The notes beneath the pieces are model-generated. The model was not told the DNA's origin. It saw only the letters and a list, made by a program, of their open reading frames with translations, and did no database searches. Positions 1 to 41,305 of a stretch of 41,305 nucleotides of DNA are shown here, piece by piece. Source of the stretch: Acidimicrobiia bacterium (GTDB lineage Bacteria; Actinomycetota; Acidimicrobiia; Acidimicrobiales; AC-14). The translations under genes and the position numbers were made by a program. How positions within the stretch are numbered: the first letter of the stretch is position 1; the number at the start of each line of letters is the position of its first letter. The stretch is from the NCBI GenBank assembly GCA_023264995.1, contig JAHFUR010000038.1:1-41305 (forward strand), written 5' to 3'.

Positions 1-651
1 CAGCCGGCGTGGGCTCCTTTCGACACCGGCTCCACGCCGGCCGTCGGGCCGGCGCCCACCGCCGAGCCGACGGTCGCGCTCCCTCCGGTGCCGGCCGAGG
101 AGCTGTCGTTCTGGGACCTCTTCCCGGAGGATCTGCCCCCGGCTCGGCCCGCTTCGTTCCCGGCCGAGGACCTCGTCGCCGGCGCCCCGGTCGCCCTGCC
201 CGACGGGCCGGCGAACGCGCCCGAGCGCCACGCCCCGCCCGAGCCCGGGCTCGACGCCGCCCTCGATGCCGTCCTCGACCTGCCGACGGCCCGGCCGCCG
301 CGGCCCCCGGAGGCAGAGATCGTCATCGCCGAGCTCCTCGACGGGCCAGTGCCGACGGGCTCCCGAGCCTCGGCCGACACCCAATGGGCCCGGCCGGGGT
401 CGGCAAACGACGACCTGGTCATCGACGACCTCCTGTCCGACGATGCCCGGTCGGCGGCGCTCGCCCGTCGTGAGGCGCCGGACAGCGACGACGAGGACGA
501 CGACGAGGACGACGCGCCAGCCCCCACCGGCACCGCCGGCGTCGACGGGCCGAAACCGACCCGCGACGAGCAGGCCCGCATAGCCGCCGACCGGGCCCGC
601 CGGCGCCGGTCGCGGCGCAGTGGGCGGGGCCGTCCGTCAGGATCCGGTTGA
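1..651 (+). CDS. C-terminal part of an unidentified disordered protein (5' end outside window)
   Basis: The frame is open from base 1, so the gene begins upstream of the window; the stop is TGA at 649-651. About 216 residues are visible. They are rich in Pro, Ala, Asp and Glu, with no hydrophobic segment and no fold I recognise. Short acidic repeated phrases such as 'FPAEDL', 'IAELLDGP' and 'VIDDLLSDD' recur. Near the end an almost purely acidic block (DSDDEDDDEDD) is followed by a strongly basic tail rich in Arg. This opposite-charge arrangement suggests an intrinsically disordered C-terminal tail of a larger protein, possibly one that binds nucleic acid or another protein. Codon usage and third-position GC fit a real coding frame. 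The product cannot be named from this fragment. Confidence 0.55.
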   Translation, partial: QPAWAPFDTGSTPAVGPAPTAEPTVALPPVPAEELSFWDLFPEDLPPARPASFPAEDLVAGAPVALPDGPANAPERHAPPEPGLDAALDAVLDLPTARPPRPPEAEIVIAELLDGPVPTGSRASADTQWARPGSANDDLVIDDLLSDDARSAALARREAPDSDDEDDDEDDAPAPTGTAGVDGPKPTRDEQARIAADRARRRRSRRSGRGRPSGSG

Positions 652-678
652 ACCTGGGAATGCCGGGGCCCGGTCAAG

Positions 679-699
679 GTTGAGTAGGTTGATATCAAC
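679..699 (+). promoter_or_regulatory. Palindromic operator upstream of clpB, HspR-box-like
   Basis: Bases 688-699 form a perfect 12-bp palindrome, GTTGATATCAAC, 28 bases before the clpB start. GTTGA occurs again at 679-683, nine bases earlier. TTGAGT (680-685), a 7-base gap and TATCAA (693-698) partly match the actinobacterial HAIR box for the heat-shock repressor HspR (CTTGAGT-N7-ACTCAAG): the left half matches fully and the right half 4 of 6. HspR control of clpB is known in Streptomyces and mycobacteria. That this site works that way is inference. Confidence 0.5.
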
Positions 700-726
700 T
701 TTCCTGCTGTGAGGTAGCCAAAGCCC

Positions 727-3207
727 ATGCCCCTCGACCCGAACCGCTGGACCCAGAAGACCCAGGACGCCGTGGCCGACGCCCTCGACCTGGCCCGGGC
801 CCGCAGCCACGCCGAGGTCACCCCCGAGCACCTCCTCGCCGCCCTGCTGGCCCAGGAGGACGGGGTGGTGCTGCCGTCGCTCACCAAGGCCGGCGTGCCC
901 GCCGCCGCCCTGCGGAGCCGCAACGAGGCCGCCCTGGCCAAGCTGGCCCAGGCCTACGGCGGCGGCGAGCCCCGGATGTCGCGAGAGACCCGTGAGGTCA
1001 TGGATGCCGCCGACGGCGAACGGGCCCAGTTCGGCGACGAGTACCTGTCGACCGAGCACATCCTCCTGGCCCTCACCGACCTGGTGGGCGTCTCCCGAGA
1101 GGAGCTGCTGGGCGTCCTGCGCGACGTACGGGGCAGCCACCGCGTCACCACCCAGAACCCCGAGGACACCTACCAGGCCCTGGCCCGCTACGGCCGCGAC
1201 CTCACCGACGCGGCCAAGGCCGGCAAGCTCGACCCCGTCATCGGCCGCGACGAGGAGATCCGCCGGGTCATCCAGGTCCTCAGCCGGCGGACGAAGAACA
1301 ACCCGGTCCTCATCGGCGAGCCCGGCGTGGGCAAGACGGCCATCGTCGAGGGCCTGGCCCGGCGCGTCGCCGAGGGCGACGTCCCCGAGTCGCTCAAGGA
1401 GCGCCGCATCGTCGCCCTCGACCTGGGCTCGATGGTGGCCGGCGCCAAGTACCGGGGCGAGTTCGAGGAGCGGCTGAAGGCCGTGCTCAAGGAGATCGCC
1501 GACTCCGAGGGCCAGGTCATCACCTTCCTCGACGAGCTGCACACCGTGGTCGGCGCCGGCGCGGCCGAGGGGGCCATGGACGCCTCCAACATGCTCAAGC
1601 CCATGCTGGCCCGGGGCGAGCTGCGCATGATCGGGGCCACCACCCTCGACGAGTACCGCAAGCACATCGAGAAGGACGCGGCCCTGGAGCGCCGGTTCGC
1701 CCCGGTGATGGTGGGCGAGCCGTCGGTGGAGGACAGCATCGCCATCCTGCGGGGCCTGAAGGAGCGCTACGAGGTCCACCACGGCGTCCGCATCCAGGAC
1801 GCCGCCCTGGTGGCCGCCGGCGTGCTGTCCGACCGCTACATCACCGGCCGCTTCCTTCCCGACAAGGCCATCGACCTGATCGACGAGGCGGCCAGCAGGC
1901 TGCGCATCGAGATCGACTCCATGCCGACCGAGATCGACGTGGTCGAGCGCCGCATGCGCCAGCTGGAGATCGAGCACGTGGCCCTGCAGAAGGAGACCGA
2001 CGCGGCCAGCCGCGAGCGCCTGGCCGCCATCGACGCCGAGCTGGCCGACCTGCGGGAGCGCTCCGACGGCATGAAGGCCCACTGGAACCTCGAGCGCGAG
2101 GCCATCGCCCGCATCCGGGGGTTCAAGGAGGAGCTGGAGACGGTGCGCGAGCAGGTCGAGCGCGAGGTCGACCTTGAGGCCGCGGCCCGGCTGCGCTACG
2201 GCCGCATCCCCGAGCTGGAGGCCGAGCTCGACGCCGCGTCCTCCGCTCTGGCCGAGCTGCAGGCCAGCCGGCGCATGCTCAAGGAGGAGGTCGACGCCGA
2301 GGACGTGGCCGAGGTGGTCAGCCGCTGGACGGGCATCCCCGTGTCCAAGCTGATGGAGGGCGAGGTGGCCAAGCTCGTCCGCATGGAGGAGGTCCTCCAC
2401 GAGCGGGTCATCGGCCAGGACGAGGCTGTGTCGGCCGTCGCCAACGCCATCCGTCGCTCCCGCAGCGGCCTCTCCGACCCGAACCGCCCGATCGGCTCAT
2501 TCCTCTTCCTCGGCCCCACCGGCGTGGGCAAGACCGAGCTGGCCCGGTCGGTCGCCGACTTCCTGTTCGACGACGAGCGGGCCACGGTCCGCATCGACAT
2601 GAGCGAGTACCAGGAGAAGCACACCGTCTCCCGGCTCATCGGCGCGCCCCCCGGGTACGTCGGTTACGACGAGGGCGGCCAGCTCACCGAAGCCGTCCGC
2701 CGGCGCCCGTACGCCGTGGTGCTCCTCGACGAGATCGAGAAGGCCCACGCCGAGGTCTTCAACGTGTTGCTCCAGCTCCTCGACGACGGTCGGTTGACGG
2801 ATGGCCAGGGCCGCACGGTCAACTTCAGCAACGTCGTGCTCATCATGACGTCGAACCTGGCCGGCGACCCGGCCGGCTTCTTCCGGCCCGAGTTCCTCAA
2901 CCGGATCGACGAGATCGTGCGCTTCCGGTCGCTGACCGAGGCCGACATCGAACGCATCGTCCACATCCAGCTCCGCCACCTGTCCGCCCGCCTGGCCGCC
3001 CGCCGGCTCGGCCTCGACGTCAGCGACGACGCCGCCGCCTGGCTGGCCCGGACCGGCTACGACCCCACATACGGCGCCCGGCCCCTCAAGCGGGTCATCC
3101 AGCGCCGGATCGCCGACCCGCTGGCCCTCGCGTTGCTCGAAGGCCGCTACACCGAAGGCGACACCGTGCGGGTCGACGTCGCCGGCGACGAGCTGGCGCT
3201 CAAGTAG
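727..3207 (+). CDS. clpB: ATP-dependent disaggregase ClpB
   Basis: ClpB/Hsp104 hexameric AAA+ chaperone, which works with DnaK to pull polypeptides out of aggregates in the cytoplasm. At 826 residues it is slightly short for the family (about 850-870). The Clp N domain covers roughly residues 1-145. NBD1 has Walker A GEPGVGKT near residue 197 and Walker B 'TFLDELH'. A coiled-coil middle domain rich in Glu, Arg and Leu lies around 400-520. NBD2 has Walker A GPTGVGKT near 596, Walker B '[11 protein letters not shown]' and the sensor region '[12 protein letters not shown]' near 718. The stretch between 'IMTSNL' and 'FRPEF' is only about seven residues, shorter than in the homologues I know. The ATG at 727 follows GAGGT at 711-715. 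The upstream palindrome points to heat-shock control. It is probably monocistronic, ending at a C20 run and a hairpin. Confidence 0.97.
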
Positions 3208-3227
3208 CCCCCCCCCCCCCCCCCCCC
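3208..3227. repeat. Homopolymer run of 20 cytosines
   Basis: Twenty consecutive C directly follow the clpB stop codon. On the minus strand this is G20, 8 to 28 bases beyond copy 1 of the palindromic repeat and downstream of the exporter operon. Such a run is prone to slippage and could form a G-quadruplex. It could also be a sequencing or assembly length error. Confidence 0.9.
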
Positions 3228-3278
3228 GGAACTGGTGACAGATCCGCCGGTCCTGACCCCCCGATCCGTCACCGGTTC
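3228..3278. repeat. 51-bp palindromic repeat, copy 1 (REP-like; also a bidirectional hairpin between convergent genes)
   Basis: Arms 3229-3244 and 3263-3278 are 16 bases each and pair with two mismatches, enclosing an 18-base loop. The element lies between the convergent clpB (stop 3207) and the ABC permease (stop 3287), so it can act as a transcription terminator for either strand. It lacks a U tract. It aligns without gaps to 5000-5050 at 38 of 51 positions, loop included, so the two copies appear related by descent and are not just similar hairpins. Confidence 0.75.
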
Positions 3279-3286
3279 GGGTTGGG

Positions 3287-4083
3287 TCACCGCAGGTCGC
3301 GGCGCACAAAGGCGCCGGCGCCGGCGGCGAAGATGACGGCCGAAAGGACGAGGGGGACGACGATGGCGTCGGGGGCCACGCCCTGGGCCAGCATGTTGCG
3401 GCCCAGGTACCAGTGCCAGGGGACGGCGAACCGCACCGGGCGGAGGGCGTCGCTCAAGCTGAGGAGGCCTTGCAGCAGGTACCCGGTGATGGCGACGATG
3501 CTGGCGGCGGAGAGCGCCCAGGCCCGCCGGCCGGTGGCCGCGCCGACGGTGAACGCCAGCGTGGCGTGGAGGAGGGCGATCCCGAAGGTGGCGACCACCG
3601 CCCCGGCCAGGCCGGTCATCGACACCCCGTCGAGGGCGCCGAACGGCAGGGCCAGGACCACCAGGGAGACGGCGAGGACGGCCGTGAGCACGCCGAGCAT
3701 GGCCACCAGGGCCAGGTAGCGCTCGACCACCACCGAGCGGCGGGTGACCGGGTTGGCCAGTAGCAGCTCCAAGGTCCCGTCCTGCTCGCTGCCGGCGATG
3801 GCCCGAGCGCCGAGGCCGATACCGAACACGAGCAGGAGGAGGGGGAGCAGGCTGCCGAAGAGCCGGCCCTGGAGGTAGCCCGGGGCCGAGCTCAACGGGA
3901 TGGCCTTGTCGATCCCGAACATCGACCGCAAGGCCTCGGGCATCTGGTCGACGACGTCGTTGAGCGACGTCTCGCCCTTGAGCGACGGGAACAGGGCGAC
4001 AGTGAACAGCACCAGCCCGACGATCCCGACCGACCACCAGAGCAACGAACGCCGGCGGTCGCGCAGCAGGCGGGCGGCGATGA

Positions 4084-4087
<4 letters not shown>
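3287..4087 (-). CDS. ABC-2 type exporter permease
   Basis: Membrane subunit of an ABC-2 family exporter, 266 residues with about six hydrophobic segments. The first follows a basic start, 'RLLRDRRRSLLWW'. After a periplasmic-type loop (about 35-70), helices come at about 75-95, 120-150, 160-185, 195-215 and 235-255. The motif 'GSEQDGTLELLLANPVTRR' at about 100-118 is the typical cytoplasmic loop of ABC-2 permeases that contacts the ATPase. The ATG at 4087 overlaps the ATPase stop by four bases (ATGA), so the two genes are co-translated. The substrate cannot be deduced; relatives export drugs, antibiotics or lipids. The gene stops 8 bases from repeat copy 1. Confidence 0.88.
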
Positions 4088-4974
<887 letters not shown>

Positions 4975-4999
4975 CGGCCCATCATGGCCGCCTCGCCGG

Positions 5000-5050
5000 C
5001 CAACCGGTGACACGGACGCCGGCCTGGGCCCCCAGATCCGTCACCGGTCC
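5000..5050. repeat. 51-bp palindromic repeat, copy 2
   Basis: Same element as 3228-3278, in the same orientation and without gaps. The right 16 bases (5035-5050) differ from copy 1 at one position; most differences fall in the left arm and loop. The arms ACCGGTGAC and GTCACCGGT still pair. It lies between the divergent ABC ATPase (start 4974) and helicase (start 5080), so its job here cannot be only termination. Confidence 0.75.
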
Positions 5051-5079
5051 GGTGGATGCCGAGTGAGAGGCTGGCCCCC

Positions 5080-6957
5080 GTGACCACCCGCCGCTCCGCC
5101 GCCGACCGGGCCGAGCGGCTGCTGGAGAAGGTGACCGCCGGGCTCCCCGAGCGCGAGGCTCGGCCCCAACAGGTCGAGATGGCCCGGGCCGTGGCCGAGG
5201 CCGTGGCCGGCGGGCGCCCGCTCGTGGTCCGAGCCGGCACCGGCGTCGGAAAGAGCCTGGCCTACCTGTGCGGCGTCGTCCCCAGCCTGCGGGCCGGCGG
5301 GACAAGGCTGGTGGTGGCGACGGCCACCAAGGCGCTCCAGGACCAGTTGGCCGGGAAGGACCTGCCCGCCGTCGCCGAGGTGGAGAAGGACCTGACCTGG
5401 GCCATCCTGAAGGGGCGGAGCAACTACCTGTGCCGGCAGGCGGCGGCGGAAGCCTCGCGTGAGGCCGACATGCCCACGCTGGCCCTCGGCCTCGACCGGA
5501 CGGGCATCGGCGCCGAGGTCACCAAGCTGCTGGCGTGGGCCAAGACCACCCAGACGGGCGACCGGGCCGAGCTGGACTTCGAGCCCCGCCCGGCGGCCTG
5601 GTCGTCGGTCAGCGTCGGCTCCGAGGAGTGCCCGGGCGCCCAGGCCTGCCCGAGCGGGCCTGTCTGCCTGGCCGAGGCGGCCTACGAGCGGGCGAGAGAG
5701 GCCGACGTGGTGGTGGTCAACCTCCACCTGCTCGGCGCCCACGTGGCCTCCGGCGGGTTCATCCTTCCCGAGCACGACGTGGTGGTGGTCGACGAGGCCC
5801 ACGAGACCGAGGACGTGCTGTCGGCCTCGCTCGGCGTGACCCTGAACCCGGGCCGGGTGGCCGCCGTGGCCCGCCTCGTGCCGGGCAGCGCCCTGGTGCG
5901 CCACCGCGACGCCCTGGACCGCGCCCTCACCCCTGTCATCGGCCGGCGCCTGGCCGCCGGCGCCAAGGGTGAGCCGACGGTGGCCGCCGCCCTCGGGGAC
6001 CTGGCCCAGGTGGTGCGGGAGGAGCGGGGCGGGCTCCGGGTCGCCCCCGATGGTGAGGACGCCGACGCCAAGGCCCGCCGGGAGCGGGCGGCCAAGGCCC
6101 TCGACTCGCTGGCGGCCGACATCGACACGGTCCTCGGTGCGGCCGACGACTTCGTGACCTGGGTGGAGTCCTCCGGCGCCTCGGCCGTCCCGTCGCTGCG
6201 GGTGGCGCCGGTGGACGTGGGCGAGGAGCTGGCCAGCGTGTTGTGGTCGTCGGCCACCCCGATCCTCACCTCGGCGACCATCCCCCCCGGCATCTCGGTT
6301 CGCCTCGGGCTGGCCGACCGGGCGGTGGAGCTCGACGTCGGCAGCCCGTTCGACTACCGCACCCAGTCGCTCCTGTACGTGCCCAGGCTCAGCGACGTCC
6401 GCCACCCGAAGCACGAGGCCGAGGCCCACGCCGAGCTCGAGTTCCTCATCCGGGCCGCCGGGGGGCGGACGCTCGCTCTGTTCACCTCGTGGCGGGCCAT
6501 GCGCGCCGCCCGCGCCGCCATGGAGGCCGCCGTCGCCTTCACCGTCCTCGGCCAGGACGACCTGCCCAAGCCGGCGCTCATCGAGGCGTTCCGCACCGAC
6601 GAGACGTCGTGCCTGTTCGCCACCATGGGCTTCTGGCAGGGGGTCGACGTGCCCGGCGACGCCTGCTCGCTGGTGGTGATCGACCGGCTCCCGTTCGCCC
6701 GCCCCGACGACCCGGTGGCCGAGGCCCGGCGGGAGCGGGCCGGGCCGGCGGCGTTCTCGATCGTCGACGTGCCCCAGGCCGCCGTGCGCCTGGCCCAGGG
6801 CGCCGGCCGCCTCATCCGCACCGCCACCGACCGGGGCGTGGTGGCCGTCCTCGACCCCCGCCTGGCCGAGGCCGCCTACCGCCCCGCCATCCTCGCCGCC
6901 CTCCCACCGATGCGCCGCACCCGAGACCGGGCCGACGTCACAACCTTCTTCGGGTAA
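5080..6957 (+). CDS. DinG/XPD-type ATP-dependent DNA helicase with Fe-S cluster
   Basis: Superfamily 2 5'-3' DNA helicase of the DinG/XPD branch, which unwinds forks, D-loops or R-loops during repair. Motif I is 'AGTGVGKS', motif Ia 'VVATATKALQDQL' and the DEAH box 'VVVDEAHETED'. C-terminal motifs are 'TMGFWQGVDVPG' and 'QGAGRLIRT' (motif VI). Four cysteines lie between motifs Ia and II: one in 'NYLC', then 'ECPGAQACPSGPVC'. This is the 4Fe-4S cluster pattern of the family. Length is 625 residues, normal for actinobacterial DinG. I chose GTG at 5080 because GAGAGG at 5065-5070 gives a well-spaced ribosome site; the ATG at 5056 has none and lies just beside the palindromic repeat. It is the only gene of its strand locally, so it is likely monocistronic. 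Confidence 0.92.
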   Translation: MTTRRSAADRAERLLEKVTAGLPEREARPQQVEMARAVAEAVAGGRPLVVRAGTGVGKSLAYLCGVVPSLRAGGTRLVVATATKALQDQLAGKDLPAVAEVEKDLTWAILKGRSNYLCRQAAAEASREADMPTLALGLDRTGIGAEVTKLLAWAKTTQTGDRAELDFEPRPAAWSSVSVGSEECPGAQACPSGPVCLAEAAYERAREADVVVVNLHLLGAHVASGGFILPEHDVVVVDEAHETEDVLSASLGVTLNPGRVAAVARLVPGSALVRHRDALDRALTPVIGRRLAAGAKGEPTVAAALGDLAQVVREERGGLRVAPDGEDADAKARRERAAKALDSLAADIDTVLGAADDFVTWVESSGASAVPSLRVAPVDVGEELASVLWSSATPILTSATIPPGISVRLGLADRAVELDVGSPFDYRTQSLLYVPRLSDVRHPKHEAEAHAELEFLIRAAGGRTLALFTSWRAMRAARAAMEAAVAFTVLGQDDLPKPALIEAFRTDETSCLFATMGFWQGVDVPGDACSLVVIDRLPFARPDDPVAEARRERAGPAAFSIVDVPQAAVRLAQGAGRLIRTATDRGVVAVLDPRLAEAAYRPAILAALPPMRRTRDRADVTTFFG

Positions 6958-6980
6958 AGGGCGGGCGCGGGTCCGAGGGC

Positions 6981-7298
6981 TTACGAGAACATCACAAAGA
7001 TTGCGAGCGAGCTTAGGGCGAGCAGGAACAACACCACGCTCAGGTCTACCCAGAAGGTCGTGTGCTTGAAAATGCCGGCCAGCGCGCAGAGCCCTCCGAC
7101 GCTGCAGTAGATGGAGAGAAGAAGAAAGACGATCGCGCTCTCGGCGACACCCCTCGGCCCGCTCCCGGCAGCCATGTCCTTCACGAAAGCCACACCAAAC
7201 GTGAGCAATACAGCATCAACTGTCAAGAGCTGCTTGAGCAGGTCCCCCTTCACCTTCTGCACGTTGCTCACGCACTCGTCATCCCATGACAGCACCAA
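6981..7298 (-). CDS. Small membrane protein of unknown function
   Basis: About 105 residues. Three hydrophobic segments are visible, at about 24-42, 52-75 and 83-104, after a polar N-terminus (about 1-20) containing 'VQKVKGDLLKQ'. I recognise no family. Base composition of 6960-7450 is clearly less GC-rich than the neighbours, and third positions are much less biased, so this may be a recent arrival or a fast-evolving accessory gene. The start is uncertain: TTG at 7298, GTG at 7295 and GTG at 7271 are all in frame and none has a strong ribosome site. It is convergent with the helicase, 23 bases apart. The steady hydrophobic pattern over the whole length makes a chance reading frame unlikely. 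Confidence 0.6.
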   Translation of the reverse strand: MVLSWDDECVSNVQKVKGDLLKQLLTVDAVLLTFGVAFVKDMAAGSGPRGVAESAIVFLLLSIYCSVGGLCALAGIFKHTTFWVDLSVVLFLLALSSLAIFVMFS

Positions 7299-7483
7299 GA
7301 CGAACCCCTTCCGCCATTTCGCACCCGGTCGGTCCCAAGCTACGACAGAGGCCGCACGCGAGGTGGGGGCGTACCGCTCTGCCGCTGCGGTGGTCGGCCC
7401 GACGAATATCAGGAGTTCTCCCGATGACCTGAAGCGCCGGCCGGTACATGCTCAACCCGACACCACGACAACGGAGGGCTGAC

Positions 7484-7888
7484 ATGGCAGACAACAGGGA
7501 GACGGTGCGGCGGATGTTCGACGAGGTCGTGAACCTCGGCCAGCTCGAGGTCATTGACGAGCTGTGGGACCCGGAGTTCGAGTCGGTGACGGCCCAGGGC
7601 ACGCTCGACCTGGCCGCCTTCAAGGGGTTCGTGGCCGCGTGGCGCGCCGGCTTCTCCGACATCCACTGCGAGGTGTCCGACGTGATCGCCGAGGGCGACC
7701 GGGTGGCGTGGTCGGTGCGGGCGACCGGCACCCACACGGGCGAGTTCATGGGCCTGGCGCCGACCGGCCGCTCGGTCGACTTCGACAGCCTGAACGTCGG
7801 CCAGTTCCGCGGCGGACGCGCCTACCGCCACAAGGTGATCATGGACATCCCCACGATGATGGCCCAGCTCGGGCAGATGCCCGGCTAG
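7484..7888 (+). CDS. SnoaL-like (NTF2-fold) ester cyclase/polyketide cyclase family protein
   Basis: A 134-residue single-domain protein of the SnoaL-like/NTF2 fold. Family hallmarks are the opening helix 'NRETVRRMFDEVVNLGQLEVIDEL', the centre 'GFSDIHCEVSDVIAEGDRVAW', and 'RATGTHTGEFMGLAPTGRSVDF', the stretch typical of SnoaL-like ester cyclases. A C-terminal beta strand follows. Members range from polyketide cyclases to proteins with no known substrate, so the reaction is open. ATG at 7484 is chosen because GGAGG at 7473-7477 is well placed; the longer reading from 7448 has no ribosome site. It is a single-gene unit, convergent with the phosphatase 10 bases away. Confidence 0.85.
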   Translation: MADNRETVRRMFDEVVNLGQLEVIDELWDPEFESVTAQGTLDLAAFKGFVAAWRAGFSDIHCEVSDVIAEGDRVAWSVRATGTHTGEFMGLAPTGRSVDFDSLNVGQFRGGRAYRHKVIMDIPTMMAQLGQMPG

Positions 7889-7898
7889 AGCGCCCAGC

Positions 7899-8507
7899 TC
7901 AGAGCGTCGGCGATTCGATCAACGAGACCAGCTCCGCCGGCGCCAGCGACCCGTCGGCGTCGCACTCGTACCAGCGGCCACCAAGATTGGGGATCCCCTG
8001 GGGCTGGAGGCCGAGGGCGCGGTCGAGGTGGCGGATCAGGGCGCCGTGGGCCACCAGCAGCACGCGGTCGCCGGCGCCGGCGACGGCGGCCGCCCGCACG
8101 AGCGCGGCCCGGGCCCGGTCGGTGAGATGGGTGCGGGTCTCCCCGCCGACGGTCGACTCGCGCCGGCCCTCGGACCATGCCGCCAGCTCGCCGGGCCACT
8201 TCGCCTCGATCTCGGCCCGCGTGAACCCCGTCCAGTCGCCGACGTCGATCTCGCGCAGGTCGGTGTCGACCTCGACGGCCAGCCCGGCGGCGGCAGCCAG
8301 GACCTCGGCCGTGCGCCGGGCCCGCTGCAGGTCCGACGACACCACTCGGGAGAAACCGAACGCCTCCACCCGCCGGGCCGCGTCGAGCGCCTGGGCCTCA
8401 CCAAGGTCGGACAACGGGGCGTCGGCGTGGCCCTGCCAGCGACCTTCGGCGTTCCACGTCGACTGGCCGTGGCGGAGGAGGAGGAGGCGTCGGGGCGGCG
8501 AGGGCAC
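7899..8507 (-). CDS. Histidine phosphatase (phosphoglycerate-mutase-like) family protein
   Basis: Cytoplasmic hydrolase of the histidine phosphatase superfamily, 202 residues. The catalytic RHG motif is in 'LLLRHGQSTWN' near the N-terminus. The second family segment is 'SSDLQRARRTAEVLA', the acid-region segment 'LREIDVGDWTGFTRAEI', and the second histidine 'VLLVAHGALIR'. This looks like the CobC/GpmB-type branch, where substrates include sugar phosphates, nucleotides and alpha-ribazole phosphate. No cobalamin genes are near, so the substrate is unknown. GTG at 8507 places the RHG motif near residue 12, normal for the family; a longer frame reaching 8780 would run into purA. It is divergent from purA with about 200 bases between. 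Confidence 0.9.
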   Translation of the reverse strand: MPSPPRRLLLLRHGQSTWNAEGRWQGHADAPLSDLGEAQALDAARRVEAFGFSRVVSSDLQRARRTAEVLAAAAGLAVEVDTDLREIDVGDWTGFTRAEIEAKWPGELAAWSEGRRESTVGGETRTHLTDRARAALVRAAAVAGAGDRVLLVAHGALIRHLDRALGLQPQGIPNLGGRWYECDADGSLAPAELVSLIESPTL

Positions 8508-8685
8508 ACCTCGAAAGGTAGGGGATGGCGAGGCCGGACCGAGCGCCCTGGCGGGGTGGGGCCCAGTACCTGACGGCCTCACCATCTCCCTGTTGCGGCT
8601 TGGCGGGGTGCCGCACTCTCTTTGTCGGCAGCGAACTCCGAACCTTGAGGACAAACCGGGAGGTACACTGCTCAGACCGCCGTAG

Positions 8686-10065
<1,380 letters not shown>

Positions 10066-10068
10066 GCG

Positions 10069-11295
10069 TTGAAGGTCTGTGTCGTCGGTTCGGGCGGGCG
10101 CGAGCACGCGCTGAGCGTGGCGTTGGCCCGGACGGCTGACGTGGTCGTCACCCCGGGCAGCGCCGGCATTCCCCGGTCCACCGCCGCCGCGCCCGAGGAG
10201 GTCGACGCCGACCTGTTCGTCGTCGGCCCGGAGACGCCGCTGGTCGACGGCTTGGCCGACCGCTTGCGGGCGCAGGGCAAGCTCGTGTTCGGGCCGGGTG
10301 CCGACGGCGCTCGCCTCGAAGGGTCGAAGGCGTGGATGAAGGAGGTGCTCCGCGACGCCGGCGTGCCGACGGCCGGCTACGGCACCTTCACCGAGCTCGA
10401 GCCGGCGCTGGCCTTCCTGGGCACCCTGCCCGGCCGATGGGTGGTCAAGACCGACGGGCTGGCGGCCGGCAAGGGTGTGCTCGTCACCGGTTCCTACGAC
10501 GAGGCCGCGGCTGATGTGCGGGCCAAGCTCTCGGGCGAGGCCTTCGGCGACGCCGGCCGGCGGGTCGTCATCGAAGAGTGGCTCGACGGCCCGGAGCTGT
10601 CGCTCCTCTGCGTCTGCGACGGTCAGCGGGCCGTCGCCCTGGCCCCGGCCCAGGACTTCAAGCGGCTGGCCGACGGCGACGCCGGCCCCAACACCGGCGG
10701 CATGGGCGCCTACTCGCCCGTCCCCCTGGCCGGCCCCGCCGTGGTGGCCGAGGTGCTGGAGCGGGCGGTGGAGCCCACCCTGGCCGCCCTCCGGGCCCGA
10801 GGGGTCGACTACCGGGGCGTCCTCTACGCCGGCATCATGCTCACGGCTGATGGCCCGAAGGTGCTGGAGTACAACGTGCGGTTCGGCGACCCCGAGGCCC
10901 AGGTCGTCTTCCCCCGCTACGCCGGCGACCTGGCCGCCCTCTTGGCCGAAGCCGCCGCCGGCCATCTGGTCACCGAGCCGCAGTTCGACGACCGGGCCGC
11001 GGTCACCGTCGTGCTGGCCGCCGAGGGGTACCCCCGCAACCCCCGCACCGGCGACGTCATCGAGGGCCTCGACAAGGCCGACGCCCTGCCCGGCGTCAGC
11101 GTCTTCCGGGCCGGCGTGGCCCGTGACGCCGCCGGCCGCCTGGTCACCGCCGGCGGCCGAGTGCTCAACGTCACGGGCATGGGGACCGACGTGACAGCCG
11201 CTCGGGCCACGGCCTACGACGCCGTCTCGGCCATCTCGTGGCCAGGGATGCAGTACCGCACTGACATTGCAGAACGCGTGCAGTTCCCGTCGTGA
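10069..11295 (+). CDS. purD: Phosphoribosylamine-glycine ligase (GAR synthetase)
   Basis: ATP-grasp enzyme for the second step of purine synthesis, joining glycine to phosphoribosylamine. The N-terminal 'VCVVGSGGREHAL' is the family start. 'VGPETPLVDGLAD' and 'KAWMKEVLRDAGVPTAGY' follow, then the ATP-grasp elements 'VVKTDGLAAGKGVLV', 'GPELSLLCVCDG', 'NTGGMGAYSP', and the metal site 'LEYNVRFGDPEAQ'. At 408 residues it is 10-20 shorter than typical, mostly through a compact N-terminal domain. The start is TTG at 10069, three bases after the purA stop, so the two are probably co-transcribed. The stop codon lies inside an inverted repeat (11284-11328). Confidence 0.96.
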   Translation: MKVCVVGSGGREHALSVALARTADVVVTPGSAGIPRSTAAAPEEVDADLFVVGPETPLVDGLADRLRAQGKLVFGPGADGARLEGSKAWMKEVLRDAGVPTAGYGTFTELEPALAFLGTLPGRWVVKTDGLAAGKGVLVTGSYDEAAADVRAKLSGEAFGDAGRRVVIEEWLDGPELSLLCVCDGQRAVALAPAQDFKRLADGDAGPNTGGMGAYSPVPLAGPAVVAEVLERAVEPTLAALRARGVDYRGVLYAGIMLTADGPKVLEYNVRFGDPEAQVVFPRYAGDLAALLAEAAAGHLVTEPQFDDRAAVTVVLAAEGYPRNPRTGDVIEGLDKADALPGVSVFRAGVARDAAGRLVTAGGRVLNVTGMGTDVTAARATAYDAVSAISWPGMQYRTDIAERVQFPS

Positions 11296-11328
11296 AATCG
11301 TCGATTTCGGCCCGGATCACGACGGGAA
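11284..11328. promoter_or_regulatory. Intercistronic nested hairpin between purD and purE
   Basis: A perfect 12-bp inverted repeat (11284-11295 with 11317-11328) includes the purD stop codon. Inside its loop is a second perfect inverted repeat, GAAATC / GATTTC at 11294-11308, which shares two bases with the left arm. There is no U tract. The location suggests an attenuator, partial terminator or RNA-stability element setting purE level relative to purD; its action is inferred. Confidence 0.6.
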
Positions 11329-11350
11329 GCGCACAAAACGGGAGGAACAC

Positions 11351-11791
11351 ATGAAGGTCGCAGTCCTGATGGGGTCGCCGAACGACCAGCCCAAGATGGC
11401 GCCGGCCACGGCCACGCTCGGCGAGTTCGGCGTGGAGGCCGACGAGCGGGTCATGTCGGCCCACCGCACGCCGGCGGCGGTCGCCGAGTTCGCCCGCGCC
11501 GCCCGCGAGAACGGGTACGCCGCCATCATCTGTGGCGCCGGCATGGCCGCCCACCTGGCCGGGGCAGTGGCGGCCAACACCACCCTGCCGGTGGTCGGCG
11601 TCCCCCTCTCGGGCGGGGCGCTCAACGGGGTCGACGCCCTGTACGCCACCGTCCAGATGCCCCGGGGCATCCCGGTGGCCACCGTCGCCATCGACGGGGC
11701 GGTCAACGCCGCCCTGCTGGTCGTGCAGATGCTGGCCATCACCGACGCCGGCCTGGCCCGCCGGCTCGACGAGCGGCGCGCCTCGGCGTGA
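11351..11791 (+). CDS. purE: N5-carboxyaminoimidazole ribonucleotide mutase
   Basis: Class I PurE moves the carboxyl group of N5-CAIR to C4 to give CAIR. It has 146 residues. 'SAHRTP' is the class I active-site motif, 'ICGAGMAAHLAG' is the conserved glycine-rich loop, and 'VQMPRGIPVATVAI' is the class I C-terminal core. Two deviations stand out: the phosphate loop reads 'GSPND' where most have GSxSD, and the glycine-rich loop has Met in place of a Gly. ATG at 11351 follows GGAGG at 11341. Class I PurE needs PurK, which is absent from this window. It overlaps purB by four bases. Confidence 0.94.
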   Translation: MKVAVLMGSPNDQPKMAPATATLGEFGVEADERVMSAHRTPAAVAEFARAARENGYAAIICGAGMAAHLAGAVAANTTLPVVGVPLSGGALNGVDALYATVQMPRGIPVATVAIDGAVNAALLVVQMLAITDAGLARRLDERRASA

Positions 11792-13206
11792 TCCCCGACG
11801 TGCTGGCGTCGAGGTACGCCTCAACCGACCTGGTCGACCTGTGGTCGCCGGCAGCCAAGGTGGTGCTCGAACGGCAGCTCTGGATCGCCGTGCTCAAGGC
11901 CCAGCGCGACCTCGGGGTCGACGTGCCGGCGGGCGTGGTCGAGGCCTACGAAGCCGTCGTCGACCAGGTGGACCTGGCCTCCATCGAGGCCCGGGAGCGG
12001 GTCACCCGCCACGACGTGAAGGCCCGCATCGAGGAGTTCTGCGCCCTCGCCGGCCACGAGCACATCCACAAGGCCATGACGTCGCGGGATCTGACCGAGA
12101 ACGTCGAGCAGCTCCAGGTCGTCCGCTCGCTGCGCCTGGTCCGCGACCGGATGGTCGCCGCCGTCGGCCGCCTGGGCCGGCTGGCCGGCGAGCACGCCGA
12201 GCTGGTCATGGTCGGCCGCTCGCACAACGTGGCCGCCCAGGTCACCACCCTCGGCAAGCGCTTCGCCAGCGCCGGCGCCGAGCTGCTCGTGGCCCTCGAC
12301 CGGGTCGACGACCTCCTGGCCCGCTACCCCCTCCGCGGCATCACCGGGCCGATGGGCACGGCCCAGGACCAGCTCGACCTCCTCGGCGGCGACGCGGTCA
12401 AGTTGGCCGCGCTCCAGGACAGCGTGGCCCGCCACCTCGGCTTCGACCAGGCCCTTGGGTCCACCGGGCAGATCTACCCCCGGTCCCTCGACCTCGACGT
12501 GGTGTCCGCGCTCGTCCAGGCCGCGGCTGCCCCGTCGTCGCTGGCCACCACGTTGCGGCTGATGGCCGGCCACGAGCTGGTCACCGAGGGCTTCGCCGCC
12601 GGCCAGGTCGGCTCCTCGGCCATGCCCCACAAGATGAACGCCCGCACCTGCGAGCGGGTCAACGGGCTCAACGTGGTGCTCGCCGGCCACCTGGCCATGG
12701 TCGCCGGCATGAGCGGCCACCAGTGGAACGAGGGCGACGTGTCTGACTCGGTCGTCCGGCGGGTGGCGCTCCCGGGGGCGTTCTTCGCCATCGACGGCCT
12801 CTACCAGGGCTTTCTCACTGTGCTCGACGAGCTGGCCCCGTTCCCGGCGGTCATCGAGTCCGAACTGGCCCGCGACCTGCCGTTCCTGGCCACCACCAAG
12901 GTGCTCATGGCCGCGGTGCGGGCCGGCGTCGGCCGGGAGCAGGCCCACGCCGTGGTGAAAGAGCACGCGGTGGCGGCGGCCCTGGCCCGGCGGGAGAAGG
13001 GACCGGCTGGCGGCGACCTCCTGGCCCGCCTGGCGGCCGACGAGCGCCTCCACCTGACCGAGGACGACCTGCGGGCCGCTGTCGCCGACCCGATCACGTT
13101 CACCGGTGCGGCCACCGCCCAGGTGGCGGCCTTCGTGGCCCGCGCCGGGGAGCTGGCCGCCGCCAACCCGGAGGCGGCGACCTACCGTCCGGAGCCCATC
13201 CTGTGA
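11788..13206 (+). CDS. purB: Adenylosuccinate lyase
   Basis: Fumarase/aspartase superfamily enzyme that removes fumarate in two steps: SAICAR to AICAR, and adenylosuccinate to AMP. It has 472 residues. The substrate motif 'TSRDLTENVEQLQ' lies near residue 93. 'VGRSHNVAAQVTTLGKRF' carries the histidine region (about 150-170). The superfamily signature 'GSSAMPHKMNA' (near 275) holds the flexible catalytic Ser loop. A helical C-terminal domain follows. The GTG start at 11788 overlaps the purE stop (GTGA), indicating coupled translation. It serves both the IMP branch here and the purA step upstream, which fits their shared cluster. Confidence 0.96.
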   Translation: MIPDVLASRYASTDLVDLWSPAAKVVLERQLWIAVLKAQRDLGVDVPAGVVEAYEAVVDQVDLASIEARERVTRHDVKARIEEFCALAGHEHIHKAMTSRDLTENVEQLQVVRSLRLVRDRMVAAVGRLGRLAGEHAELVMVGRSHNVAAQVTTLGKRFASAGAELLVALDRVDDLLARYPLRGITGPMGTAQDQLDLLGGDAVKLAALQDSVARHLGFDQALGSTGQIYPRSLDLDVVSALVQAAAAPSSLATTLRLMAGHELVTEGFAAGQVGSSAMPHKMNARTCERVNGLNVVLAGHLAMVAGMSGHQWNEGDVSDSVVRRVALPGAFFAIDGLYQGFLTVLDELAPFPAVIESELARDLPFLATTKVLMAAVRAGVGREQAHAVVKEHAVAAALARREKGPAGGDLLARLAADERLHLTEDDLRAAVADPITFTGAATAQVAAFVARAGELAAANPEAATYRPEPIL

Positions 13207-13222
13207 TTGCTAGGTTCAGCGG

Positions 13223-14074
13223 GTGAACCTCCTCTACTCCGGCAAGGTCCGCGACATCTACGACGCTGGCGACGACCGCCTGCTGATGGTGACCTCGGAC
13301 CGCATCTCCGCGTTCGACGTGGTGCTCGACCAGCCCATCCCCCACAAGGGCCGGGTCCTGACCGCGCTCACCGAGTTCTGGCTCGGCCAGATGGCCGACA
13401 TCGTCCCCAACCACCTCGTCTCGGTCGACGGGGCGTCGATGCTCGTCCGCAAGGCCGAGATGCTCCCGATCGAATGCATCGTGCGGGGCTTCCTGTCGGG
13501 CTCGGCCTGGAAGGAGTACACCGAGAAGGGCACGGTCCACGGCATGCCCCTGCCCGCCGGCCTGCGCCAGTCCGAGCAGCTCCCCGACCCGATCTTCACA
13601 CCGTCCACCAAGGCCGCCATCGGCGACCACGACGAGAACATCTCCTTCGACCAGGCCGTGGCCCTGGTGGGAGCAGAGGTGGCCGCCGAGGCCGGCGCCA
13701 TCAGCCTCCGCGTGTACGAGCGGGCCGCGGCCCGGGCCGCGGCCGCCGGCATCATCATCGCCGACACCAAGTTCGAGCTGGGCTGGATCGACGGCAAGCT
13801 GGCCCTGTGCGACGAGGTCCTCACGCCTGACTCGTCGCGGTTCTGGGAGGCCTCGGCCTGGGAGCCGGGCACCACGCCGGCCTCGTTCGACAAGCAGCCG
13901 GTGCGCGACTGGCTCGAGTCGACCGGCTGGGACAAGACGCCGCCGGCGCCGGCGCTCCCGCCGGAGGTGGTCGAGGCCACGTCCGAACGGTATGTGGCGG
14001 CCTACGAGCGCCTCACCGGGCTGCCCTTTTTCCCGGATGGCGGTGACCGCTCGCCGGCCGCCGTGGCAGGGTGA
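13223..14074 (+). CDS. purC: SAICAR synthetase
   Basis: Joins aspartate to CAIR using ATP to form SAICAR. It has 283 residues. The N-terminus 'LLYSGKVRDIYDAGDDRLLMVTSDRISAFD' carries the nucleotide-binding family signature (quoted in part: 'GKVRDIYD', 'SDRISAFD'). 'ECIVRGFLSGSAWKEY' binds substrate, and 'IIIADTKFELGW' and 'DEVLTPDSSRFW' are the conserved C-terminal motifs. This is the longer, eukaryote/actinobacterial-like form, not the roughly 240-residue E. coli form. Start is GTG at 13223 with a weak ribosome site, 16 bases after purB. Its stop overlaps a possible early GTG of purS. Confidence 0.96.
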   Translation: MNLLYSGKVRDIYDAGDDRLLMVTSDRISAFDVVLDQPIPHKGRVLTALTEFWLGQMADIVPNHLVSVDGASMLVRKAEMLPIECIVRGFLSGSAWKEYTEKGTVHGMPLPAGLRQSEQLPDPIFTPSTKAAIGDHDENISFDQAVALVGAEVAAEAGAISLRVYERAAARAAAAGIIIADTKFELGWIDGKLALCDEVLTPDSSRFWEASAWEPGTTPASFDKQPVRDWLESTGWDKTPPAPALPPEVVEATSERYVAAYERLTGLPFFPDGGDRSPAAVAG

Positions 14075-14079
14075 CAGGT

Positions 14080-14325
14080 ATGCGCTTCCCGGTTCTCGTC
14101 GAAGTCCGCCTACGGCCCGGTATCGCCGACCCCCAGGGGGCCACCATCCAGCGGGCGCTCCCCGCCCTGGGTTACGAGGGTGTGGCCGAGGTGCGGGTCG
14201 GCAAGGCCATCCGGTTCAGCGTGGAGGCGGCCGACGAGGCCGCGGCCCGAGTGCAGGTCGACGAGCTGTGCCAGCGCCTCCTGGCCAACCCGGTCATCGA
14301 GGATACGGCGGTGACGATCGGATGA
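14080..14325 (+). CDS. purS: FGAM synthetase subunit PurS
   Basis: Small dimeric scaffold that brings PurQ and the small PurL together in the three-part FGAM synthetase. With ATG at 14080 it has 81 residues, normal for PurS. The family pattern is 'VLVEVRLRPGIADPQGATIQRALPALGY', with 'DPQG' and 'LGY' as hallmarks, followed by 'VRVGKAIRF' and a C-terminal 'LLANPVIEDTAV'. GTG at 14071 is also in frame and would overlap the purC stop; the ATG gives the more usual N-terminus and follows GGCAGG at 14065-14070. It overlaps purQ by four bases, fitting equal production of the subunits. Confidence 0.95.
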   Translation: MRFPVLVEVRLRPGIADPQGATIQRALPALGYEGVAEVRVGKAIRFSVEAADEAAARVQVDELCQRLLANPVIEDTAVTIG

Positions 14326-15002
14326 CCACCCGTGTCGGCGTGGTGGTGTTCCCCGGCTCCAACTGCGAGCACGACGTGGCCGAAGCCCTCGCCGGCCTGG
14401 GCGCGGAGGCCGAGCTCGTCTGGCATGCCGACACCGACCTGGGCGATGTCGACGCCGTCGTCCTCCCCGGGGGGTTCGCCCATGGCGACTATCTCCGGCC
14501 GGGTGCGATCGCCCGCTTCAGCCCGATCATGGCGTCGGTCGGCGCATTTGCCGCCGCCGGCGGGCCGGTTCTTGGCATCTGTAACGGCTTCCAGGTCCTC
14601 ACTGAAGCCGGTCTCCTCCCCGGCGCGCTGCAGAAGAACCAAGGATCCCGGTTCTTGTGTGCCCCCGCCGACCTGGTCGTCGCCAGCGCTGAATCGGCCC
14701 TCACGTCGGGCACGGCGGTCGGCGACGTACTTCGGCTCCCGATCAACCACTTCGAAGGCAACTACACCTGCTCGGCCGAGGTTCTCGCCGAATTGCGGGC
14801 CGAGGAACGCGTCGTGCTCCGATATGTGGACAACCCCAACGGTTCCGTCGATGACATCGCCGGCGTGTGCTCGGCCGAGCGCAATGTCGTCGGGTTGATG
14901 CCCCACCCGGAACGGGCCTGCGACCCGCTGCTCGGCTCCGACGACGGCCGCCGCCTCCTCGGCTCGCTGCTGGCGTGGGCCGCCGGGCGGCTGCCCGTCT
15001 AG
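14322..15002 (+). CDS. purQ: FGAM synthetase glutaminase subunit PurQ
   Basis: Class I glutamine amidotransferase that frees ammonia from glutamine and passes it to PurL. It has 226 residues. The oxyanion and nucleophile region 'VLGICNGFQVL' puts the catalytic Cys at residue 87. The N-terminal 'VVVFPGSNCEHD' and 'VLPGGFAHGDYLRPG' are PurQ-specific, and the catalytic His-Glu pair is in 'GLMPHPERA' near the C-terminus. ATG at 14322 overlaps the purS stop. Base usage in the second half is a little less GC-rich than the neighbouring pur genes. The 3' end overlaps the antisense orphan gene by four bases. Confidence 0.96.
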   Translation: MTTRVGVVVFPGSNCEHDVAEALAGLGAEAELVWHADTDLGDVDAVVLPGGFAHGDYLRPGAIARFSPIMASVGAFAAAGGPVLGICNGFQVLTEAGLLPGALQKNQGSRFLCAPADLVVASAESALTSGTAVGDVLRLPINHFEGNYTCSAEVLAELRAEERVVLRYVDNPNGSVDDIAGVCSAERNVVGLMPHPERACDPLLGSDDGRRLLGSLLAWAAGRLPV

Positions 15003-15469
15003 CTCTCCGAGCCCCGCCTCACGCCGGCCCGGCGCAGGACGGCGGGGTCGACCCCGAGCTGGCGCCACGCCGCGTAGGTGATGCCCTTCCGGGCTCCGTA
15101 CGGCGCGGCGGCGGCAACGAACTCGTCCTCCAAGCCCTGGGTGTCGACCGTATTGTCGGACGCGGCCAGCTCCTCCTCCAAGTTCATTCGTTCCTGGACG
15201 AGGTGCAAGCGGGTCAGCGCATCCGCCTCGGGCAGCTTCTCAATGATCACGGCAAGGCGCTTCTCAACTGACTCAGAGGTGCGCTTACGGCCCCGCTTGG
15301 GCTTATGGGCCTCCAGGGCCTCAAGATAGCGGCGCACCGCCCTTCCCTGCTCCCGCCCTTCAGCCAGGGCCGCCTTGTGGGAATCGGACATTGGAGTACG
15401 CGACGACGTCTTCGCTGTCGACTCCGCCGTAGAAGGCACTGACTTTGAGGGAACCGCTTTTGCAGCCAT
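14999..15469 (-). CDS. Conserved actinobacterial-type protein of unknown function, antisense within the pur cluster
   Basis: 156 residues. The first 30 are a low-complexity tail of Ala, Lys, Ser, Thr and Pro. Then comes a helical, charged core: 'SDSHKAALAEGREQGRAVRRYLEAL', 'KPKRGRKRTSESVEKRL', and a likely coiled coil in 'LHLVQERMNLEEEL' at about 95-110. The C-terminus has 'KGITYAAWRQLGVDPAVLRRAG', which resembles a recurring ending in small actinobacterial proteins I have seen but cannot name. The basic tail and AT-hook-like 'KRGRK' suggest a nucleic-acid-binding protein; that is inference. ATG at 15469 is the first Met of the frame. DNA here has lower GC than the pur genes on both sides. 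It reads against purQ and purL, with 93 bases between its start and the purL start. Confidence 0.75.
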   Translation of the reverse strand: MAAKAVPSKSVPSTAESTAKTSSRTPMSDSHKAALAEGREQGRAVRRYLEALEAHKPKRGRKRTSESVEKRLAVIIEKLPEADALTRLHLVQERMNLEEELAASDNTVDTQGLEDEFVAAAAPYGARKGITYAAWRQLGVDPAVLRRAGVRRGSES

Positions 15470-15562
15470 TTCCGATATTCTGGTCCGAAGGAGGCGCGAT
15501 TTCAAGTCAATGCACTCGTCCGGAGTTATCCGGTCGGGCTCGCATCCGATACGTTGCCGGGT

Positions 15563-17782
15563 ATGCCGCTTGCCCTCCACCGGGAGCTGGGCCTCACTGA
15601 CGACGAAGCAGAGGCCATCACCGGCCTCCTCGGCCGGCCGGCCAACGACCTCGAGCTGGCCATGTACGCCGTCATGTGGTCCGAGCACTGCTCGTACAAG
15701 TCGTCCCGGGTCCACCTCGGCCGCCTCCCCTTCACCGCCCCGTGGGTCCTCGCCGGCTTCGGCGAGAACGCCGGCGTGGTCGACGTGGGTGACGGGCTCG
15801 CCGTCGCCCTGCGCATCGAGAGCCACAACCACCCGTCGGCCATCGAGCCCTACCAGGGCGCGGCCACCGGTGTCGGCGGCATCATCCGCGACATCTTCAC
15901 CATGGGCGCCCGGCCCATCGCCCTCCTCGACTCGCTCCACTTCGGCCCCCTCGACAACCCTCGGAACCGGTGGGTCATGGAGGGCGTGGTCAGCGGGGTG
16001 TCGGGCTACGGCAACTCGGTCGGCGTACCCACCGTCGGCGGGGAGCTGTCCGTCCGTCCCTGCTTCACCGGCAACCCCCTCGTCAACGTCGCCTGCATCG
16101 GGCTTATGCGCCATGAACGCCTGGTGCTGGCCCGGGCCGAGGGCGTCGGCAACCTGGCCGTGCTCCTGGGCTCGTCGACCGGCCGAGACGGCATCGGCGG
16201 CGTGAGCGTGCTGGCGTCGGCCGAGTTCTCCGACGGCGACGAAGCCAAGCGCCCGAGCGTGCAGGTCGGCGACCCCTTCGAGGAGAAGCGCCTCATCGAG
16301 GCCTGCCTGGCCCTCTTCGACGCCGACCTGGTCGTCGGCATCCAGGACCTCGGCGGCGCCGGCCTGTGCTGCGCCACCAGCGAGATCGCGGCCAACGGCG
16401 GCCTGGGCATGGATGTCGACGTGCGCACCGTCCCGCTGCGCGAGCAGGGAATGGTGCCGGCGGAGATCATGACCAGCGAATCCCAGGAGCGCATGCTGGC
16501 CATCGTCGAGCCGGGCGACCTCGACGCCGTGCTGGCCGTGTGCCGGCGGTGGGAGGTGCAGGCCACCGTGGTCGGCACCGTCACCACCGGCGGCCGCCTC
16601 CGCATCCTCGATGGCCCGGCCGGCCCTGGCTCGACCAGCATCGTCTTGGCCGACGTACCGGCCGCCACCCTGCACGACGACGCCCCCCGCTACCGCCGGC
16701 CGTTGGCGGCGCCGGCCGACCTCGCCGCCCGCCGGGCCGACGACCCGGCCCACCTGCCGGAGCCGGCCGACTGCGGGCCGGCGGTCCTGGAGATGCTGGC
16801 CGACACGTCATGGGTCTGGAGCCAGTACGACCACCAGCTCTTCCTGAACACCGTCGAGGGCCCCGGTGGCGATGCCGCCATCCTCAGGGTCAAGGCCCCC
16901 GGCCTCCCCGCCTCGCGGCGGGGCCTGGCCCTGACCACGGACAGCAACAGCCGCTGGTGCGCCCTCGACCCCCGGGCCGGCACCGCGCTGCTCCTGGCCG
17001 AGGGCGTGCTCAACGTGGCGTGCGTCGGGGCCCGGCCGCTGGCCGTCGTCAACTGCCTCAACTTCGGCAACCCGGAGCACCCCGAGGTCATGTGGCAGCT
17101 CTCCGAGGCCGTCGACGGCCTGGCTGACACCTGCCGGGCCATGGGCCTCCCCGTCGTCGGCGGCAACGTGAGCCTGTACAACTCCTCCGACGGGGCCGAC
17201 ATCGACCCCACCCCGGTCATCGGCGTCCTCGGCGTGATCGACGAGCTGGTCCGCCGCCCGCCGGGCGCCGGCCTGACCGAGGGCGGCCACCTCCTCCTCC
17301 TCGGCCCCACCGCCGGCGCCGGCGCCCTGGCCGGGTCGCGATGGGCCGAGACGGCCCATGGGCACCGGGGCGGGGCGCTGCCGGTGCTCGACGTCGAAGC
17401 CCACCTCGCCGTCTGCGACGTGGTGCGCGACCTGGTCACCGACAGCCTGGTCGACGGCGTCCACGATGTGAGCGACGGCGGGCTCGCTCTGGCGCTGGCC
17501 GAGATGGCCGTGCGGACAGGCGTCGGCTTCGACGTCGTTGTTGAGGCCGGCCATGCCGGCCTGTTCTCCGAGAGCCCGTCCCGGGTCGTCGTCTGCGTGC
17601 CGCGTGCGCATGTGGCTGACGTCACCCGGCGAGCTGGCGAGGCCGGCGTCGCCGTCACGCCACTCGGTCATGCCGGAGGCGACCGGCTGGTGGTGGCCGG
17701 GCTGGTCGACGTGGCCGTGCCCGAGGCGGTCGCCACCTGGACCGGCTCGCTCCCCGCCAAGCTCCAGTTGACCGGCATCTGA
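15563..17782 (+). CDS. purL: FGAM synthetase large subunit PurL (small type)
   Basis: ATP-dependent amidation of FGAR to FGAM using ammonia from PurQ. At 739 residues it is the small PurL that needs PurS and PurQ. Family elements in order: 'MWSEHCSYKSSR' (about 38), 'GDGLAVALRIESHNHPSAIEPYQGAATGVGGIIRD' (quoted core 'ESHNHPSAIEP'), 'QDLGGAGLCCATSEIA', 'TSESQERMLAIV', then the second half with 'GGNVSLYN' and 'HDVSDGGLALALAEMA'. The two-fold pseudo-repeat of the AIRS fold is evident. ATG at 15563 is preferred to the in-frame TTG at 15554; neither has a good ribosome site. The antisense orphan separates it from purQ, so it probably needs its own promoter at 15470-15560. Confidence 0.96.
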   Translation: MPLALHRELGLTDDEAEAITGLLGRPANDLELAMYAVMWSEHCSYKSSRVHLGRLPFTAPWVLAGFGENAGVVDVGDGLAVALRIESHNHPSAIEPYQGAATGVGGIIRDIFTMGARPIALLDSLHFGPLDNPRNRWVMEGVVSGVSGYGNSVGVPTVGGELSVRPCFTGNPLVNVACIGLMRHERLVLARAEGVGNLAVLLGSSTGRDGIGGVSVLASAEFSDGDEAKRPSVQVGDPFEEKRLIEACLALFDADLVVGIQDLGGAGLCCATSEIAANGGLGMDVDVRTVPLREQGMVPAEIMTSESQERMLAIVEPGDLDAVLAVCRRWEVQATVVGTVTTGGRLRILDGPAGPGSTSIVLADVPAATLHDDAPRYRRPLAAPADLAARRADDPAHLPEPADCGPAVLEMLADTSWVWSQYDHQLFLNTVEGPGGDAAILRVKAPGLPASRRGLALTTDSNSRWCALDPRAGTALLLAEGVLNVACVGARPLAVVNCLNFGNPEHPEVMWQLSEAVDGLADTCRAMGLPVVGGNVSLYNSSDGADIDPTPVIGVLGVIDELVRRPPGAGLTEGGHLLLLGPTAGAGALAGSRWAETAHGHRGGALPVLDVEAHLAVCDVVRDLVTDSLVDGVHDVSDGGLALALAEMAVRTGVGFDVVVEAGHAGLFSESPSRVVVCVPRAHVADVTRRAGEAGVAVTPLGHAGGDRLVVAGLVDVAVPEAVATWTGSLPAKLQLTGI

Positions 17783-17805
17783 CAGCCCTGTGGGAAGATA
17801 AGCCA

Positions 17806-19305
17806 GTGGAGGTGGATGCCGCGATCGACGACACCGACGACTCCCCAAAGGAGGCTTGCGGCGTCTTCGGCGTCTACGCACCAGGCCACCAGGTCGCCCA
17901 GCTGACCTACCTCGGCCTCTACGCCCTGCAGCACCGGGGCCAGGAGTCGGCCGGCATGGCGGTGAGCGACGGCGACACCATCACCGTCGTCAAGGACATG
18001 GGCCTCGTCTCCCACGTTTTCGACAACCGCACGCTGGCGCCCCTCCAGGGCCACCTGGCCGTCGGCCACGTCCGCTACTCCACCACCGGCGCCAGCACGT
18101 GGGGCAACGCCCAGCCCATCTACCGGGAGGCGGGCGACGCCGGGTTCGTCCTGGGCCATAACGGCAACCTCACGAACACCGTCGCCCTGACTGCCGACGC
18201 CGGCATCCTGCCCGGCACCGTCACCAGCGACAGCGACGTCGTGGCCGAGCTCATCCAGCAGGCCATGGTCGCAGCCGACCCCGGTTTGCGCAGCGACGGG
18301 CGCGACCTCGAACGGGCCCTCATCGAAGTGCTGCCCCGGCTGGAAGGGGCGTTCTCGCTGGTCCTCATGGACGACTCGCACGTGGTCGGCGTCCGCGACC
18401 CCAACGGGTTCCGGCCGCTGTGCCTGGGCCGCCTCGACAATGGTTGGGTCCTGTCGTCGGAGACCACCGGCCTCGACATCGTGGGCGCCCACTTCGTGCG
18501 CGAGCTCGACCCGGGCGAGATCGTCGTCATCGACGCCACCGGTACGCGGTCGCTCCGGCCCTTCGACGCCGAGCGCATCGACCCCAAGCTCTGCCTCTTC
18601 GAGTTCGTCTACTTCGCCCGCCCCGACAGCCGGCTGTACGGCCAGACCGTGCACACCGCCCGCCAGCGCATGGGCGAGGAGCTGGCCGAGCAGGCTCCCC
18701 TGCCCCCCGACACCGTGGTGCCGGGCCGGGAGGCCATGGTCATGCCGGTCCCCGAGTCGGGCATCCCTGCCGCCGAGGGCTACGCCCGGCGCAGCGGCAT
18801 CGCCTTCGGCCAGGGCCTGGTCCGCAACCGCTACATCAACCGCACGTTCATCGCCCCCGGCCAGGACCAGCGCAGCCAGAAGGTGCGGATGAAGTTCAAC
18901 CCCATCCGGGAGAACATCGCCGGCAAGCGCCTGGTGGTCATCGACGATTCCATCGTGCGGGGCACCAGCACCCGGGCCGTCGTCGCCATGCTCCGCCAGG
19001 CCGGCGCGGCCGAGATCCACCTGCGCATCTCGTCGCCGCCCTACCGCTGGCCGTGCTACTTCGGCATGGACACCGGCACCCGGGGCGAGCTGATCGCCGC
19101 CAACCTCACCGTCTCGGAGATCCGCGACTACCTGGGCTGCGACACGCTGGCCTACCTGGAGCTCGACCGCCTGGTCACCGCCACCGGCGTGGCCAGCCGG
19201 GGCTTCTGCACCGCCTGCCTCACCGGCTCGTACCCGGTGCCCGTGAGCCTCGGCCGGGTCGACGACGACCTCCCCACCGTCGACCTCGTGGGCCCGAATG
19301 GGTGA
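17806..19305 (+). CDS. purF: Amidophosphoribosyltransferase
   Basis: First committed step of purine synthesis: PRPP plus glutamine to phosphoribosylamine. It has 499 residues. 'EACGVFGVYAPG' places the catalytic Cys at residue 18, so a 17-residue propeptide must be removed, as in Bacillus-type PurF. 'LGLYALQHRGQESAG', 'GHVRYSTTG' and 'GHNGNL' form the glutaminase site. The PRPP loop is 'LVVIDDSIVRGTS'. Cysteines suited to a 4Fe-4S cluster are in 'LCLFEFVYFARPDS', 'YRWPCYFGMD' and 'FCTACLTG', so this is the oxygen-sensitive Fe-S form. Start is GTG at 17806, 23 bases after purL. It overlaps a possible GTG start of purM. Confidence 0.96.
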   Translation: MEVDAAIDDTDDSPKEACGVFGVYAPGHQVAQLTYLGLYALQHRGQESAGMAVSDGDTITVVKDMGLVSHVFDNRTLAPLQGHLAVGHVRYSTTGASTWGNAQPIYREAGDAGFVLGHNGNLTNTVALTADAGILPGTVTSDSDVVAELIQQAMVAADPGLRSDGRDLERALIEVLPRLEGAFSLVLMDDSHVVGVRDPNGFRPLCLGRLDNGWVLSSETTGLDIVGAHFVRELDPGEIVVIDATGTRSLRPFDAERIDPKLCLFEFVYFARPDSRLYGQTVHTARQRMGEELAEQAPLPPDTVVPGREAMVMPVPESGIPAAEGYARRSGIAFGQGLVRNRYINRTFIAPGQDQRSQKVRMKFNPIRENIAGKRLVVIDDSIVRGTSTRAVVAMLRQAGAAEIHLRISSPPYRWPCYFGMDTGTRGELIAANLTVSEIRDYLGCDTLAYLELDRLVTATGVASRGFCTACLTGSYPVPVSLGRVDDDLPTVDLVGPNG

Positions 19306-19313
19306 GCGTCCAC

Positions 19314-20348
19314 ATGGGTGAGACGTACGCCGGCGCCGGTGTCGACATCGGGGCCGGCGAGGAAGCCGTCGAGCGGATCAAGGCCGCGGTGCGCTCCACG
19401 TTCCGGCCGGAGGTCATCGGCGACATCGGCGGGTTCGGGGGCATGTTCGCCTTCGACCCCTCCCGCTACACCCACCCGGTCCTGGTGGCCGCCACCGACG
19501 GCGTCGGCACCAAGGCCGTCGTCGCCCGGCTGGCCAACAGCTACGACACCATCGGCATCGACCTGGTGGCCATGTCGGTCGACGACCTGGCCGCCCAGGG
19601 CGCCGAGCCCCTCTTCTTCCTCGACTGCATCAGCGCCGGCCGGATCGACCCGGTGCAGATGGAGCAGCTCGTGGCCGGCGTGGCGTCGGGCTGCAAGGAG
19701 GCCGGCTGCGCCCTCATCGGCGGGGAGATGGCCGAGCTGCCCGGCATGTTGGAGCCCGGGCACTTCGACCTGGTCGGCTTCGGGGTCGGCGTCGTCGAAC
19801 GCGACCGCCTGGTCACTGGGGCCCGGGTGGCGCCGGGCGACCGGCTGATCGGCCTGCCGTCACCCGGCCTGCGCTGCAACGGGTACTCGCTGGCCCGGCG
19901 GGTCCTGCTCGAGGTCGCCGGGCGCCCGCTCGACGGGCCGGCGTGGCCCCGGGCCCACCACAGCCTGGCCGATGAGCTGCTGCGGCCCTCGGTGATCTAC
20001 GCGCCGGCGCTGGTGAAGCTCTGCCACTCGGTGGAGGTCAAGGGCCTGGCCCACATCACCGGTGGCGGCATCCCCGGCAACCTGGCCCGCGTCCTCCCCC
20101 GCCACTGCGACGCCATCGTCCAGCAGAGCAAGTGGGAAGTGCCCGAGATCTTCAACCAGATCCAGGCCGCCGGCGACATCGGCCCCGACGAGATGACCAA
20201 GGTGTTCAACATGGGCATCGGGATGATCGCCGTCGTCGCCCCCCGCGACGTCTACCGGGCCCACGACCTCCTCCGCGACGCCGGCCACGACTCCGTCGAC
20301 ATCGGCGAGATCGTGGAGGGCGAAGGCCGCGCCCTCCTCAAGCTCTGA
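19314..20348 (+). CDS. purM: Phosphoribosylformylglycinamidine cyclo-ligase (AIR synthetase)
   Basis: Closes the imidazole ring, FGAM to AIR, using ATP. It has 344 residues. The start 'YAGAGVDIGAGEEAVERIK' is the PurM N-terminal signature. It is followed by 'GFGGMFAF', 'ATDGVGTK', 'GIDLVAMSVDDLAAQGAEPLFFLDC', 'LIGGEMAELPGML', 'GYSLARRVLLE', and the C-terminal 'HITGGGIPGNLARVLP' and 'FNMGIGM'. ATG at 19314 gives the usual N-terminus; GTG at 19302 is also in frame and would overlap the purF stop. It is the last gene of the plus-strand purine run. Confidence 0.96.
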   Translation: MGETYAGAGVDIGAGEEAVERIKAAVRSTFRPEVIGDIGGFGGMFAFDPSRYTHPVLVAATDGVGTKAVVARLANSYDTIGIDLVAMSVDDLAAQGAEPLFFLDCISAGRIDPVQMEQLVAGVASGCKEAGCALIGGEMAELPGMLEPGHFDLVGFGVGVVERDRLVTGARVAPGDRLIGLPSPGLRCNGYSLARRVLLEVAGRPLDGPAWPRAHHSLADELLRPSVIYAPALVKLCHSVEVKGLAHITGGGIPGNLARVLPRHCDAIVQQSKWEVPEIFNQIQAAGDIGPDEMTKVFNMGIGMIAVVAPRDVYRAHDLLRDAGHDSVDIGEIVEGEGRALLKL

Positions 20349-20365
20349 GGCCGGTGCCCCAGCGG

Positions 20366-20770
20366 CTACTCCAGGACCCGTACCTCCACACCCACCAGCT
20401 CGTACACGGGGAACGCCCGAGCGTCGGCAGAGACAAGTTGCGCGCCGGCGACGCGGGCAGTCAGGGCGACGATCGCGTCGTAGGTGACCCCGCCGATCCG
20501 CCCTGCGTTCGCAAGCTCGCCCACCAGAGCACGGTGCTCGTCCGGGGACGGCGGAGCAAGGACCGTCGGGAACCGCTCGACGAGCCAACGGCCAACGAGG
20601 TCGGGGCTGGCCCGATGTGGAGGAGGGAACCCGGTCAGGACGGCGTAGGTCTCGAGCAGGACGTGGGCGGGCACAACTGCCCCTTCGTCGAGTACGGCAC
20701 ATGCCGCCGAATTCAGCCGGTGCCAATCACCGAACGCGGCGACCGCCACCGAGCTATCAACCGCGATCAC
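20366..20770 (-). CDS. vapC: VapC-type PIN-domain ribonuclease toxin
   Basis: A 134-residue PIN-domain protein. The four acidic residues of the metal site are all present: Asp5 in 'AVDSS', Glu40 in 'LLETY', Asp98 in 'TYDAIV' and Asp116 in 'SADARAF'. Such proteins cut RNA, often tRNA, when their antitoxin is degraded. The GTG start at 20770 overlaps the antitoxin stop by four bases (GTGA), a standard antitoxin-first arrangement. The intact active site suggests a working toxin. The intended RNA target cannot be read from the sequence. Confidence 0.93.
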   Translation of the reverse strand: MIAVDSSVAVAAFGDWHRLNSAACAVLDEGAVVPAHVLLETYAVLTGFPPPHRASPDLVGRWLVERFPTVLAPPSPDEHRALVGELANAGRIGGVTYDAIVALTARVAGAQLVSADARAFPVYELVGVEVRVLE

Positions 20771-21012
20771 CGCCGAAGGGACTCCAAGACCGCTCGCACG
20801 TCCTCGGGACCAATCGGAGGCAAGGGCGAGTCGGTCGTCGCCACGAGACCCTTCCCGCGGGTGACGAGTCTCATCGGCGTGGCGACAGGTTCGAACTCGA
20901 GCACACCGTCCCGCACCCGAACGTCGAGCACGCTCCCTCCGGTGAGCTTCAAGGCGTCCCGAAGTGCCTTGGGGACCACCACTCGGCCGGCCCCGTCGAT
21001 GGTGGTTTGCAT
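20767..21012 (-). CDS. vapB: VapB-type AbrB/SpoVT-family antitoxin
   Basis: An 81-residue antitoxin. The N-terminal swapped-hairpin domain is 'MQTTIDGAGRVVVPKALRDAL' (core 'GRVVVPKALRDAL'), typical of AbrB/MazE-like DNA-binding folds. Residues 25-45 complete the beta barrel. The C-terminal 35 residues, ending 'PEDVRAVLESLRR', would wrap and inhibit VapC. ATG at 21012 lies inside a palindrome (21011-21029) that is the likely autoregulatory operator. TAGAAT, a fair -10 element, sits seven bases before the ATG on the minus strand, so the transcript may be leaderless. Confidence 0.92.
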   Translation of the reverse strand: MQTTIDGAGRVVVPKALRDALKLTGGSVLDVRVRDGVLEFEPVATPMRLVTRGKGLVATTDSPLPPIGPEDVRAVLESLRR

Positions 21013-21029
21013 GGTAGCGATTCTACCAT
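21011..21029 (-). promoter_or_regulatory. vapBC operator and probable leaderless promoter
   Basis: Perfect 7-bp arms ATGGTAG (21011-21017) and CTACCAT (21023-21029), with a 5-base spacer, overlap the vapB start codon. On the minus strand TAGAAT fills positions seven to twelve before the A of ATG, where a -10 box would start transcription at the ATG itself. I see no clear -35. Repression by VapB or VapBC is known for the family and inferred here. Confidence 0.7.
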
Positions 21030-21043
21030 CGCGAGACGCCGAC

Positions 21044-22114
21044 TTACGCCGCCCGGAGCGTCAGCACCGCACCGTCGGCCAGCTTGGGGTCGGCACCTTG
21101 CCCGGCGCCGCCCCAGACCAATAGTTGCTGGCCGGTCCACACGATGGCCGGCTGTTGGCGGCCGGCGAGCGGGCTCGGAGCAAGGGGTGACCAGGCGTTG
21201 GCGGCCGGGTTGTACAGGGCGCCGTCGGACCGGACCTCGCCGTCGAAGCCGCCCCAAACGAGCAGGTCGCGGCCGGTCCAGACGGCGCCGGCACCGACAC
21301 GTCCGCGCAACGGCGACGGGGCGAGCGGGGCCCACGTGTCGGTGTTCGGGGTGTAGGCCGCGCCCGCATCGCTGCCACCGCCCCCCCACACCAGCAACTG
21401 CGCCCCGGTCCACACGCTGACGAAGCCGTCCCCGCCCAGCAGCGCCGGCGGCGCCGCGGCCATCGCCGTCCAGGTGTCGTCGGCCGGGTTGTAGATGGCG
21501 CCGGCCCGCCCGCCCCACACCAGCATGCGGTCGATGCTGGCCACGGCCCGTTGACCGGCGCCGGCCTCCAGTGGGGCCGGCGGCAGGACAGCCCAGGTAT
21601 CGGTGGCCGGGTCATAGGCCGCGCCGTCGCCGAGCGGTACGCCGCCGTCGCCGGCCCCGCCCCAGACGATCATCCGGTTCCGCACCCACACCGCGCTGTG
21701 GTCGCCTCGTGCGTCGATCGGCGCCGGGGCGATCGGCGTCCACGTATCGGTGATGGGGTTGTAGGCCGCGCCGTCGCCGAGCACGTCGGGCCCGAACCCA
21801 CCCCAGACGATCATCCTCGTCCCCGTCCACACGGCGGTGTGGCCCCGCCGCGGGGCGAGCGGCGCCGGCGCCAGGGGCGTCCAGGCCGCAGTGTCGACGT
21901 CGAACGACGCGCCGTCGGCCGCCGGGCCGGCGTCGGTCTCGCCGCCCCACACGATCATGGCCCTGCGGGTCCAGACCACCGACGGCCCGGCGCGGCCGGC
22001 GAGACCGGACGGGGGCATCGGTACCCAGGTGCCGGCGGCGACCGCATGGAGGTCGGGCTCGGCGGTCCCCAGCGACACCGCGTAGGCGCCGGCCAGGCCG
22101 ATGAGCGCGATCAC
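21044..22114 (-). CDS. Membrane-anchored seven-repeat kelch-like beta-propeller protein
   Basis: About 356 residues from the GTG at 22114. Seven repeats of about 48 residues each end in 'VWGG', with the pattern 'P-APL---R-GH-AVWTG-RMIVWGG' and an intervening 'D-AAYNP-TDTWTPLA'. Seven is the classic blade number of a closed propeller. The N-terminus is hydrophobic ('IALIGLAGAYAVSLG'), a signal anchor or export signal, so the propeller is outside the membrane. In frame upstream, to the E1 stop, lies a basic stretch ('ARSRARG') that would suit the positive side of the anchor, but it has no ATG, GTG or TTG. The start is therefore uncertain; CTG at 22129 or coupling to E1 through GAGGAG at 22162-22167 is possible. 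Ligand unknown. Confidence 0.82.
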   Translation of the reverse strand: MIALIGLAGAYAVSLGTAEPDLHAVAAGTWVPMPPSGLAGRAGPSVVWTRRAMIVWGGETDAGPAADGASFDVDTAAWTPLAPAPLAPRRGHTAVWTGTRMIVWGGFGPDVLGDGAAYNPITDTWTPIAPAPIDARGDHSAVWVRNRMIVWGGAGDGGVPLGDGAAYDPATDTWAVLPPAPLEAGAGQRAVASIDRMLVWGGRAGAIYNPADDTWTAMAAAPPALLGGDGFVSVWTGAQLLVWGGGGSDAGAAYTPNTDTWAPLAPSPLRGRVGAGAVWTGRDLLVWGGFDGEVRSDGALYNPAANAWSPLAPSPLAGRQQPAIVWTGQQLLVWGGAGQGADPKLADGAVLTLRAA

Positions 22115-22158
22115 GAGGACGCCGATCAGGGCCCCACGGGCCCGGGACCGGGCGACGG

Positions 22159-24210
22159 CTACTCCTCGAGCAGGGCGCGGGCCGCGGCCACGATGTCGGC
22201 CGTCGTCACTGACAACGCCCGCTCCAGGCCGATCTCGTAGGGCATGGCCGGGACGTCGGGCATGGCCAGGCGGCGCACCGGCGCGTCGAGGTCGTAGAAC
22301 GCCTCCTGGGCCACGACGGCTGCCACCTCGGCCCCGACGCCGAAGCTGATGTTGTCCTCGTGGACGACGAGCACCCGGCCGGTGCGGACCGCCGAGGCCA
22401 GGACGGTGGCCGTGTCCAGCGGCGAGATGGTGCGCAGGTCGATGACCTCGACCGAGTAGTCCTCCCCGGCCAGGATGTCGGCCGCCTCCAGCGAGAGGTG
22501 GCGGTGGAGGCCGTAAGTGACGATGGTCATGTCGTCGCCGGGCCGGGCCACTTCGGCCAGACCGATGGGAACCCGCCACTGGCCTTCGGGGACGAGGCCG
22601 CTGATCTTGCGGTAGGTCTTCTTGTGCTCGAGGAACAGCACCGGGTCGGGGTCCTCGATGGCGCTGCGGAGCATCCCGGCCACGTCGGCCGGGGTGCTGG
22701 GCACGACCACCTTGAGGCCGGCCACGTGGGCATAGAAGGCCTCGATGGCCTGGGAGTGGTACGGCCCGCGGTGGCCGCCGCCGCCCCACGGCGTGCGGAC
22801 GACGAGGGGGACCGAGAAGTCGCCGTTCGACCGGTAATGGATCTTGGCCGCCTCGCTGACCATCTGGTCGAAGGTCGAGTGCATGAAGTCGGCGAACTGG
22901 ATCTCGGCGATGGGCCGCATGCCGGCCAGGGCCAGCCCGATGCCGATGCCGACGATGGACGACTCGGCCAGCGGCGTGTCGATGACCCGGCCGTCGCCAT
23001 AGGTTTCGAGCAGGCCCCGAGACCCCCGGAACACGCCACCCAAGACGCCCACGTCCTCACCGAGCAGGACCACGCGCTCGTCCTCGGCCATGAGGTCGTG
23101 CATGGTCTGGCGGACGGCATCGAGCACGTTCCGTTCGACGCCTCCGGCCGGTGCCGGCGGCGCCTCCCGGACCGGGCGGGGCCGGGCATAGACCCGGGAC
23201 GATGCGGTCTGCGGCTGCGGCGCGGCGGCCAGCTCGGCCTGGCGGGCCGCCTCGGCCACTTCGGCGCGCGCCGCCTCGTCGAGGCGAGCCGCCTCCTCGG
23301 CCGAGAGCAGCCCCTGCTCGACGACGTAGCGTTCGAGCCGGGGCACGGGGTCGCGCCGGCGGGCCTCCTTGACCTCCTCGCGGGACCGGTAGATGCGGTC
23401 CTCGTCGTCGGAGGTGTGGGGCATCAGCCGGTAGGTCTTGGCCTCCACGAGGGTGGGGCCCTTGCCGGCCCGGGCCCGGGCCACCGCGGCCTGGGTGGCG
23501 GCGTAGACGTCGAGGACGTCGTTGCCGTCGACGACGAGGCCGTCCATCCCGTACGACGCGGCCCGGTCGGCCACGTCGGGCACCGCCGACTGCTTGCGCA
23601 TGCCGACGGAGATGGCGTAGCCGTTGTTCTCGCAGACGAAGACGGCGGGGAGGCGGTGGATGCCGGCGAAGTTCAGGGCCTCGTGGAAATCGCCCTTCGA
23701 CGAAGCCGCCTCGCCGAACCAGGTGACGGTGACCTTGTCGTCGCCCCGGAGCGTGGACGCCAGCGCCAGGCCGGCGGCGTGGGGGAACTGGGTGCCGATG
23801 GGCGAGGAGCCGGTGATGATGCCCAGCCGCTTCGAGCCCCAGTGGTTGGGCATCTGCCGCCCGCCGGAGTTGGGGTCGTCGCCCTTGGCCAGCACGGCCA
23901 GGAGGATCTCGTAGGGGGTCATGCCGAGCGTGAGGACGACGCCGACGTCGCGGTAGTACGGCAGGGCGATGTCGTGACCGGCCCGCAGCGCCCAGGCCGA
24001 GCCGACCTGGGCCGCCTCCTGGCCCTCGGCGGGGATGTAGAAGCGGGCCTTGCCCGTGCGGGTCAGGTTCCACGCCTTCTGGTCGACGTAGCGGGCCAGC
24101 AGGACCGTGCGGTACATGCCCACCACGTCGTCGGCCGACAGCCCGAGCTGGACGTGACGGGCGGGAGGGACCGGCCGGGCCTCTGCCCGCTCTTTCATGA
24201 CCTTGGACAA
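22159..24210 (-). CDS. Fused alpha-beta E1 component of a 2-oxoacid (branched-chain type) dehydrogenase
   Basis: Thiamine-diphosphate enzyme that decarboxylates a 2-oxoacid and loads the acyl group on E2. It has 683 residues. The alpha part (about 30-330) holds 'YRDVGVVLTLGM', 'GSSPIGTQFPHAAG', and the ThDP site running from 'GEAASSKGDFHEAL' to 'CENNGYAIS', plus 'HTSDDEDRIYRS', the phosphorylation-loop-like region of BCKDH. A linker rich in Ala, Pro and Glu (about 300-360) joins it to the beta part: 'LLGEDVGVLGGVFRG', 'DTPLAESSIVGIGIGLAL', 'WGGGGHRGPYHSQ' and 'DLRTISPLDTATV'. Most actinobacteria have separate genes. Start is TTG at 24210 after GAGG; ATG at 24198 is possible. It follows the dehydrogenase gene by 10 bases. 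No E2 or E3 is present here. Confidence 0.92.
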   Translation of the reverse strand: MSKVMKERAEARPVPPARHVQLGLSADDVVGMYRTVLLARYVDQKAWNLTRTGKARFYIPAEGQEAAQVGSAWALRAGHDIALPYYRDVGVVLTLGMTPYEILLAVLAKGDDPNSGGRQMPNHWGSKRLGIITGSSPIGTQFPHAAGLALASTLRGDDKVTVTWFGEAASSKGDFHEALNFAGIHRLPAVFVCENNGYAISVGMRKQSAVPDVADRAASYGMDGLVVDGNDVLDVYAATQAAVARARAGKGPTLVEAKTYRLMPHTSDDEDRIYRSREEVKEARRRDPVPRLERYVVEQGLLSAEEAARLDEAARAEVAEAARQAELAAAPQPQTASSRVYARPRPVREAPPAPAGGVERNVLDAVRQTMHDLMAEDERVVLLGEDVGVLGGVFRGSRGLLETYGDGRVIDTPLAESSIVGIGIGLALAGMRPIAEIQFADFMHSTFDQMVSEAAKIHYRSNGDFSVPLVVRTPWGGGGHRGPYHSQAIEAFYAHVAGLKVVVPSTPADVAGMLRSAIEDPDPVLFLEHKKTYRKISGLVPEGQWRVPIGLAEVARPGDDMTIVTYGLHRHLSLEAADILAGEDYSVEVIDLRTISPLDTATVLASAVRTGRVLVVHEDNISFGVGAEVAAVVAQEAFYDLDAPVRRLAMPDVPAMPYEIGLERALSVTTADIVAAARALLEE

Positions 24211-24220
24211 CGCCGGCGCC

Positions 24221-25300
24221 TCAGGTGGGAGGGCGGATCTGGTGAACAGCGGACAGCGCGGCGATCCGGTCCTCGGCCAGCCGGTCGGCGGCCTCGGCCG
24301 TGGTCACCGCGCCCACGTCGGCCGCTTGCAGGACCGACGTGACGGTGTCGAAGATGCGCCGGACCGCGGCCTGGGCCTGGTCCGGGTGGTAGCCGCCCGG
24401 AGCGAGCTCCTCGGCGATGTTGATGAGGCCGCCGGCGTTGGCCACGAAGTCAGGGGCATAGACAACGCCGGCGTCAGCCAGGAGCTCAGCCGAGGCTCGG
24501 CCGTGCGCCAACTGGTTGTTCGCGGATCCCACCACTGCCGCGCACCGTAGTTCGGGGATCGTCACGTCGTTCAACGCGCCACCGAGGGCGCACGGCGCGT
24601 AGATGTCGCAGTCGAGGGCGTGGATCTTCTCGACGGCCACCGCCTCGGCGCCGGCGTCGACCACCGCGGCTTCGACGGCGGCGCTCGTGACGTCGGCGAC
24701 GCTGACCCGGGCGCCTTCGTCGACCAGGTGGCCGACCAGGGCCCGGCCCACCTTGCCGACGCCGGCGACAGCCACATGCCGGCCGGCCAGCGACGTGTGG
24801 CCCCAGAGGTGCACGGCCACCGCCTTCATGGCCCAGAGCACCCCGTACGCCGTGGCCGCCGACGGGTCACCGGAGCCGCCCAGCTCCCGGCTGAACCCGG
24901 TGACGAAACGGGTCTCCCGGCGTACGAGGTCCATGTCGTCCTGGGTGGTGCCGACGTCCTCAGCCGTGAGGTACCGGCCGCCCAGCGCGTCGACGTAGCG
25001 GGCGTAGGCGCGGAGCATGGCCTCTGACTTGTCCCGGGCCGGGTCGCCGAAGATGACGGCCTTGCCGCCCCCGAGGTCGAGCCCGGCCGCCGCCGCCTTG
25101 TACGTCATGCCCCGGGCCAGGCGGAGGACGTCCTCCAGTCCTTCGTCCTCGGTGGCGTAGGGATAGAAGCGGGTGCCGCCCAGGGCCGGGCCCAACCGGG
25201 TGGAGTGGACGGCGATAATGGCCCGCAGGCCCGAGCCGCGGTCGTGGCAGTACACGACCTGCTCGTAGTCGTCGGCCCCGATGCGGTCGAAGACATCCAC
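24221..25300 (-). CDS. Leucine (branched-chain amino acid) dehydrogenase family enzyme
   Basis: NAD-dependent Glu/Leu/Phe/Val dehydrogenase, 359 residues, aligning throughout with Bacillus leucine dehydrogenase. 'DYEQVVYCHDRGSGLRAIIAVHSTRLGPALGGTR' (core 'GPALGGTR') opens the catalytic domain. The catalytic lysines are in 'MTYKAAAAGLDLGGGKAVI', followed by 'YLTAEDVGTTQDDM'. The Rossmann motif is 'GVGKVGRALV', then 'APCALGGALND' and 'ANNQLA'. GTG at 25300 gives a start equivalent to the Bacillus N-terminus. It probably deaminates leucine, valine or isoleucine to 2-oxoacids, the substrates of the fused E1 just downstream. Phenylalanine dehydrogenase cannot be ruled out. Confidence 0.93.
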   Translation of the reverse strand: MDVFDRIGADDYEQVVYCHDRGSGLRAIIAVHSTRLGPALGGTRFYPYATEDEGLEDVLRLARGMTYKAAAAGLDLGGGKAVIFGDPARDKSEAMLRAYARYVDALGGRYLTAEDVGTTQDDMDLVRRETRFVTGFSRELGGSGDPSAATAYGVLWAMKAVAVHLWGHTSLAGRHVAVAGVGKVGRALVGHLVDEGARVSVADVTSAAVEAAVVDAGAEAVAVEKIHALDCDIYAPCALGGALNDVTIPELRCAAVVGSANNQLAHGRASAELLADAGVVYAPDFVANAGGLINIAEELAPGGYHPDQAQAAVRRIFDTVTSVLQAADVGAVTTAEAADRLAEDRIAALSAVHQIRPPT

Positions 25301-25335
25301 CAGCGGCAGGCTACTTCGACGGACCGCAACCGGAG

Positions 25336-25719
25336 TTAGCGGACGACGAGGGTGGCGATCTGGTCCGTCTCTTTGAGCTGCGAGTAGATCTTGAACGTGC
25401 CCGGGTGGACGGCCTTGAACTTGACCTCGGCCCCACCCGGCGGGATCTCCTCCTGGAGGCCGTAGGCCTCGATGCTGAACCCGTGCACCGTGGAGGTGGT
25501 GTTGCTCACGGCCAGGACCACGTTGTCGTTGGTATCGACGGTGATGGTGGTGGGGTCGAAGGCGATGTGGCCCGACACCGACTCGACGGCGATGTCGCGG
25601 TGAGCGGTGGGGTGGCCGCCGCAGCCCGTCAGGCCCAAGCTGAGGCCGGCGACGACCACCACCGGGAGAGCGGCGCGGGTGAGGAGCGGACGGACGCCGG
25701 GTGCGCGGTGGAGTCTCAT
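25336..25719 (-). CDS. Cupredoxin-like lipoprotein
   Basis: 127 residues. A basic N-terminus and a hydrophobic stretch end in the lipobox 'LGLTGCGG', with Cys33 as the lipidation site, so the protein is anchored outside the membrane. The rest matches the cupredoxin fold used in EfeO/plastocyanin-like proteins: 'IAFDPTTITVDTNDNVVLAVSN', then 'STVHGFSIEAYG' with the first ligand-type His, and 'PGGAEVKFKAVHPGTFKIYS'. The position where copper cupredoxins have Cys is Ser ('KIYSQLKE') and the second His and Met are missing, so type 1 copper binding is unlikely. It lies 35 bases upstream of the leucine dehydrogenase gene on the same strand and could be its first operon partner. Confidence 0.85.
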   Translation of the reverse strand: MRLHRAPGVRPLLTRAALPVVVVAGLSLGLTGCGGHPTAHRDIAVESVSGHIAFDPTTITVDTNDNVVLAVSNTTSTVHGFSIEAYGLQEEIPPGGAEVKFKAVHPGTFKIYSQLKETDQIATLVVR

Positions 25720-25803
25720 AAGGATCGCGTCGACTGTACCCGTTCCGCCTCGCCGGTACGACTGTGAGGACGCAGAGGCGACGCCGGCCGGGCGGTCGTG
25801 CAG

Positions 25804-25876
25804 TGGTCGGGACCGGTGTCGATCCGGTGACCTCGCGCTTTTCAGGCGCGCGCTCTACCAACTGAGCTACCCGACC
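25804..25876 (-). tRNA. tRNA-Phe (anticodon GAA)
   Basis: The minus strand folds as a full cloverleaf: 7-bp acceptor GGTCGGG/CCCGACC, D arm with 'AGCTCAGTTGGTAGAGC', anticodon stem CGCGC/GCGCG around loop CTGAAAA (anticodon GAA), and T arm with 'TCGACAC'. Discriminator A; CCA is not encoded. Confidence 0.96.
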
Positions 25877-25912
25877 AGGTTGTTGCGAACTACGTAGACG
25901 ACCGAACTACCG

Positions 25913-25987
25913 CGGTCCTGACGAGATTTGAACTCGCGACCTCCGCCTTGACAGGGCGGCGTGCACTCCAAGCTGCACCACAGGACC
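25913..25987 (-). tRNA. tRNA-Asp (anticodon GTC)
   Basis: Full cloverleaf on the minus strand, 75 bases: acceptor GGTCCTG/CAGGACC, anticodon stem CCGCC/GGCGG around loop CTGTCAA (anticodon GTC), and T arm GCGAG-TTCAAAT-CTCGT. Discriminator G, the aspartate identity base; no encoded CCA. It is 36 bases upstream of tRNA-Phe on the same strand, probably one transcript. Confidence 0.96.
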
Positions 25988-26007
25988 GTGCAATGACAAT
26001 TTCCAGC

Positions 26008-27291
26008 CTAGGCGACCGGCGCCGCCCCCGTCACCCTGGTCCGGGCCGCGACCACCACGACCAGGGCCAGGCCGTAGGAAATGCGCCCGATCGCCACCGC
26101 GTGGGGGTTGTCGAGGAGGACGGCGAAGAAGTACGGGTAGCCGGCCACGGCGACGGCCGTCCACGCCGGCCGCACGGCCACAGTGGCCAGCGCCACGAGG
26201 GTCAAGGCGTACCAGGGCTGGACCGGGGTGACGGCCAGCAGGAGCCCCCCGAGGAGAGCGGCACAGCCGATCGGGACGTCGGGCCGGCGGGCGACCACCC
26301 AGCCGGCGACGGCGGTGGCGCCGGCGAAGGCCAGCAGGGCTGTCGGGCCGGCGGGGAGCCCCAGGGCGCCGGCCAGGAGGTACCGGCTCCCCTCGGTGTA
26401 GTGCTCCTCGCGCAGGTAGCCAGGCAGGTACCCGACCACCCGCAGGCCGACGGCAACCACGTGCGGCAGGTAGCCGACGACGACGACCGCCGCCGCTGCC
26501 CCCACGAAGCGGGCAACCCACGCCCGCCCTCGGCTGTGCAGCCCGGCGACGGCCACGAAGGCCAGGCCCAGCAAGGCCGGGTAGAGCTTCACCATGGTCG
26601 CCGCGCCCACGAGCGCGCCGGCCAGCGCCGGCCGGCGTTTGGCGGCGGCCAGCAGCGCCCCGACCACGAACAGCGCGGCCAGCCCGTCGACATGGCCGTT
26701 GTTGACCACCTCGACGACGGCGATGGGCGACAGGGCGTAGAGCGCGGCCCACCGCTCGTCACGCCCCCACGCCCGCAGCACGGAGGGGAGGAGGGCCACG
26801 AGGGCGACGTCGCCCAGGAGGCCGGCGGCCTGCCACGCCTTGTGGTGCGCGCCGATCCCCGCCACCCGGTACACGAGGGTGAACCAGGCCTGGGCCACCG
26901 GCGGGTAGATGGTGTGGACGAGGGGCCGGTTGATGCGGGTGCACCCCGGCTCCCGCTGCAGGCGGGCACACCCGTCCGCGTCGGGCCACAGCCAGCGCTC
27001 GTGGAGGCCGGTGAGGTGGGCTGAGCTGGGCGTGTACCGGTACGGGTCGGTCCCCGAGACCTGGGCCCGGCCGTCCCAGGCATAGCGGTACAGGTCGTCG
27101 GACAGGATGGGCTGGCCGGCGAGGGCCGCCAACCGCAGGACGACGGCGACCACGAAGACCGCCGGCACGGCCACCCGCTTGGGCAGGCGCAGCGCGCACC
27201 CGACGCCGGCCGCCCACACCGCCCCCCATGCGCCCAGCGGCCAGAGGAGCGCCCAACGGGCATTGCGGAGCGGCTCGCTGGTGACGAACAC
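26008..27291 (-). CDS. Polytopic membrane glycosyltransferase (GT87/mannosyltransferase-like)
   Basis: About 427 residues with ten or more hydrophobic segments, resembling the polyprenol-phosphate-sugar-dependent transferases (GT87/DUF2029, MptA/B-like). After the first helices comes 'ILSDDLYRYAWDGR', the Asp-rich first loop typical of GT-C enzymes, with 'YPPVAQAWFTLVYR' and 'NNGHVDGLAALFVVGALL' further on, and a C-terminal 'LLAVTPVQPWYALTLV'. GT-C enzymes add sugars outside the membrane from lipid-linked donors. GTG at 27291 is the first standard start, but 30 in-frame residues before it look like a helix ('GFAFAAAAGVALCLVFV'), so translation may begin at a CTG such as 27375. It is last in the leftward operon behind the epimerase. 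Confidence 0.82.
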   Translation of the reverse strand: MFVTSEPLRNARWALLWPLGAWGAVWAAGVGCALRLPKRVAVPAVFVVAVVLRLAALAGQPILSDDLYRYAWDGRAQVSGTDPYRYTPSSAHLTGLHERWLWPDADGCARLQREPGCTRINRPLVHTIYPPVAQAWFTLVYRVAGIGAHHKAWQAAGLLGDVALVALLPSVLRAWGRDERWAALYALSPIAVVEVVNNGHVDGLAALFVVGALLAAAKRRPALAGALVGAATMVKLYPALLGLAFVAVAGLHSRGRAWVARFVGAAAAVVVVGYLPHVVAVGLRVVGYLPGYLREEHYTEGSRYLLAGALGLPAGPTALLAFAGATAVAGWVVARRPDVPIGCAALLGGLLLAVTPVQPWYALTLVALATVAVRPAWTAVAVAGYPYFFAVLLDNPHAVAIGRISYGLALVVVVAARTRVTGAAPVA

Positions 27292-27403
27292 CAGGCACAG
27301 GGCAACGCCGGCGGCGGCGGCGAAGGCGAAGCCGGTCGCCCAACCCAGGGCCGTCGTTCCTGGGTCGTTCGACAGCGCCCGGGCGCTGCGCGATGACCGC
27401 GGT

Positions 27404-28447
27404 TCAGGCGCGCTGGGCGGCACGGGCGAAGTCGGCCATGCCGGCGGCGAAACCCACCTCGGCCTCGAAGCCCAAGAACTCGGCGGCCCGGGCCGGCGAG
27501 GCCACGATGTGGCGGACGTCGCCCAGGCGCCATTTGCCGGAGACGACCGGAGCGGGCCCGCCGGCGCCGGCGAGGGCCTGGGCCAGGTCGCCGACGGTGT
27601 GGGGCGTCCCACTGGCGATGTTGAAGACCGGCGAGCCCGCGGCCACCGGGACGGTGAGGGCCAAGACGTTGGCGTGGGCCACGTCGGTGACGTGCACGAA
27701 GTCACGCGTCTGGCCCCCGTCCTCGTAGACCTCGGGCGCTCGCCCGGCAGCAACCGCGCTGCGGAAGATCGACGCCACGCCGGCGTAGGGCGTGTCACGG
27801 GGCATCCTCGGCCCGTAGACGTTGTGGTAGCGCAGGGCGATGGCGGTGGCGCCGGCCTCCCGGGCCCACAGGGCGCACAGGTGCTCCTGGTGGAGCTTGG
27901 TGGCGGCATAGACGTTGCGGGGGTCGACGGGGGCGCTCTCGTCGATCGTGGCCCAGCCGGCGCGCTCGGCGCAGCCGGCGGCGGGGCACGCCGGCTCGAA
28001 ACGCCCGTCGGCCAGGTCGGCTTCTGTGCGGGGCCCCGGGCGGACGTCGCCGTGCGCCGTGCAGCGGTACCGCCCCTCCCCGTAGACCACCATGCTGCCG
28101 GCCAGCACGAGCCGCCCGGTGAAGGACCGGCGCCAGAGGGCTTCGAGCAGGCGGGCCGTGCCGAGGTCGTTGTCGGTGACGTACCCGCCGACGTCGCCGA
28201 AATCCACACCGAGGCCGACCTTGGCCGCCTGGTGGCACACGACGTCGACGCCGGCGACCGCGGCAGCGGCCACGCCCGGCTCGGCGAGGTCGGCGACGAC
28301 CAGGTCGACCGCGGGGTCGAGGTAGTCGGGGACGCCGGCGTGGGCCACCAGGTTGTCGACCACCCGTACCTCGGCACCTGCGGCGAGCAGTTCGTCGACG
28401 ATGTGCGACCCGATGAAGCCGGCCCCGCCGGTGACCAGGGCCCGCAT
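27404..28447 (-). CDS. NAD-dependent sugar-nucleotide epimerase/dehydratase
   Basis: Extended short-chain dehydrogenase, 347 residues. The NAD motif 'GGAGFIGSH' is at residues 7-15, 'CHQAAKVGL' follows, and the catalytic Ser/Tyr/Lys are in 'LAGSMVVYGEG' and 'NVYAATKLHQEHL'. 'GPRMPRDTPYAGVASIFRSA' and 'TRDFVHVTDVAHAN' are typical of epimerases acting on nucleotide sugars. An insert around residues 125-165 carries Cys residues ('YRCTAHGDVRPG' and 'CPAAGCAER'). I recall a comparable Cys-bearing insert in dTDP-L-rhamnose 4-epimerase relatives, so that is one candidate activity. The ATG at 28447 directly follows the histidine-kinase stop with no gap. It likely supplies a sugar donor for the neighbouring glycosyltransferases. 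Confidence 0.9.
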   Translation of the reverse strand: MRALVTGGAGFIGSHIVDELLAAGAEVRVVDNLVAHAGVPDYLDPAVDLVVADLAEPGVAAAAVAGVDVVCHQAAKVGLGVDFGDVGGYVTDNDLGTARLLEALWRRSFTGRLVLAGSMVVYGEGRYRCTAHGDVRPGPRTEADLADGRFEPACPAAGCAERAGWATIDESAPVDPRNVYAATKLHQEHLCALWAREAGATAIALRYHNVYGPRMPRDTPYAGVASIFRSAVAAGRAPEVYEDGGQTRDFVHVTDVAHANVLALTVPVAAGSPVFNIASGTPHTVGDLAQALAGAGGPAPVVSGKWRLGDVRHIVASPARAAEFLGFEAEVGFAAGMADFARAAQRA

Positions 28448-29683
28448 CTACCGGGCCGCGGCGAGGGGCAGGCGGATGGTGAACCGGCACCCCTGGCCCT
28501 CGTTCTGGACGCTGATCTCGCCGTGGTGGGCCTCGACCAGTCCCCGGGCGACGGCCAGGCCGAGGCCGGCGCCGCCGTCGCCGGGCGTACGGGCCGCGTC
28601 GCCCCGGTACGCCAGCTCGAACACGCGAGGCAGGTCGGGGGCAGGGATGCCCCCGCAGCCGTCACGCACCGACACCAGGGCGGCCTGGCTGTCGTCGGTG
28701 AGTGCGGCTTCGACCCAGACGGTGCCGCCCCGAGGTGTGTGGCGGATGGCGTTGTCGAGCAGGTTGCGGACCACCCGGGCCATCTCGGGGATCGACAGTT
28801 CCACGACCGGCGTCGGGGACGCGACCTCGCCCCGCAGGTCCACGCCCTTGGTGGTTGCGGCGATGGACACGCCAGCCACGGCGTCGGAGATCAGCTCGTC
28901 GAGGGAGATCTGCTCGAGGTCGAGGTTGAGGGCGCCGGCCTGGATCCGCGACAGCTCGAAGAGGTCGTCGACCAGCCCGGCCAGGCGGTCGGTCTCCCGG
29001 CCCATGGTCCGGTAGTAGCGGGCGACGGTCTCGGCGTCGTCGACCACACCGTCCTCCAGGGCTTCGACCATGGCCCGGATGCCCGAGAGCGGCGTGCGCA
29101 GGTCGTGCGACACCCACGCCACGAGCTGGCGCCGGCTGTCCTCGGCGGCCGCGGCCTGGGCCCGGGTCTCGGCCAGCCGGGTGAGCGCGGCGTCGAGCTC
29201 GCCGGCGAGACGGACAAGCTCGCTCGGCCCTCCCGCCCGGGGCGCCGCAACACGGACCGCACCGTCCTCGCCGATGCGCTGGGCCAGGTCACCCAGGCTC
29301 TGGCTAGCCACCGCCACCCGCTCGCCCAGGCTCAGGGCGATGACCAGGCCGACCGTGCCGGCCGCCGCCATAACGACCAGGAGGGCCCGCCGGTCGTGGG
29401 CGGAGAGGAACATGGTGGCCGCCGTCCCCAGGAGGGCCACAGTGACCGCCAGCACCGGGGCAAGGGCGGCGATGCCGGCCTGCACGGCCAGCCGGGCGTT
29501 GCGCAGGACCCGCAGCAGCACGGCGGCGACCACTGCGGCGACCGCGGCGGAACCGAGGGCCCAGCTCAGCAGGGCGACAGTGTCACCGGCGCCCATGCTG
29601 GCGTCGGCCGCCAGGGCGGCGGCCACGCCCACACCCACGACTACGACCGCGCCGAGCGACAACCGCCGGCGGCCCCCGCTCAC
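28448..29683 (-). CDS. Two-component sensor histidine kinase
   Basis: 411 residues. The N-terminal half holds about four to five hydrophobic segments ('LGAVVVVGVGVAAAL', 'AVAAVVAAVLLRVL', 'APVLAVTVALLG', 'LLVVMAAAGTVGLVIAL') with very short loops, so it senses within or at the membrane. A HAMP-like linker and coiled coil lead to the H box 'WVSHDLRTPLSG', with His near residue 193. The N box 'NLLDNAIRHTPRGG' and G boxes 'DGCGGIP' and 'GAGLGLAVARGLVEAH' complete the ATPase domain. GTG at 29683 overlaps the response-regulator stop by four bases. It shares an operon with the epimerase and glycosyltransferase, which hints that it senses cell-envelope state. Confidence 0.94.
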   Translation of the reverse strand: MSGGRRRLSLGAVVVVGVGVAAALAADASMGAGDTVALLSWALGSAAVAAVVAAVLLRVLRNARLAVQAGIAALAPVLAVTVALLGTAATMFLSAHDRRALLVVMAAAGTVGLVIALSLGERVAVASQSLGDLAQRIGEDGAVRVAAPRAGGPSELVRLAGELDAALTRLAETRAQAAAAEDSRRQLVAWVSHDLRTPLSGIRAMVEALEDGVVDDAETVARYYRTMGRETDRLAGLVDDLFELSRIQAGALNLDLEQISLDELISDAVAGVSIAATTKGVDLRGEVASPTPVVELSIPEMARVVRNLLDNAIRHTPRGGTVWVEAALTDDSQAALVSVRDGCGGIPAPDLPRVFELAYRGDAARTPGDGGAGLGLAVARGLVEAHHGEISVQNEGQGCRFTIRLPLAAAR

Positions 29684-30399
29684 GGCTCGAACCGGTAGCC
29701 GACGCCCCACACCGTGCACACGTGACGGGGGTCGGCCGGGTCGGCCTCGACCTTCTCCCGGAGCCGGCGCACGTGGACGGTGACGGTGGACGTGTCGCCA
29801 TAGGCAAAGCCCCACACCTGCTCCAGGAGCTGCTCGCGGCGGAACGCCCGCCGCGGGTGGCGCATGAGGTGGACGAGGAGGTCGAACTCGCGCGACGTCA
29901 AGGCCACCAGCTCCCCACCGCGACGGGCCTCGTGGGCGACGGTGTCGACCTCGAGCGCGCCAGCCCGCAGCATGGTGGGCTCCTCGGCGCTCGACGCCAC
30001 CGAGCCGTTGGCCCGCCGCAGCACGGCCTTGACGCGCGCCGTCAGCTCACGGGGCGAGAAGGGCTTGGACACGTAGTCGTCGGCCCCGAGCTCGAGGCCG
30101 ACGATACGGTCGGCTTCCTCACCCCGGGCCGTGAGCATGATCACCGGCACCGGCGCCGCAGCCCGCAAGCGCCGGCACACCTCGAAGCCGTCGAGCGACG
30201 GGATCATCAGGTCGAGCACCACCAGCTCGGGCGGGTCGGCCAGTGCCCGGTCGAGGGCGACGGCGCCGTCATAGGCCACCTCGACCACGAACCCCTCCCG
30301 CTCCAGGTACCGGGTCACGACTTCCGAGACGGTACGATCGTCCTCCACCACGAGGATCCGGGGCGGAGAGGCGGTGAGGGACACGGGTCGATTGTGCAC
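29680..30399 (-). CDS. OmpR-family response regulator
   Basis: 239 residues. The receiver domain has 'ILVVEDDRTV', the phosphorylated Asp in 'LVVLDLMIPSLDG' (about residue 62), 'VIMLTARGEEADR' and Lys in 'DDYVSKPFSPREL'. The C-terminal winged helix has 'LTSREFDLLVHLMRHP' and 'TSTVTVHVRRLREKVE', ending 'VWGVGYRFEP', all OmpR/PhoB hallmarks. The start is uncertain: GTG at 30399 has GAGGAG almost touching it, and GTG at 30384 has it 16 bases away; only residues 1-5 are affected. It is first of the leftward operon, and its 96-base upstream gap is shared with the rightward glycan operon, a likely target. Confidence 0.94.
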   Translation of the reverse strand: MHNRPVSLTASPPRILVVEDDRTVSEVVTRYLEREGFVVEVAYDGAVALDRALADPPELVVLDLMIPSLDGFEVCRRLRAAAPVPVIMLTARGEEADRIVGLELGADDYVSKPFSPRELTARVKAVLRRANGSVASSAEEPTMLRAGALEVDTVAHEARRGGELVALTSREFDLLVHLMRHPRRAFRREQLLEQVWGFAYGDTSTVTVHVRRLREKVEADPADPRHVCTVWGVGYRFEP

Positions 30400-30495
30400 C
30401 CTCCTCAGGCGCGGCGGCCGCGGCCACGGGAGAGTTCATCGAATCGTGAGCACTTCGGCCGTTCCTCGCAAGCCTCGCCGGGCAAGACTCCCCCC

Positions 30496-31155
30496 ATGCC
30501 TCACGTCGTGATCCCCGTCCTCAACGAGGCGGGTGCGCTGCCGGCACTCCTGGCCGCCATGCCTCCTGGCTACACGGCGGTCGTCGTCGACAACGGCTCC
30601 ACCGACGGCTCGGGCGGCATCGCCCGCCGGGCCGGCGCCGTCGTCGTCGACGAGCCCGAGCGTGGCTTCGGCGCCGCGTGCTGGGCCGGTCTGGTCGCGG
30701 CCGCGCCGGGCGACGGGGTCGTCTGCTTCATGGACGGCGACGGCTCGCTCGACCCCGCCGACCTGGTCCGGGTGGCCGCGCCGGTCCTGGCCGGCGCCAG
30801 CGACCTGGTGCTCGGCGCCCGCCGGCCCACGACCGCCGGCGCCTGGCCCGTCCACGCCCGGCTGGCCAACCGCTTCCTGGCCCGGGAGATCGGCCGGCGG
30901 ACGGGTCTCCGCCTGGCCGACATCGGGCCGATGCGGGCCGCCCGGCGCGACGACCTCATTGCCCTCGGCATCACGGACCGGCGCTTCGGGTGGCCGCTGG
31001 AGATGGTCCTGCGCGCCGCGGCCGCCGGCTGGCGGATCGAGGAGCTGCCGGTGCCCTACGCCCCCCGCACCGGCCGGTCGAAGGTCACGGGCACGGTCGC
31101 GGGCACGGTCCGCGCCGTGCGCGACATGAGCCGGGTGCTGGCGGTGGCCCAGTGA
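30496..31155 (+). CDS. Family 2 glycosyltransferase (DPM1-like)
   Basis: 219 residues, GT-A fold. 'VIPVLNEAGALPALL' opens the nucleotide-binding domain, followed by 'VVVDNGSTDGSG' and the metal motif 'CFMDGDGSLDPADL'. 'DLVLGARRP', 'LRLADIGPMRA' and 'FGWPLEMVLRAAAAG' match the dolichol/polyprenyl-phosphate sugar synthase branch. No transmembrane segment is present, so it is cytosolic and would use a nucleotide sugar. ATG at 30496 is the first Met of the conserved domain. It begins a five-gene rightward operon in which every gene overlaps the next by one to four bases. The acceptor is unknown; a polyprenyl phosphate would fit the GT-C enzyme nearby. Confidence 0.9.
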   Translation: MPHVVIPVLNEAGALPALLAAMPPGYTAVVVDNGSTDGSGGIARRAGAVVVDEPERGFGAACWAGLVAAAPGDGVVCFMDGDGSLDPADLVRVAAPVLAGASDLVLGARRPTTAGAWPVHARLANRFLAREIGRRTGLRLADIGPMRAARRDDLIALGITDRRFGWPLEMVLRAAAAGWRIEELPVPYAPRTGRSKVTGTVAGTVRAVRDMSRVLAVAQ

Positions 31156-31793
31156 GAAGCCGCCATGTCCTGGTGATGGCCAAGGCCCCAGTGGCGGGCC
31201 GGGTCAAGACCCGCCTGTGCCCGCCCTGCACGCCGGCCGAGGCCGCGGCGCTGGCCGAGGCCGCCCTGGCCGACACCCTCGACGCGGTGGCCGCGTGCGG
31301 CGCCGGCCGGCGCATCGTCGCCCTCGACGGGGCGCCGGGACCCTGGCTCCCGCCCGGATTCGAGGTCGTCCCCCAGGTCGGCGGCCCGTTCGACCGCCGG
31401 CTGGCCGCAGCGTGGGCCGCGGCCGGCGGCCCCGGAGTGCAGATCGGCATGGACACGCCCCAGGTCACCGCCGGGCTGCTCAACGACGCTCTCGCCAGCC
31501 TCGACAGCGGCGGGGCGGCACTGGGCCTGGCCGCCGACGGGGGCTGGTGGGCCATCGCCCTCCCCGCCGCCGACGAGCGGGTCTTCGCCGGCATCCCCAT
31601 GAGCACAGCCACCACGGGCGCGGCCCAGCTGGCCCGGCTGCGCCGGCTGGGCCACTCCGTCGCCCCGCTGCCCACCCTCGTCGATCTCGACACCATCGCC
31701 GACCTCCCGGCGGTCACGGCGTCGGGCACGGCCGTCCGCACCGCTGCGCTGGGCCGAACACTTGGTGTGCTTCCCGTCGGGGCCGGCGCCTGA
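31152..31793 (+). CDS. TIGR04282/DUF2064 family glycosyltransferase-like protein
   Basis: 213 residues. 'VLVMAKAPVAGRVKTRLCPP' is the hallmark of the DUF2064 family (TIGR04282), related to nucleotidyl and glycosyltransferases of GT-A type. 'IGMDTPQVTAGLLNDAL' matches the family core, and 'DGGWWAIALP' follows. Function of the family is not settled. It usually sits beside a GT2 gene, as here. GTG at 31152 overlaps the upstream stop by four bases and its stop overlaps the next ATG by one base (TGATG). Confidence 0.88.
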   Translation: MRSRHVLVMAKAPVAGRVKTRLCPPCTPAEAAALAEAALADTLDAVAACGAGRRIVALDGAPGPWLPPGFEVVPQVGGPFDRRLAAAWAAAGGPGVQIGMDTPQVTAGLLNDALASLDSGGAALGLAADGGWWAIALPAADERVFAGIPMSTATTGAAQLARLRRLGHSVAPLPTLVDLDTIADLPAVTASGTAVRTAALGRTLGVLPVGAGA

Positions 31794-32443
31794 TGCCCGT
31801 GCTCACCGCCACCGTCCGCCGGGCACCGGCGCGCACCGACCACCCCGCCGGCCAGGCGTCGGTGGTCCTGCGAGCCGACACCGGCGAAGCCCTCGAGATG
31901 GACCTCGGCCGCTGGCACGACCCGGCCACGGCGGAGGAGCAGGAGCTGCTGGCCACCGTCGACGGCCCGGTCATCGACCTCGGCTGCGGCCCGGGCCGGC
32001 TGGTGGCCAGCCTGGCCTCCCGTGGGGTGCCGTCGCTCGGGGTCGACTCGTCGCCCTCGGCCATCACCCTGGCCCGCATGCGGGGCGCCACCGTCCTCCA
32101 GCGTGACCTCTTCGGTCGCCTGCCGGGCGAAGGACGCTGGGGAGCAGCGCTCCTGTTCGACGGCAACGTCGGCATCGGCGGTGACCCGGCCCGGCTGCTG
32201 GCCCGGTGCCGGGCGCTCGTAGCCGACTACGGGCAGGTCCTCGCCGAGGTCCACGCGCCGGGGACGGGCTGGCGCCGGCTCACCGCCTGGTTCGAGCGCG
32301 ACGGGGAGCGCAGCGAGCCGTTCGACTGGGCCGTCGTCGGCGCCGACGCCATCGCCGAGCTGGCCGGGCCCGCCGGCCTCGACCTCGTCGACCTGGGCGC
32401 CACACCCTCCGGACGATGGTTCGCCCGCCTGCAACCGGCATGA
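31793..32443 (+). CDS. Class I SAM-dependent methyltransferase
   Basis: 216 residues. Motif I is 'VIDLGCGPGRLVASLASRG', motif II 'LGVDSSPSAITLAR' and the motif near IV 'GAALLFDGNVGIGGDPARLL', typical of small-molecule methyltransferases. The N-terminus carries 'LGRWHDPATAEEQELL', seen in relatives placed in such glycan operons. The substrate is unknown; a sugar or lipid made by the neighbours is plausible. ATG at 31793 overlaps the upstream stop by one base; the stop overlaps the oxidoreductase ATG by four. Confidence 0.9.
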   Translation: MPVLTATVRRAPARTDHPAGQASVVLRADTGEALEMDLGRWHDPATAEEQELLATVDGPVIDLGCGPGRLVASLASRGVPSLGVDSSPSAITLARMRGATVLQRDLFGRLPGEGRWGAALLFDGNVGIGGDPARLLARCRALVADYGQVLAEVHAPGTGWRRLTAWFERDGERSEPFDWAVVGADAIAELAGPAGLDLVDLGATPSGRWFARLQPA

Positions 32444-33654
32444 GCCTCAAGTTGCCCGCACCGGTGGAGCGGTTCACCACCGACTCCGACCAGCCCCTGC
32501 GCCAGGGGGCCTACCGCTCCGCCCTGCGTGACGAGCGGCTGGCCGCCATCCTCGGCTCGTCGCTGGGGATCCTCTTCTCGGTCTGCTTCGTCACCGGGCT
32601 GTACTCCCACCTGCAACAGCACCCGCTGTCGTGGCTGCCCATACCCGCCCGTCCCGCCGGCCTCTACCGGCTGAGCCAGGGCGTGCACGTGGTCAGCGGC
32701 ATCGCCTCGGTGCCGGTGCTCATCGCCAAGCTGTGGCTGGTCTGGCCCCGGTTCGTGTCGTTCCCGGTCGCCAAGCGGGCCAGCCAGGTCGTGGAGCGCA
32801 TCGGCCTGTTCCCGCTGGTGGCGGGCGGGATCTTCATGACGTTCTCGGGCGTGGCCAACATCGCCCAGTGGTACCCGTGGCGGTTCTCCTTCACCGCCTC
32901 GCACTACTGGATGGCGTGGGTCACCATGGGCTCGATCGTCGCCCATCTCGGCGCCAAGTGGGCCATCGCCCGGCGGGCCCTGACCCGGCCGTCGCGACGG
33001 CCGGCACTGGCCGACGCCGACCCCGTGCTGGGCACGACGGCCGAGGTCGCCGGCGACGGGCTCTCCCGCCGCGGCCTGCTCGTGACGGTGGGGGCGGCGT
33101 CGGGCCTGCTGACCCTCACCACGATCGGCCAGACCATCCGCCCGCTCCGCCGGCTCGGGCTGCTGGCCCCCCGCGACCCGGCCACCGGCCCGCAGGGCCG
33201 GCCCGTCAACCGAGGAGCGGCCAACGCCGGCGTCGTCGACCTGGCCAACTCGGCGGCCTACCGGCTAGAGGTCTCCGGGCGGGTGGCCCGCCCTCTTTCG
33301 CTGACCCTCGACCAGCTCTGGGCCATACCCACGCACACCACGGAGCTGCCTATCGCCTGTGTAGAGGGTTGGAGCTACTCGGCCCGCTGGAGCGGCGTAC
33401 GGGTCCGCGACCTGCTGGCCATGGCCGGCGCCGAGCCCGACCGCACGGTCCTCCTCGAATCGCTGGAGCCCCGCGGCGCCTACCGCACGTCCACACTGAA
33501 CGCCGGCCAGGCCGCGGACCGTGACACGTTGCTGGCCACCGAGCTCGACGGCGAGCCCCTGGCCCTCGACCACGGCTTTCCCTGCCGCCTGATCGCCCCG
33601 AACCGGCCCGGCGTCCTGCAGACCAAGTGGGTCACCAAGGTCGTCGTGCTGTGA
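32440..33654 (+). CDS. Molybdopterin-dependent oxidoreductase fused to a cytochrome b561-like membrane domain
   Basis: 404 residues. Residues 35-190 contain four likely helices ('ILGSSLGILFSVCFVTGLYSH', 'IASVPVLIAKLWLVW', 'FPLVAGGIFMTFSGVANI', 'HYWMAWVTMGSIVAHLGAKW'; each shown in short form) with several His residues suited to heme, as in b561/YedZ-like proteins. After a short cytoplasmic link, 'SRRGLLVTVG' starts a second hydrophobic stretch. The C-terminal 170 residues are a sulfite-oxidase-like Mo domain: 'PLSLTLDQLWAIP', 'PIACVEGWSYSARWSGV' with molybdenum-ligand Cys307, and 'LALDHGFPCRLIAPNRPG'. YedY-type enzymes normally have two subunits; here membrane and Mo parts are one chain. It overlaps both neighbours by four bases. 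Confidence 0.88.
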   Translation: MSLKLPAPVERFTTDSDQPLRQGAYRSALRDERLAAILGSSLGILFSVCFVTGLYSHLQQHPLSWLPIPARPAGLYRLSQGVHVVSGIASVPVLIAKLWLVWPRFVSFPVAKRASQVVERIGLFPLVAGGIFMTFSGVANIAQWYPWRFSFTASHYWMAWVTMGSIVAHLGAKWAIARRALTRPSRRPALADADPVLGTTAEVAGDGLSRRGLLVTVGAASGLLTLTTIGQTIRPLRRLGLLAPRDPATGPQGRPVNRGAANAGVVDLANSAAYRLEVSGRVARPLSLTLDQLWAIPTHTTELPIACVEGWSYSARWSGVRVRDLLAMAGAEPDRTVLLESLEPRGAYRTSTLNAGQAADRDTLLATELDGEPLALDHGFPCRLIAPNRPGVLQTKWVTKVVVL

Positions 33655-34076
33655 GCGAGCCCGGGCCCTCGGGCCGTCTCTTCTGGGCCTCGGCCGCCGC
33701 CGGCTGGGCGGTGATCGCCTGGGGCCTCCGGGGCATCCTCCAGCACAGCCTCGACACCCGACCGGCCAACCTGGCCAAGTTCGTGGTCGGCGGGGCGCTG
33801 CTGCACGACCTCTTCGTGGCCCCGCTGGTCATCGTGGCCGGCGTGGCGCTGGCCCGGGCGGTGCCGGGCCGAGCGAGGGCCGTCGTCCAGGGCGCCCTGG
33901 CTATCAGCGGCATGGTCGCCCTCTTCTCCTACCCGTTGGTGCGGGCCTACGGCCTGGCCGCCCACAACCCCACCTCACTCCCCCACAACTACACGGCCAA
34001 CCTGCTGATCGTCCTCGGCATCGTGTGGGCGGTGGCCGCCGGCCTCATCATCACCCGCCTCCGCTCACCGGCCTGA
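33651..34076 (+). CDS. Small membrane protein of the glycan/molybdenum operon
   Basis: 141 residues with about four hydrophobic segments: 'FWASAAAGWAVIAWGLRGI', 'LLHDLFVAPLVIVAGVALA', 'VVQGALAISGMVALFSYPLV' and 'NLLIVLGIVWAVAAGLII'. No catalytic motif is visible and I do not recognise a family. GTG at 33651 overlaps the oxidoreductase stop (GTGA). Last gene of the rightward operon, it may stabilise or electron-couple the membrane oxidoreductase. Its 3' end overlaps the convergent FAD protein gene by 12 bases. Confidence 0.82.
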   Translation: MSEPGPSGRLFWASAAAGWAVIAWGLRGILQHSLDTRPANLAKFVVGGALLHDLFVAPLVIVAGVALARAVPGRARAVVQGALAISGMVALFSYPLVRAYGLAAHNPTSLPHNYTANLLIVLGIVWAVAAGLIITRLRSPA

Positions 34077-35402
34077 GGAGGCCGCCGGCAACGGGCGCCG
34101 AGCAGCCAGGACGGCCCGGACCAGGTTGTCGGGCCGGGCCATGACCTCCGGTCGGACCTGAAGGTTGAGCACCCGCAGGAACAGGCCATGAAGGTCGGCG
34201 TCACGCAATGTGGCCTTGGTGTACAGCGCGTTGAGCCGGTGCGTGGCCCACAGGCCAGGCGGCCGGTCGCCGGTCACATGCGGGAGCCGGAAGTCGGCCG
34301 ACGTGGACAGTTTCCACACCGAGTTGACCACCGGCCGCAGCCGGCGGAAGTAGCGCGTCGCCGGTTCGTGGGGCGACGCTCCTGAGGCCAGGTAGTCGCC
34401 CAGCGTGGCCGACTGGAGCGCGGCCGAGGTCATACCCTGGCCATAGATCGGGTCGAATGAGGCGACCGAGTCGCCGAGCGCCAGGAAGCCGCCGGGGAGC
34501 TGCCGGCACCGGTCGAACTCGCGGCGCATGCTCGTCGGGTAACGGAACGTGATGACGTCGCCGATGGCGTCGTCGCGATCGGCGAACTGGTGCAGGGCCA
34601 CGCACGGGTCGGCGGCGAGACGGGCGCCGTAGTCGGCCGGGTCGGAGCTTGGCCGATCGTGGTGGTAGCCACCGATCGTCACGAGCCAACGACCGCCCTC
34701 GACCGGGAACGCGGCCACACCCCGGGCCCGGTCCAGGTTCTCGTCGATGGACATGATGGCCCGCCCGTCGCCGAGCCGCTCGGCCGGCGACCGGGCGAAG
34801 AACCGGGACGCGTACCCGAGCTCGACCTGCACCGACCGTCGGGGTGGCGCGTCGAACCCTATGGCGGCCAGCCAGTCGTCGATGCGGGACGACCGGCCGG
34901 TGCAGTCGACCACGACATCGCCGCCGAGGTGTGCCTCGTCGGCGGCGCCGGACAATGTGACACCGTCGACGCGGCCGGCGGTGGCGGTCAGCCCTTCGGC
35001 CCGCCCGTGCAGGGCCCGCACACCTGGCAACGCCATGACCCGCCGGCGCAGGTGGGCCTCGAGGAACGGCCTGGTGCAGGCCACCCCGGTCCCGACCGGC
35101 GAGGGAGGCTTGGCCACGCCGTCGATGTACCAGCGCAGGTCGGTCCCCGGGTCGGCGACCTCGGCCCCGTCGTCGTACAGCTCCTGGGTGATCCCGGGGA
35201 ACTGCGCTTCGAAGTACATCAGGCCCCGGACCAGCAGCCCGTGGACCTGGTGGCCCTGCGGGACGCCGCGCCGCGGGGCCACCCCGGCGCCGGCGAGGTC
35301 GTCGCGCTCGACGATGACCACCTCGGAGGCGTGATCGGCCATGACCCTGGCCGCCAGCAGCCCGGCCACGCTGCCCCCCAAGACCACAGCGCGGTCCATC
35401 AT
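34065..35402 (-). CDS. FAD-dependent oxidoreductase (group A monooxygenase/halogenase-like)
   Basis: 445 residues. 'VVLGGSVAGLLAARVM' binds the FAD ADP part, 'VVDCTGRSSRIDDWL' is the middle GR2-like segment, and 'GFLALGDSVASFDPIYGQGMTSA' carries the GD motif of class A flavoprotein monooxygenases and geranylgeranyl reductase relatives. The C-terminal 90 residues are helical and basic. Neither a tryptophan-halogenase WxWxIP motif nor a clear substrate-specific motif is visible, so the reaction is unknown. Start: ATG at 35402, directly followed by a second ATG at 35399; TTG at 35411 is less likely. It is convergent with the rightward operon. Confidence 0.88.
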   Translation of the reverse strand: MMDRAVVLGGSVAGLLAARVMADHASEVVIVERDDLAGAGVAPRRGVPQGHQVHGLLVRGLMYFEAQFPGITQELYDDGAEVADPGTDLRWYIDGVAKPPSPVGTGVACTRPFLEAHLRRRVMALPGVRALHGRAEGLTATAGRVDGVTLSGAADEAHLGGDVVVDCTGRSSRIDDWLAAIGFDAPPRRSVQVELGYASRFFARSPAERLGDGRAIMSIDENLDRARGVAAFPVEGGRWLVTIGGYHHDRPSSDPADYGARLAADPCVALHQFADRDDAIGDVITFRYPTSMRREFDRCRQLPGGFLALGDSVASFDPIYGQGMTSAALQSATLGDYLASGASPHEPATRYFRRLRPVVNSVWKLSTSADFRLPHVTGDRPPGLWATHRLNALYTKATLRDADLHGLFLRVLNLQVRPEVMARPDNLVRAVLAARRPLPAASSGR

Positions 35403-35430
35403 GTCGCCCAAGCTAACGGAGGCGGGCGCG

Positions 35431-35476
35431 CCGCCGGGCCGGCACCTCGGGGGATCCCGAAGTGCCGGCCCGGCGG
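35431..35476 (-). terminator. Strong hairpin terminator after the duplicated-domain lipoprotein gene
   Basis: A 15-bp perfect outer stem (35431-35445 with 35462-35476) continues as a 5-bp inner stem TCGGG/CCCGA after a one-base mismatch. It lies 9 bases beyond the lipoprotein stop on the minus strand. No T run follows, as is common in actinobacteria. Confidence 0.8.
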
Positions 35477-35485
35477 CAGTAAGAA

Positions 35486-36700
35486 CTAGCTGGCTGACGA
35501 GGCCGCCACCAGGCGGACGACCCCGAGGGGGAGACCCTCGGTGAAGGCCGTGACACCGAACGTGGCGTTCAGGGCGGCGGCGCCGGGGCCGGTGAGCTTG
35601 GCGACGGTGCCTTGCAGGACCACGTTGGAGCCCTCCATGCTGACCTTGACGGCGGTACCGTCAAGGGAGAGCAGCGGGATGCCCGACTTGCCACCTGAGG
35701 AGGCAGTCAGGACCGAGTTGCCCGGGTCCACCACGAAGTCCGAGACCGTGATCGAGGTGTCACCCTTGCTGAACTTCAGGCCGCTGGCCTCGTGCAGCAC
35801 GGTGCCGGCGATGTAGCCGGGCTTGTAGCCGAGGTCGGAGTGGATGGCCGCGAAGCCGCCGGTGATGGGGAAGGACACCGTCGACGTGGCGCCGTCGAAG
35901 GTGGCCGAGCCGGTCGGGGCGACCGACACGCCGAGGGACTGCAGGGCCTTGGCCGTGCCGGCGTCGAGGGTGACGTTGGTGGCATTGCCGTCCAGGCGAG
36001 AGATGCGGGCCGTCTTGTCGGCAACCGCGTCATAGGTCGTCGGGGTGCCCTTGGCCACCAGGTGGACGGTGCCCAGGGGGATGCCGGCCTTGAGCGCGGT
36101 GACGTTGAACGCCTTGTTCAGGGCGCCGGCGGCGGTGTCGGTCAGCTTGGCGACCGTGCCGTCGAGGACGACGTTGCCGGCACCGTCGGTCCCGACCTTG
36201 ACGTTGGTGCCGTCCAGAGTGAGCAGCGGGACCTTCGGGGCGCCGCCGACAGTGCCGTACAGCATCGAGTTCCCGGGGTCGACCACGAAGTCGGACAGCT
36301 CGACCTTGGTGGCGCCGGCACTGAGGCTGAAGCCGCTGCCCTTGTGGGCGATCGACCCCTGGATGTAGCCGGGCTTGGCCGCCGGGTCACTGTGGATCTC
36401 GGCGTAGCCCGAAGTGATCGGGAAGGTGATGGTCGAGGTCGGGCCGTCGAAGGTGGCCGAGCCGATGGGGGCCAGCGCCACACCGAGCGACTTGAGCGCC
36501 TCCGCCGTGCCGGCGTCGATCTTTACCGATGTGCCGGCGCCGGAGAGGCTCGGGATAGCGGTGACTTTGTCGCCCGCGGCCGTGCCCTGGGCTGGGCCAG
36601 ACGCCTTGGAAGTGGATGACGTGCTGTCTCCGCAGGCTGCACCGGCCAGAGCGAGCGCTCCGACGAGCGCGGCAATCGAGGCCTTCGTTTTGATCGACAT
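35486..36700 (-). CDS. Secreted lipoprotein with two tandem copies of one domain
   Basis: 404 residues. The N-terminal signal ends in 'LALAGAACGDSTS', whose Cys suits lipidation. Then come two copies of an approximately 170-residue domain (about 50-220 and 230-400), sharing 'SATFDG-TST--FPIT-G-A-IHSD', 'KPGYI-G---H--SG---S', 'SDFVVDPGNS-L', 'PLL-LDGT-VKV' and 'G-VAKLT--AA-ALN--F-VTA'. I recognise no named family, although beta-rich Gly/Thr/Ser repeats suit a beta-sandwich exposed outside the cell. ATG at 36700 has GGAAG nearby. It is single, with a terminator at its end and an XRE regulator gene upstream on the same strand. Confidence 0.85.
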   Translation of the reverse strand: MSIKTKASIAALVGALALAGAACGDSTSSTSKASGPAQGTAAGDKVTAIPSLSGAGTSVKIDAGTAEALKSLGVALAPIGSATFDGPTSTITFPITSGYAEIHSDPAAKPGYIQGSIAHKGSGFSLSAGATKVELSDFVVDPGNSMLYGTVGGAPKVPLLTLDGTNVKVGTDGAGNVVLDGTVAKLTDTAAGALNKAFNVTALKAGIPLGTVHLVAKGTPTTYDAVADKTARISRLDGNATNVTLDAGTAKALQSLGVSVAPTGSATFDGATSTVSFPITGGFAAIHSDLGYKPGYIAGTVLHEASGLKFSKGDTSITVSDFVVDPGNSVLTASSGGKSGIPLLSLDGTAVKVSMEGSNVVLQGTVAKLTGPGAAALNATFGVTAFTEGLPLGVVRLVAASSAS

Positions 36701-36844
36701 CGTTCTCTCTTCCTTCCGCTCATCGGCGAAATGGTGGGCCGGGGTTCTTGGGTTCCCGTTGTCAAGATCTACGGATCACGCCCGGCCCGCGTATGAGCGA
36801 ACGGCAAAGAAATAGACATCCCGCCCAAACCGAGGCGGTGGGGG

Positions 36845-37420
36845 TTAGGGCTGGGCGACCTCGGCGCGCCGGTCATCCGCCGCGTCCGGTCTGCCTGGCC
36901 CCGGGTGCTCGGTGAGCTCGATCTCGACCCGGGCCCCGTCTTCGCGGAAGAACCGGACCACGGCCCGGCTGGCAGCCCACAGGTGGGCCAACCGAGGGGC
37001 GACGTGGTGCGGGTGCCCGGTGCCGGACTCCAACCCGACGTCGAGGCTCACCAAGCGGCTGTTGTCGGGGCCGGTGGGGTCGAGCAGCTCACCGATGGTC
37101 ACGCCGAGGGTGACCGCCAACCCGAACAGCTCGTCGATCGTGACGTTCCGGGTCCGCCCTTCGACCGCGCTCACGGTCGAACGGCCCCAGCCGTGGCTCA
37201 GGTCGTTCATGCGGGCCGCTAGCTGGTCCTGGGTCATCAGGCGGAGCATGCGGTAGGCCCGCAGGTTCTCGGCCAAGGCATCGGAGGGGCGGACGGGGCC
37301 GACGAGCGGGCCGCCGGCGTCCTTCACGTACGGGCCCCGGCTTGTCGGCCGGCGGGTCGAAACTTCGATACGGGCATTCGCCTGCGAGGCAGTCGTCGTG
37401 TGAGATCCGGGGCCGTCCAC
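36845..37420 (-). CDS. XRE-family helix-turn-helix regulator
   Basis: 191 residues. The HTH domain spans about 47-113: 'LAENLRAYRMLRLMTQDQLAARM', 'GRSTVSAVEGRTRNVTIDEL' and 'LAVTLGVTIGELL', an XRE/Cro fold. The N-terminal 45 residues are polar and disordered. The C-terminus contains 'VRFFREDGARVEIELTEH', a possible ligand-binding or dimerising strand pair. GTG at 37420 has AGGAGG 13 bases upstream, rather far; an internal start near 37325 (GTG) would remove only the disordered tail. It is divergent from the triple-repeat secreted gene across a 241-base gap that holds two palindromes. Confidence 0.88.
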   Translation of the reverse strand: MDGPGSHTTTASQANARIEVSTRRPTSRGPYVKDAGGPLVGPVRPSDALAENLRAYRMLRLMTQDQLAARMNDLSHGWGRSTVSAVEGRTRNVTIDELFGLAVTLGVTIGELLDPTGPDNSRLVSLDVGLESGTGHPHHVAPRLAHLWAASRAVVRFFREDGARVEIELTEHPGPGRPDAADDRRAEVAQP

Positions 37421-37463
37421 GTTTCGAAAAGGTCCTCCTGCTACGGGTCACGTTGCTGTGGTC

Positions 37464-37477
37464 GCCCAGCACTGGGC
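37464..37477. promoter_or_regulatory. Palindrome in the XRE/secreted-protein divergent region, site 1
   Basis: GCCCAG-CA-CTGGGC, perfect 6-bp arms with a 2-base centre, 43 bases from the XRE start. It suits a homodimeric regulator such as the adjacent XRE protein; binding is inferred. Confidence 0.4.
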
Positions 37478-37546
37478 TTCCAGTCAGGTTCACCCCCGCC
37501 GCAAGACGGTGACAGGCCGTCGGGCAGCAGGAGTGTATCGACATCA

Positions 37547-37561
37547 CCGATCCCGGATCGG
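37547..37561. promoter_or_regulatory. Palindrome in the XRE/secreted-protein divergent region, site 2
   Basis: CCGATCC-C-GGATCGG, perfect 7-bp arms around one base, about 100 bases before the secreted-protein ATG. It shares no clear half-site with site 1, so two different regulators, or chance in GC-rich DNA, are also possible. Confidence 0.4.
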
Positions 37562-37661
37562 CATTTCACTCGTTCTTCCTTCGGTCCTGGGTGTTTTCAT
37601 CGTCTTTTCATCTGCGCGGGCTACAACACCCCGAGAGCCAGGGCTCGACAAGGAGAGACGC

Positions 37662-39221
37662 ATGACGAAACGCAACGTGTTCACCGCGTTGGCCGCGGCA
37701 GCGATGGTGCTGGGGCTGCTCGGCACGGCCGGGCCCTCGGGGGCCCAGGTCACCCCGGAGGTGGCCTTCACCTTCACCCCCACCTCGGGGCCGGCAGGGA
37801 CCAAGATCGCCTTCTCGGGCACCGGCTGCCCCCATGACGCGGCCAAGACCCTCGACGGGCTGGTGTTCCTGACCCAGGGCAGCGCCAACCCCATCGGCTC
37901 CACCGAGTTCGTCTCCAACGCCTCGGGCCAGTTCAGCCCGCTGCTGGACACCACCGGGCTGGCGCCGGGCCAGTACACGACCTTCGCCGTGTGCGCCAAC
38001 ACCTCCAAGGGCGGCCCGGGCAGCCCCTTCACCGTCACCGTGCCCGTCATCCCCGGCTCGAGCTACTTCCCCCTCAGCCCGGCCCGCGTCCTCGACACCC
38101 GCAACGGCACCGGCACCGGCGGGGCGGTCAACCCCCTGGGCTCGGGCGGGTCCATCGACGTCAAGGTCATCGACGTGGGCGGGGTCCCCGCCGGCGGGGT
38201 CACCGCCGTGGCCCTCAACGTGGTGGCCACCGACGCCCAGGGCCCGCCCAGCTACCTGACGGTGTGGCCCACCGGCGGGGTGCGGCCCCTGGCCTCGAAC
38301 CTGAACTTCGTGCCCGGGGTCTCGGTGCCCAACCTGGTCATCGCCCGGGTCGGCACCGACGGCAAGGTCTCCATCTACAACAACCTGGGCACGGTCAACG
38401 TGGCCGCCGACGTGCAGGGCTACTTCGCCGGTGACACCACCGGGTCCACCTACGTCCCCCTGTCGCCGGCCCGGGTGCTCGACACCCGCAACGGCACCGG
38501 CGGCACCTCCACGCCGGTCGGGCCGGGCGGGACCATCGAGCTCAAGGTCACCGACGCCGGCGGGGTGCCCGCCGCCGGCGGCAGCGCCGTGGCCCTCAAC
38601 GTCACCGCCACCAACGTGAGCGGGGCCGAGAGCTACCTCACGGTGTGGCCCTCGGGGTCGTCGCGCCCGGTGGCGTCGAACCTGAACTTCATCGGGGGCC
38701 AGACCGTGCCCAACCTGGTCATCGCCCGGGTGGGCGACGGGGGCAAGGTGTCGATCTTCAACAACCTGGGCAACGTCGACGTGGTGGCCGACACCCAGGG
38801 CTACTTCGCCGCCCCCGTGGCGGTGGGCAACCCCCTGCCCGGCTCGGTGTACTTCCCGGCCTCGCCGGCGCGCATCCTCGACACCCGTGACGGCACCGGG
38901 GTGCCGGGCGGGGCCATGGGCCAGCTGGGCACGGCCGGCGTCATCGACGTGCAGGTCACCGGGGCCGGCGGGGTGCCGGCCAACGCCACCGCCGTGGCCC
39001 TCAACGTCACCGCCGCGGACTCCCCCGGCCCCGACAGCTACCTCACCGTCTACCCCACCGGCACCACCCGGCCCCTGGCCTCGAACCTCAACTTCGTGGC
39101 CGGCCAGACCGTGCCCAACCTGGTCATCGCCCGCATCGGCGCCGGCGGCAAGGTGACCATCTACAACAACCTCGGCTCCACCGTGGTGGTGGCCGACGTG
39201 CAGGGCTGGTTCACCAACTGA
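37662..39221 (+). CDS. Secreted protein with an Ig-like domain and three tandem 'SPAR-LDTR' repeats
   Basis: 519 residues. A signal peptide ('MTKRNVFTALAAAAMVLGLL') is followed by an Ig-like domain from about 30 to 125, with 'FTPTSGPAGTKIAFSGTGC'. Three repeats of about 130 residues begin near 136, 266 and 398. Each carries 'FP-SPAR-LDTR-GTG', 'AVALNV-A', 'SYLTV-P-G--RP-ASNLNF', 'VPNLVIARVG--GKV-I-NNLG' and 'ADVQGYF'. Such repeats recur in extracellular proteins of Acidimicrobiia and relatives; their function is not established. ATG at 37662 has AGGAGAG at a good distance. The DNA repeats are near identical over short stretches, so repeat number may change by recombination. A strong terminator follows. 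Confidence 0.92.
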   Translation: MTKRNVFTALAAAAMVLGLLGTAGPSGAQVTPEVAFTFTPTSGPAGTKIAFSGTGCPHDAAKTLDGLVFLTQGSANPIGSTEFVSNASGQFSPLLDTTGLAPGQYTTFAVCANTSKGGPGSPFTVTVPVIPGSSYFPLSPARVLDTRNGTGTGGAVNPLGSGGSIDVKVIDVGGVPAGGVTAVALNVVATDAQGPPSYLTVWPTGGVRPLASNLNFVPGVSVPNLVIARVGTDGKVSIYNNLGTVNVAADVQGYFAGDTTGSTYVPLSPARVLDTRNGTGGTSTPVGPGGTIELKVTDAGGVPAAGGSAVALNVTATNVSGAESYLTVWPSGSSRPVASNLNFIGGQTVPNLVIARVGDGGKVSIFNNLGNVDVVADTQGYFAAPVAVGNPLPGSVYFPASPARILDTRDGTGVPGGAMGQLGTAGVIDVQVTGAGGVPANATAVALNVTAADSPGPDSYLTVYPTGTTRPLASNLNFVAGQTVPNLVIARIGAGGKVTIYNNLGSTVVVADVQGWFTN

Positions 39222-39227
39222 CGCGGT

Positions 39228-39267
39228 GAGGGTTGGGTGCCCGGGCCGTCCCGGGCACCCAACCCTC
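39228..39267. terminator. Perfect 18-bp hairpin terminator between convergent genes
   Basis: Arms 39228-39245 and 39250-39267 are perfectly complementary, with loop CCGT. It is 6 bases beyond the secreted-protein stop and 41 bases beyond the PfpI-type gene's stop, so it can serve both strands. Confidence 0.9.
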
Positions 39268-39308
39268 GGCCGGTTCCAGGCCGGCGCGCTCCCCGGTCTT
39301 GGCCGGCC

Positions 39309-40436
39309 CTAGAACTTGGGCCGCTTCACCTCTTCGGCCGTCGGCTCGTGGCCGCGGCCGTCACCGTCGATCACGAACTGCCCCGGCAACTGACCATTCC
39401 CATGGAGCTGGGCCAGGGTCAGCAGCGCGGCGGGGTACCCGTCCGGGGTAGTGCGGGCGCTGATGAAGGGGCCATCGGCGACGGCCATGTACGGCGTGCC
39501 GTCCTTGGACAGGAAGCCGCCGGCGGGCCCCGTGTACTGCTTGATCATCTGCTCGAGGGTGACCACGGCCGAGCCGTAGTTCGGCCCGTACTGGCCCTCG
39601 GCTATCACGTCGGCGGTGAAGTCGGTGTAGTCGTCCTGCTCGGAGTGACCGGTGACCAGCCGGCCCGAGACGAGCGGCACATCCGTCTCGGGATCGGTGG
39701 CCTGGATCAGCACGGCGACCCCGTAACAGATCGCGGCAACCGGACGCTTCAGCTCGGTCATGACCTGGATCAGCGGGCGGACCGAGGTGTTCCCCCCGAG
39801 GTCCATGTACGCGCCGGCGCCGCCGACGATGAACACGGCGGCGTACTCGGTGACTTCCCGCAGGCCTTCGGCCAGCTTCTGGCGGAACGCCTCGCGCGAC
39901 TCCTCCCCGTCGTGCGGACGGGGCGTGGGCGGCAGCCACTCACCGAGGCTCCGGGGGGCGTTCAGGCGCCGGCCATCCTCGCTGGTGCCATCGTTGTACA
40001 GCTCACCGAGGCCTGCCTCGGCGGCGGAGACCTGCGTGGCGTTCCAGGCTTGGTCCTTGAAGGTCGTGTCCACGCTCACCGGGTAGACGAACGGACGGTT
40101 GCCGCGCGGGGTGACGTAGTCAACCTCGTAGCCGGCGGCCCGGAACACCCGGTCGGGCAGGGTCAGCTCGGAGCTCCAGTACCCGTGCTCGGGGATGACC
40201 GCCAGGATCTTGCCCGGTGCCGACGGGATGTCCACCGTCACGCCGGTGAACCGTTCGATCTCGCTGACGAGGAACGCCATGTCGAACGTGCCGTCGACCA
40301 TCCGCTGGGCGATCTCCCCCACCGGAGCGTTCTCCGTGAACTGCATCTTGGGGAAGGCCACCGCCCGGGCATGGCTCTCGGCGATCCGCTCGGCCACCTC
40401 GGCCGGGGTGCCCTGAAGTTCGGGTGCCTGTTCCAT
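39309..40436 (-). CDS. DJ-1/PfpI superfamily protein
   Basis: 375 residues, of which about the last 300 form a class I glutamine-amidotransferase-like domain. 'ILAVIPEHGYWSSEL' and 'FRAAGYEVDYVTPRG' open it, and the nucleophile elbow 'AAICYGVAVL' has Cys237. 'VSGRLVTGHSEQDDY' has a candidate histidine. This pattern fits the HchA/Hsp31-like branch (chaperone, glyoxalase or deglycase activity reported). An extra N-terminal 75 residues of helical type ('TPAEVAERIAESHARAV') precede the domain. ATG at 40436 has GAGGAGG five bases upstream. It is the last chromosomal gene before the tRNA-Glu scar. Confidence 0.88.
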   Translation of the reverse strand: MEQAPELQGTPAEVAERIAESHARAVAFPKMQFTENAPVGEIAQRMVDGTFDMAFLVSEIERFTGVTVDIPSAPGKILAVIPEHGYWSSELTLPDRVFRAAGYEVDYVTPRGNRPFVYPVSVDTTFKDQAWNATQVSAAEAGLGELYNDGTSEDGRRLNAPRSLGEWLPPTPRPHDGEESREAFRQKLAEGLREVTEYAAVFIVGGAGAYMDLGGNTSVRPLIQVMTELKRPVAAICYGVAVLIQATDPETDVPLVSGRLVTGHSEQDDYTDFTADVIAEGQYGPNYGSAVVTLEQMIKQYTGPAGGFLSKDGTPYMAVADGPFISARTTPDGYPAALLTLAQLHGNGQLPGQFVIDGDGRGHEPTAEEVKRPKF

Positions 40437-40623
40437 CGCGTCCTCCTCGAGGGTTTCCACGGCGAGCCTACGAACCCCACCACCGCGGGCCGGAGCTACC
40501 TGGTCCTGGGTGGTGCCCGAGAGGCCGCCGGGTTCCCGACGATCGTAGAACAGGATCCGCTGTTCGATCAGCTCCTCCGGGAGCATCGAAGACCGGGGCC
40601 CGTCTGCATTGAGGTCTTGCCGG

Positions 40624-40664
40624 CGCCCCCAACGGGATTCGAACCCGTGCTGCCGCCTTGAAAG
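40624..40664 (-). other. 3' half of a tRNA-Glu(TTC) gene: attachment-site scar of an integrated element
   Basis: On the minus strand the 41 bases read as the 3' half of a tRNA: anticodon loop CTTTCAA (anticodon TTC), stem strand GGCGG, variable CAGC, a complete T arm (ACGGG-TTCGAAT-CCCGT), acceptor 3' strand TGGGGGC and discriminator G. The 5' strand of the anticodon stem should follow, but the sequence departs at 40665, and no D arm or acceptor 5' strand exists. A fragment ending exactly at the anticodon loop is the classic duplicated att core left by tyrosine integrases. Host DNA lies to the left and the element to the right. Confidence 0.85.
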
Positions 40665-41305
40665 CCTGAGACAGGCAATATCACCACGAACCACCTCGTG
40701 CGTTTGTGCAGGTCAAACGGGGTAAGCATATCCGCTGCGTCCGCCCCGTCCGCCTAGTATTGCCGAGTTGAGTGGCAAATGGAGTGGCAACATTCACAAT
40801 CCACCGAAGTCGCCCCGGCCCCATTCGGCGTCGCCCCGCCGTTCATTGTAGGTCCGTGGGCGACGGCCGGCGCTGCGACGCTTCAGCGCGTGCGCTGTCC
40901 CGCCGTCCTGCTGGTGCCCCTCGACTGCGCTCACATCGGCACCGGGGCCGGCAGTCGCCCGGCGAGAGATGATTCGCAGCCGCCCCTGGCAGCGGCCGCC
41001 ACGCCCGATCCGAGCGCGCGCTCGTCGTATGCGCCAGTAGGGAAGCCACAACAGGATGGTTCCGACGAATCGGCGAGGTCCGGATCGTCCTGGGCGCCCG
41101 GGGACGGTCAAGCATTATGGGGCGCCAGACTGCCGCACGGACGTTCGATTGCGAGCCCCAGGGTTCGTAAGCGGCACCTGTCACCGACCGGCACACTGTG
41201 GCTACCCCAAGACGGTCGGCGTGGCGGGTTCTGGGACGCGCGGTATGCGCGCCTGGGCCAGAGGTACCCGACCTTTCGCGATACGATATTGTGACGTGGA
41301 GATCT
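40665..41305. other. End of the putative integrated element; no supported gene
   Basis: 641 bases. The long plus-strand reading 40779-41294 (171 codons) and minus-strand readings have no recognisable domain and look like GC-driven open frames. A palindrome GCCTG-AGA-CAGGC (40664-40676) sits at the junction, and CACGA/TCGTG arms lie at 40685-40700. AT-richer bases 41275-41300 could be a promoter for a gene beyond the edge. These suit the regulatory end of an element rather than coding DNA. Confidence 0.5.
40770..40790 (+). repeat. Two direct repeats GAGTGGCAA, candidate integrase arm sites
   Basis: GAGTGGCAA occurs at 40770-40778 and again at 40782-40790, a 12-base period. Short direct repeats about 100 bases inside an att core are typical binding sites for the arm domain of tyrosine integrases. 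Function is inferred. Confidence 0.5.

Follow-up and report, generated by a model that had tools for sequence, protein, structure and literature searches.

A displaced 3' half of tRNA-Glu very probably marks one end of a tyrosine-integrase element in an Acidimicrobiia genome

The tRNA-Glu(TTC) fragment near the right edge of the analysed window (the whole stretch of 41,305 nucleotides, contig C74 of genome G000) is very probably an attR site, i.e. the displaced 3' half left by an element with a tyrosine integrase that inserted at the anticodon loop of a tRNA-Glu(TTC) gene. The same genome holds, on a second contig (C55), an intact tRNA gene sharing a 45-bp core with the fragment, an integrase beside it and a pair of repeats that matches a pair in the window, and relatives carry tRNA-Glu sites free of the element. 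Since scar, matching tRNA and integrase all occur in one genome, C55 and C74 can be ordered and the element is bounded to the base at both ends; what had been a puzzle at a contig edge is thereby settled. Furthermore, comparison with relatives reveals a recurrent insertion site in a little-studied group of actinobacteria. Features are listed in Table 1.

Table 1. Features of the window and of the matching contig C55 (coordinates are window positions unless a contig is named)
Feature	Coordinates	Strand	Basis or remark
attR core (very probable): 3' half of tRNA-Glu(TTC)	40620..40664	-	45/45 identity with intact C55 gene
Right end of integrated element (641 bp within the window, without a convincing gene)	40665..41305		chromosome lies on the other side of the fragment
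Putative arm-type integrase site, copy 1 (TTGCCACTC)	40782..40790	-	tandem pair; same motif pair before C55 integrase
Putative arm-type integrase site, copy 2 (TTGCCACTC)	40770..40778	-	tandem pair
Start of presumed repeat X	41185..41305		these final 121 bp also form, without a difference, the end of contig C10
Stretch between attR and genus-conserved flank, 3.3 kb	37342..40619		not at this place in G001 or G002
DJ-1/PfpI-family gene outside attR	39309..40439	-	Pfam DJ-1_PfpI 1.5e-10
Repeat protein, 519 aa	37662..39221	+	both ends are ends of contigs C62 and C37; other copy seen by its ends only
HTH_3 regulator, first conserved gene of chromosomal flank	36845..37327	-	comparison with relatives
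tRNA-Asp(GTC), adjoins tRNA-Glu in G003 and G004	25912..25987	-	ARAGORN
tRNA-Phe(GAA), next in the G003/G004 cluster	25803..25876	-	ARAGORN
Complete tRNA-Glu(TTC)	C55:39106-39180	+	ARAGORN

Base-by-base extension showed that the identical block comprises 45 bp, window positions 40620-40664 (minus strand) being equal to C55:39138-39182. Counted by hand, it starts with the first base of the anticodon loop and ends 4 bp beyond the discriminator base, which is 2 bp beyond the gene end given by ARAGORN. The initial annotation, which had placed a 3' half of tRNA-Glu(TTC) at 40624-40664 on the minus strand with its cut at the anticodon loop, was therefore right about the nature of the fragment and about the cut, but the shared block measures 45 bp and not 41. 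A 41-base query at 40623-40663, one base away from the interval initially annotated, searched with up to 3 mismatches in the genome's own assembly of 81 contigs and 3,815,911 bases, gave two matches, both exact, at C74:40623-40663 (minus) and C55:39139-39179 (plus); the same pattern read backwards gave none in that assembly. The next-best tRNA similarity to the fragment, 89% over 38 bp, is to a tRNA-Glu(CTC) gene on C21, in a genome with 46 tRNA matches overall. A longer match between the two sites, 82% over 83 bp, turned out to be the identical 45-bp block plus weak similarity beyond it. The 5' half is missing from the window, as had been claimed: ARAGORN finds only tRNA-Phe and tRNA-Asp there, and an Rfam scan of 40000-41305 up to E = 1 returned no match, which is expected for half a tRNA. 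A search for a further, decayed attR, in which the 45-bp block was allowed up to 14 mismatches, covered the window and the stretches fetched from the relatives G001, G002 and G006 and gave no copies beyond those described here.

The complete tRNA-Glu(TTC) carrying this 3' block, which the initial annotation had proposed to look for to the right on the same contig, is indeed present in the genome, but on C55, which is not joined to C74. As anticipated, a tyrosine integrase gene lies directly downstream in the same orientation, with its start 101 bp past the tRNA's 3' end. It encodes 400 residues, matches Pfam Phage_integrase (2e-25) and the PHROG integrase family (1.5e-70), and its translation displays arginine, HxxR, histidine and tyrosine residues, which we take to be the pattern expected of an active enzyme. 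The integrase is followed by an HTH_17 gene with a match to a PHROG excisionase/regulator family (5.1e-7), by a TrwC/MobF relaxase gene (5.4e-70) and then by cargo: an MFS transporter, a metallo-beta-lactamase/rhodanese protein, two methyltransferases, an ArsR-type HTH/rhodanese protein, a DsrE-like protein, a TauE-type exporter and a LysR regulator. The part of this cargo with the metallo-beta-lactamase/rhodanese, ArsR/rhodanese, DsrE-like, TauE and LysR genes spans L011:12247-19498, and TauE/LysR-like DNA also adjoins tRNA-Phe in G003 (L054:4039-5695). Three of the 14 predicted genes past the C55 tRNA have no Pfam family, and Pfam scans of these 14, which represent an incomplete element, found no secretion-system, coupling, VirB4-like ATPase or FtsK/SpoIIIE genes. 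Compared with phages, the integrase matches 1941 records, all below 60% identity and, among the matches listed, at about 30%; the relaxase matches at least 5000 plasmid records, among the matches listed all below 60% identity, with 28.5-31% for those shown. In G+C content, the C55 part (0.72) is like the chromosome (0.72-0.73), and the 520 bp at the right end have 0.67. The genome also encodes a second integrase, 39% identical to the first (C38:31970-33097) and preceded on its own strand by a tRNA (C38:33842) at a distance of about 0.7 kb.

Both ends of the element carry paired repeats. On C55, the tandem pair TTTGCCAATCT TTTGCCAATCC lies between tRNA and integrase, 56 bp inside the left core; in the window, TTGCCACTC..TTGCCACTC occupies 40770-40790, 105 bp inside the right core, and the two pairs have the same orientation within the element. 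This match to the repeats at the integrase end fits the assertion that the element extends to the right from 40665. Within 145,109 bases of DNA from this genome, the 9-bp motif TTGCCA[AC]TC is confined to these two pairs, the left and right motifs differing by one base (CAATC, CACTC). The motif pair appeared in none of 100 shuffles of the window and none of 200 shuffles of L011, and for the single motif, 0.23 occurrences are expected in the window against two found; for both figures the pattern had been picked after the sequence was seen. Across 969,601 bases, a sample with much overlap, the pair was met 16 times, either at its own two places or at the same spot before homologous integrases, in genomes G006, G038 and G074. 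Judging from sequence, we regard these pairs as putative arm-type integrase sites.

The 641 bp that represent the right end in the window contain mechanical open reading frames of up to 171 aa, none of which is picked by a codon-score gene finder. C55, at its own end, has 182 bp (99% identical) in common with the start of contig C50, and in G001 (C30) and G002 (C201), the C10-end sequence and C50 from about 3.7 kb on lie 1-2 kb apart on one contig. On the simplest reading, a repeat X is present twice, as C10-X-C50 and as C74-X-C55, oriented as the att sites require. At the C10/C50 place, G001 and G002 lack not only X but also about 3.7 kb at the start of C50, so X may be more than one simple repeat or may be part of something larger. 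X is absent from the assembly, in which no contig spans C55 to C74, and we infer that it provides the physical link between them; the orientation of the 3' fragment fits a path C55 - X - C74 reversed through these unjoined contigs. The element would then consist of 16,700 bp on C55, X and the 641 bp in the window, i.e. at least about 17.3 kb. A 46-residue peptide from the C55 end (X) was found in its own genome only among 298, with none in the 297 others, and a 40-residue peptide from that end matched plasmids only with E about 8-10. A 30-base pattern from the C74 end had no exact match in viral contigs, and local alignments of the two contig ends for the identity of X scored 11 to 21, without a control. 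Just inside the right end, window positions 41103-41195 are 79% similar to C7:92036-92128.

The gene upstream of tRNA-Glu, present in this genome and in 6 of 9 other family genomes searched, allowed the locus to be compared. Empty sites, which had been named as a check, occur in three relatives. In G003 and G004, the tRNA genes for Glu, Asp and Phe stand next to one another, Glu being separated from Asp by 14 and 15 bp, and the element is absent. In G002, which belongs to the same genus, similarity to the window flank (37323, in the HTH gene) starts 271 bp after tRNA-Glu, the remainder of the flank is collinear with gaps up to tRNA-Asp, and no integrase match was obtained at E<=1e-60; the direct flank of attR differs from that of G002. 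Other genomes retain traces of integration. G001, also of the same genus, has a truncated integrase (89% identical DNA) after tRNA-Glu and the HTH gene 26.7 kb further, with no 3' fragment between the two. Here (L053:16732-16733, also L110) tRNA-Glu is fused to the middle of the integrase gene, which also has a stop codon; this is a decayed element that has lost its left end. In G006, an integrase follows tRNA-Glu and tRNA-Asp is reached after about 15 kb, with no 3' fragment in the stretch; a large gene in this interval, considered as a possible relaxase, proved to encode a UvrD helicase. In G005, an integrase is followed by a second 3' half with an unrelated 5' side and, after that, by integrase remains. 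ARAGORN calls this second half a tRNA-Glu (L056:9509-9577), with a 5' half unrelated to the intact gene, and it is probably an attachment-site scar in a tandem array. As integrases or their remains thus stand at tRNA-Glu in this genome and in G001, G006 and G005, the interval has been hit more than once.

An older insertion or a later change might account for the 3.3 kb that separate attR from the conserved flank. The DJ-1/PfpI gene in this stretch has relatives with 82% protein identity in G001 and G005; in both genomes they lie on a contig different from the one with the tRNA-Glu locus, a different place being certain only for G001. The neighbouring repeat-protein gene (37632-39231) is either the product of a recent duplication, the size of one gene, next to attR or an artefact of assembly. 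Contig C62 ends in 124 bp (99%) and C37 in 121 bp (100%) of this gene, and because it spans an assembly junction, a false join at 37662-39221 is conceivable, by which the right 2 kb of C74, the fragment included, would come from elsewhere in the chromosome. We consider such a misjoin quite improbable. C37-like and C62-like sequences are the conserved surroundings of the gene in both G001 and G002, which leaves the pairing seen on C74 for a second copy; moreover, the fragment lies correctly oriented in just that interval, between tRNA-Glu and tRNA-Asp, in which the integration model predicts it.

It is likewise unlikely, if somewhat less so, that the fragment is the attR of a different, related element, arranged in tandem at tRNA-Glu, and not of the one with the C55 integrase. 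As the left and right motifs are one base apart, the right end could belong to such a sibling, and both the G005 locus, where two 3' halves and integrase pieces resemble a tandem array, and the 39% identical integrase on C38 lend this some weight. Yet the assembly contains the 3' half no more than twice at up to 3 mismatches, hence a single attL/attR pair is visible, and the shared contig ends indicate a direct link of C55 to C74. Hardly credible, finally, is an ordinary duplication or a decay remnant of the tRNA-Glu gene in which no integrase took part. tRNA genes are conserved and partial identity is expected of any copy, but the cut coincides precisely with the anticodon loop, the identical block continues beyond the 3' end, and the strand agrees with that of tRNA-Asp and tRNA-Phe; an integrase and the matching pairs of repeats are also present. 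Altogether, the claim that a tRNA-integrated element ends in the window is supported, within limits set by the unjoined contigs and by the 3.3 kb (37342-40619) that are unlike the flank in G001 and G002.

For integration at tRNA-Glu by the element on C55, we envisage the following course. The element would have carried its own copy of the tRNA-Glu 3' half, so that recombination would have rebuilt the full tRNA-Glu at the left end (attL, on C55) and moved the old 3' half to the right end, in the window. The resulting path would run from tRNA-Glu through integrase, excisionase-like HTH gene, MobF relaxase and cargo on C55 into X, then along the window from 41305 to 40665, across attR and into the chromosome with tRNA-Asp and tRNA-Phe. 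The element may be able to excise and, having a relaxase and no secretion system in the part seen, may transfer with help from another conjugative element; it is probably mobilizable.

Homologues of the integrase are widespread, matches at E<=1e-60 being found in 66 of the 298 genomes of the order, this one included. We surveyed tRNAs at the best 30 integrase loci, one per genome, a check that leaves the 73% identical integrase of G074 outside. A tRNA on the same strand lies directly upstream at 25 of these 30 loci, with gaps of -5 to 180 bp, the -5 case being the truncated integrase of G001; five have no upstream tRNA, and in one of them (L123) the contig stops 168 bp upstream. The seven closest of these 30 integrases, this one included, all adjoin tRNA-Glu (six TTC and one CTC), and the other 18 linked tRNAs are Arg (11), Lys (2), Val (2), Met (1), Gly (1) and Glu (1). 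We tentatively raise the possibility of a family of mobilizable elements in a lineage of Acidimicrobiia, with a tRNA-Glu-specific integrase clade, a single MobF relaxase and TTGCCA[AC]TC arm sites in pairs. Members of this integrase family may have entered one tRNA-Glu/Asp/Phe interval again and again, accreting and decaying there, in the present case with cargo that looks sulfur-related (rhodanese, DsrE-like, TauE).

Among known classes, integrative mobilizable elements combine integrase, excisionase-like gene, relaxase and cargo and have no mating channel of their own. The present element likewise has an integrase, an excisionase-like gene, a relaxase and cargo, and resembles a mobilizable element; as part of it is unsequenced, a transfer apparatus may merely lie outside the portion seen. 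The islands catalogued by Islander are defined by an intact tRNA, a displaced fragment and an integrase, and 2083 of 3919 of them fall into the anticodon crossover class (PMC4383910). Our element shares with the islands as described there the intact tRNA at one end, the 3' fragment at the other, the tyrosine integrase inside and the anticodon-centred crossover, but, unlike them, has its ends on two contigs, so that its length and the criterion of a common replicon are left incomplete (PMC4383910). Actinobacterial AICEs were, by the first criteria of a survey that later widened them, confined to Actinomycetales with none in Acidimicrobidae (PMC3218068). With the AICEs portrayed there, for which tandem arrays are reported, the element has in common a tyrosine integrase beside the 3' end of a tRNA, yet in the part seen it has a MobF relaxase instead of an FtsK/SpoIIIE translocase (PMC3218068). 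In summary, the element is a further example of an already known kind of tRNA-integrated element, and the mechanism is a textbook one.
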